A DNA stretch of 64,000 nt, taken from NCBI GenBank assembly GCA_945907065.1, contig CAMDSC010000005.1:1-64000 (forward strand), in the 5' to 3' direction. This stretch comes from Chitinophaga pinensis (GTDB lineage: Bacteria; Bacteroidota; Bacteroidia; NS11-12g; UBA9320). Below the pieces are notes generated by a model that searched no databases, was not told the origin of the DNA, and worked only from the letters and a program-made list of their open reading frames with translations. Numbering within the stretch: the stretch's first letter is position 1; every line of letters starts with the position of its first letter. The position numbers and the translations under genes are program-made. Of the stretch, positions 1 through 64,000 are shown piece after piece.

Positions 1-1
1 T

Positions 2-184
2 TTTGCATTTCCCCTATTTAATAATTTCACAAATTTACCAACTCTATTTATAGCGTTATGGTCGCTGACATTATTTGCATGCATGTTTGAATGCCTTTTT
101 GACCGGCAACATGGCGTTATTCTAATTTCTTTGCTTTGGTTTATTTATCTCAATACAAAACCTATTGAAATAAAAAACTTCTAA
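2..184 (+). CDS. C-terminal end of an O-antigen-ligase-like membrane protein (partial)
   Basis: An open frame enters at the left edge and ends in TAA at 182-184, giving about 60 residues. The tail is hydrophobic, with a membrane-like stretch (FIALWSLTLFACMFECLFD), a short polar stretch containing DRQHG, then another hydrophobic run (VILISLLWFIYLN) and a short basic end. This E-x-x-x-(D/E)RQ-x-G pattern between two final helices resembles the C-terminus of Bacteroidota O-antigen ligase/polymerase (Wzy_C) proteins, which join or polymerise surface polysaccharide units. The family call rests on this short tail and is tentative. Most of the gene lies outside the window. The next 130 bases hold no gene. 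Confidence 0.5.
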   Translation, partial: FAFPLFNNFTNLPTLFIALWSLTLFACMFECLFDRQHGVILISLLWFIYLNTKPIEIKNF

Positions 185-316
185 AAATTATCAAATTGAA
201 AACCACCTTTGTAGTTTAAAAGTCAATCTATATAGTTCAACCCCATAAATCAATCTTTTTGGTATTATTTTTGTTTTACTTTCTATAGTTTATTAACCGT
301 TATAAAAAATCACAAA

Positions 317-1099
317 ATGAGTAAAAAATTAATTTTATCAATCACACTTCTGCTCACGTTTATGGCTACCGCTATTGCTCAAGAAGGAAGCCGCGAATCT
401 GAAGGCAATGAGAAAAAAAACAATTTCTCCAAAAAATTTTTCCTAGCTATTTCCACCTCCACCTATACCGATATTATTATATCACCATTAAAATATTATT
501 ATGGACCTACAGGAACATTTGATCCAATCACCTCAGAACCTGAATATGGCGAAATCCCTTATCAAACCAAAGAGTTTAATATTTTTTCAATGGGAATTGA
601 GCCCCGATTTAATCTTAAAGACTTTAATGAAAATTTTTCCTTGTCCATTTCAGCACCAATAAGTATTGGTATTGGCTCATCCTATTCTGCTGCTGCTGAT
701 GAATTAGTAGTTAAAGGAACTGAAGGATTTGGCTCCATTCAAATTCCTCTTTTATTAAAATTAAACTTAGGAAATGGTTCCACCTATACCACTCAAAAAG
801 ATTTTGGATTTAGTGCGGGAGCAGGCTTTGAAATGAACAAAGTAGGCATTATAAGTTCCTCTTCATCTGCCAATTCATACAACAAAGCATTTGTTCTTCC
901 TTGCATTAGCACAGGATTTACTTTTATGAGAGGCAACAGCCCAATGGAAATCAATATAAAATATTCATTTGGAAAACTTCAATCCCAAGATACCGATGCC
1001 CACGGAAAAGCACTTTTAAACAATCTAAATCTACCATATACTAGGGATACTCGCGGCAAATCCATTAAGCTATCGTTTGTGTATCTTATGAACTATTAA
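317..1099 (+). CDS. Secreted protein, probable outer-membrane beta-barrel
   Basis: The 260-residue product starts with a clear Sec signal peptide (basic KK, hydrophobic core, cleavage near TAIAQ/EG). The mature part alternates polar and apolar residues, is rich in Gly, Ser and aromatics, and ends in an aromatic/hydrophobic strand (LSFVYLMNY), as small outer-membrane barrels do. I do not recognise a specific family. A role in the outer membrane is inferred from this architecture alone. It stands alone: ppk1 begins 63 bases downstream. Confidence 0.6.
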   Translation: MSKKLILSITLLLTFMATAIAQEGSRESEGNEKKNNFSKKFFLAISTSTYTDIIISPLKYYYGPTGTFDPITSEPEYGEIPYQTKEFNIFSMGIEPRFNLKDFNENFSLSISAPISIGIGSSYSAAADELVVKGTEGFGSIQIPLLLKLNLGNGSTYTTQKDFGFSAGAGFEMNKVGIISSSSSANSYNKAFVLPCISTGFTFMRGNSPMEINIKYSFGKLQSQDTDAHGKALLNNLNLPYTRDTRGKSIKLSFVYLMNY

Positions 1100-1162
1100 C
1101 CTTGAGTTAATATTAAAGCTATTTTTTTGCAAAGGATATAACATTTCATATCCTTTGATTTT

Positions 1163-3235
1163 ATGTTTGAAACTGTGAAAGACAAATACCTCAACCGCGA
1201 ATTAAGTTGGCTTGCGTTTAATGCTCGTGTATTGCAAGAAGCTGCCGATAGCACCGTTCCGTTGGTTGAACGAATGAAATTTTTAGCCATATTTTCTAAT
1301 AATCTGGATGAATTTTTTAGAGTTAGAGTAGCCACAGTGAGGCGATTAATAAGCCTTGAAAAAAAGAATTCAAAACTAGATCAAACCCATAACCAAACAG
1401 CGCTTAAAGCTATTCATCACAAGGTTATCACACTTCAAAAAGAATTTGATAAAACCTACAAGCAGATTCAAAAAGAACTGGAAGCCAAAAATATTTTTAT
1501 TTTAGATGAAAAGAAAATTATCAAGAAACACTATGGCTATCTTCATGAGTTTTTTAAAGAAAAAGTTCAGCCTTTGTTGGTTCCTGTTATTTTAAATGAA
1601 GCCTCTCCTACTCCAAGTTTAAGAGATAAAAGTATTTATCTTTTTGTAAAATTTACTGTTAAAAAAACAAAGCAAAAGTTATTTGCCCTTATTGAAATTC
1701 CAACAGATATAATTTCACGATTCATATTACTACCCAACCAAGGAGCCAAAAAATATATCATTTATTTGGATGATGTGATTCGGTTGAATCTGCCAGAGAT
1801 ATTTCAATTATTTGAACCTGATAATTTTGAATCGTATATAATAAAACTAACCCGTGATGCTGAGTTAACCATTGAAGGAGACCTTTCAGACAGTTTTTTT
1901 GAGCAGATGGAAAAAAGCCTTGAAAATCGCAAAAAGGCGGAACCGGTACGTTTTATTTATGATGAAAATATGCCTAAACCGTATTTGAATGTTTTGCTTA
2001 AAAAACTAAAAATATCAGATAATGAAAATATAATTCCGGGCGGCAAATACCATAATTTCAAAGACTTTATAAAATTCCCAAACGTGGGTGAACCGCAATT
2101 GGAATATCCGCCTGTGAAACGAATTACTCATCCTCCGTTTGAAAAATCGATGAGTATGCTTCATGCAATTTCGATAAAAGACCATTTGCTTTTTTTTCCT
2201 TATCAGCCTTTTGATTATGTAATTCATTTTTTGCGGGAAGCGGCCATTGACCCAACTGTAAAGTCTATAAAAATTACGCTGTATCGCTTGGCAAAAAATT
2301 CGATGATTATAAACGCATTGATTAATGCAGTAAGAAACGGAAAAAGTGTGACAGCAATTTTAGAACTTCAAGCCCGATTTGACGAAGAAGCTAATCTTAG
2401 CTGGAGTAAAAAATTAACCGATGCGGGTGTTAAACTAATTTTTGGACTTAGTGGACTTAAAACCCACGCCAAATTGGTAGCCATCACACGAATTGTAAAA
2501 AACAAAGAACATCATTTTGCCTACGTGGCCACTGGAAATTTTAACGAAACCACCTCTAAAATTTATACGGATGTGGCCCTATTTACGGCCGACCCGCAAA
2601 TAACCAATGAAGTAAATAAAGTTTTTCATATGATTGAAAAGCCGTATTTACCTCATACATTTAAACATTTACTTGTGTCGCCAGTTGGCATGCGAAAAAA
2701 ATTGGCTAAGCTTATTCAAAATGAAACCCAAGCAGCCTTAAAAGGCAAAGAGGCTTTTATACGAATAAAACTTAATAATTTGGTTGATGAAAATTTAATC
2801 GACCTTCTTTATGAAGCCAGCAATGTAGGAGTTAAAATTGATTTATTTGTAAGGGGAATTTGTTGCCTGATACCGGGAATAAAAGGATTGAGTGAAAACA
2901 TAAGAGCTATATCTATAATAGATCGGTTTTTAGAACACTCCCGAATTTTTGTTTTTGGCAATGAAGGCAAACCCTTGTATTTCATATCATCAGCCGATTG
3001 GATGATGCGAAACTTGGATTACCGAATTGAAGTTGCCTGCCCCATTTATGACAAGTCTATAAAAAAGGAAATTGACAATTATCTGGACATTATAATGAGC
3101 GATAATCAAAAGGCGAGAGAACATAATGCAGCTATGGATAACAGGTTTATAACCTGTGAAGATAAAATGGTACGTTCGCAAACGGATTTCTTCGATTACT
3201 TAAAGTCGAGACCCGACGCTATTGAAATACCTTAA
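1163..3235 (+). CDS. ppk1: Polyphosphate kinase 1
   Basis: This 690-residue protein has the usual PPK1 length. PPK1 reversibly transfers the ATP gamma-phosphate onto inorganic polyphosphate through a phosphohistidine. The N-domain signature (NRELSWLAFNARVLQEA, then SNNLDEFFRVR) is present. The core has the catalytic-His context GLKTHAKLVAI near residue 435 and the TGNFNETTSKIYTD block. A second phospholipase-D-like half carries HSRIFVFGNEG and SSADWMMRNLDYRIEV. The 3' end overlaps the next gene by 14 bases, so kinase and phosphatase are probably translated from one message. Nothing is missing from the catalytic core. Confidence 0.97.
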   Translation: MFETVKDKYLNRELSWLAFNARVLQEAADSTVPLVERMKFLAIFSNNLDEFFRVRVATVRRLISLEKKNSKLDQTHNQTALKAIHHKVITLQKEFDKTYKQIQKELEAKNIFILDEKKIIKKHYGYLHEFFKEKVQPLLVPVILNEASPTPSLRDKSIYLFVKFTVKKTKQKLFALIEIPTDIISRFILLPNQGAKKYIIYLDDVIRLNLPEIFQLFEPDNFESYIIKLTRDAELTIEGDLSDSFFEQMEKSLENRKKAEPVRFIYDENMPKPYLNVLLKKLKISDNENIIPGGKYHNFKDFIKFPNVGEPQLEYPPVKRITHPPFEKSMSMLHAISIKDHLLFFPYQPFDYVIHFLREAAIDPTVKSIKITLYRLAKNSMIINALINAVRNGKSVTAILELQARFDEEANLSWSKKLTDAGVKLIFGLSGLKTHAKLVAITRIVKNKEHHFAYVATGNFNETTSKIYTDVALFTADPQITNEVNKVFHMIEKPYLPHTFKHLLVSPVGMRKKLAKLIQNETQAALKGKEAFIRIKLNNLVDENLIDLLYEASNVGVKIDLFVRGICCLIPGIKGLSENIRAISIIDRFLEHSRIFVFGNEGKPLYFISSADWMMRNLDYRIEVACPIYDKSIKKEIDNYLDIIMSDNQKAREHNAAMDNRFITCEDKMVRSQTDFFDYLKSRPDAIEIP

Positions 3236-4118
3236 ATTCGCTTCCATTGATATTGGCTCCAATGCCATCCGCTTGTTGTTCGACAACGTATTTGAAACTA
3301 CTACCGGGCCGGTTTTTAAAAAAGCGTTATTGGTAAGGGTTCCTATCCGCTTGGGCGAAGATGCCTTTATTACCGGAAAAATTTCAGATGAAAATATTAT
3401 CCATTTGACGGATTGCATGAAAGCCTTTGCTTTTTTGATGAAAGCCCACGAGGTTATTTCCTATAAAGCCTTTGCCACATCAGCCATGCGCGATGCTTCC
3501 AATACTGCCGAAATACTTGAAAAAGTAAAAAATGACAGCGGTATCAATATCGAAATAATTTCAGGTGATAAGGAAGCCGATCTTATTTCCAGCCGGTTTT
3601 TGCCCAATAACCTGAAATCAAAAAAACAGGTGATTTATATGGATGTGGGTGGAGGAAGTACCGAACTTTCATTGATTGATAAAGGCGAAAAAACTGCCGG
3701 ACGTTCGTTTGACATCGGTACCATCCGGTTGCTTCACAATCGCGTTTCATTGTCGGAATGGGCCAACCTAAAAAATTGGATAAAAGTAAATGTCCCGATT
3801 TATAAAGACATTCCAATTATTGGTTCGGGAGGAAACATTAATAAAATTATTAATATGGTTTCTGACTCCAAGGAAAAATTTATAACTACTCAGCAACTTC
3901 TTAAACTGCACAATGAAATGAAGCCCATGGATAATGACGAACGCATGATTACCTATATGTTAAATCCGGACCGGGCGGATGTTATTGTACCGGCCATGGA
4001 AATATTTTTAAAGGTAGCCGAACAAACAGGCAGTTCTAAAATATATGTTCCTCAAACAGGCCTAAGTGATGGAATGGTGAGAAGCTTGTATAAGGAGTAT
4101 AAGAATAGTTTGGGTTAA
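3222..4118 (+). CDS. ppx: Ppx/GppA-family exopolyphosphatase
   Basis: The 298-residue product has the ASKHA-type ATPase fold of Ppx/GppA enzymes, which hydrolyse terminal phosphate from polyphosphate or convert pppGpp to ppGpp. The phosphate-1 motif (ASIDIGSNAIRLL) and phosphate-2 motif (MDVGGGSTELSL, near residue 142) are visible, and GSGGNINKI forms the later glycine loop. It lacks the C-terminal HD domain of long Ppx proteins, as is common in Bacteroidota. The start is TTG at 3222, inside the last codons of ppk1 in another frame. That overlap argues for coupled translation and for polyphosphate rather than pppGpp as the main substrate. Confidence 0.9.
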   Translation: MKYLKFASIDIGSNAIRLLFDNVFETTTGPVFKKALLVRVPIRLGEDAFITGKISDENIIHLTDCMKAFAFLMKAHEVISYKAFATSAMRDASNTAEILEKVKNDSGINIEIISGDKEADLISSRFLPNNLKSKKQVIYMDVGGGSTELSLIDKGEKTAGRSFDIGTIRLLHNRVSLSEWANLKNWIKVNVPIYKDIPIIGSGGNINKIINMVSDSKEKFITTQQLLKLHNEMKPMDNDERMITYMLNPDRADVIVPAMEIFLKVAEQTGSSKIYVPQTGLSDGMVRSLYKEYKNSLG

Positions 4119-4136
4119 CTTCTTCTGTTCTTTTTT

Positions 4137-4334
4137 CCGTTGGCTGAAGCCAACGGCAATGGATTTGGACTTTGAAATAATTTCGCTGTAATCAAATCTA
4201 TTAAAGTTAACTAAAGTGAAGTATAAATAATGATAATAGATTTTATATGATTTATTTGGTTGCAAACAACATCCATTACAGTTCACTTTAGTGAACTGTA
4301 AAAAATAAAAAGGCAATTGGCTTTAGCCTAAATC
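4137..4334. repeat. REP-like palindrome cluster A
   Basis: The gap between ppx and the next gene holds several inverted repeats. At 4137-4156 an 8-bp stem (CCGTTGGC/GCCAACGG) closes on TGAA. At 4276-4301 a 26-base palindrome has 12-bp arms (TTACAGTTCACT/AGTGAACTGTAA) around TT. A degenerate relative of the second lies at 4205-4222, and an imperfect GGC-TTTA-GCC hairpin lies at 4318-4334. The arrangement, with hairpins of the GGCTGAAGCC type at both ends and another palindrome between, resembles repetitive extragenic palindromes mobilised by RAYT-type transposases. No transposase adjoins this copy. Confidence 0.6.
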
Positions 4335-4389
4335 TTACAATCTTCATAAAAAAGGTATTTGTATTGATGGTTTGTGACTTCTTAAAAAA

Positions 4390-6531
4390 TTAATTAATAA
4401 TGAGCTTAGAAACATAATTAAATCCCTCTACAGAAACGGCTTTTAGATAATAAATGCCTGAAGAAGCCGTATTTAGTAATTGAATTTTAATTACATTAGA
4501 ATTTATCTTTCCAATATTAAAACTCTCTACCTCCTGACCAAATGTATTATATAGTTTTAATGAACTCAATTCAATTTTATTTAAATTTTCAATTTCTATT
4601 ACATTTCCATTGACTGGATTTGGATAAACCTTCAATTCCTTATAATATGCATACTTTGAAATTTTTGAAGGAGTTGTAAAATACCTAACAAAGGTATCAG
4701 AACCGCAGGTGTTAGTTACAATTAAAGATATTTTAGACAGGCTTGTATTAGCTTTAAATACATGGGTTGGCGATTTTTGAGAGGTAGTTGTTCCATCTCC
4801 AAAATCCCATTTGTAACTACTATTATACTCACTGATATTTAAAAACTTAATACTATTACCTTTTTGTAAGGTATCAAAATATGCAATGGGCTTGCAGTTG
4901 TATATACCAGCCATTAAACAATCTGGATAGGTATTAAATTTAAATAAAGTTCCATGTCTAAAATCAAGATCATGATAAGGATATGGGCCGTAATCAATTA
5001 CGGTTTTGAATCCAAAATCAAAAATGGTATTGATATGAGATGCATTGTATAACCACTTCAACTTATAGGCCGAATCATAAAAACTCACCTTATTAAAGTA
5101 ATTAAAAAAGGGATAGAAATTATACAAATCATCCCGTTCACGATGGTTTATTACTGTATCTGTAGGCACTAAATTATAACTTGTAGATTTCGTATCATAA
5201 GGATAGAGCACATAAAATCCACCTTTGGTTTTCATCACTTTTAAAGGAGCAATGGAATCCTTTGATTGATGAAGTTGAACCACCAATTGATTATTAAAAC
5301 TCAATTTTAGTAATACATATCTAACGGGCAAACTGGAAACAGAAGGAGTCTGAATTTTGTTAATGGCTCCAATAAATGATTTACTATAAATAGTTAAAGT
5401 ATCAGTACTACTAATTACGGCCAATATATCTTGATTATTTTGAATAATTGAAGTCAATCTTGGGTCATTAGAACCAAAATGTTCTTTTGAAACAAAACGA
5501 AAAACCGGTGTCATAATGCCTTGTTCATCAAATTGAAAAAAAATGGAAAGTACATTTCCTGCTGCTAAATTTTCACTTTTATAACTGTATTGGGCTATAG
5601 GTTTATCATACCTATCGCTCAGTATCATTAGGGAATCTGGTCGTTTGGGGTTGTTAAAAATATTAAACCCTATCATAAATTTCACAGAAGGTATATCATT
5701 CTTAAAATAAAATAAACTAGAAAATTTTATTTTTCTTAACCAATTTACCTTTTGGCTTTGTTGATTAAAACCTAGAATATAAAACTTATTATCAGAAACA
5801 ATTGAATCCTTATATTGAACAGGCAATATTTTAGAACCAGTATTTACAAAAAATGAAAGGATAATATCTTTATTAAAGTCAAATTTCCCAATATTGGCCT
5901 TTAAAAGATTAATGTAAGGATAATTGTAAGGAAAGATAGAAAAGCTCCTTTCTATAAGAAGGCATTTTGAAAGTAACTTACCATTTAAATCAAAAACTAA
6001 AAGCCATTGACGTAGCATTCTATTGGGGTAAATTATTACTTCACTTAGGTTATCTGGATTAAGCCTAACTGAATCCCCATAAGTGGCTGCAATAGCACAA
6101 ATACTTTTTTTTTGCTCATCCATTTTCACCCCGAGTACAAGGTTCATATAATTGCTACCAAATGGTTTGGCCACAATCACTTTCTTGGCAATATCATAAG
6201 AAACAAAAACCAATTGCGAGTTTAAAGTATCTTTAAATGTTGGTTCTTTCAGCCATTTAATATCTTCATACGATTCATATTTAGCATCTCCTACACTATT
6301 CAAAATATAATATAGGCTTTTGCCATCTGTTTGGAAATGTGAACTATTTGCACTTGAATAATACTCATAACTCATATCATCTGTCTCTCTGAAATTTTGT
6401 CTAAATATTCCAGAATTATTATACTGATAATTTACCAAGTAGTCCGATATTTGTTGGGCATTACAATAAATAGTGCCTGCTATTAAAGTCGCAAGCACTG
6501 TTATTTTTTTTAAAATAATTATTAAATTCAT
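4390..6531 (-). CDS. Secreted T9SS substrate with PKD domain
   Basis: The 713-residue protein begins with a signal peptide ending near IYCNAQQ. About 500 residues of beta-rich sequence with no family I recognise follow. Next is a PKD-like domain (YKWDFGDGTTTSQKSPTHVF, near residues 570-640), then a C-terminal type IX sorting domain beginning KVYPNPVNGN and ending in a short hydrophobic strand plus a basic residue (YVSKLIIN). T9SS would export it across the outer membrane and attach or release it. Its start lies 7 bases after the end of the frame-corrected upstream gene, so the two may be co-transcribed. Confidence 0.85.
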   Translation of the reverse strand: MNLIIILKKITVLATLIAGTIYCNAQQISDYLVNYQYNNSGIFRQNFRETDDMSYEYYSSANSSHFQTDGKSLYYILNSVGDAKYESYEDIKWLKEPTFKDTLNSQLVFVSYDIAKKVIVAKPFGSNYMNLVLGVKMDEQKKSICAIAATYGDSVRLNPDNLSEVIIYPNRMLRQWLLVFDLNGKLLSKCLLIERSFSIFPYNYPYINLLKANIGKFDFNKDIILSFFVNTGSKILPVQYKDSIVSDNKFYILGFNQQSQKVNWLRKIKFSSLFYFKNDIPSVKFMIGFNIFNNPKRPDSLMILSDRYDKPIAQYSYKSENLAAGNVLSIFFQFDEQGIMTPVFRFVSKEHFGSNDPRLTSIIQNNQDILAVISSTDTLTIYSKSFIGAINKIQTPSVSSLPVRYVLLKLSFNNQLVVQLHQSKDSIAPLKVMKTKGGFYVLYPYDTKSTSYNLVPTDTVINHRERDDLYNFYPFFNYFNKVSFYDSAYKLKWLYNASHINTIFDFGFKTVIDYGPYPYHDLDFRHGTLFKFNTYPDCLMAGIYNCKPIAYFDTLQKGNSIKFLNISEYNSSYKWDFGDGTTTSQKSPTHVFKANTSLSKISLIVTNTCGSDTFVRYFTTPSKISKYAYYKELKVYPNPVNGNVIEIENLNKIELSSLKLYNTFGQEVESFNIGKINSNVIKIQLLNTASSGIYYLKAVSVEGFNYVSKLIIN

Positions 6532-6538
6532 TTGTGAA

Positions 6539-7026
6539 TTAAATACAGGAAGATGATAAACTTAAAGTGCAATTTACAGGGTCATATACAGCTAAAATTG
6601 TAGGACAACAAGCTCCTGAAGTAGTAAAAAATAGGTATGACTTGAATTAAATACGTTATTACCAATGAGAGTATAAAAAGCCGATGCATACAATGTAATT
6701 TTCAAATCACATGGACATATGGTAGTAGCTGGAAAAGTTATTTGAGTTATTGATGCTGCAGATGTTATTCCTGGTTGAATATTAAATTTATTTCCAAAAC
6801 ATGGAGTTCCTTGAACAAAAGGAGATGGAGTTGGAATTGAAATTGAAGTTGCACAAGGTACCGACATTCCATTACATTGTATTTCTAGATCCATAAGACA
6901 ATCTACTCTACTAATAATTGTTAAACCACAGCACGAAGATTGAGCCTTAGAAATTTTTGGGGCTAATAAAAGAATGAATAAAAAGGAACCTAATAATATT
7001 AAGTGTTTTATGTTTGATTTTTTCAT
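6539..7026 (-). CDS. Small secreted Cys-containing protein with internal -1 frame break
   Basis: The zero frame runs 7026-6592 (144 residues): a signal peptide ending near ISKAQ, then SSCCGLTIISRVDCLMDLEIQC and further cysteines. Its last residues (LLLQELVVLQF) look out of frame. Moving to -1 at the T-run on the minus strand (A-run 6626-6631) gives TTSGACCPTILAVYDPVNC, then TLSLSSSCI and a TAA at 6539-6541. That tail repeats the N-terminal style (CCGLTI versus CCPTIL) and ends 7 bases before the next gene. The break lies on the heptamer T_TTT_TTA in phase for -1 slippage. It may be an indel, a sequencing error in a homopolymer, or programmed frameshifting. Function unknown. Confidence 0.6.
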
Positions 7027-7141
7027 AATATTTTTTTTAAGTTGTTAACAAATGTAGACTTCTTTTTGAAACAGAAAATTTTTTTATACATCCTATTGTA
7101 TAGGATTATATTCTAGTTAATTAAACAAATTGAATATAGCT

Positions 7142-7897
7142 TTAAATTTTTGCAGCCAGCAATCCAACCCATTCATGTATCAATTCTCCCCAGGCTTCCA
7201 AAGCTCCTGTTTTAGGCAAAATATAATTGGTGATATCATAACTGGGTTCTTCAATTCTCCTTACTCTAAAATCAACTGGATAAATATCAACCAGCATTCC
7301 CATGTTATTAAAAATATACTTGCTGCGGGGCATGTGCAACGCCGAAGTGATTAGTAAAACATTTTTCCCAACTGCCTTTTTCTCTAACAGTTCCTTTGAA
7401 AATTTGGCATTCTCAATGGTATTTCGCGATTCTGATTCTACAATAATATCTTTATCCGGCACACCCATATCCAACCAAAACCGCCTCACATAAGTGGCTT
7501 CCTTTAGGTATGGAGGAAACACACTAGCCGAACCACCGCTGATTAATAGTTTTTTTACAATGCCTTTTTTATAAAGTATCACCGGCTCGGTTAAGCGTTC
7601 GGCTCCTTGATTAAATTGTAGAGACCTTGAAAAACTATCGTATCGGGAAGCACCGGATAACACAATGGCGCAATCGTAAACTTTGCCCTCTGCAATGGGT
7701 TGATAAGGCGTTTCATATTTTTCAAGGCATTTATGAACTATAAAATTATTGGTCAGAACAAAGGTAAAAATCATCCAAACCCATATCAGGTATTTTTTCT
7801 TCTTGGCATTTTTTGTTCGCCAAATAAAAAACAGGCTAACCAATATCCAGATTAAAGGGCTTAAAAAAATGGTAATTATTTTGGAGAGGATGAACAT
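7142..7897 (-). CDS. YdcF/ElyC-like DUF218 membrane protein
   Basis: This 251-residue protein has two N-terminal membrane helices (about residues 4-25 and 38-54) followed by a soluble DUF218 domain. The domain shows the usual AIVLSGAS start, LLISGGSAS in the middle, ESESRNTIENA, and LLITSALHMPRS. Family members ElyC, SanA and YdcF act in envelope maintenance, and ElyC affects undecaprenyl-phosphate use in E. coli; the exact reaction is not settled. An envelope role is an inference from family. Its stop is followed by about 115 bases before the small secreted gene, which is read on the same strand. Confidence 0.8.
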   Translation of the reverse strand: MFILSKIITIFLSPLIWILVSLFFIWRTKNAKKKKYLIWVWMIFTFVLTNNFIVHKCLEKYETPYQPIAEGKVYDCAIVLSGASRYDSFSRSLQFNQGAERLTEPVILYKKGIVKKLLISGGSASVFPPYLKEATYVRRFWLDMGVPDKDIIVESESRNTIENAKFSKELLEKKAVGKNVLLITSALHMPRSKYIFNNMGMLVDIYPVDFRVRRIEEPSYDITNYILPKTGALEAWGELIHEWVGLLAAKI

Positions 7898-7943
7898 GGT
7901 TGAATTGGAAATTTTAAACTAAGAATCAGTTAGCAAATATATT

Positions 7944-8060
7944 AATCCCGAAGGGATTTTATGTTTATAGAAATTTGAAATATTTGGATTGTGCGACCCC
8001 GAAGGGGTCGAATGTAATCTGATATTATCGTGCTATAAACATTAGAATCCTTCGGATTCT
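7944..8060. repeat. Nested REP/RAYT-type palindrome cluster B
   Basis: Three hairpins form one larger inverted repeat. 7944-7958 is AATCCC-GAA-GGGATT. 7994-8010 is CGACCCC-GAA-GGGGTCG. 8044-8060 is AGAATCC-TTC-GGATTCT, the same type in reverse orientation. The outer two are joined to a second matching pair: ATGTTTATAG at 7961-7970 is the exact reverse complement of CTATAAACAT at 8033-8042. The unit therefore folds as a long outer stem carrying side hairpins. It sits right beyond the 3' end of the IS200-type transposase remnant, the place where IS200/IS605 ends or RAYT-mobilised repeats are expected. Confidence 0.75.
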
Positions 8061-8065
8061 TCCCT

Positions 8066-8536
8066 TCAAACAATCCAATCAAACAGGTATTCATCTTTAA
8101 ATTCTATTTCAAACTTCCTCAAAAACTCAATGTATTCCTCTTTAAAAGATAACACTTTATGATGCTACTTTTGATTCATCACATATTTTATAACATTATC
8201 CAAATTAGAATGACTGTATGAAAATGCACCGTATCCCTCCTGCCATTGAAACTTAAAATTTGTAAACTTTTTTTCATTTATAAAATCATTGGATGACTTT
8301 TTGATTTCTCTAACCAAATCTGACAAACAACAAGAAGGTTTCATGCCGATGAATAAATGTATATGGTCAGACATTCCATTTATAGCTAACATTTTTTGCT
8401 CTTTATTTCTAACAATCCCGGTTATGTATCTGTATAATTCTTCTTCCCATAAATTGCCTATTAAACTATTTCTGGCTTTAACAGCAAATACTAGTTGAAT
8501 GTAGATTTGAGAAAATGTACCCGACCTATAAAACAA
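8066..8536 (-). pseudogene. IS200/IS605-family (RAYT-like) transposase, cut by an amber codon
   Basis: The reading frame encodes a Y1 HUH transposase. FSQIYIQLVFAVKARNSLI forms the first strand, SDHIHLFIGM the HUH histidines, and FQWQEGYGAFSYSHS holds the catalytic-tyrosine region. The frame stops at a TAG (8165-8167) right after YVMNQK. Past that TAG the same frame continues with HHKVLSFKEEYIEFLRKFEI, then EFKDEYLFDWIV and TGA (8066-8068), which is the normal C-terminus of this family, where Glu usually precedes HH. A single GAG-to-TAG change explains the break. The 123-residue truncated product keeps the catalytic residues but loses about 33 residues. Confidence 0.85.
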
Positions 8537-8577
8537 AACTACTTATTATTTACCAAACTATAAACCAACTAAATTCC

Positions 8578-8585
8578 TAATTTTG
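8578..8585 (+). promoter_or_regulatory. Bacteroidota -7 element of mvaD promoter
   Basis: TAATTTTG matches TAnnTTTG and ends only five bases before the GTG start at 8591. Transcription would begin at or next to the start codon, so the message would be leaderless. No convincing TTG at -33 was seen. Confidence 0.5.
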
Positions 8586-8590
8586 CGGCC

Positions 8591-9622
8591 GTGTCAAGCG
8601 TTACCTGGAAATGCCCGTCGAATATTGCCTTGGTTAAATACTGGGGAAAAAAAGGAAATCAATTACCTGCCAATCCTTCTATCAGTTTCACACTGAGTAA
8701 TTGTCACACTATTACCAATCTTACTTTTAAACCTAAAGAAAATGATGGTACCTTATTGGTATCCTTTGCCTATGATGGCCAACCCATGCCCTCGTTTGAA
8801 CCCAAACTTGAAAATTTCTTTAATAAAGTAGAAAGTCTTTTCCCGTTTTTGCCGGGCTATATTCTTGAAATTAATACTACCAATACTTTTCCTCACAGCA
8901 GTGGAATAGCTTCCTCGGCTTCAGGCATGGCCGCTTTGGCACTTTGCCTGTGCAGCATGGAAAAAGAAATCGGAAACACCTTATCGGATGAGGATTTTTT
9001 TAAAAAAGCCTCCATAGCAGCCAGACTCGGCAGCGGTAGCGCCAGCCGCTCGGTTTACGGGCCATTGGCCATGTGGGGACAATCCAATTTGTATAGCGGA
9101 AGCAGCGATGAGTTTGCCGTTAAAGTTGGTGATGTACACGATATTTTTAAAACCTATTGCGATACTATTTTGATTGTGGACGAAGGAACAAAGAATGTTT
9201 CCAGTTCGGTTGGTCACTCTTTATTAAACAATCACCCGTTTGCCCCAGCCCGTTTTGAAGAAGCCAATAAAAATTTAGAGTTGCTAAAAAATGCCTTGGC
9301 CACAGGTGATTTAAACCTCTTTAACCAAGTGGTGGAGCAAGAAGCCATGATGCTGCATGCCATGATGATGACAAGCAATCCTTACTTTTTATTGATGAAA
9401 CCGGGAACTGTTGCCATTATTCATAAGGTTTGGGAAAGCAGGAAACAACTGGGTTTAAATATGACGATAACACTTGATGCGGGAGCCAATGTGCATTTAC
9501 TTTACCCTGCTGCAGAAAGAAACAAAGTTCAGGAATTTATTAAAAAAGAACTTGCTCAATATTGCTCCAAAAATCATTTCATAAATGACCATGTGGGCAA
9601 TGGCCCTGAACAAATGGCATAA
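8591..9622 (+). CDS. mvaD: Diphosphomevalonate decarboxylase
   Basis: The 343-residue GHMP-superfamily enzyme performs the ATP-driven decarboxylation of mevalonate 5-diphosphate to isopentenyl diphosphate. The N-terminal ALVKYWGKK and NPSISFTLS blocks, the phosphate-binding FPHSSGIASSASGMAALAL (near residue 100), the GSGSASRS loop and the catalytic-Asp motif TLDAGANVHLL are all present. The GTG at 8591 is the only sensible start: it directly precedes the conserved N-terminus and follows a -7 promoter element. Mevalonate kinase and a prenyltransferase follow on the same strand, so this end of the cluster supplies and uses C5 units. HMG-CoA enzymes and phosphomevalonate kinase are not in the window. 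Confidence 0.96.
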   Translation: MSSVTWKCPSNIALVKYWGKKGNQLPANPSISFTLSNCHTITNLTFKPKENDGTLLVSFAYDGQPMPSFEPKLENFFNKVESLFPFLPGYILEINTTNTFPHSSGIASSASGMAALALCLCSMEKEIGNTLSDEDFFKKASIAARLGSGSASRSVYGPLAMWGQSNLYSGSSDEFAVKVGDVHDIFKTYCDTILIVDEGTKNVSSSVGHSLLNNHPFAPARFEEANKNLELLKNALATGDLNLFNQVVEQEAMMLHAMMMTSNPYFLLMKPGTVAIIHKVWESRKQLGLNMTITLDAGANVHLLYPAAERNKVQEFIKKELAQYCSKNHFINDHVGNGPEQMA

Positions 9623-9703
9623 TGAACTTTATTTGACAAAAGTTGTTTTAAATATTTAAACGGACACATTATCCAAAACAACCTCATTTTAAAATTTATT
9701 AAT

Positions 9704-9711
9704 TATCTTTG
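9704..9711 (+). promoter_or_regulatory. -7 element upstream of mevalonate kinase
   Basis: TATCTTTG fits TAnnTTTG. Its last three bases are the TTG that would otherwise be an early start at 9709. This argues that translation starts at the ATG at 9727, sixteen bases further on. Confidence 0.45.
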
Positions 9712-9726
9712 AGCCCAATAAACGGT

Positions 9727-10668
9727 ATGTTAAAAAATCCTTTGTTTTATGCCAAAATATTATTGTTCGGTGAATATGGCATTATTCAAAATTCGATGGG
9801 GCTTTCTATCCCTTTTAATTTTTACAAAGGAAAATTAGTTTTTTCAGGGTTATCATCAAGTGAAGAAACTGAATCCAATAAATCATTATCAAAATTTTAT
9901 ACCTATTTGGTTTCAAAATCGGAAGAAACCGAATTATTTCCGAAGCTTAATCTTACCAAATTTAAAGAAGACATTGACAAAGGATTAACCTTTGACAGCA
10001 GTATTCCTCAGGGATTTGGCGTAGGAAGCAGCGGAGCATTGGTGGCGGCAATTTATGACCAATATGCCATTACCAAAATTGAACCTGAAACCAGTATTGA
10101 CAAAAAAGATATTTTACAACTAAAAACCTGGTTTGGCCAAATGGAAAGTTATTTCCACGGCAAAAGCAGTGGTTTAGATCCATTAATTTGCTACCTCAAT
10201 CTTCCGGTACTGATTAAATCTAAAACGGATGTTGACACCATTGGTATCCCTTCTCAAAATATGGATGGTAAAGGAGCTATTTTTCTTTTGGACAGCGGAA
10301 GCCCGGGCGATACACAGCCTATGGTAAATATCTTTTTAGAAAAAATGAAGAATGAAGGTTTCAGAAAAGTAATTTCTGAACAGTTCAAAAAATATAATGA
10401 TGAATGTATTAAAGCCTTCTTAAAACAAGATTTTAATCCATTGTTCAATAATCTTAAAAAACTATCTCACGTGGTTTTGGAGCATTTTAAACCAATGATT
10501 CCAAATTCATTTCATAAACTTTGGAAAGAAGGAATTGACTCCAACACCTATTACCTTAAACTTTGCGGTTCGGGTGGCGGTGGTTATATTTTAGGCTTTG
10601 CTCCCGATTACGAAAAAGCTTTACCAAGGTTAAAAGCCTACAATCCAGAAGTGATTTATACTTTTTAA
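9727..10668 (+). CDS. Mevalonate kinase-like GHMP kinase
   Basis: From ATG 9727 the protein has 313 residues and opens with MLKNPLFYAKILLFGEYGII, the typical start of Bacteroidota mevalonate kinases, which phosphorylate mevalonate at C5. The ATP-binding GHMP loop reads IPQGFGVGSSGALVAAIYDQY, FHGKSSGLDPLI is the catalytic-Asp region, and the C-terminal loop is CGSGGGGYILGF. An upstream in-frame TTG at 9709 lies inside a promoter element and is less likely. It lies 104 bases after mvaD and five bases before the prenyltransferase. Phosphomevalonate kinase activity cannot be excluded from sequence alone, but context and N-terminus favour mevalonate kinase. Confidence 0.88.
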   Translation: MLKNPLFYAKILLFGEYGIIQNSMGLSIPFNFYKGKLVFSGLSSSEETESNKSLSKFYTYLVSKSEETELFPKLNLTKFKEDIDKGLTFDSSIPQGFGVGSSGALVAAIYDQYAITKIEPETSIDKKDILQLKTWFGQMESYFHGKSSGLDPLICYLNLPVLIKSKTDVDTIGIPSQNMDGKGAIFLLDSGSPGDTQPMVNIFLEKMKNEGFRKVISEQFKKYNDECIKAFLKQDFNPLFNNLKKLSHVVLEHFKPMIPNSFHKLWKEGIDSNTYYLKLCGSGGGGYILGFAPDYEKALPRLKAYNPEVIYTF

Positions 10669-10673
10669 AAAAA

Positions 10674-11573
10674 GTGGCATCTACCAAGCGACAAAAGCGG
10701 TTAGTACTCATTAAAGTTTTTGCGCTTCTGTCCATTGTGCGATGGCTCAATATTTTGCTTACTATTTTTGCGCAATATCTGGCAGCGGTATTCATCCTCA
10801 ATCCTTCAAAAAATTATATCGACGTTTTAAGCAATCCCAAATTGCATTTAATAACATTTGCCTCAGCATTTATAATTGCCGGAGGTTATATTATCAATAG
10901 CTTTTATGATCTTGAAAAAGATTTGGTAAACCGGCCTGAAAAAACTCTGTTTGGAAGAATTGTCAGCCGTCAGTTCTGCCTAAATTGCTATTTCCTGTTT
11001 AATACCATTGGTTTGGCAATTGCCTCGTTGGCATCCTGGCGAATGTTTCTTTTCTACTTCTTATTTTCTGTTGGGCTTTGGGCGTATTCACATAAGTTTC
11101 AAAAAATCCCCTTTATAAGAGAAATTACTGCTTCGCTTCTTTCTGTTAGTTCCTTTTTTAGCATAGGTATTTTTTATAAATACATTACCTGGCCTTTGTT
11201 TATTTACGGCTGCTTTGCCATGCTAATTATTTTTTCTCGTGAAATTTTAAAAGGAATTGAAGCCTATAAAGGAAATACCATATTTGGTTATGGCACACTG
11301 GCTACTTGGCTAGGAAAACGAAAATCAACCTCTGGAATCCTTATTATTAATAGTCTTGCGCTTATACCGCTTCTTATTCTTTTGCAAAGGTATAATTTGA
11401 TTATTTTAAGTGGAATATTACTACCACTTACTATTTTATTAAATGTCTTAGTATTTGTAAAACTATACCGCTATGAAAATGAACGAAACACAGTAGTCGT
11501 TCATACTTTTTATAAGATTTTTTTGGTAATAATTATTTGTTTGGTGATACTTATTCCAGCCTACCAAAAATAA
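10674..11573 (+). CDS. UbiA-family prenyltransferase with atypical second Asp motif
   Basis: The frame is open from 10563, but the sequence before 10674 overlaps mevalonate kinase. GTG at 10674, five bases after that gene's stop, is the likely start (299 residues). Seven to nine hydrophobic segments are visible. The first prenyl-diphosphate motif is recognisable (INSFYDLEKDLVNRPEK). The second reads REILKGIEAYKGN where the family normally has Asp at three places (KD-xE-D-x-xGD type), so those acidic residues are replaced by Gly, Ala and Asn. In Bacteroidota such genes beside mevalonate genes are usually annotated as geranylgeranylglycerol-phosphate geranylgeranyltransferase or quinone-type UbiA; the true acceptor is unknown. 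Confidence 0.82.
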   Translation: MASTKRQKRLVLIKVFALLSIVRWLNILLTIFAQYLAAVFILNPSKNYIDVLSNPKLHLITFASAFIIAGGYIINSFYDLEKDLVNRPEKTLFGRIVSRQFCLNCYFLFNTIGLAIASLASWRMFLFYFLFSVGLWAYSHKFQKIPFIREITASLLSVSSFFSIGIFYKYITWPLFIYGCFAMLIIFSREILKGIEAYKGNTIFGYGTLATWLGKRKSTSGILIINSLALIPLLILLQRYNLIILSGILLPLTILLNVLVFVKLYRYENERNTVVVHTFYKIFLVIIICLVILIPAYQK

Positions 11574-11577
11574 AAAC

Positions 11578-12315
11578 TTAAGAAATAATCCGCTTAATGC
11601 TATGAAGCGAATGAGTTTTTAGTTTGGTATCTAAATTAATAATACCATTCATATTTAATTGATCTACCCTTACCATCCCGCTGCAATGAATTATCATTTG
11701 GTTTCCAAAAACAATCCCTACATGGTTTACAGTTCCTTTTTCATTGGTAAAAAAAGCTAAGTCTCCCAAGCTTGAATCACCCAACGAAATACTTTCACCA
11801 AGCAAAGCTTGTTGGCTGCTATCACGGGGCAATGCAATACCGCAAACCTTAAAAATTATTTGTGTAAAGCCACTGCAATCAATTCCCCAGGGTGTTCTTC
11901 CTCCCCATAGATAAGGCGAATTGATAAGCGAAGTACTATGGTAAAAAATATTTTCCTTTAACTGGTCATTGGTAAAATGAATATGGCGCAAATCCATTAA
12001 TTCATCTTCGTCTACTTCTACAAGGGTTTCGGTATCATAAATTTCTGCCCCTTTTGGAATTAAATTATTTACCTCATCATTGCCCAACCCACCTGTAAAT
12101 ATCAACGACTCATTTTCAAAATTAAACTCTGAATATTGTGGCTTTGGCATAAAACCTTCATAAGCATCAAAACTGCATTTAACCTTTAACCAGTCATTAT
12201 TTACAGTTTCTAAAACTTCGTATTTCTCACCATAAATTAACTGACTCACCATTTCACTGCGATGTGTTGGTTCACCGCGAAGGGCAATTGAACTTAGATG
12301 ACAAATACCTGTCAT
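11578..12315 (-). CDS. NlpC/P60 (C40) peptidase with SH3 domain
   Basis: The 245-residue protein combines N-terminal bacterial SH3-like sequence (ALRGEPTHRSEMVSQLIYGE, then WLKVKCSFDAYEGFM) with a C-terminal NlpC/P60 domain. The catalytic Cys lies in TPWGIDCSGFTQIIF and the His in NHVGIVFGN, followed by IIHCSG. Such enzymes cut gamma-D-Glu-diaminopimelate bonds in cell-wall peptides. No signal peptide is visible, which suggests it works on recycled muropeptides in the cytoplasm, as YkfC-type enzymes do. It begins one base after the ferredoxin stop, so the two form one transcript. Its own stop is five bases from the convergent prenyltransferase. Confidence 0.88.
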   Translation of the reverse strand: MTGICHLSSIALRGEPTHRSEMVSQLIYGEKYEVLETVNNDWLKVKCSFDAYEGFMPKPQYSEFNFENESLIFTGGLGNDEVNNLIPKGAEIYDTETLVEVDEDELMDLRHIHFTNDQLKENIFYHSTSLINSPYLWGGRTPWGIDCSGFTQIIFKVCGIALPRDSSQQALLGESISLGDSSLGDLAFFTNEKGTVNHVGIVFGNQMIIHCSGMVRVDQLNMNGIINLDTKLKTHSLHSIKRIIS

Positions 12316-12316
12316 A

Positions 12317-12664
12317 CTATAAATGTAATCTTAGTTTACGAGCCATTAATTCATCATGCGAATCAACATTTAACTCGTCAGGAATGCAGCAATCCACCGG
12401 ACAAACTGCGGCACATTGCGGCTCTTCATGAAACCCTTCACACTCGGTACATTTATCGGGCACGATGTAATAAACCTCATCTGATATAGGTTGTTGCTGG
12501 GCAAATGCGTCAATTACTGTTCCTTTTTTTAAGGTAAATGCTCCTTTCAAATCAGTACCATCTTTCATTGCCCACATTGCGCCGGCTTCATAAATAGCAT
12601 TATTTGGACATTCAGGCTCGCAGGCCCCGCAATTAATGCAATCATCAGTAATTATTATCGCCAT
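12317..12664 (-). CDS. 2[4Fe-4S] ferredoxin, Allochromatium (YfhL) type
   Basis: From the ATG at 12664 the protein has 115 residues. The first cluster motif is CINCGACEPECP. The second is CTECEGFHEEPQCAAVCPVDCC, with the longer spacing between the second and third Cys that marks the Allochromatium-type ferredoxins, known for very low reduction potential. A 48-residue insertion with no cysteine (about residues 25-75) separates the two clusters. A longer frame begins at 12712, but a promoter -7 element at 12677-12684 lies inside it, so the shorter start is preferred. It would carry single electrons; the partner is unknown. Confidence 0.9.
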   Translation of the reverse strand: MAIIITDDCINCGACEPECPNNAIYEAGAMWAMKDGTDLKGAFTLKKGTVIDAFAQQQPISDEVYYIVPDKCTECEGFHEEPQCAAVCPVDCCIPDELNVDSHDELMARKLRLHL

Positions 12665-12676
12665 AATTTTAATCTG

Positions 12677-12704
12677 CAAAGATAAATCAATTTGCGATTT
12701 ACAA
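12677..12704 (-). promoter_or_regulatory. Full -33/-7 promoter of ferredoxin-peptidase operon
   Basis: On the minus strand TTG (12704-12702) is followed after 17 bases by TATCTTTG (12684-12677). This matches the Bacteroidota consensus in sequence and spacing. The ATG of the ferredoxin follows 12 bases later. Confidence 0.6.
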
Positions 12705-12771
12705 TTTATCATTTCAACAGTTTTTTTTCTTAGACTTTTTTAAACTTTAATTTGTTGAATAAAGTATAAAT

Positions 12772-13487
12772 TTGACCTTTGGCAAACTCTTAAAAAAAAG
12801 TAAAAGTACCATGGCGGAAGAAAATTCAAAAAATGATAAACTTGGTTTTTTAAACCTTCTTGTTCTTATTTTATCCATCTATATTTTAGCAGCTGTATTA
12901 ATTGAAACTTTTTTTAAGCTACCGCTGAAATGTCTAAATTACTTAATGATATTGATTTTGGTATTTGTGCCATCTTTTTTATTGAGTTTAGTATTCGATT
13001 TAAGAAGGCAGATGATAAATTAGAGTTTATGAAATGGGGCTGGATAGACCTTTTATCAAGTATCCCAATGTTTGATTTTTTAAGAGTAGGAAGGTTATTA
13101 CGATTGATACGATTGCTTAGAATTGTTAGAGCTTTTCGTTCCACAAACCAATTAATAAAACATATTTTTAAAAACAAAGCAGAAGGTGCATTAGCCTCAG
13201 CTACAATCTCATCAATTCTATTATTATTGTTTTAGTCAATTGCAATTTTGCAAGTAGAAAATCATCCTGGAAGCAATATACTAACAGCGGAAGATGCTAT
13301 TTGGTGGTCATACAGCACGTTAACAACAGTTAGCTATGGCGAATTGTACCCCATAACCACTGAAGGAAGAATAATTGCAGGTATTTTAATGACAGCCGGG
13401 ATAGCTCTTTTTGGAACATTTACTGCCTTTGCAGCCTCTTGGTTTTATCAAGAAGCTAAAGAAGAGGAAGAAAATCAAAATAATTAA
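12772..13487 (+). pseudogene. Voltage-gated-type potassium channel, disabled
   Basis: Three adjoining fragments make one six-helix ion-channel protein of about 237 residues. Fragment one (frame of 12772) gives the first helix and runs out of frame after FFKLP near 12924. Fragment two (frame of 12930) gives EMSKLLNDIDFGICAIFFIE, the S4-like arginine helix RVGRLLRLIRLLRIVRAF and more, to a TAG at 13233-13235. The same frame then continues SIAILQVE, a pore helix and TTVSYGELYP, and a last helix ending at 13487. A missing base near 12924 and one nonsense codon explain the breaks. The filter reads TVSYGE where working channels have TVGYGD. Confidence 0.88.
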
Positions 13488-13577
13488 CGCCTTTAGTTTT
13501 AGCACTTTTAGTGCATACTTACAAAACTATCGCCACATTAAACCAAGTTTTATAAGAACTTATCAATAAATCTTCTA

Positions 13578-13585
13578 TATTTTTG
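13578..13585 (+). promoter_or_regulatory. -7 element of glmM
   Basis: TATTTTTG matches TAnnTTTG and ends ten bases before the ATG at 13596. No -33 TTG is obvious, so only a very short untranslated leader is predicted. Confidence 0.45.
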
Positions 13586-13595
13586 CAGTCACTTT

Positions 13596-14981
13596 ATGAC
13601 ATTAATTAAGTCCATTTCAGGGATAAGAGGAACCATAGGAGGCAAAGCAGGAGAAGGCCTTACACCATCAGACATCGTTAAATTTACAACCGCCTATGCT
13701 TTTTGGTTAAAACAAAATTCAGTAAAAAAATCAGTGGTTGTAGGCCGCGATGCACGTATTTCAGGGCAAATGGTTAATAATTTGGTTACAGGTACCTTAA
13801 TTGGCTGTGGCTTTGATGTGATTGATTTGCAGTTATCAACCACACCTACTGTTGAATTAGCTGTGGTTTGGGAACAAGCCGCTGGTGGAATAATAATAAC
13901 TGCCAGTCATAACCCAAAACAATGGAATGCCTTAAAATTATTAAACGATAAAGGTGAATTTATTTCGGCCAATGACGGTGCAACCTTATTGGAAATGGCT
14001 GAAAAAGGAGAATTTGAGTTTCCCGAAATTGATGAAATAGGAACTATTTCCTATCCTGAAAATTATTTCCAAAAACACATTGACGCTATTTTGGCCCTTC
14101 CACTAGTGAATGTGGAAGCCATAAAAGCTAAAAAATATAAGATTGTAGTAGATGCTGTAAATTCTACCGGAGGTATTGTGGTTCCAATGCTTTTAGAAGC
14201 TTTGGGAGTTCAGGAAATTATTGAAATTTTTTGTGAACCAACCGGAAAATTTCCACACAATCCGGAGCCATTGCCTGAGCATTTGGGTGAACTATCACAC
14301 GAAGTAAAACGCTCAGGAGCTCAATTAGGTATTGTTGTTGACCCGGATGTGGACCGACTGGCTTTTGTATGCGAAGATGGAGAAATGTTTGGTGAGGAAT
14401 ACACTTTGGTAGCAGTAGCAGATTACGTTTTAAAATACAAAAAAGGAAATACTGTGAGCAATCTTTCATCCACTCGTGCTTTAAAAGATATCACTCTAAA
14501 ACATGGTGGAGAATACAATGCCAGTGCGGTGGGGGAAGTAAATGTGGTGGAAACGATGAAGAGTACCAACGCCGTAATTGGTGGCGAAGGCAATGGCGGA
14601 ATTATTTATCCTGAGTTGCATTATGGCCGCGATGCCTTGGTTGGTATCGCTTTATTTTTAAGTCACTTAGCGCAAAGCGGTAAAAGTGTGAAGGGACTGA
14701 GAATGACTTATCCTGATTATACCATTTCAAAAAATAAAATTGAACTAGATGATACCATCAATCTGGATTTGATATTCAAAAAGATTGAAGAAAAATACAT
14801 AAAACAACCTATAAATAAAGTGGATGGTTTAAAAATTGAATTTGGTGATGAGTGGGTTCATTTACGCCGTTCCAATACCGAACCAATTGTCCGCATCTAT
14901 TCTGAAAGCCAAACTGAAACTATGGCCAATAATCTGGCTGATAAAATCAAGAATGATATTAAGAATATTATTATGGGGTAG
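13596..14981 (+). CDS. glmM: Phosphoglucosamine mutase
   Basis: The 461-residue alpha-D-phosphohexomutase converts glucosamine-6-phosphate to glucosamine-1-phosphate for cell-wall and lipopolysaccharide precursors. It opens with LIKSISGIRGTIGG, has the phosphoserine loop ITASHNPKQWNALK (Ser near residue 102), the metal-binding DPDVDRLAFV (near 250), the sugar loop GEGNGGIIYP, and the phosphate-binding RRSNTEPIVRIYSES near the C-terminus. The SGIRG start favours GlmM over general phosphomannomutases, though Bacteroidota enzymes of this type can be broad. It stands alone with its own promoter. Confidence 0.9.
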   Translation: MTLIKSISGIRGTIGGKAGEGLTPSDIVKFTTAYAFWLKQNSVKKSVVVGRDARISGQMVNNLVTGTLIGCGFDVIDLQLSTTPTVELAVVWEQAAGGIIITASHNPKQWNALKLLNDKGEFISANDGATLLEMAEKGEFEFPEIDEIGTISYPENYFQKHIDAILALPLVNVEAIKAKKYKIVVDAVNSTGGIVVPMLLEALGVQEIIEIFCEPTGKFPHNPEPLPEHLGELSHEVKRSGAQLGIVVDPDVDRLAFVCEDGEMFGEEYTLVAVADYVLKYKKGNTVSNLSSTRALKDITLKHGGEYNASAVGEVNVVETMKSTNAVIGGEGNGGIIYPELHYGRDALVGIALFLSHLAQSGKSVKGLRMTYPDYTISKNKIELDDTINLDLIFKKIEEKYIKQPINKVDGLKIEFGDEWVHLRRSNTEPIVRIYSESQTETMANNLADKIKNDIKNIIMG

Positions 14982-14991
14982 GATTTTAATG

Positions 14992-15022
14992 GTTAATGAT
15001 TAGTTGTTAATGATTAATGATT
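14992..15022 (+). repeat. Short direct repeat GTTAATGATTA
   Basis: GTTAATGATTA occurs at 14992-15002 and again at 15006-15016, with a partial third copy. This is a low-complexity intergenic repeat; the rest of the 147-base gap up to the next gene shows nothing else. Confidence 0.4.
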
Positions 15023-15128
15023 GCCTTATTGATAGATAGAAACTCAACAAAAAAAATAAAACTTTCGTACACTATTTATTTGAAGCAAATTTATTGGTTA
15101 ATATTTTTGACTTAAATTTTAAAAGATT

Positions 15129-15509
15129 ATGAAAACTTCAGACAAATTATTTTATTGGTTGCCTCGTCTTTTATGCATTGCAGCTATACTTTTTATTAGC
15201 ATGTTTGCTTTAGACTCCTTCGAAAAAGGATTAAGCATTTGGCAACAATTAGCCCAATTTTTAAAGCATTTAATTCCAAGCTTTATTTTAACTGCTTTTC
15301 TTATTGTTGCATGGAAATGGGAATTGATAGGAGGCATAATCTTTACAGTTGTTGGGTTGGTAATGAGTACGTTTGTATTTCAGCTTAACCATAACAGAAA
15401 TGGATTTAGTATTGCTCAAAGCTTAAATGTGGTATTAATTATTACGATTCCCTTTATTGTGGTTGGTATTCTTTTTTTGGTATGTTATTATAGAAAAAAA
15501 AGAATTTAA
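15129..15509 (+). CDS. Small four-helix membrane protein (DUF7670-like)
   Basis: This 126-residue protein has four hydrophobic segments, at about residues 12-29, 44-61, 66-86 and 99-120, with a basic C-terminus (YYRKKRI). The motif WKWELIGG between helices two and three is typical of a widespread uncharacterised Bacteroidota membrane family that I recall as DUF7670. No catalytic motif is visible. Its stop is one base from the convergent BtuF-like gene. Function unknown. Confidence 0.6.
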   Translation: MKTSDKLFYWLPRLLCIAAILFISMFALDSFEKGLSIWQQLAQFLKHLIPSFILTAFLIVAWKWELIGGIIFTVVGLVMSTFVFQLNHNRNGFSIAQSLNVVLIITIPFIVVGILFLVCYYRKKRI

Positions 15510-15510
15510 A

Positions 15511-16290
15511 TTAACTGATATTTATTAATCTTCCAAAGTATTCATAAGCCAAACTTAATCGGCTTCCATACCAGCTAAACATTTCGCCATCCACAAAGAC
15601 CGATTTATTTTTACCTAATAGTTTATCTATTTCAAGTTTGTGTTCGCCTTTAAATGGAAAGGGTTCGGAGGATAAAAACACCCAATCAGGATTAATTTGT
15701 TTTATTTCAGCTAAGGTAATTTCAGGGTAACGGCTTTGGGTGATGGCATTTTCAAAACCAGCTTCGGCAAGCATTGAATTTATAAAGGTATCCTTACCAA
15801 CGGTAATAAACGGGTTATTCCAAATTAAATAAATAACCTTTTGTTTAGGAAGGATTTGTTTCAAAAAAGTACTTCGGCCTTGGTTTATTTTAGTAATAAT
15901 TTCTAAAGCTTTAGGCTCTGTTTGAGTTATTTCTCCAAGACTTTTTATCATACTCAAAGCATCCTCCAAAGAATTTACATCACTTATCCAAACCGGAAAA
16001 TCTTTGGCCAATTGTTCAATCTGGTCTTTTTCGTTTTCTTCTTTGTTGGCTATTATTAGGTCAGGTTTTAAAGAAGCAATTTTTTCAAGGTTTAATTTTT
16101 TTGTACCTCCAATTTTATTGGAAGATTTAAAATACGCCTCAGAATGAACACAAAAAATAGTTTGCCCAACTAATCTATCTTTTAAATCCAAATCATACAA
16201 AAGTTCGGTTTGAGAAGGAACTAATGAAATAATCCGTTGAGGAGGATTTGGAATGTAGATTTCTCTGTTTAGTTGGTCTTTTATAATCAA
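15511..16290 (-). CDS. BtuF-like helical-backbone metal receptor, no signal peptide
   Basis: The 259-residue protein matches the periplasmic binding-protein fold of vitamin-B12/iron-siderophore receptors: RIISLVPSQTELLYDL, LKPDLIIANKEEN, a long central helix, YLIWNNPFITVGKDTFIN, and a C-terminal ferric/cobalamin-binding half. Unusually it starts straight at the domain (MIIKDQLNREIYIPNPPQRI) with neither signal peptide nor lipobox, so as read it would be cytoplasmic. Upstream codons give no membrane segment. No ABC permease or ATPase adjoins it. Close Bacteroidota relatives are annotated as cobalamin-binding proteins; ligand and location are unproven here. Confidence 0.8.
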   Translation of the reverse strand: MIIKDQLNREIYIPNPPQRIISLVPSQTELLYDLDLKDRLVGQTIFCVHSEAYFKSSNKIGGTKKLNLEKIASLKPDLIIANKEENEKDQIEQLAKDFPVWISDVNSLEDALSMIKSLGEITQTEPKALEIITKINQGRSTFLKQILPKQKVIYLIWNNPFITVGKDTFINSMLAEAGFENAITQSRYPEITLAEIKQINPDWVFLSSEPFPFKGEHKLEIDKLLGKNKSVFVDGEMFSWYGSRLSLAYEYFGRLINIS

Positions 16291-16399
16291 TTGTTTTATT
16301 TTTTAAAACATCCTCCTATTCCCTTCGCCATTGCACATTACAACACGCATGGGGGACATTTCCCTGCTAAGTTTCTACTTTAGACTTTAACCTTTTCAC

Positions 16400-17767
16400 T
16401 TACCCAATCGCATTTATCACATCCACCTTGGTAATAATGTGCCAGTTACCACCCATATCCATCATTAATACCGCTTGAGTTTGATTGCTGAATTGTGAAG
16501 AAACAAAATCGATGGCATCTGTTGATTTTACAATAGGAAACGATTCTTGCATGATGGTTTTTACAGGTTCATGCATAAGGTGACGGTTTTTCACCAATTG
16601 GGCAAACAGATTTCCGTCAACCAAACTTCCTGTAAATTCACCTTTGGCATTTTTTACAGGCAATTGCGAAATATTATAGCGTTGCATTAATTCAAACGCA
16701 TCCGAAATCATTTGGTCTTCATTGGCCGTTACCAATGGCAAATGACGGTGCGTTTCAATTAAATCAATGGCTTGCTTTTTAGGTTCAGGACTTATAAACC
16801 CTCTGTCACGCATCCAGTCATCGTTAAACATTTTACCCAAATAACGGGTACCGTGGTCGTGAAAAATAACAACCACCACATCCCCCTTTTTAAATTTATC
16901 AGCCATTTGAATTACTCCGGCCATAGCACTTCCAGCACTGTTTCCTGCAAATATTCCTTCCTCTCTTGGAATCCGACGTGTCATTATAGCGGCTTCCTTG
17001 TCAGTTACTTTTTCAAAATGGTCAATTAAAGTAAAATCAACATTTTCGGGTAAAAAGTCTTCCCCAATTCCTTCGGTGATGTAAGGGTAAATTTCATTCT
17101 TATCAAAAATACCCGTTTCCTTATATTTTTTAAAAACTGAACCGTAGGTATCAATACCCAAAATTTGAATATTTGGATTTTTTTCCTTTAAATATTTTGC
17201 GGTTCCACTTATGGTTCCTCCTGTTCCAACACCTACCACCAAGTGAGTAATTTTGCCTTCGGTTTGTTCCCATATTTCAGGCCCGGTTTGCTCATAGTGG
17301 GCTACTGAGTTACTTAAGTTATCGTATTGATTGGGTTTCCAAGCATTATGAATTTCTTTTTCCAAACGACTGGACACTGAATAATAAGAACGTGGGTCTT
17401 CAGGTTCCACATCTGTTGGGCAAACAATTACATCGGCCCCAAATGCTTTCAATGCATCTACTTTTTCTTTGCTTTGTTTGTCAGTAGTTGTAAAAATACA
17501 TTTATACCCTTTAATTACCGCAGCAATAGCCAATCCCATTCCGGTATTTCCACTTGTTCCTTCCACAATAGTTCCTCCGGGTTTAAGTTTACCTGATTTT
17601 TCAGCATCTTCTATCATCTTAAGAGCCATGCGGTCTTTGATGGAATTACCGGGGTTAAAAGTTTCTATTTTTGCCAAAACCAAAGCTGGAATGTCTTTGG
17701 TAATTTTGTTGATTTTCACCAATGGGGTGTTTCCAATGGTGTCTAATATAGTATTGCAATATTGCAT
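16400..17767 (-). CDS. Cystathionine beta-synthase with CBS domains
   Basis: The 455-residue protein joins a fold-II PLP enzyme to two CBS domains. The PLP lysine is K44 in NPGNSIKDRMALK, the phosphate-binding loop is GVGTGGTISG, and EGTSGNTGMG is the substrate loop. From about residue 335 two CBS modules follow (ISDAFELMQRYNISQLPV, then DAIDFVSSQFSNQ). The enzyme would condense serine and homocysteine to cystathionine, with the CBS pair probably regulatory. Plain cysteine synthases lack the CBS pair, which favours this call. The ATG lies only four bases after the -7 promoter element, so the transcript is probably leaderless. Confidence 0.92.
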   Translation of the reverse strand: MQYCNTILDTIGNTPLVKINKITKDIPALVLAKIETFNPGNSIKDRMALKMIEDAEKSGKLKPGGTIVEGTSGNTGMGLAIAAVIKGYKCIFTTTDKQSKEKVDALKAFGADVIVCPTDVEPEDPRSYYSVSSRLEKEIHNAWKPNQYDNLSNSVAHYEQTGPEIWEQTEGKITHLVVGVGTGGTISGTAKYLKEKNPNIQILGIDTYGSVFKKYKETGIFDKNEIYPYITEGIGEDFLPENVDFTLIDHFEKVTDKEAAIMTRRIPREEGIFAGNSAGSAMAGVIQMADKFKKGDVVVVIFHDHGTRYLGKMFNDDWMRDRGFISPEPKKQAIDLIETHRHLPLVTANEDQMISDAFELMQRYNISQLPVKNAKGEFTGSLVDGNLFAQLVKNRHLMHEPVKTIMQESFPIVKSTDAIDFVSSQFSNQTQAVLMMDMGGNWHIITKVDVINAIG

Positions 17768-17771
17768 GGCG

Positions 17772-17800
17772 CAAAGCTAACTAATTTGAAAATGAAACAA
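17772..17800 (-). promoter_or_regulatory. Full promoter of cystathionine beta-synthase gene
   Basis: On the minus strand TTG (17800-17798) is followed after 18 bases by TAGCTTTG (17779-17772), fitting TTG-N17-23-TAnnTTTG. Only four bases (CGCC) separate it from the ATG at 17767. Confidence 0.6.
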
Positions 17801-17822
17801 TTTGAAAATTTGAAAATGAAAC
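17783..17822. repeat. Tandem AATTTGAAAATGAAAC repeat
   Basis: AATTTGAAAATGAAAC at 17783-17798 recurs at 17807-17822 with a partial unit between. Such AT-rich tandem units are common between Bacteroidota genes. Here the repeat overlaps the spacer of the minus-strand promoter. Confidence 0.5.
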
Positions 17823-17885
17823 CAACAATTTATCAATTCAGCAATGTAACAATTAACTTAATTTTGAACCTCAAAAAAAATCAAT

Positions 17886-18788
17886 TTGTTCATTTCAGGA
17901 TTTACATTTATTCGCAATGCTTTAAAACTTGACTATCCAATAAAGGAAGCGATACTTTCTATTTTGCCTTTGTGCGATGAAGTGATAGTGGCAGTGGGTA
18001 ATTCGGATGATGAAACACGTGCCTATATTGAAAATATCGGGAGTGATAAAATCAAGATAATTGATACAGTTTGGGATGATTCATTGCGCAAAGGTGGTGT
18101 GGTGTTAGCTTTAGAAACAGATAAGGCTTTAGCTGCCATTAACCCTAAAGCAGATTGGTGTATTTATGTGCAGGGCGATGAATGCTATCATGAAAAAGAT
18201 TATCCAGCTATAAAAACTGCCATGGAAACTTGGAAAAATGATAAAGATGTAGAAGGTTTATTATTTAATTACAACCATTTTTATGGCTCTTACGATTATT
18301 TGGCTGATAGCCGTCGTTGGTACAGAAAGGAAATTCGAATTATAAAGAACAATAAAGGTATAAAATCCTGGAAAGATGCTCAAGGGTTTAGAATAAACGA
18401 ACGAAAACTAGGCGTTAAACCGGTTGATGCAACTATCTACCATTATGGATGGGTAAGACCACCAAAATATATGATGGCAAAAAATGTTGAAGCCAATAAA
18501 TACTGGCATTCGGATGAATATATTCAAAAAAAATATAACTCCGAAAAAGATTTTGACTATTCTGAAATTGATTCAATAAAGCGCTTTCAAGGCTCACATC
18601 CAGAGGTAATGCATGAGCGAATCCATTATATTAATTGGACTTTTGACCGCGATCCAAAAGTTAAAAACTTTACTTTAAAAAAAAGAATTTTATACCTAAT
18701 CGAAAAATACACGGGCTGGCGAGTAGGTGAATATAAAAATTATAAAATTATATATTTAGCCAAAGTCGAGGGGTTGGATTATTACTAA
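17886..18788 (+). CDS. Family-2-type glycosyltransferase
   Basis: The 300-residue soluble protein begins with a TTG at 17886, and the domain starts at once (MFISGFTFIRNALKLDYPI). It has a GT-A Rossmann core: ILPLCDEVIVAVGNSDDETR for nucleotide-sugar binding and ADWCIYVQGDECYHE as the DxD-like centre. C-terminal sequence rich in Tyr and Trp (ATIYHYGWVRPPKYM) completes it. It probably adds a sugar to a surface polysaccharide or lipid; donor and acceptor are unknown. A -7 element (TAATTTTG, 17859-17866) lies 19 bases upstream. Two membrane-protein genes follow closely on the same strand. Confidence 0.8.
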   Translation: MFISGFTFIRNALKLDYPIKEAILSILPLCDEVIVAVGNSDDETRAYIENIGSDKIKIIDTVWDDSLRKGGVVLALETDKALAAINPKADWCIYVQGDECYHEKDYPAIKTAMETWKNDKDVEGLLFNYNHFYGSYDYLADSRRWYRKEIRIIKNNKGIKSWKDAQGFRINERKLGVKPVDATIYHYGWVRPPKYMMAKNVEANKYWHSDEYIQKKYNSEKDFDYSEIDSIKRFQGSHPEVMHERIHYINWTFDRDPKVKNFTLKKRILYLIEKYTGWRVGEYKNYKIIYLAKVEGLDYY

Positions 18789-18804
18789 AAAAACTTAAAA
18801 TTAA

Positions 18805-19074
18805 GTGATTGAAATACTTTTTAAAATAACAAAACTGATAGCAGCTCTTTCATTACAATTGCTATCATTTTCTCTACTTATATGGGGATTTAACCTTAGA
18901 CCACACTTTTCAGCAATGAATATTGCTTTGTTTTGCGGCGTATGCCTATTGGTATATTTATTTGTTAGTTATTCACTTTCATTATTCAAACAGGTTTTTA
19001 ATCAAAAAAAGACAATTCACAATCCTGACGTACTGGATGAGGACGAAATATTAAAACATAAAAATCATGATTAA
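18805..19074 (+). CDS. Small two-helix membrane protein
   Basis: From GTG at 18805 the product is 89 residues with hydrophobic segments at about 8-27 and 35-58 and an acidic/basic hydrophilic tail (VLDEDEILKHKNHD). I do not recognise a family. It overlaps the next membrane gene by 8 bases, suggesting the two are translated together. Confidence 0.5.
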   Translation: MIEILFKITKLIAALSLQLLSFSLLIWGFNLRPHFSAMNIALFCGVCLLVYLFVSYSLSLFKQVFNQKKTIHNPDVLDEDEILKHKNHD

Positions 19075-19903
19075 CACACAATTCAAAATCCAACCTGTTG
19101 CAGCTTTTTATAGGCTACTAGCTAAAAGCTTTATATTTATTTTAATAGTTTCACTGGTATTGTCAACCATTAGTTTTATTGTTTTAAAAATAAGCTTGAC
19201 CCATTCTTTAGGACCCGAAGGCATAAAAGAAATGGCACAACTTATTGAAGAACCATCTACTGATATGATGGAACAATCGAAAGCTATGCAAACTTTTGTT
19301 TTAAAACATCCTTCTTTGGTTTCACTAATTTTTGGAGCATTAATACTTTCATTATTTTTTATAAGCTATTTATTTTTTACAACCCAACATTTTTTAAAAA
19401 ACATGTCATTAGGTATAAAAAACAAACTATCGTTACTCCTAATCCCTAATCATAGCTATTTTAGAATTTTATTATTTCTACTATTAATTAGTGGATTTTT
19501 AACTTTCGCAAGTGGCTTTATTGCCATCAGTATTGCAGCTAATCCTATTATGGGTATAATTGCCGGCTTATTTATTGGGTCATTATTTGTTCGCAATTGT
19601 TTACTTATTCCAGGATTGATTATTGGTGAAATGAATTTTTCAGATTCGATTAAATATTCATTTCAGACCATCACCCTTGGGAGAGCCTTTAAAATTGCAA
19701 TTTTTGGATCTCTGATTTTTCTAGTGCTTTCTTTTATTCTTTCAGCTTTAGTATATTTTCCATCGCTAATAGTTAAAACTGCTTCAGCTAAAATGTACTT
19801 CAATATTGTAGTCTTTTATCTTCAAATTGGATGCGTTTCTGTTGGCCTTAAAGCTTTATTTTTAAGGTATGGCAACTTTGAAGAAGAAAAAATTGCGGAA
19901 TGA
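19067..19903 (+). CDS. Polytopic membrane protein of unknown function
   Basis: The 278-residue protein has about six hydrophobic segments (near residues 20-45, 86-108, 130-150, 155-180, 210-235 and 242-265), with a polar stretch at 50-80. The layout (long loop after helix one, then paired helices and a hydrophobic C-terminal hairpin) resembles general integral-membrane families of the DUF975/glycerophosphoryl-diester-phosphodiesterase-membrane type, but I cannot assign it. It is coupled to the preceding small gene by an 8-base overlap. Confidence 0.6.
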   Translation: MINTQFKIQPVAAFYRLLAKSFIFILIVSLVLSTISFIVLKISLTHSLGPEGIKEMAQLIEEPSTDMMEQSKAMQTFVLKHPSLVSLIFGALILSLFFISYLFFTTQHFLKNMSLGIKNKLSLLLIPNHSYFRILLFLLLISGFLTFASGFIAISIAANPIMGIIAGLFIGSLFVRNCLLIPGLIIGEMNFSDSIKYSFQTITLGRAFKIAIFGSLIFLVLSFILSALVYFPSLIVKTASAKMYFNIVVFYLQIGCVSVGLKALFLRYGNFEEEKIAE

Positions 19904-19970
19904 TGCCATAAGTATCTTGTTCATTTGTTTTTTTTAGCATAAAATTGTATCCATAAATCATAAATAGAAA

Positions 19971-20510
19971 ATGAAAAAATTATTACTTATTCTTTTATTA
20001 GCGGCAGCAGCCATCCCTTTTCAAAATTGCAGTAAAACTCCACCGGACGATCCTCCGATAATTGTTGACACAACCAAAAAAACTAATAATCCTATCAATA
20101 GCTTTAAATTTAATAACATCACTACATATAATTTAGCTTGGGATAGTACTAATATGTTTGGTACTTATAGAGTTGGTAGTGATCAAACTAATATAGTAGT
20201 AGAAGGATATTCAGGAAGTAATTACGCTACATTTAATTTAAGATTCCCTGGAAAAGCATTAGGAACGTATAAATTTACGATAGATAATACAGTAAATGTG
20301 GAAGTAAATACGGGTACAGGAGTTAAAGAAAAACAATATCGCTGGGAAGATGCTGCAGGAAGGGATATGATTATTAATGTTACAAAATATGACCCTGTTG
20401 GTGGACATATAAAAGGTACTTTTTCTGCTAATTTGCAAGAAGCAGGAAGTATAACAACTGGTAATATAAGTGCTGGAGCATTCGAAGTTTATCGTTCAGC
20501 TGACGAATAA
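19971..20510 (+). CDS. Lipoprotein, function unknown
   Basis: The 179-residue product has a lipoprotein signal (KKLLLILLLAAAAIPFQNC, Cys at residue 20) followed by a Pro/Asp-rich spacer (SKTPPDDPPIIVDTTKK). The globular part is a small beta-rich domain (FKFNNITTYNLAWDSTNMFG, then KGTFSANLQ) of the kind found in Bacteroidota lipoproteins of the DUF6252-like group; this assignment is uncertain. A strong terminator follows 20 bases after the stop, so it forms the end of its transcript. Confidence 0.65.
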   Translation: MKKLLLILLLAAAAIPFQNCSKTPPDDPPIIVDTTKKTNNPINSFKFNNITTYNLAWDSTNMFGTYRVGSDQTNIVVEGYSGSNYATFNLRFPGKALGTYKFTIDNTVNVEVNTGTGVKEKQYRWEDAAGRDMIINVTKYDPVGGHIKGTFSANLQEAGSITTGNISAGAFEVYRSADE

Positions 20511-20530
20511 TAAAAATATTTAAAATATTA

Positions 20531-20560
20531 AAACCCGGTTTTAAAAAGCCGGGTTTTTTT
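20531..20560 (+). terminator. Rho-independent terminator after lipoprotein gene
   Basis: AAACCCGG (20531-20538) pairs with CCGGGTTT (20549-20556) around a ten-base loop, followed by an unbroken T-run to 20560. Confidence 0.85.
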
Positions 20561-20561
20561 A

Positions 20562-20595
20562 TTGTTTAAAAAATTTGAATAAGAAACTATTTTTG
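20562..20595 (+). promoter_or_regulatory. fabG promoter
   Basis: TTG at 20562-20564 and TATTTTTG at 20588-20595 are 23 bases apart, at the upper end of the usual spacing. The fabG ATG follows 11 bases later. Confidence 0.45.
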
Positions 20596-20606
20596 CAACA
20601 ATTATT

Positions 20607-21356
20607 ATGAAATTATTAGAAGGAAAAACCGCCCTGATAACAGGAGCATCAAGAGGAATTGGCAAAGGAATAGCAGAAAAATTTGCTGAACATGGTGCTA
20701 ACATAGCTTTTACATTTGCCAGTTCGATAGATAGTGCTCGGGCACTTGAGAATGAACTTTCCACTAAATATGGAATAAAAGTAAAAGGTTACCAATCCAA
20801 TGCCGCAGTATTTAAAGAAGCTAATGACTTAGTCGAAGCAATAGGAAAAGACTTTGGCGATTTTGATATATTAGTAAACAATGCAGGGATAACACGCGAC
20901 AATTTGCTGATGCGAATGAGTGAAGAACAATGGGATGAAGTAATAGATGTAAACCTAAAATCGGTTTTTAATTTAACTAAAGCCTCAGTCCGTAATTTTT
21001 TAAAATTAAAACGCGGTTCAATAATTAATATGTCATCCGTGGTTGGGGTTACAGGCAATGCCGGACAATCCAATTACTCGGCTTCCAAAGCCGGAATTTT
21101 AGGATTTAGTAAATCTGTAGCCAAGGAATTGGGCTCTCGCAATATTCGTTGCAATATAATAACACCGGGTTTTATACAAACTGAAATGACCCATCAATTG
21201 GGCGAAGATGTAATGAAAACCTGGATGGAACAGATACCTTTAAAACGTGGTGGAACTGTAGATGATGTTGCCAACTTAACCGTTTTTTTAGCCTCAGATA
21301 TGTCAACTTACATTACTGGCCAGGTAATTAGTGTGTGTGGTGGAATGGTCATGTAA
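20607..21356 (+). CDS. fabG: 3-oxoacyl-ACP reductase
   Basis: This 249-residue classical SDR enzyme reduces 3-ketoacyl-ACP with NADPH in fatty-acid elongation. The cofactor loop is TGASRGIGKG, NNAGITRDNLLMRM is the typical FabG core, and the catalytic triad is in INMSSVVG (Ser) and YSASKAG (Tyr, Lys). The C-terminus ISVCGGMVM matches FabG, where GGM is usual. The length is standard. A lipoprotein gene follows after 28 bases and may share the transcript, although no functional link is apparent. Confidence 0.92.
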   Translation: MKLLEGKTALITGASRGIGKGIAEKFAEHGANIAFTFASSIDSARALENELSTKYGIKVKGYQSNAAVFKEANDLVEAIGKDFGDFDILVNNAGITRDNLLMRMSEEQWDEVIDVNLKSVFNLTKASVRNFLKLKRGSIINMSSVVGVTGNAGQSNYSASKAGILGFSKSVAKELGSRNIRCNIITPGFIQTEMTHQLGEDVMKTWMEQIPLKRGGTVDDVANLTVFLASDMSTYITGQVISVCGGMVM

Positions 21357-21384
21357 ACTAAAAGTTAAAACTATAAAATTTAGA

Positions 21385-22197
21385 ATGAGTCGCTTGATTA
21401 ATAATTTAGTATTTGGAACCCTGCTTTCTGTATTAACAATAGCCTGCACTTCCAAAAAAGAAAAATTAGCCAAATCCATTTATGAACTGGAAATTTCTGA
21501 TTCATCATCCACTCCAAACGGGATGAATAATTTGGCAGATTTGTACTTTGATTTTGCCAAAAATTTCACAAAAGATTCTATTGCTGAGCGCTATTTATTC
21601 AAAGCGTTTATGTTTAAATATATAACCCAAAATTGGGATGATGCTATAAAGTTTGCCAATTATTACAAATCTACATACGCCATAAATGAAAATACTCATA
21701 GTATTAATTTAAAATTAGCTGATTTATACAATACCGGGAAAAATAATCAAGATTCAGCCATTCATTATTATTTATTGGCCGATGGAAAAGCCCAATTTTC
21801 AACGGATGAAAAAAGACATGGGGCAAAAACTCTTGAAAAATTTGCTTTAGCAAAACCAAATTCGGACAAAAGTGCAAAATGCTTTTATACTGCCGCTAAG
21901 CTTTACCAAACTGCAAATGACTATGGCGATGCAGCGCGATTATATGATGAAGTAACTACCAAATATCCTAATTATGAAAAAAGTCCGGATGCCTTAATGG
22001 CTGCTGGTTTTATTTATTGGGATAATTTAAAAGAACCTGAAAAAGCTAAATTTTATTACAAACAATTGGTTGAAAAATATCCAACTCACCCTTTGGCCAA
22101 AGAGGCTCAAACTTTATTATCGGAAAATATTTTGACAATGACAGATTTGGAACTTTCAGAATATTTGATGAAAAAAAATAAAGAAAAAGCTAAGTAG
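21385..22197 (+). CDS. TPR-like lipoprotein
   Basis: A frame is open from 21331, but the lipoprotein signal (MSRLINNLVFGTLLSVLTIAC) begins at ATG 21385, giving 270 residues. The remainder is helical and looks like four to five tetratricopeptide units (DYGDAARLYDEVTTKYPNYE; EKAKFYYKQLVEKYPTHPLA). Spacing and periodicity recall BamD/YbgF-type scaffolds, but the fold is too generic to name a function. It follows fabG by 28 bases and ends at a bidirectional terminator. Confidence 0.75.
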   Translation: MSRLINNLVFGTLLSVLTIACTSKKEKLAKSIYELEISDSSSTPNGMNNLADLYFDFAKNFTKDSIAERYLFKAFMFKYITQNWDDAIKFANYYKSTYAINENTHSINLKLADLYNTGKNNQDSAIHYYLLADGKAQFSTDEKRHGAKTLEKFALAKPNSDKSAKCFYTAAKLYQTANDYGDAARLYDEVTTKYPNYEKSPDALMAAGFIYWDNLKEPEKAKFYYKQLVEKYPTHPLAKEAQTLLSENILTMTDLELSEYLMKKNKEKAK

Positions 22198-22213
22198 AAA
22201 TTTTCAAAGCATA

Positions 22214-22251
22214 AAAAAAAGCTTCGTGTTTTGTAATACGAAGCTTTTTTT
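22214..22251. terminator. Bidirectional terminator
   Basis: A 14-bp stem with arms at 22214-22227 and 22238-22251 (core GCTTCGT/ACGAAGC) is flanked by A and T runs. It serves both the TPR lipoprotein (+) and the thioredoxin-like gene (-). Confidence 0.85.
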
Positions 22252-22271
22252 ATTTAAAACATTTGTTATTG

Positions 22272-22781
22272 TTATTTAGCCAATTCAGCAATCTTTTTTT
22301 CAAGTTCTAATTCGTCACCTTCCAAATAACCAGTATGAGTGTATACAATTTTACCCTCCTTGTCTAGTAAAAAAGTGGTTGGAGGGTTAGTAACATTCAA
22401 AGCTCTTCGCAAATCGCTGTTATTATCCATCAACACATCATACGTCCAGTTTTTGCTAGTAACATATGGCTTTACTTTGGCTAATGTTCTACTATCATCA
22501 ACCGATACCGCAATTAATCGCATTTTATATTTTTCTTGCCACTCTGCATACACATTATCAATATTTGACAACTCCACTAAGCAAGGTTTGCACCAAGTGG
22601 CAAAAAATGAAACCACGGTAATTTGCCCTTTAGTAACATACTCAGCAAAATTAACAGGCTGCCCGTTAAGGTCTTTTACTAATACCGATGGAAGTGAATT
22701 GGATTTAGCGGTGTCAGAATCTAAAGCATTTGCAAAGGCTGCAAAACACAAAATAAGCGAAAGGGTAAATAGTTTTTTCAT
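22272..22781 (-). CDS. TlpA-like periplasmic thioredoxin
   Basis: The 169-residue protein has a signal peptide ending near FANALDS and a thioredoxin/AhpC-TSA domain. The redox motif is FFATWCKPCLVEL, the cis-Pro loop is NPPTTFLLDKEGKIV, and the family-typical insertion lies between. It probably reduces or exchanges disulfides in the periplasm, for instance in cytochrome c maturation. No partner gene adjoins it. The frame is intact. Confidence 0.88.
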   Translation of the reverse strand: MKKLFTLSLILCFAAFANALDSDTAKSNSLPSVLVKDLNGQPVNFAEYVTKGQITVVSFFATWCKPCLVELSNIDNVYAEWQEKYKMRLIAVSVDDSRTLAKVKPYVTSKNWTYDVLMDNNSDLRRALNVTNPPTTFLLDKEGKIVYTHTGYLEGDELELEKKIAELAK

Positions 22782-22861
22782 AAATTCATTTTTTATTATT
22801 TTACAATTGTGGTGCCAAAGGTAATTTATTTTTAGATTTTAGAAATATGAATTTGCTTACC

Positions 22862-22869
22862 TAATTTTG
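22862..22869 (+). promoter_or_regulatory. -7 element of ddl
   Basis: TAATTTTG ends ten bases before the ddl ATG at 22880, again predicting a very short leader. Confidence 0.4.
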
Positions 22870-22879
22870 CGAAGTATAA

Positions 22880-23878
22880 ATGGATAAAATCAATATAGCA
22901 TTACTCACAGGCGGTTTTTCAGCCGAATCTAATATTTCATTGCTCAGTGCCCATAAGGTGTATGAGTGGATTGACAAATCTATTTATAACGTTTGGCTTA
23001 TTCATATAACTATAGAAGATTGGTTTTATACCTTTGACGATGGCTCGGTTGCCTCAATAAACAAAAACGATTTTTCGTTAAACATGCCTACTGGTAAAGT
23101 CAATTTTCAGTTAGCAGCTTTCTTTCCATTGCATGGCCCACCGGCTGAAGATGGAAAAATTCAAGGCTATTTTGATATGATTAATATTCCTTACACCGGT
23201 TGCGGGGTTTTGGCTTCTGCCATTAGTTTTGATAAAGCAGCTTGCAAAGTTTTTTTAGAAAAAACTGAAGTTGCTATGGCTAAATCGGTTTTATGTATAG
23301 ATAAAAATTTAGTAGCCAACCATGTTTTAGAAATCAGCAGTCACCTATTGTTACCGGTATTTGTAAAACCTAATAAAAATGGTTCTAGCTATGGAGTTAC
23401 CAAGGTTCATAAATTAGAAGAATTGGAAACGGCCTTACAAAAAGCTTTTAATTTTGATGATGAAGTGATTGTTGAAGAATTTATTGCAGGCCGTGAATTT
23501 TCTTGCGGTGTATATGAATTAGAAGGAAAAACTGTGGCTTTACCTCCTACCGAAATTATTAGCCAAACGGATTTTTTTGATTACGAAGCTAAATATTTAG
23601 GTAAATCAAATGAAGTAACTCCGGCAGATTTAACCAAAGAACAAACTTTAGAAATTCAGCATTGGTCAAAAAAAGTATTTATAGCTTTGGGTTGCAAAAC
23701 GCTATCGCGAATTGACTTTATATTGAATGGATCTACTTTTTATTTTTTGGAAGCCAATACTACTCCAGGCATGACCAACGAAAGTTTGGTGCCACAGCAA
23801 GTTAGGGCTGCCGGAATGAATGTGGCCTGGTTTATTAACAGCCTAATAGCCGAACGCTTGAAGGCTGTGACAAATTGA
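22880..23878 (+). CDS. ddl: D-alanine--D-alanine ligase
   Basis: The 332-residue ATP-grasp enzyme forms D-Ala-D-Ala for peptidoglycan. Seen are the N-terminal LLTGGFSAESNISLLSA, FPLHGPPAEDGKIQGYFDM, YTGCGVLASAISFDK, the ATP-grasp loop KPNKNGSSYGVTKV, VEEFIAGREFSCGV, and the C-terminal LEANTTPGMTNESLVPQQ. All ligand-binding blocks are intact. A PASTA-domain gene follows after 51 bases; this ddl-PASTA order is common in Bacteroidota and links both to the cell wall. Confidence 0.95.
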   Translation: MDKINIALLTGGFSAESNISLLSAHKVYEWIDKSIYNVWLIHITIEDWFYTFDDGSVASINKNDFSLNMPTGKVNFQLAAFFPLHGPPAEDGKIQGYFDMINIPYTGCGVLASAISFDKAACKVFLEKTEVAMAKSVLCIDKNLVANHVLEISSHLLLPVFVKPNKNGSSYGVTKVHKLEELETALQKAFNFDDEVIVEEFIAGREFSCGVYELEGKTVALPPTEIISQTDFFDYEAKYLGKSNEVTPADLTKEQTLEIQHWSKKVFIALGCKTLSRIDFILNGSTFYFLEANTTPGMTNESLVPQQVRAAGMNVAWFINSLIAERLKAVTN

Positions 23879-23929
23879 TTAATTTTGTGGCTTAATAATT
23901 AAAGAAGATTTAAGTTGAATAAATCGTAA

Positions 23930-24565
23930 ATGGTAAACGGAATCTGGTTAATAGTAAAAAACATGTTGTTGATGCTTCTGGTACTAGTGGGTATTGGTAT
24001 TGTAGCATTTTTTGTTATTAATATATACACCCGTAAAGGACAAACTGAAGAAGTACCTAAAGTTACAGGCATGACCATTGAAAAAGCTATTCAGGTGCTA
24101 GAAGAAAATGATTTAGATTATTTTATTTCTGATTCGGTTTTTAATGATGATGCTCCACGCAATAGTGTTATGGATCAAAGCCCTGCGGCAATGAGTACAG
24201 TAAAAAAAGGTAGAAAAATATATTTAACCATTAATTCATTAGATGTACCGGAAGTAGAAATGCCAGATATTGCAGGAAAAATGAGTTTTGAACAAGCTAA
24301 AAAAACTTTGGAAGGAAAAGGATTAGTAGTAGGTAATGTTACTAAACAGCCCGACCCGTCAATAACTTCAGCAGCTGATATGCCAGTATTTGAGCAACTT
24401 TATAGGGGAGAACCTATATCGCCAGGAACTAAAGTGAAGCGAAAATCAAAAATAGATTTAGTAGTTGGGGTAATGGAAAACCAAAGCGATACTTCCCAAA
24501 TCCTTTTAGATACCTTACCATTTAATCCACCACCAAGTGATTCGCCCGATGGAATAGATAATTAA
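23930..24565 (+). CDS. Membrane-anchored PASTA-domain protein
   Basis: The 211-residue protein has one membrane helix (about residues 10-31) and an extracytoplasmic part with two PASTA domains, VPKVTGMTIEKAIQVLEEND and MPDIAGKMSFEQAKKTLEGK, each followed by a VKKGxKI-like end. The tail is Pro/Ser/Asp rich. PASTA domains bind cell-wall peptides or muropeptides in kinases and penicillin-binding proteins; here no kinase or transpeptidase is fused. Its neighbour ddl suggests a peptidoglycan-related role. Confidence 0.88.
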   Translation: MVNGIWLIVKNMLLMLLVLVGIGIVAFFVINIYTRKGQTEEVPKVTGMTIEKAIQVLEENDLDYFISDSVFNDDAPRNSVMDQSPAAMSTVKKGRKIYLTINSLDVPEVEMPDIAGKMSFEQAKKTLEGKGLVVGNVTKQPDPSITSAADMPVFEQLYRGEPISPGTKVKRKSKIDLVVGVMENQSDTSQILLDTLPFNPPPSDSPDGIDN

Positions 24566-24644
24566 ACTTTTTACACTTTATCACTTTTGCAAAGCAATTA
24601 TAACTTTATATTCACGTTTTAAAATCAAAATAACACTTCCCCTC

Positions 24645-26537
24645 TTGAAACAGATATTTTCAGTTCTACTAATTATTGCCTCATTTATAGGTTGGTCGCA
24701 AACCAAACTAAAACAAAACGGCAACTCCACTTTAACCATTTATAGTAATACACATCCGCAATGGAATAGTAATTTAAAACTATATAAATGGCAAAAAAAA
24801 GATACTTTAAAAATTCCTTTTTTTGATGATTTTATTTCTACCAAAGTGTACCCTGATTCTACAAAGTGGTTTAATAATTACGTTTATATAAACAATGATT
24901 TTGGCGTAAATCCACCTAGTTATGGTGTAGCTAGTTTTGATGATTTAGACTCTAAGGGAAATCCGTATCAGGAATTGAATGATCAAACCTCTGGGGCTTG
25001 CGATACACTTTCGTCATTAGCAATAAACCTTAAAGATAGTAGTACAAAAATTTATTCAATAGCCGATTCAATTTATTTTAGTTTCTTTTTTCAACGTCAA
25101 GGATTGGGCGACCCTTCAGATTTAAAAGATTCGCTAATCGTTCAATTTAAAGATAAAGATGGGAATTGGGTAACTAAATGGCGTGAAAAAGGGGGAAGCT
25201 TAAGTCCGTTTGCTATTGTAATGCTTGGTATTAAAGACACAAAATACCTTCATCGAGGATTTCAATTCAGGTTTATTAATTATTCTCGACATACTGGAAA
25301 CATGAACCAATGGCATTTGGATTATGTTCATTTGGCACGAAATCGAAAATTAGCTTTGAATTACTACGATGATATCGCTATTCAAAGTCGCCCCTCTTCG
25401 TTGCTTGTCAATTATTTTCAAATGCCTTATGACCATTTTCAGGCTGATTCAGCAAAGCAAAAAGCAAAAACTATTTATGCCAATGCCTACAATATGCATA
25501 ATGTAATTAAAAATGTACAGGCAAGGCATACCCAATCCAATAATGGAACTATTTTGGTTTCATCTGCATTTAACGCTAACAATGCAAACTTAAGAGCAAT
25601 GGATAGTGCTAAACGTATATTTCAAGGTTTTAATTTAAATAACTTAACTGGCCAACCCAGCAAACCAATTGTAGTAAAAGGAGAATATGAAATACGTGAA
25701 TCAGGCATAGCTTCAAAATATCCGGCCAATGATAAAATTACAGTTTATCAGGAATTTGGAAGTTGCTATGCCTACGATGACGGAACGGCTGAATACGGTT
25801 TTGGATATGATGACGATGTGATTGACCCATTTTATAAAGGCGCTATTGCTTATAAATTTAATTTAACCAAGCAAGATTCACTTTGGGCCATAGGGATGTT
25901 TTTTAACCGTTCGGTAAAAAGTTCTTCTACTTTAAAATTTGACTTAAAGGTTTGGCAAAATATAAGTCCATTGGGAAAAGGAAGAACAGCCGATATAAGT
26001 TTAGAAACTATGTCAGGTTTAACTCCAAAATTTACAGATTCCATTAATGGTTATCACATTTTTATTTTAGATACAGCTTTGTTATTGCCAAAAGGAGATT
26101 TCTATATAGGTTGGGAACAAGTTGGAAATAACCATTTAGATGTAGGGTATGATATTAATAACGGCCATCATCCTTTTAACGAATCAAGCGACAATCTTTT
26201 TTGGGCCGACCGAGGAAACTGGCAGCCTGTAACATTTAAAGGAGCCTTGATGATGCGCCCGTATTTTGGCAAAAAAATAAGATTGGGACCCTATAATTCA
26301 GTTAAAAATGTTGACATTAAAAAAATTAAATGCTATCCAAATCCATTTAATGATAAAATTACAGTGGATATAAAAGGGGTTTCTAAAATTACGGCTTATG
26401 ACCTTTCAGGCAAAATAATTGCTGAATCAAATACCAATGAAATTGGCATGCCAATGACCAAAGCCGGGATTTATATCCTTGAAGTCACCACACAAAACGG
26501 TGAAATTTTTCATCAAAAAATGGTAAAATTGCAGTAA
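24645..26537 (+). CDS. Secreted T9SS substrate, function unknown
   Basis: The 630-residue protein starts at TTG 24645 with a signal peptide ending near FIGWSQ. Most of it is beta-rich sequence with jelly-roll-like stretches (YFSFFFQRQGLGDPSDLKDS, NQWHLDYVHLARNR), as in Bacteroidota surface proteins, but it has no enzyme motif I can name. The C-terminus is a type IX sorting domain (KIKCYPNPFNDKITVDIKG, ending IFHQKMVKLQ). The rhodanese gene begins six bases after the stop. Confidence 0.85.
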   Translation: MKQIFSVLLIIASFIGWSQTKLKQNGNSTLTIYSNTHPQWNSNLKLYKWQKKDTLKIPFFDDFISTKVYPDSTKWFNNYVYINNDFGVNPPSYGVASFDDLDSKGNPYQELNDQTSGACDTLSSLAINLKDSSTKIYSIADSIYFSFFFQRQGLGDPSDLKDSLIVQFKDKDGNWVTKWREKGGSLSPFAIVMLGIKDTKYLHRGFQFRFINYSRHTGNMNQWHLDYVHLARNRKLALNYYDDIAIQSRPSSLLVNYFQMPYDHFQADSAKQKAKTIYANAYNMHNVIKNVQARHTQSNNGTILVSSAFNANNANLRAMDSAKRIFQGFNLNNLTGQPSKPIVVKGEYEIRESGIASKYPANDKITVYQEFGSCYAYDDGTAEYGFGYDDDVIDPFYKGAIAYKFNLTKQDSLWAIGMFFNRSVKSSSTLKFDLKVWQNISPLGKGRTADISLETMSGLTPKFTDSINGYHIFILDTALLLPKGDFYIGWEQVGNNHLDVGYDINNGHHPFNESSDNLFWADRGNWQPVTFKGALMMRPYFGKKIRLGPYNSVKNVDIKKIKCYPNPFNDKITVDIKGVSKITAYDLSGKIIAESNTNEIGMPMTKAGIYILEVTTQNGEIFHQKMVKLQ

Positions 26538-26543
26538 ACAATT

Positions 26544-26849
26544 ATGCAAACAATTACAGTAACTGAACTTAAAGCCCGCCTTGACCGAGGAGAAAAACCA
26601 ATAATAATTGATGTTCGTGAACCCTACGAATTTGAAGATTTTAATATCAACGGACGGCTAATATCCTTAGGAAATATACAAGCTGCTTTACCAGATCTGG
26701 AAGATTTTATGGATGAAGAAATAATTATCCATTGTCATTCAGGAGCCAGAAGTGCCGCAGCCACTGATTTTTTAACTAAACAAGGTTTTACTAATGTAAA
26801 AAATCTTACAGGCGGAATGGTAGCCTGGAAAGCAATGGTTGGTTTGTAA
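26544..26849 (+). CDS. Single-domain rhodanese
   Basis: The 101-residue protein is a lone rhodanese domain: VTELKARLDRGEKPIIIDVR, the CH2-like EPYEF, and the active-site loop IIHCHSGARSAAA with a persulfide-forming Cys, ending TGGMVAWKAMV. It lacks a signal peptide, so it is cytoplasmic. It may carry sulfane sulfur. It lies between a T9SS protein and a multihaem cytochrome, ten bases from the latter. Confidence 0.93.
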   Translation: MQTITVTELKARLDRGEKPIIIDVREPYEFEDFNINGRLISLGNIQAALPDLEDFMDEEIIIHCHSGARSAAATDFLTKQGFTNVKNLTGGMVAWKAMVGL

Positions 26850-26858
26850 AAAATTAAC

Positions 26859-28802
26859 TTGATATTGAAATTTAAAAGAATGTTCAATATTCAATTTGTT
26901 TCCCCGCGAATTTTAATTTCTTTAATTTTTGGAGTTGCTATCTCCTTTCTAATTTTTTTTTCATGCTCATCAGAACAAAAAAAAGTAGAAGAACTATTTT
27001 ACCTAAACCATAACGATACGGTGGATTATGTTGGTTTGGCTACTTGTGCCTCCTGCCATCAAGATAAAGCAAAAACATTTAGCCATACCGGTATGGGCAG
27101 CTCATTTAATTTAGCCATACAAAAAAAAAGTGCAGCAGATTTTTCGTCCGTTCATGTAATTTATGATACGGTTAACAACCTTTTCTACCAGCCTTTTTGG
27201 AAAAATGAAGCTTTGTTTTTTATGGAATACCGCCTCGATGGAAAGGATACTATTCACAAACGAATTGAAAAAATTGATTACATAATCGGCTCTGGACAAC
27301 ACACCAATTCACATCTTATTTTAAGAAACGGCTTTGTGTATCAGGCTCCCATGACTTGGTATGCTCAGGAAAAACATTGGGGACTACCACCGGGTTTTGA
27401 GAAAGGAAGAAATTCACGGTTTGCCAGAATCATTGATGAGGAATGCATGAGTTGCCACAATGCAATGCCAAAAGTAGAAGCCGAAAGTGATAATAAATTT
27501 ACAAAAATTGGTTTAGGCATAGATTGCGAACGTTGCCATGGCCCTGGCGAGTTGCATGTTAATTTAAGATTGCAAGGAAAATCTATAAAAAGTAAAGATG
27601 GAATAGACCGAACCATAATTAATCCTTCAAAATTAAGTTGGCAATTGCAGGTGGATTTATGCCAACGCTGCCATTTGCAAGGCAACGCTGTGTTGCAGGA
27701 TGGCAAACGATTTACAGAGTTTAAGCCAGGGATGAAACTCTCGGATTTTTACAATGTTTTTATGCCAAATTATCAAAACAACGAATCGGGTTTTATTATG
27801 GCGTCACACGCCCAACGGCTTCAACTTAGTCAGTGTTTTATAAAATCAAACAAAGGTGGAAAACAACTTTCACTCACCTGTATCAATTGCCACAATCCTC
27901 ACATTTCCGTAAAAGAAACCGGAGTTTCTCAATTTAATAATGCCTGTAAAAAATGCCATTCTGCCGCTGATGATTGCCAAGGCTTACCTTTGGAAATAAA
28001 GAAAAATGACAACAATTGCGTAAAATGCCACATGCCCAAAAGCGGCACGATTGATATTCCTCACGTCACGGTTCACGATCATTTCATCAGAAAACCTTCA
28101 AAAAAAGCCTTGCCACAAAAAGGGCAATTGAAAGGATTGTATTGTATCAATAATGATAATCCGACGACGGAAACTACGATAAAAGCGTATTTGAGTTATT
28201 ATGAAAAATTTAATCCGGATGCCTTGTATTTAAAGGAAGCACGCAAACTTTTAAATAAAAAGAAAGATGCTGTTTTAGAAATTTATTACTGGTATTTAGT
28301 TGGCGATAACACGAAGGTTATTGAATCATCAAAACATGCGGATGAAAGTAAATTAGATGCTTGGGGATTTTACAGAATAGGGCAATCGTATTTAAATATT
28401 TCACAATGGGACAAAGCAGAAACTTTCATTCAAAAAGCTTTAAAAATTCAACCCAAAAATTTTGAGTTCATTTATAAACTAAGTATTGCAAAACACAATT
28501 TAGGAAAAACTTTGGATGAAGAACAAACTCTTAAATTCGTGATAGTATTAAATCCAAACCATACACAAGCATTGAATAATTTAGGGTATCTTTATTTTAA
28601 ATCGGGTGAAATGAGTAAAGCAAATTCATACTACACTAGGTCGTTAGTAACCAATCCTGATTTTTTGCCTTTATTAAAAAATATGTTTGACTACTATTTG
28701 ACTTCAAGCAATAAAGTCAAGGCATTAGAAATGGCGAAACGTATTTTAAAGAAAGAACCCAACAATAAAACATTAAAAGATTTTCTTCAAAAAAACTCCT
28801 AA
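26859..28802 (+). CDS. Multihaem c-type cytochrome lipoprotein with TPR repeats
   Basis: The 647-residue product (TTG start 26859; an ATG at 26880 is possible) has an N-terminal lipoprotein-like signal ending FLIFFSC. Seven CxxCH haem-attachment sites are seen: CASCH, CMSCH, CERCH, CQRCH, CINCH, CKKCH and CVKCH. The first half resembles cytochrome c554-type multihaem proteins. From about residue 470 four or so TPR units follow (WDKAETFIQKALKIQPKNFE; ALNNLGYLYFKSGEMSKANS). It would carry electrons in the periplasm or at the outer membrane; donor and acceptor are unknown. RNase P RNA follows. Confidence 0.9.
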   Translation: MILKFKRMFNIQFVSPRILISLIFGVAISFLIFFSCSSEQKKVEELFYLNHNDTVDYVGLATCASCHQDKAKTFSHTGMGSSFNLAIQKKSAADFSSVHVIYDTVNNLFYQPFWKNEALFFMEYRLDGKDTIHKRIEKIDYIIGSGQHTNSHLILRNGFVYQAPMTWYAQEKHWGLPPGFEKGRNSRFARIIDEECMSCHNAMPKVEAESDNKFTKIGLGIDCERCHGPGELHVNLRLQGKSIKSKDGIDRTIINPSKLSWQLQVDLCQRCHLQGNAVLQDGKRFTEFKPGMKLSDFYNVFMPNYQNNESGFIMASHAQRLQLSQCFIKSNKGGKQLSLTCINCHNPHISVKETGVSQFNNACKKCHSAADDCQGLPLEIKKNDNNCVKCHMPKSGTIDIPHVTVHDHFIRKPSKKALPQKGQLKGLYCINNDNPTTETTIKAYLSYYEKFNPDALYLKEARKLLNKKKDAVLEIYYWYLVGDNTKVIESSKHADESKLDAWGFYRIGQSYLNISQWDKAETFIQKALKIQPKNFEFIYKLSIAKHNLGKTLDEEQTLKFVIVLNPNHTQALNNLGYLYFKSGEMSKANSYYTRSLVTNPDFLPLLKNMFDYYLTSSNKVKALEMAKRILKKEPNNKTLKDFLQKNS

Positions 28803-28868
28803 AAAAAGCCAATCTAAAAGTTTTCATAAATTAATTCTCATTTGTCTTTTATATTATACATTTATTTA

Positions 28869-28876
28869 TAATTTTG
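28869..28876 (+). promoter_or_regulatory. -7 element of RNase P RNA
   Basis: TAATTTTG (TAnnTTTG) ends four bases before the first paired base of the RNA at 28881. A TTTG 24 bases upstream (28841-28844) is a possible -33 box. Confidence 0.5.
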
Positions 28877-28880
28877 CTAA

Positions 28881-29256
28881 GCAAACTAGCCTGTCGCTTT
28901 TGGTAGTGTTTAGGCACAATCTGAAGAGGAAAGTCCGGGCAACACAGAGCAGCACACTCTCAGAAATGAGAGGTTTCGGGATAAACTCCGAAAACAGAAA
29001 GTGTTACAGAAAATGACTACCTGAGTTTCGCAAGAAGCAAAGGAAAAGGTGAAAACGCGGAGTAAAAGCCCACGCATTATGCAGCGATGTATAGTTGGAA
29101 AAAACCTTGTGCGTTGTAAGACCATGTATACCTTGTCCAACGGGTGGCTCGCTCGATTTCAGCTTCGGCTGAAAGACAAGGAGGGTAGGTCGCATAGATA
29201 AATGACAGGCATCGTAATCGAAAGATTAAGATACAGAACCCGGCTTATCGGTTTGC
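28881..29256 (+). ncRNA. rnpB: RNase P RNA, bacterial type A
   Basis: The universal core is present: GAGGAAAGTCCGGGC near 28923 (5' part of P4 and CR-I), ACAGAAAATGACTACC, GGTGAAAACGCGGAGTAAAAG, AGGGTAGGTCGCATAGA, and at the 3' end ACAGAACCCGGCTTATCG, which closes P4. GCAAAC (28881-28886) pairs with GTTTGC (29251-29256) as helix P1, which sets both ends. A T-run follows (29257-29265), probably the terminator. The RNA removes 5' leaders from tRNA precursors. Small open frames on the opposite strand here are chance. Confidence 0.96.
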
Positions 29257-29289
29257 ATTTTTTTTGAATAGAATTTATAAAAATATAAA

Positions 29290-30654
29290 ATGGCGAGAAT
29301 ATTAATTGTGGACGACGAAGCTAGTATTCGTGAAACACTGAAAGAAATACTAACCTATGAAGGCTATGAAATAGATGTGGCCGAAGATGGCGCACAAGCA
29401 CTTGATATGCTTCGTAAAACGGAGTATGATGTGGCGCTTTGTGATATAAAAATGCCAAAAATTGACGGTCTTGAACTCTTGGATAGAGTGAAAGGAATAG
29501 CTGATGACGTTTCATTTATTATGATTTCGGGCCATGGCACCATTGAAACGGCTTTAGAAGCAACCCGTCGTGGTGCTTATGATTTTATTGCCAAACCGCC
29601 TGATCTAAATAAACTTTTAATAACCGTAAGAAATGCTTGCGAAAAAAATAATTTGGTTATTGAAACCAAAGTTTTAAAACGTAAAATTTCGAAAACCCAT
29701 GAAATTATTGGCGACTCACCTGCTATTATTAAAATAAAACAAACTATTGAGAAGGTAGCACCAACGGATGCTCGAGTAATGATTACCGGTAAAAATGGAA
29801 CTGGAAAAGAACTGGTTGCACGGTGGTTACACGAAAAAAGCAACCGCTCTAATATGCAGTTGGTTGAAGTAAACTGTGCTGCTATTCCATCTGAATTAAT
29901 TGAAAGTGAATTGTTCGGTCATGAAAAAGGAGCATTTACATCGGCAATCAAACAGCGTATTGGGCAATTTGAAAGAGCTGATAACGGCACAATTTTTTTA
30001 GATGAAATAGGAGATATGAGCCTGTCGGCCCAAGCCAAAGTGCTTAGAGCTTTGCAGGAAAACAAAATTACCAGAGTAGGTGGGGAAAAAGAAATAGAAG
30101 TGAATGTTCGGATTATTGCAGCCACCAATAAAGATTTAAGAAAAGAAATTGAAGATGGTAATTTTAGGGAAGATCTTTACCATCGGTTAAGTGTTATTTT
30201 AATTCATGTTCCAAGCCTTAATGAACGGGTGGAGGATATTCCTTTATTGGCTGAAAAATTTGTTTCAGAAATATGTGAGGAAAATGCAATGTCGCGAAAA
30301 CAGCTTACTTCCGGGGCTATGAATGAATTAAAAAATATTACTTGGAGTGGAAATATTCGTGAACTTCGCAACGTGATTGAACGATTGGTAATTCTTTGTG
30401 GTGATAAAATAACTGAAACTGATATTATAAACTTTGCTAACCCGATGGGAGGTAAATCGGTAAATCTTGAGGATATTGTGAATCAATACGAAAAATTTCA
30501 AGATTTTAAAGACTTTGCGGAGCAGGTATTTATTGATACAAAACTTCGCAAAAACGGATGGAATGTAGCCAAAACTGCTCAGGAAATTGATATTCAGCGC
30601 AGCCATCTTTACAATAAGATTGAAAAATTTAGTTTAAAACGGAAGGGAACTTAA
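29290..30654 (+). CDS. NtrC-type sigma-54 response regulator
   Basis: The 454-residue protein has three domains. The receiver (1-120) has DDEAS, the phospho-Asp in VALCDIKMPKIDG and a Lys in IAKPPDL. The AAA+ sigma-54 activator domain (about 140-370) has Walker A GKNGTGKE, ESELFGHEKGAFTSA (the GAFTGA loop with Ser for Gly), Walker B GTIFLDEIGDM, and the R-fingers in FREDLYHRLSV. The C-terminal Fis-type helix-turn-helix reads NVAKTAQEIDIQRSHLYNKI. It activates sigma-54 promoters when phosphorylated. No histidine kinase adjoins it. Confidence 0.95.
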   Translation: MARILIVDDEASIRETLKEILTYEGYEIDVAEDGAQALDMLRKTEYDVALCDIKMPKIDGLELLDRVKGIADDVSFIMISGHGTIETALEATRRGAYDFIAKPPDLNKLLITVRNACEKNNLVIETKVLKRKISKTHEIIGDSPAIIKIKQTIEKVAPTDARVMITGKNGTGKELVARWLHEKSNRSNMQLVEVNCAAIPSELIESELFGHEKGAFTSAIKQRIGQFERADNGTIFLDEIGDMSLSAQAKVLRALQENKITRVGGEKEIEVNVRIIAATNKDLRKEIEDGNFREDLYHRLSVILIHVPSLNERVEDIPLLAEKFVSEICEENAMSRKQLTSGAMNELKNITWSGNIRELRNVIERLVILCGDKITETDIINFANPMGGKSVNLEDIVNQYEKFQDFKDFAEQVFIDTKLRKNGWNVAKTAQEIDIQRSHLYNKIEKFSLKRKGT

Positions 30655-30657
30655 TTA

Positions 30658-30685
30658 ATTACGAATTACGAATTACGAATTACGA
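30658..30685 (+). repeat. Four tandem ATTACGA heptamers
   Basis: Four perfect copies of ATTACGA run from 30658 to 30685 and a fifth begins (ATT). The array starts four bases after the stop of the regulator gene and extends into what should be the first codons of the Sua5 gene. Confidence 0.85.
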
Positions 30686-31633
30686 ATTTTACAACAACAC
30701 CTTTCAAAAGCATCGCAATTATTAGCTGATGGAAAAGTTGTAGCTATACCCACTGAAACAGTATATGGGTTGGCAGCTAATGCTTTGGATGAAGAAGCTG
30801 TTACTGAAATTTTTCAAATAAAAAACCGCCCGTTTTTTGACCCATTAATTGTTCATATTGCTGATAAAAAGGAGGCAGAAAAATACGCCTCTTATTTTCC
30901 TAAAAAAGCTAAAAAATTAGCAAATATCTTTTGGCCAGGGCCTTTAACATTGGTATTACCAAAGAGCGAAACCATTCCTGATTTAGTAACTTCAGGTTTA
31001 CCATTTGTGGGTTTACGAGTTCCAAATCATCCTCTTACTTTACAACTATTAAAACAACTTCCTTTTCCATTGGCGGCTCCAAGTGCCAACCCGTTTGGAT
31101 ATGTAAGCCCTACCACGGCAAAGCATGTAGAGGAACAATTGGGAGATAAAGTTTCATATATATTGGATGGCGGCCCGTGTGAGGTTGGTTTAGAATCCAC
31201 AATTGTAATGTTTGAAAATGACGAAAACCCTGTGATATTAAGACTTGGCGGCCTAAGTATTGAAGCTATCGAAAATTGTATTGGAAAAGTTGCCCTAAAT
31301 ATTGCTTCCCATTCTAAACCCAATTCACCGGGGCAATTGGATAAACATTATGCTACCCGAACCCCTTTGAAACTTGTTTCAGAAGTTGATATAAATACAA
31401 TTGGTAAATCTAAAACCGGAGCAATTGTATTTTATAAACCTTTTGATTTTTTACCTTTAGAGGACCAAAAAGTATTATCGTCAGGCAAATCGACAGAAGA
31501 AGCGGCCCACAATCTTTTTGCAGCTATGCGTGAATTGGATAACTTAAATTTTGATTTAATAATTACTGAAACTTTTCCCTCTAAAGGATTGGGACCTGCT
31601 ATTAATGACAGATTGAACAGGGCAAGAGGTTAA
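30686..31633 (+). CDS. Sua5-type L-threonylcarbamoyladenylate synthase; start codon unclear
   Basis: The enzyme makes threonylcarbamoyl-AMP from Thr, bicarbonate and ATP for tRNA t6A37. The frame from 30659 contains LQQHLSKASQLLADGKVVAI, then the family motif PTETVYGLAANAL, then KNRPFFDPLIVHI, a LAAPSANPFGYVSPT block, and a C-terminal Sua5 domain with its linker SPGQLDKHYATRTPL. Between the frame's upstream stop (30656-30658) and TTG 30770 there is no ATG, GTG or TTG. TTG 30770 would delete PTETVYG. An ATT at 30686 or 30665 is therefore the likeliest start; 30686 is used here. Confidence 0.8.
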   Translation: MLQQHLSKASQLLADGKVVAIPTETVYGLAANALDEEAVTEIFQIKNRPFFDPLIVHIADKKEAEKYASYFPKKAKKLANIFWPGPLTLVLPKSETIPDLVTSGLPFVGLRVPNHPLTLQLLKQLPFPLAAPSANPFGYVSPTTAKHVEEQLGDKVSYILDGGPCEVGLESTIVMFENDENPVILRLGGLSIEAIENCIGKVALNIASHSKPNSPGQLDKHYATRTPLKLVSEVDINTIGKSKTGAIVFYKPFDFLPLEDQKVLSSGKSTEEAAHNLFAAMRELDNLNFDLIITETFPSKGLGPAINDRLNRARG

Positions 31634-31636
31634 GAA

Positions 31637-33460
31637 TTATCCTAAACTTTGCAATTTATAAAGTGAATTATAAATCCCCTGTTTCTGAATTAATTCCTGA
31701 TGAGTACCGGTTTCTACAATTTTTCCATGTTCCAAAACCACTATTTTATCAGCATTTTGGATAGTGCTTAATCGATGTGCGATAATAATGGAGGTGCGAT
31801 TTTCCATTAATTTTTCTAAGGCATCATTCACTAATTTTTCAGATTCTGAATCTAAAGCTGATGTAGCCTCATCCAGTACCAAAATTTCAGGATTACTAAG
31901 TATTGCTCTTGCAATTGTAAGCCTTTGCTTTTGTCCGCCTGAAAGTTTGCCTCCCCTCTCTCCTACCAAGGATTGATAGCCATCATCCATTATTTCAATA
32001 AACGAATGAGCATTGGCTTGTTTGGCTGCAGCCACCATTTCTAAGTAAGTAGCATTAGGATTACCAAGTTTCAGATTATTTTCTACAGTATCATTAAATA
32101 ATATTGGCTCCTGAGTTACCACAGCTATTTTATTGCGATAGCCTTTGAGAGATAATTCCTTTATATCCATTCCATCGTATAAAATAGCACCAGAAACAGG
32201 ATTATGAAATCGCAATACCAAATCAGCCATTGTTGATTTTCCGGCACCCGAACTACCAACCAAAGCCACTTTTTCACCTTTATGAATCACTAAATTAATT
32301 TCTTTTAGTACCGGCGTTGAAGTATTATAACTAAATGAAACATTCTTAAAAGTAAGATTTTCTTTAAAATCAACTACCTCTTTGGTATTTGCCATTTCAT
32401 GAATACCATCTTCTGCATCCAAAATATCATTAATTCGTTCCATAGAAGCCATGCCTTTTTCTAGCCTAAAATAATTTTCGCTTAATGCTTTAGCCGGTGG
32501 AATTAATTGGCTAAACATAGCTATGTACATAATAAACATTTCACCACTCAACCCAAAATCATTTTTCAAAATCAATCGTCCGGCAAATATCAGAATGGAA
32601 GAAATTACAATAGAACCCATAAACTCACTCAACGGAGATGCTGCATATTCTCGCTTTAAAACTTTTTTGGTTAAACGAAAGTGGTCATTATTTTTTTCGT
32701 CAAAATGTTGTGAACTTTTGCCTTCGGCATTAAACGCTTTAATAATTTTTATACCACCTAATGTTTCCTCAAATTGCGAAATTACATCGCCTAATTTTTC
32801 GGTTCCTAATCGGGCAGCTTTTTTAAGCTTTTTAGCTAGGCGGCTAATGATATAGCCACTTAACGGAAGCACAATTACAACAAAAAGTGTTAGTTGCCAA
32901 CTGATATAAAATAACAAACCAAAAGGAATCAACAGCATAAATGGATGTTTTAAAACCATTTCCAGCACACCTATAAAGCTCCATTCAACCTCGCGAACAT
33001 CATTGGTGGCGCGTGTTATTAAATCACCTTTTCGTTCAGAGGAATAAAAACTCATTGGCAGTTTTAAAAGTTTATGATACATAAGATCACGCAAATGTTT
33101 GGAAATTCCAGCCCTCATATGTGACAGACCGGTAAATGCAATGTATAAACTCAAATTTTTTAGCAAAAACATTACCACCAACATGCACGAAAAAAATACA
33201 AGGGAGTAAAAACTTCCCCATTCTATTATTTGTAATCTTAGCCATGTATTGGCTTCATTTAACAAACCAGTTTGTGCAGCCAAAGAAGGTTTTGGAGATG
33301 CTGAAGAAGGATTTAAGTTAAAAATTATTTGCAAAAACGGAACAACCGTCATAATAGAAAAAGCTCCAAATAATGATGCTAAAATATTGAAACTTGCAAA
33401 CCGAAGCCTGTGCATCGGAAACTTATTGGAAAACGAAAATAGATATCGGATGTTCTTCAA
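31637..33460 (-). CDS. MsbA-like ABC exporter (fused permease-ATPase)
   Basis: The 607-residue half-transporter has six membrane helices (about residues 20-310) and an ATPase domain: Walker A GSSGAGKST, Q-loop VTQEPILF, signature LSGGQKQRL, Walker B ILVLDEATSAL and the His switch IIIAHRLSTI. The family flips lipid A precursors or other hydrophobic molecules across the inner membrane; Bacteroidota members of this type are usually called MsbA or lipid exporters. Substrate is unproven. It acts as a dimer. It converges on the Sua5 gene with three bases between stops. Confidence 0.9.
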   Translation of the reverse strand: MKNIRYLFSFSNKFPMHRLRFASFNILASLFGAFSIMTVVPFLQIIFNLNPSSASPKPSLAAQTGLLNEANTWLRLQIIEWGSFYSLVFFSCMLVVMFLLKNLSLYIAFTGLSHMRAGISKHLRDLMYHKLLKLPMSFYSSERKGDLITRATNDVREVEWSFIGVLEMVLKHPFMLLIPFGLLFYISWQLTLFVVIVLPLSGYIISRLAKKLKKAARLGTEKLGDVISQFEETLGGIKIIKAFNAEGKSSQHFDEKNNDHFRLTKKVLKREYAASPLSEFMGSIVISSILIFAGRLILKNDFGLSGEMFIMYIAMFSQLIPPAKALSENYFRLEKGMASMERINDILDAEDGIHEMANTKEVVDFKENLTFKNVSFSYNTSTPVLKEINLVIHKGEKVALVGSSGAGKSTMADLVLRFHNPVSGAILYDGMDIKELSLKGYRNKIAVVTQEPILFNDTVENNLKLGNPNATYLEMVAAAKQANAHSFIEIMDDGYQSLVGERGGKLSGGQKQRLTIARAILSNPEILVLDEATSALDSESEKLVNDALEKLMENRTSIIIAHRLSTIQNADKIVVLEHGKIVETGTHQELIQKQGIYNSLYKLQSLG

Positions 33461-33476
33461 ACTGGTTGCAAAGATA

Positions 33477-33590
33477 AGTGATTGGTTAGTTTAATTAAAA
33501 GGAGATTGGTTGGAATTACAAGAATGATAATTGGTTAATTCAAATATAACCAATCACTATTTAACTAATTACAAACCCAACCAATCACCA
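33477..33590. repeat. ATTGGTT inverted-repeat region
   Basis: AGTGATTGGTT (33477-33487) is the reverse complement of AACCAATCACT (33548-33558). Further GATTGGTT and AACCAATC copies lie at about 33504 and 33578. The region can fold into alternative hairpins. It fills the gap between two minus-strand genes. Confidence 0.45.
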
Positions 33591-33600
33591 TTATAATAAA

Positions 33601-35202
33601 CTACAACTTTACAAACTTAGCAGAATAAAGCATTTCATTGGATTTGATCTTCAGGAAATAAACCCCTTGAGGCAATTGTGAAATATCTATTTGGTTAGAC
33701 TTTGGATTTTCGTTTACCATAAATTGTTTTCCTGTCATATCAATAATTTCAAAGTTTTCAGGGTTTTGAACATCAGCAGTAATAAAAGTTGACGAAGGAT
33801 TGGGATAAATTTTTATTTTATTATTTGAAATTTTTTCAATAGAAATGGGTTTTACAACTAAACCATCTATACAAAAATAAGCTGGGGTATTCATCCCAAA
33901 TTGTCCGTTATCACTCGATTCTAGATAAAATTCGATACGTTGTACTCTGTCATCCAACCCACGGGAGATAAAACCCCAATCGTTAAGTAATAGTTTTTGG
34001 CTTTTGCTGTAATCAGCCAACATAAATTTAAAGGTATCGATAGGCATATTTTTTTTATTAAAGCAAATCATGTTTAGTTTTAAATAATCAGGATCATTGC
34101 CCGATGTGCCACCAAATTTTTTACTGAACGAACTACCATTTTTCATATCCTTGTAAGTGTAAGTGCTATTTGTAACTCTAAAATTTAAATTAAAAGCCTT
34201 ACCCTTCCATCCGTATGGCAATCGAATGCTAGTTCGTCCATAAGCCACAGCATAGCCCCCTCCATTAGGTTCTATTGCTATATGTTGGGCGGCAAAACTT
34301 GATTTAGAAGTGTCTTTTTGGCGGCTAAGTGCCCAACCACTCCACGAATTCCATTGGGTGTTGTATGAATTTTCAAAATATAGACCGTTGTATAAAAAAC
34401 CACCCGAGGTATCCTGATGCCCGTCCCAAATACTATCATTTTTCAAAAGTTCTAAATTATCGAAATTCCTATTTTCATCAGCGGCAAAGAAACGTGACTG
34501 AGTATTTACATCGTCAATAGCAACATACGTTGGGGTATTAATTCCAAATTGCCCTACATCACTGGATTCAAAACTTAAACCCAAACTATCCGAAATATTA
34601 AAATTACTTAAATCTACCCAAGTCCAATCTCTTAAAATATAATCTTTGGTATTATCAACATTTTGAAAATCCGCTAAATAAAATCGAAGCGAATCTGATT
34701 TAACCCCACCAGAATAGCTTTCAATTTTAAGCCTAAACCAGTCTTTATCATTTCCGGTTGCTCCACCAAACTTTTTTGAAATAAAAGAACCTTCCTGAAT
34801 TGTTCTGTAAGTATAAGTAGTATTGGTAACATAAAATCCGGTGAGTTTGGTAGGTTTTTCACATTTAATTGTTCCACCCAAATAACACACAGCATAATTT
34901 TTTGTGCCGTTAATTCCTCCTCCTGTAATGCTACTATACTCGTTGGTATAGCTATTGGTTATGGTATCCATATTGTTTGAAACGGCTATACCCGACCATG
35001 ATTTCCAGGCGGTATCATAACTGTTATGATACTGAAAATGCCCGTTCCAAAAGCCGCCCTTCAGATCGCTGCCATTGTAATGGCCACTTGTTTTTAAAGA
35101 TACTACATCAAACGTAGAAACATTAGTTCGCATTTCGTTTTGGGCAAAAGTTAAAGAACCAAGAACCAAAACCATTAAAAGAGTAAAGATTGATTTATAC
35201 AT
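33601..35202 (-). CDS. T9SS-secreted protein with two DUF4465 domains
   Basis: After a signal peptide (ending near LTFAQ) the 533-residue protein has two similar halves of about 200-220 residues. Each contains the DUF4465 blocks GFWNGHFQYHNSYDTAWKSW / GFLYNGLYFENSYNTQWNSW, NTTYTYRTIQEGSFISKKFG / NSTYTYKDMKNGSSFSKKFG, LADF and ESSDxGQFGxNTPxY. A type IX sorting domain follows (KIYPNPSSTF, ending YSAKFVKL). A cobalamin riboswitch lies upstream on the same strand, so expression should fall when B12 is plentiful. DUF4465 proteins recur with B12-uptake genes in Bacteroidota, so surface cobamide binding is a reasonable inference, not shown here. Confidence 0.88.
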   Translation of the reverse strand: MYKSIFTLLMVLVLGSLTFAQNEMRTNVSTFDVVSLKTSGHYNGSDLKGGFWNGHFQYHNSYDTAWKSWSGIAVSNNMDTITNSYTNEYSSITGGGINGTKNYAVCYLGGTIKCEKPTKLTGFYVTNTTYTYRTIQEGSFISKKFGGATGNDKDWFRLKIESYSGGVKSDSLRFYLADFQNVDNTKDYILRDWTWVDLSNFNISDSLGLSFESSDVGQFGINTPTYVAIDDVNTQSRFFAADENRNFDNLELLKNDSIWDGHQDTSGGFLYNGLYFENSYNTQWNSWSGWALSRQKDTSKSSFAAQHIAIEPNGGGYAVAYGRTSIRLPYGWKGKAFNLNFRVTNSTYTYKDMKNGSSFSKKFGGTSGNDPDYLKLNMICFNKKNMPIDTFKFMLADYSKSQKLLLNDWGFISRGLDDRVQRIEFYLESSDNGQFGMNTPAYFCIDGLVVKPISIEKISNNKIKIYPNPSSTFITADVQNPENFEIIDMTGKQFMVNENPKSNQIDISQLPQGVYFLKIKSNEMLYSAKFVKL

Positions 35203-35244
35203 ATTTTTATTTTTTTCCTTTCAAAATTTTAAAGACGAAAAATC

Positions 35245-35300
35245 TAAAAAAGGCTAATAAAAAAGTATCAGACTTTTTCAGCTTTTGTTCCCGAAAGCCT
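35245..35300 (-). terminator. Possible attenuator of the cobalamin riboswitch
   Basis: Read on the minus strand, AGGCT (35300-35296) can pair with AGCCT (35254-35250) around an inner AAAAAGT-ctgat-ACTTTTT hairpin, and six T follow (35250-35245). This lies between riboswitch and start codon, where a terminator switch is expected. Confidence 0.45.
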
Positions 35301-35317
35301 CTAAAATATGTTTGATT

Positions 35318-35495
35318 ATGGTAGGTTTTCTGACTTACTCCTGTTTTTTACTACCTTCCCATCCGCCTTAGGCGGACAGTGGCTTTAAGTGTAAAAAACA
35401 TTGACGGAGCTTACAGCATCGGGCAATGTTCCGGAATTTCACCGGATTCCCTTTTAATTTCAATTTCCAGATTAAAGAAGTTGAAACCCAAAATC
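35318..35495 (-). promoter_or_regulatory. Cobalamin (adenosylcobalamin-type) riboswitch
   Basis: Read on the minus strand the element shows the family landmarks in order: GGGTTTCAA (35489-35481), AAAAGGGAATCCGGTGAAAT, TCCGGAACATTGCCCGATGC, TGTAAG, the B12 box GCCACTG (35383-35377), a GTCCGCC-TTA-GGCGGA-type hairpin, GATGGGAAGG, and AGTCAGAAAACCTACC, whose end pairs with the 5' GGTTTC as P1. It ends about 115 bases before the DUF4465 gene. Ligand type is inferred from overall architecture. Confidence 0.9.
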
Positions 35496-35631
35496 ATGGG
35501 CAAAAGTAAATTAATAATTGAGATTACAAGGAAAATATTTAAATAATGAATTTAACTTATACTTAAATTTAGGTTTACTCTAAATTGAAAATTCGTGATA
35601 ATTTGTTCAAATCCTTTCAGCCTCTTTTTTG

Positions 35632-35639
35632 TATTTTTG
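35632..35639 (+). promoter_or_regulatory. -7 element of carA
   Basis: TATTTTTG lies 18 bases before the TTG start at 35658. It supports that start over the in-frame ATA/ATG-like codons upstream at 35595, which precede the promoter. Confidence 0.4.
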
Positions 35640-35657
35640 CCGAAACATATTCTCCCC

Positions 35658-36755
35658 TTGACTGCAATTACAAACCCAGCACTTTTAATCCTTGAAGACG
35701 GCACAAAATATATAGGAAAAGCCATAGGAAAAATAGGAACCACCACCGGCGAAATCTGTTTCAATACAGGAATGACCGGCTATCAGGAAGTATTTACCGA
35801 CCCATCGTATTTCGGTCAAATGCTTTTAGCTACAAACGACCACATTGGAAACTATGGTGTTAAAAATGAAGAAGTAGAATCGGACTCGATTAAAATATCA
35901 GGACTTATTTGTAAAAACTTTGCCAACTATCACTCACGGGCCGAAGCTGACAAAAGTTTAAACGATTATTTTATTGAAGGTAACCTTGTAGGAATTTCGG
36001 ATGTAGATACACGACAAATCGTGAGACATGTTCGCAGCAAAGGAGCAATGAACTGTATTATCTCTAGTGAAATATTAGATGAAGAAGAATTAAAAACGCT
36101 CTTAAAAAAAGTTCCATCAATGGAAGGTTTGGAGTTAGCTTCAAAAGTTTCAACCAATACTCCGTATTTTTACGGAAACCCTGAAGCAACACACAAATTG
36201 GCCGTCTTGGATTTGGGTGTTAAAACCAATATCCTTCGCTGCTTTGCTGAGCGTAACTGCTATATGCAAGTATTTCCGGGTAAAACATCGTTTGAAACCA
36301 TGATGAAATGGAATCCCGATGGATTCTTTATTTCCAATGGCCCGGGTGACCCTGCCCCCATGGACTATGCTATTAAAACGGTTAAAGAAATTTTAGCTGC
36401 GGATAAAAAAGTATTTGGTATTTGCCTTGGGCTTCAAATAATGGCTGAAGCAGTGGGTATGAAAACCTTTAAAATGCATAATGGTCATAGAGGATTAAAC
36501 CATCCAGTAAAAAATTTGGTAACAGGAAGAAGTGAAATAACCTCTCAAAATCATGGATTTGCAGTAAACCCTAACGGACCAGGAATTGAAAATGTGGAGA
36601 TTACGCATATAAACTTAAACGATAATACTATTGAAGGAATAAGAGTAAAAGGTAAACAAGCTTTTGCGGTACAATATCACCCAGAAAGCAGCCCTGGGCC
36701 ACATGATTCCAGATATTTGTTTGATGATTTTGTAAAAGTATTAAGTGAAAAGTGA
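35658..36755 (+). CDS. carA: Carbamoyl-phosphate synthase small subunit
   Basis: The frame is open from 35595, but the first 21 codons include promoter sequence. TTG 35658 gives 366 residues starting just before ALLILEDGTKYIGKAIG, the normal CarA N-terminus. The glutaminase half has GPGDPAPM, the nucleophile FGICLGLQIM (near residue 255) and HPESSPGPHDS with the catalytic His and Glu. It supplies ammonia from glutamine to CarB for arginine and pyrimidine synthesis; carB is not in the window. A 9-bp hairpin (36749-36757/36770-36778) overlaps the stop but lacks a good T-run. Confidence 0.93.
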   Translation: MTAITNPALLILEDGTKYIGKAIGKIGTTTGEICFNTGMTGYQEVFTDPSYFGQMLLATNDHIGNYGVKNEEVESDSIKISGLICKNFANYHSRAEADKSLNDYFIEGNLVGISDVDTRQIVRHVRSKGAMNCIISSEILDEEELKTLLKKVPSMEGLELASKVSTNTPYFYGNPEATHKLAVLDLGVKTNILRCFAERNCYMQVFPGKTSFETMMKWNPDGFFISNGPGDPAPMDYAIKTVKEILAADKKVFGICLGLQIMAEAVGMKTFKMHNGHRGLNHPVKNLVTGRSEITSQNHGFAVNPNGPGIENVEITHINLNDNTIEGIRVKGKQAFAVQYHPESSPGPHDSRYLFDDFVKVLSEK

Positions 36756-36816
36756 AAAAACTAAAAGTGTTTCACTTTATTATAAAAATTATATCTCCTC
36801 AACTATGAGCTTTTAG

Positions 36817-38136
<1,320 letters not shown>

Positions 38137-38149
38137 AAGAAGTTTGATA

Positions 38150-38232
38150 TTAGATTTTTAGATATTAGAAGCTTAACATCAAAACAAATTCTTACAATTA
38201 AAAATCTAACTTCTAATTGTCTAAAAATCTAA
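38150..38232. repeat. Long imperfect inverted repeat before comB
   Basis: The left arm (38150-38171) and the right arm (38210-38232) pair almost perfectly: TTAGATTTTTAGA with TCTAAAAATCTAA, and TTAGAAG with CTTCTAA, with one small bulge. The loop is 38 bases. The right arm ends eight bases before the comB ATG. Confidence 0.55.
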
Positions 38233-38240
38233 CATCGGTT

Positions 38241-38942
38241 ATGGCCAATTTCGAAACTATCCTCTCCCCTGCATTGCTTCCTCATTATGATTTAAAGGGA
38301 AAAACGTTAGTGGTTATAGATATTCTTAGAGCCACCAGTTCTATTTGTGTTGGGTTTAATTCAGGAGTAACACTTTTTCGCCCCGTTGCTCATCCTGAGC
38401 AAGCTTTGGTTTTGGAACAAGATGGATTTATAGCAGCTGCTGAAAGAAATGGTCAGAAATTAGAAGGGTTTTCTATGGGAAATTCTCCATTTGATTATTT
38501 AAATACGGATTTAAACGGCAAGCAAGTGGCCATTACTACAACTAACGGGACCCGTTGTTTGCATTTAAGCTATGAAGCTGCCGAAATTCTTATTGGCTCA
38601 TTTTTGAACCTGCAAGCCGTGGCTGATTATTGTAAAAAACAGAATCGCGATGTTATAGCTTTTTGTGCCGGATGGAAAGATAAATTTAATCTTGAAGATA
38701 CATTATTTGCAGGGGCTTTGGCACAATTGTTATCCGATGATTTTCTTATCGAATGTGATTCTACATTGGCAGCAATGGATTTATACGATAAAGCTAAATC
38801 CGACCTTTCTGGTTATATCAAAAAAGCGTCTCACGCACAACGATTCGAAAGATTAGGCATAGAAAAAGATATTGATTTTTGCATGCAGCAATCCATCTAT
38901 AATATTGTTCCTAAAATGGTTGGTGAAAATTTGGTTTTATAA
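38241..38942 (+). CDS. comB: 2-phosphosulfolactate phosphatase family (ComB-like)
   Basis: From ATG 38241 (an in-frame TTG lies at 38217) the protein has 233 residues and the ComB signatures: LVVIDILRATSSICVGF near the start, AAERNGQKLEGFSMGNSP, ITTTNGTRCLH and FCAGWKDKFNLEDTLFAGAL. The family dephosphorylates (R)-2-phospho-3-sulfolactate. In methanogens this serves coenzyme M; Bacteroidota do not make coenzyme M by that route, so sulfolactate may here feed other sulfonates, for instance cysteate for sulfonolipids. No other gene of such a pathway is recognisable nearby. Confidence 0.85.
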   Translation: MANFETILSPALLPHYDLKGKTLVVIDILRATSSICVGFNSGVTLFRPVAHPEQALVLEQDGFIAAAERNGQKLEGFSMGNSPFDYLNTDLNGKQVAITTTNGTRCLHLSYEAAEILIGSFLNLQAVADYCKKQNRDVIAFCAGWKDKFNLEDTLFAGALAQLLSDDFLIECDSTLAAMDLYDKAKSDLSGYIKKASHAQRFERLGIEKDIDFCMQQSIYNIVPKMVGENLVL

Positions 38943-38947
38943 TATAA

Positions 38948-40129
38948 TTAATCTTCTCCACCTTCTCCTGCTTTCACAGCTTTTGGTTTTATGCCTTCCA
39001 TTAAAGCCATAAGGTCATCTTGTTTAATAAATCCACCTCTTATTGTATTGGCGAACACAATAATACATTTATCCTTATTTTTCCATCTCACAAAATAGGC
39101 TTTAAAACCTTGCCACCAGCCATTGTGATAAATAATGGTATCATGATTATCATAATAACGAATTCGCCAACCATAGCCATAATAATCTTTTGTAGGCCGG
39201 CATGGAGTGTGGGGAGTACAAGCATTTTGCAATGTTGAAGGTGATATTAAAAGATTTTTACGAAGTGCCTGATCAAATTTAAGTAAGTCAAAAACGGTGG
39301 TGTAAACTCCTTTATCACCCATTGCACCATTTTGATAATTAAATGGAAATATGCTATATGGCCCGTTATGTCCTTGAACTAACTGATTTTTTAGAGACAT
39401 GGAAGGAGTAAAAATAAAGGAATTATTCATCCCAATTATTTTAAATACCGAATCCTCCAAGTATCTTTCAAACTTCAATTCAGTAACTTTTTCAACAATT
39501 AAAGCCAATAGAACATAGTTTGTATTACTATATTTATAACGTGAATCGGGCTTAAACTCCAACCTTGGCCGGTATCGCTTTAGCATCCATAATATATCAT
39601 CATTAGTCAAATGCCTGTATTTTATTTTGCAATAGTTTTCTGCAAAATACATATAGTTTGGAATTCCGCTTTTATGCGATAATAATTGAGCTACAGTAGT
39701 TTGCTTATAAGGAAAACCAGGCAATAATTGATAAACCATTGTACTTAAACTGAATTTCTTTTGGTCGATAAGACTAAGAACAGTATAAGCTGTTAATGTT
39801 TTTGAAACCGATGCTATTTGAAAGGGAAGATCGGGAGTTAGTTTAGTTTTTAACTTTCCATTGGCATAGCCATAACTATTAGTGTAATACTTGCCACTAT
39901 CATAAAATAATATAGCTCCACTAAATAAACCTTGATAATATCTGTTCTTAAAAAAATTATCTATCACTTTAGCCTTTTCTGCACTAAAGCTGGAATCAAA
40001 CTTATAAACAGGCGGCTCTGTTGGTTTGTTAAAGGTATTGGTCTGCTTTTTTTCGGAATTAGTGTTGGAGCAATAAATACCCGAAACCAAAACCAGCAAG
40101 ACTATTATAAATTTATTTATATGAATCAA
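38948..40129 (-). CDS. Serine hydrolase lipoprotein, class C beta-lactamase fold
   Basis: The 393-residue protein begins with a lipoprotein signal (FIIVLLVLVSGIYC). The beta-lactamase/transpeptidase-like domain has the nucleophile SVSK (in QIASVSKTLTAY), the tyrosine motif YSN (RYKYSNTNY) and a late HNGWWQGFKAYF block that replaces the KTG box with HxG. Such proteins include D-aminopeptidases, esterases and wall-modifying enzymes; true beta-lactamase activity is unlikely without further evidence. It sits five bases from the convergent comB. Confidence 0.87.
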   Translation of the reverse strand: MIHINKFIIVLLVLVSGIYCSNTNSEKKQTNTFNKPTEPPVYKFDSSFSAEKAKVIDNFFKNRYYQGLFSGAILFYDSGKYYTNSYGYANGKLKTKLTPDLPFQIASVSKTLTAYTVLSLIDQKKFSLSTMVYQLLPGFPYKQTTVAQLLSHKSGIPNYMYFAENYCKIKYRHLTNDDILWMLKRYRPRLEFKPDSRYKYSNTNYVLLALIVEKVTELKFERYLEDSVFKIIGMNNSFIFTPSMSLKNQLVQGHNGPYSIFPFNYQNGAMGDKGVYTTVFDLLKFDQALRKNLLISPSTLQNACTPHTPCRPTKDYYGYGWRIRYYDNHDTIIYHNGWWQGFKAYFVRWKNKDKCIIVFANTIRGGFIKQDDLMALMEGIKPKAVKAGEGGED

Positions 40130-40243
40130 TTTAAAGGAAAATTTATGTTTCGCAAAGAAACGTCTATTTGATTTTTTTTAATCAAGACTGAACAATTACA
40201 TAACCCCAAATTATTAACACAATTTCTTTTGTAAAATTGCATA

Positions 40244-41962
40244 TTGAAATATTCTGATTGCAAATCTATTTTTCTGTTAATTTTAGGCCTTGGAATTGGT
40301 TTTAAAAGCTTTTCCCAAGCTACTTATCGTGTGTTTTTTAAAGATAAAAATGGAATAGAATATAATCCATATCATTATTTGCACCCCAAAGCTATTGAAC
40401 GCAGAATAATTCATGGTCTTAATCTTTGCGACAGTTCAGATTTTCCAGTTAATGAAAACTATTGCTTAAAAGTTTCAAATCTTGCAGATTCTATTAAAGG
40501 TATTAGCAGATGGATGAATGCTATGTTCATATATGCCTCCGAACAAAATATACTTTTAATAAATAAATTTCCTTTTGTAAAAAATATTGAAGCCATAAGT
40601 CCAATAAATAAAAACAATATTTATTGTAGTAAACCACAATATAATTTTGATACTTTGCTCACAGAAAAACAAAATTATTTACTTGTATCGCAATTGGACA
40701 GAATGAATGGTAAGCTTTTAAAAGAAAATAATTTGGATGGAAAAGGAGTTAGAATTGCTATATTAGATGTAGGATTTAAAACTTATGAAACGAATCTTGC
40801 CTTTAAACATATTCGCGAAAGGAACGGAATAATTGCAACTTATGATTTTGTAAAAAAAAGGACGAATACTAATCTTGGAATGCTTCATGGCACAAATGTT
40901 ATGAGTTGTATTGCCGGCAAAACTGAAAATTATCAAATAGGACTGGCCACCGGTGCTGAATTTTTATTAGCAAGAACTGAAAGTTATACCGAATTTTTTA
41001 GTGAGGAAGAAAATTGGCTTATGGCCGCCGAATGGGCTGATAAAAATGGAGTTGATATCATTAATAGCTCATTGGGTTATACGGGGCCCCGCTACTTACC
41101 CGAAAATATGGATGGCAAAACTGCTTTTGTGAGCAAGGCTGCACAGTTGGCAGTGGACAAGGGTATATTGGTGGTAAGTTCAGCAGGAAATGAAGGAACC
41201 GGGAAGTGGAAACGAGTAGCTGCACCAGGTGATGCTGAGGGTGTTTTAACTGTTGGAGGAATTGACCCATACACAGGCATACATAGTGATTTTAGTTCCT
41301 TTGGACCATCTTGGGATAAACGATTAAAACCTGAAGTTTGTGCTTATGGCACGGCTATAGTTTCCAGCCGAACTGGTCTTGTAATTTCAGAAGGCACCTC
41401 ATTCTCGTCACCTTTGGTAGCCGGATTTGCAGCATGTTTAAAGCAACGCTACCCTTTACTTAAAAATACAGAACTTAAAGAATTAATTTGTCGTTCGGGT
41501 GATTTGTGGCCTTATTTCGATTATGCTCATGGGTACGGGGTTCCGCAACCTTACTTTTTATTTAAAGATACTATTGAAAATAAACCTACACTTTCAATCA
41601 TTGAAGACAATGATGAACTAACTTTTTACCCGATTGAATGGAATACCTCGTTGCAAAAAAGGGGTTCGAATATGGATACCACATTTGAATCTTGTACAGA
41701 TACCGTTTTAAATTTAAATTCATCAGACCCTAATCTTTTAAAAAACAAACACATTACCGCAAATTCCTGCAAAACAACTGTTCCTGATTATCTGTTTTAT
41801 CATATCAAAAACAACAAAGGATATATTGATAAATATTATGTTTTAGATTTGAAAGATGAAGAAAACGGATCGGTTTCCATTTCTAAAAATATTACAGATA
41901 AACCCTTTTCCATTGAGTTTTTTTATAAAGGATATTACAAAGAAATAATTATTAAAGAATGA
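40244..41962 (+). CDS. Secreted subtilisin-family (S8) protease
   Basis: The 572-residue protease starts at TTG 40244 with a signal peptide ending near FKSFSQ. The catalytic triad is visible: Asp in VRIAILDVGFKTYE, His in GMLHGTNVMSCIAG, and Ser in SEGTSFSSPLVAGFA, with the oxyanion Asn in SSAGNEGTG. About 120 residues follow the catalytic domain. The extreme C-terminus (GSVSISKNITDKPFSIEFF ... KEIIIKE) resembles a weak type IX sorting domain but lacks the usual YPNP start. It overlaps the next gene by four bases (ATGA). Confidence 0.92.
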   Translation: MKYSDCKSIFLLILGLGIGFKSFSQATYRVFFKDKNGIEYNPYHYLHPKAIERRIIHGLNLCDSSDFPVNENYCLKVSNLADSIKGISRWMNAMFIYASEQNILLINKFPFVKNIEAISPINKNNIYCSKPQYNFDTLLTEKQNYLLVSQLDRMNGKLLKENNLDGKGVRIAILDVGFKTYETNLAFKHIRERNGIIATYDFVKKRTNTNLGMLHGTNVMSCIAGKTENYQIGLATGAEFLLARTESYTEFFSEEENWLMAAEWADKNGVDIINSSLGYTGPRYLPENMDGKTAFVSKAAQLAVDKGILVVSSAGNEGTGKWKRVAAPGDAEGVLTVGGIDPYTGIHSDFSSFGPSWDKRLKPEVCAYGTAIVSSRTGLVISEGTSFSSPLVAGFAACLKQRYPLLKNTELKELICRSGDLWPYFDYAHGYGVPQPYFLFKDTIENKPTLSIIEDNDELTFYPIEWNTSLQKRGSNMDTTFESCTDTVLNLNSSDPNLLKNKHITANSCKTTVPDYLFYHIKNNKGYIDKYYVLDLKDEENGSVSISKNITDKPFSIEFFYKGYYKEIIIKE

Positions 41963-42651
41963 GATTACAACTATTCCTTCTCCTATTTTTTACCTTTTCA
42001 GTTGAAACATTTTCACAAAAATATTTACTTAAAGAAGACGTAAATAAAGATACTCTTATTCCAAAAGTAGGGAATAAAAGAAAGTATGATTTTGCAAATT
42101 ATACAGGATATGGGTTTGCAGCTGGAGCTCATACCAATCAGCCTCCATCAAATATAAGTTACCTTAATTCTTGGCAATTCAGGCAAGGAATATGGAGCCG
42201 AGTGAAAGTAAATAAATGGTATGCTTTGGGCAGTTATTTTGAATATGCCCGTGATGAATATCGAATGAAATCGCCTCTGATTAAAGACTCTTTAAATACC
42301 CTAAAAACCTTATGGACCAAGCAAGTAAATAATAATTTGGTTTTGGGAATTTTTAATCGTATCAATATTAAAAGTGATAAATTTTTCATCGATTTAGGGG
42401 CTTATTATGCTTTTGATTGCATGCCAAGAATTATTACTAAAATAAAACCTGTGAACAGTGACTATCAATACAAACGAACTGTTTATAATCGCCCTTCATT
42501 AATGAACCGAAGTAATTACGGAGTAGACCTCAGGCTTAGTTATGGGGCTATTTCGTTATACAGCCGTTACCGAATTTTAAGTCTTTATAAAAATAAAGAT
42601 TATGACTTGCCTAAAGTGATTATTGGGGTGGTAATTGATTATAAAGATTGA
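41959..42651 (+). CDS. Secreted protein, probable outer-membrane barrel
   Basis: The 230-residue product has a signal peptide ending near VETFSQ. The mature protein is rich in alternating strands and aromatics (TGYGFAAGAHTNQPPSNISY; YGVDLRLSYGAISLYSRYR) and ends in a beta-like strand (VIIGVVIDYKD), which suggests a small outer-membrane barrel. Translation is coupled to the subtilase through an ATGA overlap, so the two may act together, for example in anchoring or export. I do not recognise the family. Confidence 0.6.
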   Translation: MRLQLFLLLFFTFSVETFSQKYLLKEDVNKDTLIPKVGNKRKYDFANYTGYGFAAGAHTNQPPSNISYLNSWQFRQGIWSRVKVNKWYALGSYFEYARDEYRMKSPLIKDSLNTLKTLWTKQVNNNLVLGIFNRINIKSDKFFIDLGAYYAFDCMPRIITKIKPVNSDYQYKRTVYNRPSLMNRSNYGVDLRLSYGAISLYSRYRILSLYKNKDYDLPKVIIGVVIDYKD

Positions 42652-42655
42652 AGTA

Positions 42656-43831
42656 TTACCCCAAAGAATCGGTAATAATTTTACATACCTTTTTTATTTC
42701 TCCTTCGGTAATTATCAATGGTGGTGCTATTCTCAAGGCTTTATCATTGAACAAAAACCAATCAATCAATAACCCTTTTTCAAAGCATTTTAATATTACT
42801 TCTAATACTAATTTTTCATTGCCCAAATGAACTCCTAACATCAAGCCCTTTCCTGTAATTGTTTGTATTTTGGGATGAACCAAATATTTACGAAATAATT
42901 GTTCCTTTCTCAAAACTGAATCCATTAATTTTTTGGAGGTAATTTCTTCCAAAGTAGCAATAGCCGCAGCACAACTTACCGGATGTCCGCCAAATGTAGT
43001 AAGATGCCCTAGTACAGGATTATCAGACAAAGAATGCATCACATTTTTATTGGCAATAAAACAGCCTATTGGCATTCCGCCACCAAGCCCTTTTGCCAAT
43101 AATAAAATATCGGGTTCTATTCCAACCTGTTCAAAGGCGAACATATTACCCGTACGGCCAATACCAGTTTGTATTTCATCCATTACCAGCAATGCTCCGG
43201 TTTGCTCACACCGTTTTTTTAAAGCTTTTAAAAATTCAAAATCACCTGAAATGTATCCAGCTTCTGATTGAATAATTTCAACAAAAACACAGGCTGTTTG
43301 GTAATTTATTCTTTCTAATTGTGAAACAGAATTAAAATCAATAAATGAAACATCTGGCAACAACGGACGATAAGCCGCCGTAAAATATTCATTACTCATC
43401 AGGCTCAATGCTCCTTGCGTGCTGCCATGATAGGCATTTTTCATAGCTACAATATTGGTTTTTCCGGTGTAGCGTTTGGCCAATTTCATTGCACCTTCTG
43501 TCGCTTCGGTTCCCGAATTGGTAAAATAGACAGAATCTAAACCTGAAGGCAAAAGAGAAGATAATATTTGGGCCAATCGCACTTGCGGATATTGTATATG
43601 CTCGCCATAAACCATCGTGTGCAAATACTTGGAAGTTTGCTTTCTTACAGCTTTTACCACAGCATCATTTCTATGCCCGATATTATTAACTGAAATACCT
43701 GAAATCAGGTCGATATAACGTTTACCATCCAGCGAAGTAATGTATATTCCTTTGGCTTTTTTTATTTGCAACCCCACTGGTGCAAGAGAGGTTTGAGCGA
43801 TGTGATTTAAAAATAATTGACGCTGGTTCAA
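42656..43831 (-). CDS. Class III aminotransferase (acetylornithine/ornithine type)
   Basis: The 391-residue PLP enzyme starts at TTG 43831. It shows YIDLISGISVNNIGHRNDAV, the phosphate-binding YFTNSGTEATEGAMKLA, LVMDEIQTGIGRTG with the PLP-ring Asp, and the Schiff-base Lys in LLLAKGLGGGMPIG. HLTTFGGHPVSCAAA and KGLMLGV complete the family pattern. It moves an omega-amino group, usually from ornithine, acetylornithine or a diamine, to 2-oxoglutarate. Substrate cannot be fixed from sequence, and no arginine genes adjoin it apart from carA some 6 kb away. Confidence 0.9.
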   Translation of the reverse strand: MNQRQLFLNHIAQTSLAPVGLQIKKAKGIYITSLDGKRYIDLISGISVNNIGHRNDAVVKAVRKQTSKYLHTMVYGEHIQYPQVRLAQILSSLLPSGLDSVYFTNSGTEATEGAMKLAKRYTGKTNIVAMKNAYHGSTQGALSLMSNEYFTAAYRPLLPDVSFIDFNSVSQLERINYQTACVFVEIIQSEAGYISGDFEFLKALKKRCEQTGALLVMDEIQTGIGRTGNMFAFEQVGIEPDILLLAKGLGGGMPIGCFIANKNVMHSLSDNPVLGHLTTFGGHPVSCAAAIATLEEITSKKLMDSVLRKEQLFRKYLVHPKIQTITGKGLMLGVHLGNEKLVLEVILKCFEKGLLIDWFLFNDKALRIAPPLIITEGEIKKVCKIITDSLG

Positions 43832-43994
43832 GGTATAAATACTTTGTAAAAATGAATCTCAAAATTACAATTTAAAAGGGTTTGAAGTGTTAAGATTTTG
43901 TGCCAAAAAACCCCTTATCAGTAATTGCATAATAATTTCAATTTATCTAATATTACCCTTTTATTTTTTATCACCATACAAAACATTATAACAT

Positions 43995-45788
43995 TTGAAA
44001 CCAACTGATATTCAAAATCCTGAGTATTTTCACAAAGTAGTGGATTGCCAGTATGCCTGCCCTGCTCACACACCTGTGCCCGAATATATTCGACTTATTG
44101 CTGCTGAACGATATACCGAAGCCTATATGATTAATTGGGAGTCGAATGTATTTCCAGGAGTGTTAGGCCGAACCTGTGACCGCCCTTGCGAACCTGCCTG
44201 CCGCCGTGGCCGAGTAGATGAAGAGCCTGTAGCTATTTGCCGATTAAAACGAGTGGCTGCAGATAATAAAGGGGATGTAAAAATATTTATGCCACAAGGG
44301 CCGTTTGCCCAAAATGGCAAAAAAATAGCTTTAATAGGCGGTGGCCCAGCTTCATTAACAGTTGCACGTGATCTGGCTCCATTGGGTTATGAAATTCATT
44401 TATATTGTGAGCAAAAAACCGGTGGCGGAATGATGCGAAGCCAAATCCCTTCTTTTCGATTGCCTGAATCTGTGCTTAATGAAGAAGTAAATTATATTTT
44501 GGATTTAGGAATTCATACCCATTTCAATAATTATGTTTCTAGCTTAAAAGAAATTTTAGAAAAAAACTATGACGCCGTTTTTGTAGGCACCGGTGCCCCA
44601 AGAGGAAAAGATTTATCAAACCTTCCGGGAAGAAATGAAGCCGCAAAAAATATCTATGTGGGGATTGAATGGCTGGCCAGTGTAGCTTTTGAACACACCG
44701 CCAAAATCGGTAAAAAAGTAATAGTATTGGGCGGTGGAAATACTGCCATGGATTGCTGCCGAACCTCGTTAAGACTAGGCGCTGATGTGGTTACTGTTGC
44801 TGTAAGAAGCCCTAAAAAAGAAATGAAAGCATCGCCTTGGGAAATAGAAGATGCCATAAATGAAGGTATTCCAATATTGGAAAATATGGTTCCAAAATCA
44901 TTTGCAACTGAAAATGGAATTTTGAAAGGTATGAGTTTTGAAAAAGTGAATGCCGTGTATGATGAAAAAGGAAAGAGAACCCTGGTTCCATCAGGAGAGC
45001 CGGATGTGTTTATTGAAGCTGATGATGTTTTGATAGCCATTGGTCAGGAAAACAGCTTTCCTTGGATAGAAAAAAATATAGGATTGGAGTTTGATAAATG
45101 GGAACTTCCATTATTAAATGAAATCACGTTTCAATCTACTTTGCCTCATGTATTTTTTGGAGGCGATTCAGCTTTTGGGCCTAAAAATGTAATAACCGCA
45201 GTAGCTCACGGGCATCAGGCCGCCGTTTCAATTGATTTATTTTGTAATGAAAAATCATTAACTGAACGCCCTTCTCCTTACACCAATCTTATAAGTCAAA
45301 AAATGGGGATTCATGAGTGGATTTATAATAATGATGTAACACCTGATGACCGTTATAAAGTGCCTCATGCAGCAGCATCAGTCACCTTAAAAGACCGAAA
45401 AAAAGAAGTAGAATTGGGTTTTGATTTACCTACAGGGTTTAAAGAAGCTGAACGTTGCCTCAATTGCGATATCCAAACCGTTTTTATAGAAGACCGATGC
45501 ATTGAGTGTGATGCATGTGTAGATATTTGCCCTACAACCTGTATCACGTTTACAACAAATGGTGAAGAAGACGATTTAAGAACTCGTTTGTTGGCTCCAT
45601 CCACAGATTTAAATCAAGACCTTTATATCTCAGATTCATTAAAAACCGGGCGTGTGATGGTGAAAGACGAAGACGTTTGCTTGCACTGCGGACTATGCGC
45701 TGAACGTTGTCCTACCTCTGCCTGGGATATGCAAAAATATATTTATCAAGTTACTAAAGCGGGAAATACCTGTCAAAAAATAGCATAA
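43995..45788 (+). CDS. GltD-like FAD/NAD(P) oxidoreductase with ferredoxin domain
   Basis: The 597-residue protein starts at TTG 43995. The N-terminal Cys-rich helical domain binds one Fe-S cluster set (CQYACPAHTPVPEYI, GRTCDRPCEPACRRGRVDE). FAD and NAD(P) sites follow (IALIGGGPASLTVARDLA; IVLGGGNTAMDCCRTSLRLG). The C-terminus adds a two-cluster ferredoxin domain (CIECDACVDICPTTC, CLHCGLCAERCPTSAWD). It begins an operon with the two subunits of a 2-oxoacid:ferredoxin oxidoreductase, six bases before korA, so it probably moves electrons between NAD(P)H and that enzyme's ferredoxin. Confidence 0.9.
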   Translation: MKPTDIQNPEYFHKVVDCQYACPAHTPVPEYIRLIAAERYTEAYMINWESNVFPGVLGRTCDRPCEPACRRGRVDEEPVAICRLKRVAADNKGDVKIFMPQGPFAQNGKKIALIGGGPASLTVARDLAPLGYEIHLYCEQKTGGGMMRSQIPSFRLPESVLNEEVNYILDLGIHTHFNNYVSSLKEILEKNYDAVFVGTGAPRGKDLSNLPGRNEAAKNIYVGIEWLASVAFEHTAKIGKKVIVLGGGNTAMDCCRTSLRLGADVVTVAVRSPKKEMKASPWEIEDAINEGIPILENMVPKSFATENGILKGMSFEKVNAVYDEKGKRTLVPSGEPDVFIEADDVLIAIGQENSFPWIEKNIGLEFDKWELPLLNEITFQSTLPHVFFGGDSAFGPKNVITAVAHGHQAAVSIDLFCNEKSLTERPSPYTNLISQKMGIHEWIYNNDVTPDDRYKVPHAAASVTLKDRKKEVELGFDLPTGFKEAERCLNCDIQTVFIEDRCIECDACVDICPTTCITFTTNGEEDDLRTRLLAPSTDLNQDLYISDSLKTGRVMVKDEDVCLHCGLCAERCPTSAWDMQKYIYQVTKAGNTCQKIA

Positions 45789-45793
45789 AATTC

Positions 45794-47650
45794 ATGTCAG
45801 AAAACAGAATAAAAACAAACGATTTTGTAGTTCGTTTTGCCAATGTTAATGGTACAGGCTCTGCCAGTGCCAATACAATGTTTGCAAAATCTATTTTCAG
45901 AATGGGCGTACCAATGACAGCCAAAAATGTTTTTCCTTCCAATATACAAGGTTTGCCTACTTGGTATGAAGTTAGGGTGAGTGAAAAAGGATATCTTGGC
46001 CGCAGTGAAGGAGTTGATATGGTGGTCTGCCTCAATCCACAAAGCTTACAAAAAGATATTTTTACCGTTAAAAAAGGTGGTTATTTTGTTTACGATAGCA
46101 CCAAACTGCTCAATAAAGATTTAATAAGAGAAGATATAAACTACGTTGGAATACCGATGACCGAAATTTGTCTTCGTGAATACTCGGATCCCCGAATGCG
46201 ACAACTTTTTAAAAACATGGTTTATATTGGAGGGCTCGCACTTCTTCTTGATATTGATTTGGAGGTCGTAAAAAGTGTAATTGCACACGAATTTAAGAAA
46301 AAACCAAAACTAGTAGAACCCAATATTAATGCAATGCTACTGGGGGTGGATTACGTAAAAGTAAATTTTAAATATCCTCTAAATATCCGCATGGAAAAAA
46401 GAAATTTGGTCGGTAATAAAATAGTAATTGATGGAAACAAAGCTTGTGGCCTTGGGGCGATATATGCCGGAGCTACTGTAGCCGCCTGGTATCCTTTAAC
46501 TCCTTCAACTTCGCTAGTAACTGCTTTCGAAAAATTTGCAAACCAATATAGAGTTGACTCTGAAACCGGTTTGAAAAAATTTGCTATCGTGCAGGCCGAA
46601 GATGAATTGGCAGCCATTGGAATGGTGATAGGAGCCAGTTGGAATGGTGCCAGAGCCTTTACTTCAACAAGTGGCCCGGGCATTTCATTAATGAGTGAAT
46701 TTTTAGGTTTGGCATATTATGCCGAAATCCCAACCGTTTTGTTTGATGTTCAAAGAACCGGCCCGTCTACTGGAATGCCTACACGAACCCAACAATCGGA
46801 TATCCTTTCCTGTGCTTATGCTTCGCATGGCGATACCAAGCACGTTTTGCTAATTCCTAGTACGCCAAAGGAATGTTTTGAAATGACAGCCAATGCATTT
46901 GATTTGGCTGAACGGCTTCAAACCCCAGTAATTGTTATGCTGGATTTAGATTTAGGAATGAACGATCATCTTTCAGACCCATTTGTTTGGGAGCAAAACA
47001 GAACTTATGATAGAGGAAAAATATTGAACTTAGAACAATTAGAAAACATTGCCACTTTTGGTCGCTACCTTGATATCGATAAAGATGGTATTAGTTATAG
47101 AACATTGCCCGGAACCAGCCCTAATAAGGGCTCCTATGTTACCCGCGGAACTTCAAAAGATGACTATGCGAGATATACTGAAGAAAGTGCCGAGTATATA
47201 AAAGGCATGGAAAAACTAAGCCGAAAGTGGGAAACAGCTAAAACCATGACACCTAAACCCGAATTTTATCAAACTCATAATAAAAGTAAAATTGGGATAG
47301 TGTTTTTTGGAACTACTTTATTTTCAGCTTTGGAGGCAATGGATATATTAACAGAGAAAGGTATATCTATTGATGCCATGCGGGTTAAAGGGTTTCCATT
47401 TGCTGCAGGTATCGAAGATTTTATAGACCAACATGAACAGGTTTTTGTTATTGAGCAAAACCGGGATGCTCAGTTCCGTTCACTATTGGTAAATGAGTTA
47501 GAAATTAATCCTAAAAAATTGTTAAGGGTATCAAACTATGACGGAATGCCTATAACTGCTGACTGTATATTAAGTCAAATGCTACCAAAAATAAAACTGG
47601 AAGCTCATGAAATTCATGCTCACAACAAGTCTGTTAATTATGACTTATAA
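45794..47650 (+). CDS. korA: 2-oxoacid:ferredoxin oxidoreductase, gamma-alpha fusion subunit
   Basis: The 618-residue subunit joins a gamma domain (residues 1-190: VRFANVNGTGSASANTMFAK; GVPMTAKNVFPSNIQGLPTW) to an alpha pyrophosphate-binding domain (about 205-610: GNKACGLGAIYAGATVAAWY, PLTPSTS, AEDELAAIGMVIGASWNGAR, TSTSGPGISLMSEFLGLAYY). The enzyme oxidatively decarboxylates a 2-oxoacid, most often 2-oxoglutarate, with CoA and ferredoxin, or runs in reverse. This gamma-alpha order is the KorA form. It lies 18 bases before korB. Confidence 0.92.
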   Translation: MSENRIKTNDFVVRFANVNGTGSASANTMFAKSIFRMGVPMTAKNVFPSNIQGLPTWYEVRVSEKGYLGRSEGVDMVVCLNPQSLQKDIFTVKKGGYFVYDSTKLLNKDLIREDINYVGIPMTEICLREYSDPRMRQLFKNMVYIGGLALLLDIDLEVVKSVIAHEFKKKPKLVEPNINAMLLGVDYVKVNFKYPLNIRMEKRNLVGNKIVIDGNKACGLGAIYAGATVAAWYPLTPSTSLVTAFEKFANQYRVDSETGLKKFAIVQAEDELAAIGMVIGASWNGARAFTSTSGPGISLMSEFLGLAYYAEIPTVLFDVQRTGPSTGMPTRTQQSDILSCAYASHGDTKHVLLIPSTPKECFEMTANAFDLAERLQTPVIVMLDLDLGMNDHLSDPFVWEQNRTYDRGKILNLEQLENIATFGRYLDIDKDGISYRTLPGTSPNKGSYVTRGTSKDDYARYTEESAEYIKGMEKLSRKWETAKTMTPKPEFYQTHNKSKIGIVFFGTTLFSALEAMDILTEKGISIDAMRVKGFPFAAGIEDFIDQHEQVFVIEQNRDAQFRSLLVNELEINPKKLLRVSNYDGMPITADCILSQMLPKIKLEAHEIHAHNKSVNYDL

Positions 47651-47668
47651 AAAAATCATATATAAAAA

Positions 47669-48721
47669 ATGTCTTATATAAAACCACCCTTCCGCCACCC
47701 TGATTTACCTATCAATGAGGTAGGATATTCAAAAAAAGATTACGAAGGAGCCATATCTACTTTGTGTGCCGGTTGCGGCCACGATTCCATAAGCGGAGCC
47801 ATTGTTCAGGCCTGTTATGAAATGTCCATTGAGCCACATCGAATTGCAAAATTTTCAGGAATTGGTTGTTCCTCAAAAACACCAGCCTATTTTTTAAGCA
47901 ATTCTCATGGATTTAATTCTGTTCATGGTAGAATGCCATCGGTAACCACAGGTGCTAACTTAGCCAATCGCGATTTAATATATTTAGGCGTTTCAGGCGA
48001 TGGTGATACTGCCTCCATTGGCATGGGGCAATTTGTACATGCTATCCGCAGAAATCTAAACATGACCTATATAGTAATGAACAATGGCTGTTATGGGCTT
48101 ACAAAAGGACAAGATTCAGCCACTGCTGATTTTGGTTCATTAAGTAAAGGCGGTTCTACCAATATGTTTCAAGCTATTGATTTGGTTGGATTATCCATGG
48201 AATTGGGAGCAACTTTTGTGGCCCGCAGTTTTTCTGGAGATAAAACACAATTAATTCCCTTGATAAAAGCGGCTATGTCGCATCAAGGTTTTGCCTTTAT
48301 TGATGTTATTTCGCCTTGCGTTACTTTTAATAATAATGTGGGTTCCACTAAATCGTATGACTATGTTCGCGACCATGTGGAAACCCTTTCCATGATGGAT
48401 TTTGTACCAGATAAAACAGAAATATTAGTGGATTATGCCGAAGGAGATTCGAAATCGGTTGAATTGCACGATGGTTCAGCCATTCAATTGCATAAACTGT
48501 CTTCAGGCTGGGATCCAACAGACCGCAATCTTTCGTTTGACCGGCTTCATCAATCACGAGACAAAGGAGAAATTTTAACTGGGCTTATTTACATTGAACC
48601 CAATGGTAGCGAATTACATTCTGTGATTAATACTGTTAACAAACCTCTAAATTCTCTTTTAGAAAAAGACCTAATGCCAAGTATGGAAGCTTTGGAATTA
48701 ATAAATGAGGACCACAGATAG
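47669..48721 (+). CDS. korB: 2-oxoacid:ferredoxin oxidoreductase, beta (TPP) subunit
   Basis: The 350-residue subunit binds thiamine diphosphate and a [4Fe-4S] cluster. STLCAGCGHDSISGAIV holds cluster cysteines, IGCSSKTPAYFL another. GDGDTASIGMGQFVHAIRRN and NNGCYGLTKGQ form the thiamine-diphosphate/Mg motif. SPCVTFNN carries a further Cys. It pairs with the preceding gamma-alpha subunit. No dedicated ferredoxin gene follows, so the ferredoxin domain of the first gene may be the electron partner. Confidence 0.93.
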   Translation: MSYIKPPFRHPDLPINEVGYSKKDYEGAISTLCAGCGHDSISGAIVQACYEMSIEPHRIAKFSGIGCSSKTPAYFLSNSHGFNSVHGRMPSVTTGANLANRDLIYLGVSGDGDTASIGMGQFVHAIRRNLNMTYIVMNNGCYGLTKGQDSATADFGSLSKGGSTNMFQAIDLVGLSMELGATFVARSFSGDKTQLIPLIKAAMSHQGFAFIDVISPCVTFNNNVGSTKSYDYVRDHVETLSMMDFVPDKTEILVDYAEGDSKSVELHDGSAIQLHKLSSGWDPTDRNLSFDRLHQSRDKGEILTGLIYIEPNGSELHSVINTVNKPLNSLLEKDLMPSMEALELINEDHR

Positions 48722-48758
48722 TATGCAATAGATTATCAATTTCTTTAATTTCATTTAT

Positions 48759-48766
48759 TATCTTTG
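48759..48766 (+). promoter_or_regulatory. -7 element upstream of NYN-LOTUS gene
   Basis: TATCTTTG fits TAnnTTTG and lies 41 bases before the ATG at 48808. Confidence 0.4.
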
Positions 48767-48807
48767 AATACTGATTTATATTATATCAGATACTTATTCA
48801 AATTATT

Positions 48808-49572
48808 ATGGAAAGAAAAGATCTTCGGCTTGCAGTTTTAATTGATGCCGACAATGTACCCTATGCCAATATTCAAGGGATGCTTGAAGAAATCACCAAG
48901 TACGGCACTCCAACTTTTAAAAGAATATATGCCGATTGGACCCAGCCAACAGTTTCGGGCTGGAAAAAAGTCTTATTAGAACATTCAATAACTCCTGTTC
49001 ATCAATATAGTTATACTTCTGGAAAGAACGCTACTGACTCTTCAATGATAATTGATGCTATGGATATTTTATATACCGGCCGTGTTGATGGGTTTTGTAT
49101 AGTATCCAGCGATAGTGATTTTACACGATTAGCTTCGCGATTGCGCGAAGGAGGAATGGTAGTATTTGGGTTGGGGGAAAAGAAAACACCCGTTTCATTT
49201 ATTTCAGCTTGTGATAAGTTTATTTATATTGAAATTTTAAAGAAGACAGAGGATATTATTAAGCCTGAAATCCTGACGAAATCAAAAGGCAAGAGCAAGC
49301 AAAAAGAAACTAAAACAGAAACCATTGGCAAAATTGACCATAAATTATTTAAACTTATTGCAGAAAGTATCAATGATTTGGCTGATGAAAATGGATGGGT
49401 ATTTTTAGGAGACCTAGGAAATTTATTAGCTAAAAAGCAACCTGACTTTGACCCAAGAAATTATGGGTTTAAAAAACTACTTCTCTTAATTAAAAGCTTT
49501 GATAAACTGGTCTTGGATGAAAGAGACACAGGAAAGAATAATATTACACATGTATATGTAAGAATTAAATAA
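48808..49572 (+). CDS. NYN-domain ribonuclease with LOTUS/OST-HTH domain
   Basis: The 254-residue protein has a PIN-like NYN nuclease domain: AVLIDADNVPYANIQGMLEE, the acidic DSSMIIDAMDILYTG, and FCIVSSDSDFTRLASRLRE give the metal-binding Asp set. After a basic linker (KSKGKSKQKETKTE) a LOTUS/OST-HTH domain follows (LFKLIAESINDLADENGWVF; FKKLLLLIKSFDKLVLDE), which binds RNA or DNA. Such LabA-like fusions are widespread and presumed RNA-directed; the target is unknown. It precedes a DinB gene by nine bases. Confidence 0.9.
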   Translation: MERKDLRLAVLIDADNVPYANIQGMLEEITKYGTPTFKRIYADWTQPTVSGWKKVLLEHSITPVHQYSYTSGKNATDSSMIIDAMDILYTGRVDGFCIVSSDSDFTRLASRLREGGMVVFGLGEKKTPVSFISACDKFIYIEILKKTEDIIKPEILTKSKGKSKQKETKTETIGKIDHKLFKLIAESINDLADENGWVFLGDLGNLLAKKQPDFDPRNYGFKKLLLLIKSFDKLVLDERDTGKNNITHVYVRIK

Positions 49573-49581
49573 GGTACTCAA

Positions 49582-50103
49582 ATGAAAAAATCTGCTATAA
49601 CTGAAATGCCTGAGTACTTTGACAGATATATAAAATTGGTGGAAGATATAGATGTGGTAGAAGCTTTGGAAAAATATGGTATAAATTATTTACAGGCTGA
49701 ATTACCAAAATTTGAACAACTGGCTGATAAAATTTATGCCCCGGCTAAATGGACTTCGAAAGATATTTTACAACATATAATTGATACCGAACGTATATTT
49801 TGCTACCGTGCCCTTCGGTTTGCAAGGCATGACCACACTCCCTTGCAAGGCTGTGATGAAAACAGGGATGCCATGAATGCAAAAGCTAATGATCGTGAAT
49901 TAAGTGATATTATTCACGAATTTAACCATACCCGACAATCTACAATTGATTTATTTAAAAGTTTTAATACCCAAATGCTACTTTCGGAAGGTATTGCAAA
50001 TGATAAAAAAATTTCAGTATTGGCAATAGGATTTATGCTAGCCGGGCACTTCATTCATCATCTCAAGGTTATTGAAGAAAAGTACTATCCATTGATAATG
50101 TAA
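49582..50103 (+). CDS. DinB-family protein
   Basis: The 173-residue protein is an all-helical DinB/YfiT-type four-helix bundle. WTSKDILQHIIDTERIFCYR and the spaced HH of AGHFIHHLKVIEEKYY supply the three metal-binding His (with H in LQHI). Members are metal-dependent transferases or hydrolases, often acting on thiols or on damage products. Function of this one is unknown. It is probably co-transcribed with the NYN gene. Confidence 0.87.
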   Translation: MKKSAITEMPEYFDRYIKLVEDIDVVEALEKYGINYLQAELPKFEQLADKIYAPAKWTSKDILQHIIDTERIFCYRALRFARHDHTPLQGCDENRDAMNAKANDRELSDIIHEFNHTRQSTIDLFKSFNTQMLLSEGIANDKKISVLAIGFMLAGHFIHHLKVIEEKYYPLIM

Positions 50104-50119
50104 TATTTGATTTATCAAA

Positions 50120-52531
50120 ATGAGAAGCGTTCTACTGATATTGCTCTTAATAAGTTTTGGTGAATCAAAATCACAAACTTTAAAACTTTATAGTACTATA
50201 AACAGTATTGGGTTACAAATAACTCTCCCAATAGGTTTTGATACTGATATCACAACTAAAGCATATTTAACCTATAAAGAACAAGGAGGAATTTGGCAAA
50301 ATGGTTTTACAATAACACGACTAAATTATGATTCATTAAAGGAATACAGAGGCAGCCTTTTTTTACTAAAACCAAATACAACTTATGATATCCAGATTTC
50401 ACTTATTGATTCTTTTCCTATTTATTCTAAAACCCTTTTAACAGGTGCAATTTCAACATTAAAAGAACCTGTTTTAGCCACTAACTCCATTATAAAATAT
50501 GTTAGCCCAACTGGTACAGGAAATGTTTACTCTTTAACCAATCCTGGAAATTTAAAGGTACTTTTGACAGGGGGAATAAATTGTGGAACCACTATAATAC
50601 TGAGAGGAGGTACTTATGATGTTGGGGAAATGGTATTAAACCTTACCACAGATTGTGACGAAAATACACCAATTAATATAATTGCCTATGCTGATGAAAT
50701 ACCAATTTTGGATGGCGGTGATTATCAAAAATATAAATGGATAAAAACTGCCTCTGATAGTAACATGTATTATGCAACCATAAGAGCCGATTTGGCCTAT
50801 AATGCACTTTGCCTATTTGATACTGCAAGGCTATATCCTTATGCTTTTCTCACTCCAAATTCAATTAACCCAGCATATCCAAGTCTTTCAAACCTAGGTT
50901 ATGACCAATCTGGTTATTACAGAAAAGGTAATCTTGTTTATATTAAAACCTTAAAAAAACAGAATCCGAACAATGCTAACATCATATTTTCAAAATATTT
51001 TTGGTGCTTCACTATTAATGGAAACAACAAAAAAAACTATGTTTTTATAAAAGGAATTTCATTTAAAAATTATAATAAAGGAAAATGTGATATTGATATT
51101 TTTGGAAATCCAACGTCCTGTTATCCGTCATCCACCTTAAATTTTAGCAATTGCAATAAAGTTATTATTGAACAATGTAATTTTGAATTTACCAACTTTC
51201 CGATACTATTTAGTAGTAATTGCAATAATAACATTATCCAAAATTGCAGTATAAAAGATGGCACAGGATACTGGAGTCATGGAGCTTTTAAACAAACTCG
51301 GGATCAAAATTATTTAGAACCCGGCAGTTATGGTCGCTATTTGGAAAGCGGAGGAATTCAATTTATTCCTGGAGATAACCAAACCATAACAGGTAATATT
51401 ATAAGAAATAATACAGTAAAAGGAGTTGTGGTTGGAATTGCACTTGGTTCCAATGCTTCAGGCTACAAAATTATTGAAACTGATATATCTAACAATAACA
51501 TTTCATATTGTTATGATGGTATAGATGCCACAAGTGGCAATAATTCAGGTTGTCAAAATATTAGAACTTGGGGCAATAAAGTTGAATATTGTCCTGTGGC
51601 TTTTTCACTACTTGGCTCATCCATTGGCCCATATTACTTATTTCGAAATGTAGCTCATCATATTTCACAGCGTAAAAATCATAATTACGATGTTTTTTTT
51701 ATGGACTGTAATAATGTTTTAACCAATAATATTTGGGGAACTGGGCTAAAATTAAATGGAGGAGGGAATGCATCAAAAACCCCGGGCTACATATATCTTA
51801 TACATAATACATTTCATTCGGCTGACACTTTAGGTTTTTGCATGTATTTGTGGAACAGTACTTGGAAAAAAATTTATAGCAGCAATAATATTTATTATTC
51901 TGAGGGTAAATCCTCTTTATTTTTTGATAATATTAAATCGGATACCACTTATTCCTTCGAAAGTATTAATGATAATTATTTTAATACCAAAGGAAATATT
52001 GCAACTACTCAACCAATTAATGGGACAGCCTTCTGCGAAAATTATGGCTCAACAACTGAACTAAATTTAGGGTTAAAAATAAATACAAAAAGTAAGGGGA
52101 TAAATGTTGAAGGATTTAACCTTAATCCAGGATTTAAAAACCTTAAGATTAATGATTATTCATTAAATACTTCAAGTAATATTATTGATAAAGGACAAAT
52201 TATCAATGGCTTCAACTTAAATTTCAACAACTCATCACCAGATATTGGGGCTTTTGAACAACTAAAAACGAGTTTTGTCAACCATCCAAATTCTGGTTTT
52301 GACATCATGGCTTATCCAAATCCTTTTTTTGAAACACTAACTATTAGCATTCCTTCATTCATCAATAAGATTGAGATTTTTAGTTTAGATGGGCAACTTA
52401 TTTATAGCCAATTTCCTGAAAAATCTAATTTTTTTACCCTAAATTTAAAACTTTGTACCGGTATTTATTTTTTAAAAGTTTATAATTTTAAGCGAGAAAA
52501 TCAAACGATAAAATTATTAAAAACAAACTAA
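50120..52531 (+). CDS. Secreted beta-helix T9SS substrate
   Basis: The 803-residue protein has a signal peptide ending near GESKSQ, an N-terminal fibronectin-III-like domain (SLFLLKPNTTYDIQISL), and a long right-handed parallel beta-helix rich in Asn ladders (LNFSNCNKVIIEQCNFEFTN; NITGNIIRNN-like turns, about residues 180-560). Such helices are typical of polysaccharide lyases and adhesins. The C-terminus has the sorting domain (MAYPNPFFETLTISIPS, ending TIKLLKTN). A catalytic residue cannot be placed. Possible substrate: an acidic polysaccharide; this is inference. Confidence 0.87.
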   Translation: MRSVLLILLLISFGESKSQTLKLYSTINSIGLQITLPIGFDTDITTKAYLTYKEQGGIWQNGFTITRLNYDSLKEYRGSLFLLKPNTTYDIQISLIDSFPIYSKTLLTGAISTLKEPVLATNSIIKYVSPTGTGNVYSLTNPGNLKVLLTGGINCGTTIILRGGTYDVGEMVLNLTTDCDENTPINIIAYADEIPILDGGDYQKYKWIKTASDSNMYYATIRADLAYNALCLFDTARLYPYAFLTPNSINPAYPSLSNLGYDQSGYYRKGNLVYIKTLKKQNPNNANIIFSKYFWCFTINGNNKKNYVFIKGISFKNYNKGKCDIDIFGNPTSCYPSSTLNFSNCNKVIIEQCNFEFTNFPILFSSNCNNNIIQNCSIKDGTGYWSHGAFKQTRDQNYLEPGSYGRYLESGGIQFIPGDNQTITGNIIRNNTVKGVVVGIALGSNASGYKIIETDISNNNISYCYDGIDATSGNNSGCQNIRTWGNKVEYCPVAFSLLGSSIGPYYLFRNVAHHISQRKNHNYDVFFMDCNNVLTNNIWGTGLKLNGGGNASKTPGYIYLIHNTFHSADTLGFCMYLWNSTWKKIYSSNNIYYSEGKSSLFFDNIKSDTTYSFESINDNYFNTKGNIATTQPINGTAFCENYGSTTELNLGLKINTKSKGINVEGFNLNPGFKNLKINDYSLNTSSNIIDKGQIINGFNLNFNNSSPDIGAFEQLKTSFVNHPNSGFDIMAYPNPFFETLTISIPSFINKIEIFSLDGQLIYSQFPEKSNFFTLNLKLCTGIYFLKVYNFKRENQTIKLLKTN

Positions 52532-52588
52532 ATAGTTTGTCATGATATAACTTGCTGACTTAAATTTCTATAAAATGAGTATAAATTT

Positions 52589-52876
52589 TTACTTAAATTT
52601 ATAAAGCCCGAAAGTTCCAAAAGGAACTAGGGAAAGCACAAATGCATAAAATCCTTTAAGAAATGACCACTTCATTTTTTTCATTGTAATAGCTAAAATA
52701 ATACAATAAGTTATAAAAAGAAATCCGTGCAAATAGCCAACTATTTTTACAGCCATCGGCATTCCGGCATAGTATTTTAGCGGCATAGCTATTAATAGTA
52801 GAACAAGGTAAGATACTCCTTCAATATGGCCAATTCGTAAAAAAGTATTAAATATTTTTGGGGTTTGATTTTCCAT
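52589..52876 (-). CDS. Small DUF3817 membrane protein
   Basis: The 95-residue protein has three hydrophobic segments (about 18-35, 43-62, 72-90) and the DUF3817 pattern: LRIGHIEGVSYLVLLLIAMPLKY, then VGYLHGFLFITYCI and a final PFGTF. The conserved G-x-x-H-G-x-x-F turn is present. Members are integral membrane proteins of unknown role. The 205 bases upstream, up to the CBS gene, show no gene or clear signal. Confidence 0.88.
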   Translation of the reverse strand: MENQTPKIFNTFLRIGHIEGVSYLVLLLIAMPLKYYAGMPMAVKIVGYLHGFLFITYCIILAITMKKMKWSFLKGFYAFVLSLVPFGTFGLYKFK

Positions 52877-53081
52877 CGAACCGCGAAAATATACAAATTG
52901 AATCCCAAAACGGTTACAAAATATTTAAGCTTTTTTAAATAGTACTATTTAAAGACAATAAGGCAAAAAGTGAGTTAATTAATAGCTCCTCTCCGGCCAA
53001 ATAATTCACTTCACTTAATGATATTAGTCATTGTTTGAAAAATAATATACCATTATTTTTGAACCTAATAAATATTTAATT

Positions 53082-53546
53082 ATGAGTAGAGATGTATTAG
53101 TAAGTGATATAATGACCCACAAGGTTATTTGTGCCAATTTAAATAATAAATTATCACAGGTTCTTGATTTTTTTTCAATCTTCAAAATACAACATTTACC
53201 AGTATTAGATGATGAAAAAATAGTTGGAATAATAAGCAATAAGGATGTTTTGGAGTTTATTAATATTCATCTAAAAAAATCTGAATCATTAACTGAATCC
53301 TATTTGGATAATAATTTCAGTTTAGAAAGTATTATGACAAAAAACCCTATTACTATTCGTCCTGACGCTTTGATAGATGAGGTATTTCAACAATTGGCTC
53401 CAGGCAACATTCAGTGTATGATCGTTGAAAGTAATGGAATTCTTAAAGGCATCATTACAACTAAAGATCTAATAAGATTCCATGTATCAGGATTTAACAC
53501 TAATCATGATAGCTTTACAACAGGTGCTTCAGGATTCGGGGTATAA
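53082..53546 (+). CDS. Stand-alone CBS-pair protein
   Basis: The 154-residue protein is a pair of CBS domains: VSDIMTHKVICANLNNKLSQ ... HLPVLDDEKIVGIISNKDVL and SIMTKNPITIRPDALIDEVF ... MIVESNGILKGIITTKDLI. Such modules bind adenine nucleotides or related ligands and act as sensors. No effector domain is fused. The last ten or so residues (TGASGFGV) are flexible. Partner unknown. Confidence 0.9.
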   Translation: MSRDVLVSDIMTHKVICANLNNKLSQVLDFFSIFKIQHLPVLDDEKIVGIISNKDVLEFINIHLKKSESLTESYLDNNFSLESIMTKNPITIRPDALIDEVFQQLAPGNIQCMIVESNGILKGIITTKDLIRFHVSGFNTNHDSFTTGASGFGV

Positions 53547-53567
53547 ATATATAATAGACAAACTGCC

Positions 53568-54266
53568 TTAAAGCGATTTTAACATCGCAATCAATTCAGC
53601 CTGAGGGTGAATATCAAATTTATCCCTCCTCACGCTCGTATGAGACCAAACACCCGGTTTCCCAGCCAATGCATCAGTATTAATTTCAAATCCTGCACCT
53701 TTTGGTAAATCTAAAAGAGGTACTAACCCACTTTTAAGGTTAATTTTATATTTAGAACTAAGCATTATTAATAACTCTTTTAATGAAGCAATCTGTTTGT
53801 CAGAATACTTTTGATGGTGTTGAAATCCTCTATAAAGATAACCTAAATCGCATACTTGCGATGCAGCAACTTCTGAATTTACATAGGTAAGAAATTTTCC
53901 ATCCTTAGTTTTTGTTAACGGACCATAATTACATATTTCTATTCCAATAGATTGTCTGTTGAGTATGCTATTATTTTCTGTTTTTAGACCTAGGTGATGT
54001 GCCCAAAAATCTTCATTGTAAGCTCGAAAAACCTTTCCATCCATACCATCTTTATCTGTCCCCATTTTATCAGGTCCCCCAATTACAAATGCTGTGGCTA
54101 CCCTAAGTCTAGCATTAGTTGATGTTCGGTCTTTATTCCAGCCATCAATTGTCCAATCGGCCCTGTGTGAACCAGCGGTGTGGTGCAGGTAAATAGTATT
54201 TTTAGTTGTTTTTTCTTCAACGTACTCACCTTTTTCAAGAATTTTGTCACTAATTTGTATACTCAT
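53568..54266 (-). CDS. N-acetylmuramoyl-L-alanine amidase-like protein, no signal peptide
   Basis: The 232-residue protein has an amidase_2/PGRP-type fold. The first zinc His is in IYLHHTAGSHRADW, EICNYGPL is the mid-domain strand, and the second zinc site lies in WSHTSVRRDKFDIHPQ, where His and Asp follow an R-R-D-K-x-D pattern. The enzyme class cuts the amide between MurNAc and L-Ala in peptidoglycan. There is no signal peptide or membrane anchor, so it is cytoplasmic as read, or leaves the cell by another route. A terminator of the HU gene lies upstream. Confidence 0.83.
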   Translation of the reverse strand: MSIQISDKILEKGEYVEEKTTKNTIYLHHTAGSHRADWTIDGWNKDRTSTNARLRVATAFVIGGPDKMGTDKDGMDGKVFRAYNEDFWAHHLGLKTENNSILNRQSIGIEICNYGPLTKTKDGKFLTYVNSEVAASQVCDLGYLYRGFQHHQKYSDKQIASLKELLIMLSSKYKINLKSGLVPLLDLPKGAGFEINTDALAGKPGVWSHTSVRRDKFDIHPQAELIAMLKSL

Positions 54267-54352
54267 AATTTATATAGTTTTGTTAAGGACAATTATAGGA
54301 ATATTTTTTTGGGTTTTTAAAAATCTATTAAATAAACTTAATAATCCCAAAA

Positions 54353-54386
54353 AAAAATCCCGGCTTGAAAACAAGCCGGGATTTTT
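54353..54386 (-). terminator. Terminator after the HU gene
   Basis: A 15-bp perfect stem (54353-54367 with 54372-54386; core ATCCCGGCTTG) has a four-base loop. Read on the minus strand it ends in a T-run, so it terminates the HU transcript. Confidence 0.88.
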
Positions 54387-54404
54387 AATAATTTTTAGGG
54401 TTGC

Positions 54405-54677
54405 TTACTTCACATTTTCTGACAAGTCAGAACCTGCTTTAAACTTTACCACATTTTTAGCGGCAATTTTAATTTCTTTACCTGTTTGAGGATTACGACC
54501 GGTTCTTGCAGCTCTTTTAGAAACTGAGAAAGTACCAAATCCTACAAGGATTAATTTGTCACCTGCTTTAAGGGCAGCTGAAGTTGAATCACAAAATGAA
54601 TTCAAAGCGCTTTGAGCTTGGGCCTTTGTAATGCCAGCTGTTGAAGCCATTGCTGAAACTAAGTCTGATTTGTTCAT
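54405..54677 (-). CDS. hup: HU-family DNA-binding protein
   Basis: The 90-residue protein is a typical HU: MNKSDLVSAMASTAGITKAQ, the body GDKLILVGFGTFSVSKRAAR, and the DNA-binding arm TGRNPQTGKEIKI followed by AAKNVVKFKAGSDL. It bends and packages DNA. Nothing is unusual about it, and the terminator lies directly downstream, so it is monocistronic. Confidence 0.96.
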   Translation of the reverse strand: MNKSDLVSAMASTAGITKAQAQSALNSFCDSTSAALKAGDKLILVGFGTFSVSKRAARTGRNPQTGKEIKIAAKNVVKFKAGSDLSENVK

Positions 54678-54752
54678 GTTACTAATTTTTTATGTTTTTT
54701 AAAAATTTTCAATGACAATATTCGGACATTGATTAATAACTTGATACGCTGT

Positions 54753-55289
54753 TTATGCAAATGTTGATAAATGCAGCCTCTTTGTGAATAAATCAGAGCT
54801 TAAACCCCTATAAACACTGACTTTAGCTCTACTTTGACTATAAAACACCTTCCTTATGTCGTATAATTCTGCTAATTTCAATAACAAATCCTCCTTTTTT
54901 GCCCCGCTAAACAATGGTCTTTGCTCATTATCATCCATAATATTAGCATATAAATTTTCTATTGGAGCATCCAACCAAACTGTTATTCCATGTTCATTCA
55001 TCCATTTCATCGTATTATTATAGCAAGGGGTCCCACCTCCGGTAGCAATTATAGTATCTGCTTTACAATTGACAAGAAGTTGTTGAATGGTTATTAATTC
55101 AATTTTCCGAAATTCGGATTCCCCTTTAGTTTCAAAAATAGAAGCAATTGAGGTTTGAAAATTGTCAATAATTACTTTATCCAAATCGATAAAGGAAACC
55201 CCTAATTTTTCGGCAGCATATTTTCCAAAATAGGTTTTACCTGCACCGGGCATCCCTACCAAAAAAACTATTTTAATTCCTTTAGTCAA
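54753..55289 (-). CDS. aroK: Shikimate kinase
   Basis: The 178-residue P-loop kinase phosphorylates shikimate at O3 in the aromatic pathway. Walker A is GMPGAGKTYFGKY, SFIDLDKVI has the shikimate-binding Asp, FRKIEL the conserved Arg, ATGGGTPCY the GGG loop, and NEQRPLF the lid Arg. It starts inside the last codons of the ABC permease gene (8-base overlap). Confidence 0.93.
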   Translation of the reverse strand: MTKGIKIVFLVGMPGAGKTYFGKYAAEKLGVSFIDLDKVIIDNFQTSIASIFETKGESEFRKIELITIQQLLVNCKADTIIATGGGTPCYNNTMKWMNEHGITVWLDAPIENLYANIMDDNEQRPLFSGAKKEDLLLKLAELYDIRKVFYSQSRAKVSVYRGLSSDLFTKRLHLSTFA

Positions 55290-56337
55290 GTGAAATACGG
55301 GGGTCTAAAAGTGTGTAAATAATATCTACCAATATATTTACCACTACAAAAATAAGTGCTACTATGATTACAGAGCCCATCACGACAGGCAAGTCAGAAT
55401 TATCAAGGGCTTCTACTGTTACTTTGCCTAATCCTTTCCAGTTAAATATAAACTCTACAAAAAAAGTACCAGCTAATAAGGAAGCAAACCATCCTGAAAT
55501 GGCTGTAATAACTGGTATTAAAGAATTGCGAAGCAAATGCCGGGTTATTATTAATCGGGAAGAAAGCCCTTTGGCTCTCGCTGTTCTGATATAATCGCGG
55601 GGCAATACATCCAAAACCGAAGCACGGGTAAGTTGACTAAATATTGCCAACGGCCTAATTCCTAAAGCCAATGTAGGCAACAATAGATTTTTCCATATAT
55701 ATATATCACCTTTAAAAGGATCAATATCGCTGTAGTTTCCTGTCATATTGAGGCCTGTGTACTTATTTAATACAAAACCAAATAACCATGCTAAAATAAT
55801 AGCAACAAAAAATGAGGGCAGGGAGATGCCAAGAGTTGAAATAAATAAAACAGTTCTATCTATCCAAGTATCCTTTTTTATAGCGGCTAAAGCGCCTAAA
55901 GCCACCCCAAACAAAGAAGCTAACAGAATGGAAGCAATAGCCAAAATTAAGGTTCCTTTAAAAGCTTCAGAAAGTATCGTATTAACTTGTTTACCACTTT
56001 GAAACGACCGTCTTAAATAAGGAAATTTAAGCACCACACTTTTTTCATCAAGTTTTATTAAGCGTGTTTTTGAAACATTAATGTCTTCATAATTTTTGTT
56101 GGCATAAAGCGATACAAACGAAATATCATTTAAATAAAGTAGATATTGTTTCCAAAGAGGTTTATCTAAACCAAACTCACGTTGTATGGCTTGTTTTGTT
56201 TTTTCATCACTTCGCTGGCCGGTGGCTAACTCATCAGGGGTGGGGAATGAAGCACTGAATAAAAAGAATACAACTGTAGCCACACTTATAAAAATAAGCA
56301 AACCGTAAAGCAGTTTTTTAATTATATAGGAAATCAT
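55282..56337 (-). CDS. Peptide/nickel-type ABC permease (DppB/OppB family)
   Basis: The 351-residue protein has six membrane helices and the usual DppB architecture: N-terminal LLYGLLIFISVATVVFFLF, a large periplasmic loop, and the EAA-type loop reading VLDVLPRDYIRTARAKGLSS that contacts the ATPase. It needs a DppC partner, ATPases and a binding protein; none adjoin it. Substrates are probably oligopeptides. Overlap with aroK suggests co-transcription without an obvious link in function. Confidence 0.9.
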   Translation of the reverse strand: MISYIIKKLLYGLLIFISVATVVFFLFSASFPTPDELATGQRSDEKTKQAIQREFGLDKPLWKQYLLYLNDISFVSLYANKNYEDINVSKTRLIKLDEKSVVLKFPYLRRSFQSGKQVNTILSEAFKGTLILAIASILLASLFGVALGALAAIKKDTWIDRTVLFISTLGISLPSFFVAIILAWLFGFVLNKYTGLNMTGNYSDIDPFKGDIYIWKNLLLPTLALGIRPLAIFSQLTRASVLDVLPRDYIRTARAKGLSSRLIITRHLLRNSLIPVITAISGWFASLLAGTFFVEFIFNWKGLGKVTVEALDNSDLPVVMGSVIIVALIFVVVNILVDIIYTLLDPRISLD

Positions 56338-56394
56338 CTTAAATGCTAAATGTTAAATTATGAATATTAATAACCTATAACTATTAACCAACAC

Positions 56395-57921
56395 TTACTT
56401 CATTTTCCTCAATAACTGCTTATGACTTGGCAAATCTGTAGATGGCCATGAAGCTATTACGGTTCCTTTTTTTAACAATAATAACCCTGGATTACTTCTT
56501 ATTATTGATTTCAGATTGGTATTATCTCCATAATAAAATTTAAAAGGAAATTGATACTCATGGCGGATAGCCTCAGCTTCGTTATGATTACTAGATGTAA
56601 GCGCCCAAAACTCATAATTAGTGGTCCATTCATTAGCCAAAGTAGCTATTTTCTTCATAGCATTTGGTCGTGTACTTGTAAGCCCTTCCCATACCATCAG
56701 TAATTTATATTCATCTTTTTCAAAAAATTCTTTAGAATGGTCAACCCCATCAGAATCCATCATTACAAAATCATGAATTTCAGGTTTATCACCTTCTTCT
56801 ATTACTTTATCCAATCTGTCTTTAAATTTATATTCCGAATTTTCAGCTATCTTTTTATCCGTTAATTCTTGGGTTGTAAATTCATAATCTTTACCGTTTT
56901 TGCTATAAATAAAAATCATTTCACGTTTTTCCTGCTTGGCTCCGGGCGGCAGATTAGTTAGTTTTTCAATATCATTTCCATTTGCAAACTTTAAAAAATT
57001 AAATACCGGCAAATAATACCAGCAATAAAAGGCAAAACCAAAACTTAACAATAAAACTGTTACTAATAGTGTCCAACTGAAACTTGATGAAAATATGGGT
57101 TTAATGTATTTTCCAAGAACTATAAGTATTATTACAAATACACAAAGAACCAAATCCTTTGCAAATGATTGCCAAGGTGAAAGTGGAATGGCATTGCCAA
57201 AACACCCGCAGTCAGTTACCTTATTATAGTGTGCTGAATACCATGTTAAAAAGGTAAAAAACATAATCATTAAAGCCAACAGCCATAATGTTAAGGTTTT
57301 TTTCCAACCAATCAACAAAGCAATGCCTAACAGAATTTCAAATGCACAAATAAAAACTGCTAAAAATAAAGTGAAGGGAATCATAGCGGTGCACAATTTT
57401 GATGACCAACCTTCTTCTTTTATGTAGGTTTCTAAATTTATGGATTCTTCACTAATGATATCTTTATTATTATAAACTGGAATGGTTTTACTAATCAATT
57501 CTTTACCACCGATACTTGCTGTTAGCATAAAATCATATGGCTCAGCGCTGCTTTTCTCAATTTCCTTTTTGTATAATTCCTTTCCGTCAATAAGTACTAA
57601 AATATTAGACTTATCATAAAACGATTTACCTCCCCCATTCTCATTTTTCACTTCAATATGCTCCCAAGGTTCTGATTTTATTGTAATTTTCTTTTGGGGT
57701 TCATTGTGCAAAATGATTGAGTAAGTATCTTCTTTAGTCGATTCTGAATATCCAATATTAATTGTAAGGGTATCAGGTTTTGGAGCCAAATCAGTTGCAA
57801 AAACCATTAAGTACTCTTCTAATTTAATTGAAAAGCCAACTGGGTCATTGATTTTTATAAAACCCGAAAACACGAATAAGACTCCGGTTAATACTCTAAC
57901 TATATTGGCTATTAATTTCAT
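56395..57921 (-). CDS. DoxX/MauE-type membrane protein with inserted and C-terminal domains
   Basis: The 508-residue protein has a first DoxX helix (residues 5-24) and the motif SGFIKINDPVGFSIKLEEY. Where helix two would follow, about 130 mostly soluble residues (about 46-175, beta-rich) are inserted. Helices two to four come at 177-205, 209-228 and 254-272, with the MauE-type DCGCFGNAIPLSPW at 237-250, and a further helix lies near 283-305. The C-terminal part (310-508) ends in a thioredoxin-like region (ANEWTTNYEFWALTSSNHNE) lacking CxxC. Related short proteins carry DCGCFG, which is implicated in disulfide or quinone chemistry. Confidence 0.8.
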   Translation of the reverse strand: MKLIANIVRVLTGVLFVFSGFIKINDPVGFSIKLEEYLMVFATDLAPKPDTLTINIGYSESTKEDTYSIILHNEPQKKITIKSEPWEHIEVKNENGGGKSFYDKSNILVLIDGKELYKKEIEKSSAEPYDFMLTASIGGKELISKTIPVYNNKDIISEESINLETYIKEEGWSSKLCTAMIPFTLFLAVFICAFEILLGIALLIGWKKTLTLWLLALMIMFFTFLTWYSAHYNKVTDCGCFGNAIPLSPWQSFAKDLVLCVFVIILIVLGKYIKPIFSSSFSWTLLVTVLLLSFGFAFYCWYYLPVFNFLKFANGNDIEKLTNLPPGAKQEKREMIFIYSKNGKDYEFTTQELTDKKIAENSEYKFKDRLDKVIEEGDKPEIHDFVMMDSDGVDHSKEFFEKDEYKLLMVWEGLTSTRPNAMKKIATLANEWTTNYEFWALTSSNHNEAEAIRHEYQFPFKFYYGDNTNLKSIIRSNPGLLLLKKGTVIASWPSTDLPSHKQLLRKMK

Positions 57922-58040
57922 GTAAGTAAATTGCTAAACTATTAAATTATTAAATTGCTATTCTATGACTTAGTATATTACACAGTAAAATTAACTCAAT
58001 AACTAATTATCTTTTTTTACTGTTCTTTGCAAAAGTAACA

Positions 58041-58898
58041 ATGATAGCACATAATCCACTTACCTCAAAATATTTTTCTATTAACTGTAAAGGCAAACTC
58101 TTGTCACTGAAGACCCCTGTTGTGATGGGGATTTTAAACACCACTCCCGATTCTTTTTTTGATGGTGGAAAGTATAACAGTATTGACTTTGCCTTAAAGC
58201 AAACTGAAAAAATGCTGAACGAAGGAGCTTCAATAATTGATATTGGAGGATATAGCAGCCGCCCCGGGGCAGATAACATTGAGGCACAGGAAGAATTGGA
58301 CCGAGTGATTCCGTTAATAGAAAAAATCAATAAAACATTTAAAGAGGTAATAATTTCGATTGATACATTTAGAGCCAAAGTAGCTTTGGAAGCTGTTAAT
58401 GCCGGAGCATCTATTGTTAATGATATTTCGGCAGGTGATGATGACCCGGATATGGTTGCAACCGTTGCTACACTTGGGGTTTCTTATATAGCGATGCACA
58501 AACAAGGCAACTCAAAAACCATGCAGCTAAATCCTACATACAATGGTGTAACAACTGATGTTTTGGATTATTTTATAAAAAAAATTCAACTATTACGTCA
58601 AGCAGGAATTAAGGATGTCATCATTGATCCCGGGTTTGGATTTGGTAAAAACCGTCAACATAATTATTCATTACTTAAAAATTTAGCTGCTTTTAAAATG
58701 TTAGATTGCCCAATACTAGCTGGTATGAGCCGAAAACGAATGATTAACGAAGTGTTAAATATTTCATCAATAGATGCTTTGAACGGAACTACTGTAGTCA
58801 ATACTATTGCACTGTTGAACGGTGCAAATATCTTAAGAGTTCATGACGTTAAAGAAGCTGTGGAAGCGGTGAAAATAGTTATGAATGTTGAACTGTGA
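58041..58898 (+). CDS. folP: Dihydropteroate synthase
   Basis: The 285-residue TIM-barrel enzyme joins p-aminobenzoate to dihydropterin diphosphate in folate synthesis. VVMGILNTTPDSFFDGGKY is the diphosphate-binding loop, IIDIGGYSSRPGAD the pABA loop, ISIDTFRAKVA, IVNDISAGDDD, MHKQGNSKTM, IDPGFGFGK, and AGMSRKRMI with the Ser-Arg-Lys follow. All family blocks are intact. The ATG at 58041 matches family length. It diverges from the DoxX-type gene. Confidence 0.96.
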   Translation: MIAHNPLTSKYFSINCKGKLLSLKTPVVMGILNTTPDSFFDGGKYNSIDFALKQTEKMLNEGASIIDIGGYSSRPGADNIEAQEELDRVIPLIEKINKTFKEVIISIDTFRAKVALEAVNAGASIVNDISAGDDDPDMVATVATLGVSYIAMHKQGNSKTMQLNPTYNGVTTDVLDYFIKKIQLLRQAGIKDVIIDPGFGFGKNRQHNYSLLKNLAAFKMLDCPILAGMSRKRMINEVLNISSIDALNGTTVVNTIALLNGANILRVHDVKEAVEAVKIVMNVEL

Positions 58899-58918
58899 AT
58901 TTTAATGTTGGAGTTTAA

Positions 58919-59680
58919 TCAACATTCGATCTCAAGTCTATCCCAAGCTAGTTCTATATTTTTAGGCAATTCTTTATTCACTTCATCATGCAGCCCAAGC
59001 TGATGACTAATGTGTGTAAAATAGGCTTTGGTTGGATTTATTTTTTTAACCATTTCAATGGCTTCGGATAATGAAAAATGAGAGAGATGAGTATCTCGCC
59101 TCAAAGCATTTAATACTAAAACTTCAGAACCTTTTATTTTTTCAATCTCCGATTCGGGAATGCTGTTAGCATCAGTTATGTAAGTAAAGTTTCCAATTCT
59201 AAAACCCAATACTGGCATTTTATGATGAAATACCCGTATAGGAATAATTTTAATTCCTTCTAAAAAAAAATCATTTTCGTCAATTATATGAAAGTTGGCT
59301 TCAGGCACACCCGGATATTTAAAGTCCTCAAACATGTAAAAAAAGTCCCTCCGAATGGATTTCATCACAGCCTCTTCCAAATACACTTCTAAATGTTCTT
59401 TTTGAATATAATTATAAGCTCGTATATCATCAAAGCCACTAATATGATCTTTATGAGAGTGGGTAAATAATATTCCATCAAGCCTTGGTATTTCGGTCCT
59501 AAGCATTTGTTGTCGAAAATCGGGACCAGTATCTATTACAAAATTTTTTCCTTCAAATTGTATTAATACCGAACTTCTAAGTCGTTTGTCTTTGTGATTC
59601 AAACTCTTACAAATTTTACAAAGGCAACCAATTAATGGAACGCCTTGTGAAGTGCCTGTGCCTAGAAATGTAACTTTCAT
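58919..59680 (-). CDS. MBL-fold metallo-hydrolase (PhnP-like)
   Basis: The 253-residue protein has the metallo-beta-lactamase fold. The metal motif is FTHSHKDHISGFDDIRAY, with an earlier FVIDTGPDFRQQM and a GTGTSQGVPLIGCLCKIC start that carries extra Cys, as in PhnP-type phosphodiesterases. SHFSLSEAIEM and YFTHISHQLG provide the last His ligands. PhnP acts on cyclic ribose phosphate in phosphonate use, but no phosphonate genes lie nearby, so the substrate is unknown. Confidence 0.9.
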   Translation of the reverse strand: MKVTFLGTGTSQGVPLIGCLCKICKSLNHKDKRLRSSVLIQFEGKNFVIDTGPDFRQQMLRTEIPRLDGILFTHSHKDHISGFDDIRAYNYIQKEHLEVYLEEAVMKSIRRDFFYMFEDFKYPGVPEANFHIIDENDFFLEGIKIIPIRVFHHKMPVLGFRIGNFTYITDANSIPESEIEKIKGSEVLVLNALRRDTHLSHFSLSEAIEMVKKINPTKAYFTHISHQLGLHDEVNKELPKNIELAWDRLEIEC

Positions 59681-59810
59681 TGGTAATTTTCTATCTTGTA
59701 GTTATCTGCCCAAAGTAATACCATTAAACATTTTTGTGAGTTTTAAAATATCTATTATGGGTATTTCAAAGTGCAGCAAACTTAAAAATAAAACCCTTTA
59801 CTTTGCCTAA

Positions 59811-60758
59811 ATGATTTCAATTTATCATAAAGTAAATGACCATGTGGAAATGACCAATGATGAAGGCTTACTTCCTTCATTAAAACGTGAAAATATTATA
59901 TGGATAGACCTACTAGGGTGGGACGAAGACGATGAAAAATTAATTGAAAAACACTTTGGATTAGAAATAATGAACACCAAAGAATCAGTGGAAATTGAGC
60001 AAAGTTCAAGATATGTAGAATACGAAGACCATATTGTAAGTCATTCCTATTTTATTACTCAGCAAGATAATTTGCTTGTGCCCAAGATTGTTTCTTTCAC
60101 TGTTGAAAAAAATTTAATAATAACCAATCGCGATTATGATTTTAGGTCGTTTAAAGAAACCTCTAAAAAAGTATTATCTGCCAATCAAAAAATTTCAAGT
60201 TCAGACGTGTTTTTAAATATTATAGACCTTCGGATTGCTAATCATGCCGATTTGATCGAAAATTTAACCATAGAAATTTCAGCACTGTCAAAAGTTATTA
60301 TTACAGGCAAACAAACTAGCAAACCTTTGATTTTAAAGCTGAATGCTCTTCGTGAAAATTTTATGTTGATGATGCAAAACTGTATTGATATAAAATTGCT
60401 AATTAGTGTAATAAAAAAAACATCCTACCTCAATCAAAAAACTGAACATGAACTGGATATTTCGGTCAAAGATTTGGAATCGGTTATTGATTTTATACGT
60501 TTCAATTTTGACCGTATGGATTATATAGACAGCACTTTAAATAATTTGATAACCTACGAGCAAAATAACAGTATCAAGCTTTTCACAATTGTAAGTTTGT
60601 TTTTTATGCCCCCCATGCTCATTGCCAGTGTTTACGGCATGAATTTTAAATTTATGCCAGAACTTACGTGGCATTACGGTTATCCTTTAGCCATTATTTT
60701 GATGTTGCTTACAGTTATTTTCACAGCTATATATTTTAAACGAAAAAAATGGTTGTAA
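59811..60758 (+). CDS. corA: CorA-family magnesium/cobalt transporter
   Basis: The 315-residue protein has an N-terminal cytoplasmic alpha/beta funnel and two C-terminal membrane helices. The first ends with the CorA signature YGMNFKFMPEL after LFFMPPMLIAS; the second is YPLAIILMLLTVIFTAIYF, followed by a basic KRKKWL tail. Length and motif are standard. It would form a pentameric Mg2+ channel gated by divalent ions. No riboswitch is visible upstream. Confidence 0.93.
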   Translation: MISIYHKVNDHVEMTNDEGLLPSLKRENIIWIDLLGWDEDDEKLIEKHFGLEIMNTKESVEIEQSSRYVEYEDHIVSHSYFITQQDNLLVPKIVSFTVEKNLIITNRDYDFRSFKETSKKVLSANQKISSSDVFLNIIDLRIANHADLIENLTIEISALSKVIITGKQTSKPLILKLNALRENFMLMMQNCIDIKLLISVIKKTSYLNQKTEHELDISVKDLESVIDFIRFNFDRMDYIDSTLNNLITYEQNNSIKLFTIVSLFFMPPMLIASVYGMNFKFMPELTWHYGYPLAIILMLLTVIFTAIYFKRKKWL

Positions 60759-60834
60759 TCTTATTTTGCCTTGATTCGTGTCTTCACAAATCAAAATTTA
60801 TCGTTAAACAAATGAAATTAATCAGCAGTAAATT

Positions 60835-61713
60835 ATGATAGAAAAAGAAAACCTCATGCTTCGCGAAGGAGCTTTAAACGGTGAAGTAATAATAGTAACA
60901 GGCGGAGGCACAGGCCTTGGCCGCAGCATGGCCGAAGGATTTTCGTTATTGGGAGCCAAAGTTAGTATTTGGGGCCGGCGGTTGGAAGTAGTTCAAAAAA
61001 CTGCGGGTGAAATAACCGCTACCACTGGCAATGAAGTATTAGCATTGGCTTGCGATGTACGAAATTATGATGAAGTAGAAACCTCCTTAAATTTTGTAAT
61101 ATCTTCCTTTGGTAAAGTAACAGCATTAGTAAATAATGCTGCTGGAAATTTCATCTCCCCTACCGAACGATTATCCCACAGGGCTTTTGATATTGTACTG
61201 GACATAGTTCTTAAAGGCGGTAAAAACTGTATACTGGCCTGTGGAAAATACTGGATAAAAGAAAAACTACAAGGCAATGTACTGAGCATTACCACCACTT
61301 ATGCTACTACAGGCTCTGGTTATGTAGTTCCGTCGGCAGCTGCTAAGGCTGGTATGTTGGCCATTACTCGTTCGCTGGCGGTGGAATGGGCTAAGTATAA
61401 TATTCGGTTCAATACCATTTCTCCAGGGCCATTTCCTACCAAAGGGGCGTGGGATCGTTTGTTTCCTGAAGCCATTTCAAAACGTTTTGATTTTACTAAA
61501 AAAATACCATTAGGTCGTGTAGGAAATCACCACGAACTGGCCAATTTAGCTTCCTACCTAATGTCTGATTTTTCAGCCTTTATGACTGGGGAAGAACTAA
61601 TAATAGATGGTGGAGAATGGCTGAAAGGTGCTGGAGAATTTAATTTTTTGGATATGATAAAACCCGAGGAATGGGATGAATTGGAAAAAATTGTGAGAGG
61701 TGTAAAGTCTTAA
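60835..61713 (+). CDS. SDR reductase, 2,4-dienoyl-CoA reductase-like
   Basis: The 292-residue short-chain dehydrogenase has a cofactor loop TGGGTGLGRSMAEG, NNAAGNFISPTERLS, and the catalytic region TTTYATTGSGYVVPSAAAKAG, in which the usual YxxxK Tyr is replaced by Ser (SAAAK), as in eukaryotic and peroxisomal-type 2,4-dienoyl-CoA reductases. The end SPGPFPTKGAWDRL is typical of that group. It would reduce polyunsaturated acyl-CoA with NADPH in beta-oxidation. It stands alone. Confidence 0.85.
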   Translation: MIEKENLMLREGALNGEVIIVTGGGTGLGRSMAEGFSLLGAKVSIWGRRLEVVQKTAGEITATTGNEVLALACDVRNYDEVETSLNFVISSFGKVTALVNNAAGNFISPTERLSHRAFDIVLDIVLKGGKNCILACGKYWIKEKLQGNVLSITTTYATTGSGYVVPSAAAKAGMLAITRSLAVEWAKYNIRFNTISPGPFPTKGAWDRLFPEAISKRFDFTKKIPLGRVGNHHELANLASYLMSDFSAFMTGEELIIDGGEWLKGAGEFNFLDMIKPEEWDELEKIVRGVKS

Positions 61714-61806
61714 CTTTCAATCAATGATTCCTTTTGTGTCATAAATAAATTACACTAGTGTTACAATTTAAGCCCTTACATTTGTTTAAACCTTATTGAA
61801 ACAAAT

Positions 61807-64000
61807 ATGATTAAAAAAATTACGCTCTTTATTTTTATTTCAATTCTTTGCTCGGTTTCTTACTACTCAATCTCTAATGGGAATGGCCCGGCGGAAGAAA
61901 TGACTAATGCCCCAAGTGAAGGTAATTGCACAAGTTGTCACAATAGTGGGTCATTGATTACTTCAGGCAGCAACTGGAACAATATTTCTTTAACTTCCAA
62001 TTTTACAGGCAATGGGTACATACCCGACTCTGTTTATGATATTACAATTTCATACAGCCAATCGGGTATAGGCCGATGGGGCTTTGAAGCTACAATCCTT
62101 AATGAATCCAATAAAATGGCTGGTTCACTTTCAGGTTCTGGAAGGGTACAAAAAATAAGTTCTTCAACCTTATCAAGAGAGTATGTTGAGCATACAGCCT
62201 CTGGAACATCATCTACAAGTACAAATGCAACAGAATGGACTTTTAAATGGAAAGCTCCTTCTAAAAATGTTGGAACAGTAACGGTTTACTTATGCCTTAA
62301 TGCCGCTGATGGCGATAACAGCAGTTCAGGTGATGAAATTTATGCCAAAACATTTACTATAAAACCTTCTTCCCTTTTGCCTGTGGCTAGTGCATCAAGC
62401 TCGGATTCCGTGGCCTGTGCCGGGGCCACTGTGGCCTTAAAAGGAAATAGCACAAACTCAGCTTCAAGTTGGAGTTGGACAGTTCAGGGAGCAACGTTTG
62501 TTACAGGCTCATCAACATCACAAAACCCGGTAGTTAAATTCAGTTCTGCCAATACCTATCTTGCCATTCTTACTTCCAAAAATTCTAAAGGGTCATCATT
62601 ACCCGATACTCAAAAAATTGTAATAAAAAGCTCCCCTACCGTATCAATTGCAGGCAACAGTTCTTACACTATTTGTAAAGGAGATTCAGTAAAACTGGTG
62701 GCTACCAGTAACAGTAATTATACTTATAAATGGTCACCCGGCGGAGCCACTACTAGCACCATTATGGCAGGAGATACAGGCACTTATTTTGTAACGGCAA
62801 CAGATAAAACAACGAGTTGCTCAACCCTATCAGGCGTAGTAAAAATATCCCATCATCCATACTATACTGTAAAACTTACACGTGATATAACCAACGATAG
62901 TTTTTGCCAAAGCAAGAACGTTACATTCACTGCTAATGGAACGGGCACATTGGATACAATACTTTATTATACCGTTTCATCTGGGTTATTCCTTCGGACG
63001 GCCAATAATCCAAGAGGTATAACAATAGTCCAATCGTCCAAAATTTATACAAAGGGAAAAGATTCAAAAGGCTGCCTGACTCCAAACAGCGACACATTGA
63101 ATTTTGTGGTTAGCCCAAATCCTAAGGTTTCCATTTCAGGTACAAGTGCGACGATTTGTAAAGGAGATTCTGTAAAACTAACAGCTAACGGTAGCGGAGG
63201 TGGAGGAGTTTACACTTATAAATGGCTACCCTGGGGATATAAGACCCAAACCATACAGGCCAAAGATTCAGGATTTTATGGAGTCAGAGTAACTGACCAA
63301 AACAAATGCACCGATTCCAGCAATTTGGTTAAGATTTCTCACTTCCCTTATTACTCGGTAAGTATAACCCGGGATGTAACCAATGACAGTATTTGTTTAG
63401 GAACGACTGTTAAAATCACTGCAACAGCCAATCCAACAATTACTTTCGACTCATTGTTTTATTATTCGCCATCAGGCTTATTTCAAAAAACAAAAGCCAA
63501 CCCTTTAACGTTAAACCTCTCTTCAAATATTAAATTATTTGTTAGGGGAAAGGATTCAAAAAAATGTTTAACTGATAATAGTAACACCTTTAATTTTGTG
63601 GTAAAAAACCCACTATCCTCCACTACCTTGTCATGCCTGAATAAAACAACTAATGGGTTTGATATTAGTTGGTCAGCAATTACAGGAGCCACAGGATATA
63701 GAATTAGTCTTGATAGTGGCAAAATCTGGAAAATACCAAGTTCAGGAAATTCAGGGCTTTCTCATAGTGTAAACGGTTTTCCTGCTTCTACAAATATTCA
63801 AGTATGGGTTAAAGCTCTTGATAATTTCCCATGCAACGAAAGCCCTGTTAGCAAAATAGTATGTGGTTCTTTACCATGCAGTCCGCTTAGTTATGATATA
63901 ATTTTTCCAAAGGATGCCTGCAAAGATGACCTGATTACGTTTAAAATTAGAAACCTGAAATCGAACTTTTACTCTTTAACCCTTGATGGAGGAACGCCTT
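61807..64000 (+). CDS. Large secreted repeat protein with choice-of-anchor V domain (partial)
   Basis: From ATG 61807 the frame stays open to the window edge (at least 731 codons; I read it codon by codon). A signal peptide (IKKITLFIFISILCSVSYYS) leads into NGPAEEMTNAPSEGNCTSCH, with a CxxCH pattern typical of choice-of-anchor V domains in Bacteroidota; in other proteins such a site binds haem. After this comes a PKD/Ig-like domain and two tandem units of about 161 residues, then a fibronectin-like domain from about residue 600. A T9SS signal is expected beyond the edge. Confidence 0.85.
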   Translation, partial: MIKKITLFIFISILCSVSYYSISNGNGPAEEMTNAPSEGNCTSCHNSGSLITSGSNWNNISLTSNFTGNGYIPDSVYDITISYSQSGIGRWGFEATILNESNKMAGSLSGSGRVQKISSSTLSREYVEHTASGTSSTSTNATEWTFKWKAPSKNVGTVTVYLCLNAADGDNSSSGDEIYAKTFTIKPSSLLPVASASSSDSVACAGATVALKGNSTNSASSWSWTVQGATFVTGSSTSQNPVVKFSSANTYLAILTSKNSKGSSLPDTQKIVIKSSPTVSIAGNSSYTICKGDSVKLVATSNSNYTYKWSPGGATTSTIMAGDTGTYFVTATDKTTSCSTLSGVVKISHHPYYTVKLTRDITNDSFCQSKNVTFTANGTGTLDTILYYTVSSGLFLRTANNPRGITIVQSSKIYTKGKDSKGCLTPNSDTLNFVVSPNPKVSISGTSATICKGDSVKLTANGSGGGGVYTYKWLPWGYKTQTIQAKDSGFYGVRVTDQNKCTDSSNLVKISHFPYYSVSITRDVTNDSICLGTTVKITATANPTITFDSLFYYSPSGLFQKTKANPLTLNLSSNIKLFVRGKDSKKCLTDNSNTFNFVVKNPLSSTTLSCLNKTTNGFDISWSAITGATGYRISLDSGKIWKIPSSGNSGLSHSVNGFPASTNIQVWVKALDNFPCNESPVSKIVCGSLPCSPLSYDIIFPKDACKDDLITFKIRNLKSNFYSLTLDGGTP
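62671..63600 (+). repeat. Two tandem ~161-codon repeats in the secreted protein
   Basis: ATTTGTAAAGGAGATTC at 62671 recurs 483 bases later at 63154. Both units read ICKGDSVKL, YTYKW, a KISH-x-PYY stretch, TRD-x-TNDS and GKDSK-x-C in the same order. The DNA is diverged outside these blocks, so this is an old internal duplication. Confidence 0.8.

What the first reader, a model, noticed from the sequence alone, without database searches (positions are those of the whole stretch)
33601..35495. Cobalamin riboswitch controls a duplicated-DUF4465 T9SS surface protein away from any B12 transporter
The riboswitch core (B12 box GCCACTG, P1 pairing) lies about 115 bases before a protein of two DUF4465 domains and a T9SS sorting domain, with no btuB, btuG or ABC genes beside it. 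DUF4465 proteins recur near B12-uptake loci, and I recall (not verified here) that the B12-binding BtuH surface proteins of Bacteroides carry this domain. A tandem pair delivered by T9SS instead of as a lipoprotein would be a different form of cobamide capture.
Basis: partly seen in the sequence, partly recalled or inferred. Interest (0 to 1): 0.6.

Follow-up and report, generated by a model that had tools for sequence, protein, structure and literature searches.

The report
Double vitamin B12-capturing surface protein
A bacterium that probably cannot make vitamin B12 appears to switch on, when B12 runs short, a secreted or surface protein with two B12-binding domains in a row; in related genera this gene sits beside the B12 importer, but in this genus it has moved away and carries its own B12-sensing RNA switch.

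Summary
A cobalamin riboswitch (RF00174, 96.2 bits, window 35303-35507, minus strand) lies 100 nt before a 533-aa protein with two DUF4465 domains (151 and 126 bits) and a T9SS type A sorting domain. No B12 transporter gene is beside it. One point is wrong: DUF4465 is the BtuJ family, not BtuH. B12 binding has been shown for eight DUF4465 proteins (PMC13398666, PMC12751083), and both halves keep the four hydrogen-bonding residues shared by BtuJ1 and BtuJ2. The isolation is positional only: the genome's one other cobalamin riboswitch precedes btuB, an unnamed T9SS-tailed protein and btuG. In the family's other genera, 21 of 22 tandem genes sit in that operon straight behind btuB (the 22nd is cut by a contig end). 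In all seven genomes of the window's genus the gene stands apart with its own riboswitch. The sister family has a single DUF4465 domain at the same operon position. Best reading: a B12-repressed, T9SS-delivered, two-site B12 capture protein, made by an old domain duplication and later moved out of the btuB operon. Binding, location and B12 response are inferred, not measured. New variant of a known kind.

The parts
35303..35507 (-). Cobalamin riboswitch aptamer
   Evidence: RF00174, 96.2 bits, E=1e-22, model positions 1-189 of 189
35280..35299 (-). P13-like hairpin GGCUUUCGGGAACAAAAGCU; loop CGGG is complementary to GCCCG in L5 of the aptamer
   Evidence: Present after nearly every aptamer examined; pairing with L5 read from the sequence, not tested
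35246..35279 (-). Terminator-like hairpin ending in a U run
   Evidence: Folds at -7.6 kcal/mol, z -3.96; similar hairpin in six of seven genus leaders. The simple consensus scan did not list it, its stem being A-U rich
33601..35202 (-). Tandem DUF4465 (BtuJ-type) T9SS protein, 533 aa, N-terminal Sec-like signal, no lipobox seen
   Evidence: signal read by eye
34507..35010 (-). First DUF4465 domain; Y130, N222, T223, Y226 match BtuJ1 Tyr146, Asn241, Thr242, Tyr245
   Evidence: 151.5 bits; alignment to solved chains and residue table
33859..34356 (-). Second DUF4465 domain; Y348, N438, T439, Y442 match the same BtuJ1 residues
   Evidence: 126.3 bits; alignment to 9FCT and other chains and residue table
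33607..33810 (-). T9SS type A C-terminal sorting domain
   Evidence: TIGR04183, 60.2 bits in genome search, 56.4 bits; one of 139 such matches in the genome

Best explanation
The gene encodes a BtuJ-type B12 capture protein with two binding domains, exported by Sec and the type IX secretion system to the cell surface or the medium. When internal cobamide is high the riboswitch binds it and shuts the gene off, probably by ending transcription at the hairpin after the aptamer; when B12 is short the protein is made. It binds scarce B12 outside the cell and passes it to the BtuB-BtuG importer, which a second riboswitch controls on another contig. The tandem arose by one domain duplication early in this family, inside the btuB operon, and in the window's genus the gene left the operon and has its own riboswitch. 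Shown here: riboswitch, domains, conserved binding residues, T9SS signal, the two-riboswitch set, operon position in relatives. Inferred: B12 binding by each half, surface or medium location, termination, hand-over to BtuBG, direction of the move.
For: Riboswitch and domains. DUF4465 binds B12 in eight distant members (PMC13398666; PMC12751083). All four hydrogen-bonding residues shared by BtuJ1 and BtuJ2 are kept in both halves and nearly fixed across 31 family sequences. The only other cobalamin riboswitch in the genome precedes btuB-P330-btuG. The same gene sits behind btuB in 21 of 22 tandem genomes of other genera. The weak AlphaFold model still finds nine DUF4465 chains as its best PDB matches. 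The genome has B12-dependent mutase and MetH matches and no CbiC.
Against: No binding, location or expression data exist for this protein. The model is low confidence (mean pLDDT 52). Two DUF4465 proteins in tandem have not been tested for two-site binding. The mechanism by which ligand binding would favour the terminator is not worked out. MetH is split over contig pieces, so its integrity is not shown.
Confidence: 0.82

Rival explanations
1. Only one half binds B12; the other is a spacer or docks on BtuB, BtuG or the cell surface.
For: In several genera one half has Phe in place of the Tyr245 equivalent (five first halves, two second halves; one second half has Cys for Tyr146). In this genus the second half has longer branches than the first.
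Against: In the window protein both halves keep all four residues, and both match the family at full length.
Confidence: 0.25
2. The protein is released to the medium, or to vesicles, as a B12 trap that is later collected, rather than staying fixed at the surface beside BtuB.
For: It has a T9SS tail and no lipobox; BtuJ proteins of B. thetaiotaomicron act on vesicles (PMC12751083); T9SS cargo can be released or anchored (general knowledge).
Against: T9SS type A cargo is often anchored to the surface (general knowledge); nothing here separates the two.
Confidence: 0.35
3. The riboswitch acts on translation rather than by transcription termination.
For: In the genus's btuB leaders a similar P13-like hairpin sits close before the start codon and no second hairpin was seen.
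Against: In the tandem leaders the start codon lies 100 nt or more after the aptamer, with a terminator-like hairpin between in six of seven genomes. Termination is also the proposed mode for the B. thetaiotaomicron riboswitches (PMC12751083).
Confidence: 0.25

Closest known systems
BtuJ1 and BtuJ2 of Bacteroides thetaiotaomicron (PMC12751083; 9FCT, 9QPM, 9I2L)
   Same: DUF4465 domain, same four conserved hydrogen-bonding residues, riboswitch-controlled, B12 uptake setting
   Different: Single domain, lipoprotein, encoded in btu operons; here two domains, T9SS tail, own riboswitch away from btuB
D5EK51 of Coraliomargarita akajimensis and the other family members tested (PMC13398666; 9HMU)
   Same: Best sequence and fold match for both halves; B12 binding shown
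   Different: Single domain; the paper's text that was read mentions lipoproteins and periplasmic signals, not tandem domains or T9SS
Sister-family operons, for example L093 (riboswitch-btuB-DUF4465-P330-btuG)
   Same: T9SS-tailed DUF4465 gene between btuB and btuG, riboswitch upstream
   Different: One DUF4465 domain instead of two; still in the btuB operon

Membership tests
DUF4465 / BtuJ B12-binding proteins | PF14717 match over the curated cut-off | tested here: met
   151.2 and 126.0 bits against 25
DUF4465 / BtuJ B12-binding proteins | Conserved hydrogen-bonding residues Tyr146, Asn241, Thr242, Tyr245 (PMC12751083) | tested here: met
   Present in both halves
DUF4465 / BtuJ B12-binding proteins | High-affinity B12 binding | not testable with these tools
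   Needs protein and titration
Cobalamin riboswitch RF00174 | Covariance-model match over the gathering score | tested here: met
   96.2 bits against 31.5, full length
Cobalamin riboswitch RF00174 | Expression falls with B12 | not testable with these tools
   Needs a reporter or transcript data
T9SS type A cargo | C-terminal TIGR04183 sorting domain with an N-terminal signal | tested here: met
   Sorting domain 56.4 bits against 23; the signal peptide was read by eye only; 139 such tails in the genome
T9SS type A cargo | Secretion by T9SS | not testable with these tools
   Needs fractionation or a secretion mutant
BtuH | Similarity to the BtuH B12-binding domain | tested here: not met
   No BtuH chain among the sequence matches or the 50 fold matches listed; the BtuH paper does not mention DUF4465

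The most novel reading that the evidence does not exclude
A two-site exported B12 trap whose amount is set apart from that of its importer: out of the btuB operon, with its own riboswitch and a terminator-type platform, while btuB keeps a hairpin close to its start codon, so that capture and import respond at different B12 levels.
Probability: 0.25. Interest if true: 0.6.

Novelty: new variant of a known kind. Interest (0 to 1): 0.45.

Why it matters
The DUF4465 study describes its proteins as lipoproteins (over 70%) or as carrying periplasmic signals; tandem domains and T9SS delivery are not mentioned in the parts read (PMC13398666, parts 1-4 of 5), and no paper in the held library joins DUF4465 with T9SS. 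This locus and its relatives form a natural series: single domain in the operon, tandem in the operon, tandem on its own. That makes the value of two sites, and of separating capture from import, directly testable. It also gives a small two-riboswitch B12 set in an organism that lacks CbiC and so probably depends on outside B12.

Tried and rejected
BtuH assignment rejected. Control of the divergent carA by the riboswitch rejected: it is on the opposite strand. Origin of the tandem riboswitch as a recent copy of the genus's btuB riboswitch: the 50-aptamer tree does not show it and leaves the origin unresolved. An antiterminator pairing between the 5' arm of the P13-like hairpin and the terminator's 3' arm was judged by eye; it fits the window but breaks in other genus members, so it is not claimed. 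A structure model of the P330 protein failed (pLDDT 36). Literature searches found no paper joining DUF4465 with T9SS.

Full report
The cobalamin aptamer scores 96.2 bits at 35303-35507 on the minus strand. The 533-aa gene downstream has two full-length DUF4465 matches and a T9SS type A tail, and no btu gene lies beside it. The two halves are 37% identical.

What the domain is. DUF4465 is the BtuJ family. BtuJ1 and BtuJ2 bind cobalamin tightly and carry it on vesicles in B. thetaiotaomicron (PMC12751083), and six further members chosen to span the family also bind B12 (PMC13398666). The hydrogen-bonding residues shared by BtuJ1 and BtuJ2 are Tyr146, Asn241, Thr242 and Tyr245 in BtuJ1 numbering. 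Aligning the window halves with solved chains places Y130, N222, T223, Y226 of the first half and Y348, N438, T439, Y442 of the second on these residues. Across the 31 family sequences aligned (two without a second half) the positions are nearly fixed; the main departure is Phe for Tyr at the Tyr245 position in five first halves and two second halves.

The genome. It is 2.70 Mb, 99.9% complete, and has two cobalamin riboswitches and this one DUF4465 gene. The second riboswitch precedes btuB, a 330-aa protein with a weak T9SS tail (called P330 here) and btuG. The btuB and btuG products match the solved Bacteroides BtuB and BtuG chains. The genome has methylmalonyl-CoA mutase and MetH matches, the MetH match being split over two contigs, and no CbiC, which fits dependence on outside B12.

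Relatives. In the window's family, 31 of 38 genomes have DUF4465: 29 tandem genes, one single-domain gene (G010) and one cut by a contig end (G031). In the other genera 21 of 22 tandem genes lie straight behind btuB, and the 22nd begins at a contig end; P330 and btuG follow wherever the contig reaches. Most of these genomes have one riboswitch, before btuB. In all seven genomes of the window's genus the tandem gene has its own riboswitch upstream and shares flanking genes with the window (carA, the ABC gene, or both). In six of the seven, including the window's, the btuB-P330-btuG operon was found without the tandem gene, near a second riboswitch; in the seventh (G005) no second riboswitch was found. 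The sister family has single DUF4465 genes in the same operon, with a riboswitch before btuB in the 17 loci whose contigs reach that far. Elsewhere in the phylum DUF4465 is rare: 8 of 247 genomes over the cut-off, the window's own included, and no other tandem.

Origin of the tandem. On the tree of halves, first halves group with first halves and second with second across genera, with one outlier, so the duplication most likely happened once before the family's genera split (quick tree, modest support). Because both the family's other genera and the sister family keep the gene in the operon, leaving the operon is the simpler reading for the window's genus. Stand-alone riboswitch-DUF4465 units also exist elsewhere: L008 is a single-domain lipoprotein-like form among housekeeping genes, and L006 a similar form followed by P330.

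Regulation. After the aptamer comes a P13-like hairpin whose loop CGGG is complementary to L5, then a terminator-like hairpin with z -3.96 in the window and a counterpart in six of seven genus leaders. In the genus's btuB leaders the start codon follows the P13-like hairpin within a few tens of bases and no second hairpin was seen. The tandem unit may thus use transcription termination and the btuB unit translation control; this is inference.

Limits. No binding, location or expression was measured. The full-length model is weak (mean pLDDT 52), though its nine best PDB matches are all DUF4465 chains and T9SS sorting domains also appear. Sister-family T9SS tails were confirmed by Pfam only for L093, and outside that family for L007; the rest were read by eye. 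Signal peptides and lipoboxes were read by eye.

Noticed in passing
L005:10167-11159 (+); relatives at L006:3993-4973 and L007:6983-7975, and in the family operons: P330: a conserved protein of B12 operons with a T9SS tail and no other Pfam family. It may be another exported B12-handling protein; a two-sequence structure model was too poor to use.
   Followed up: partly
Own genome G000 and genus mates: No FecCD (BtuC-type) permease match in the window's genome or in five of six genus mates; only G003 has a strong one. Most other family genomes have only weak matches. How B12 crosses the inner membrane is open.
   Followed up: partly
window 28878-29263 (+): RNase P RNA, bacterial class A, 170 bits.
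   Followed up: no
L008:4610-5874 (+): A stand-alone cobalamin riboswitch with a single-domain lipoprotein-like DUF4465 gene among housekeeping genes in another Bacteroidia MAG: the lone arrangement recurs.
   Followed up: partly
L105:1717-2325 (+): A DUF4465 domain inside an 886-aa open frame in a sister-family genome (G084), a different architecture.
   Followed up: no
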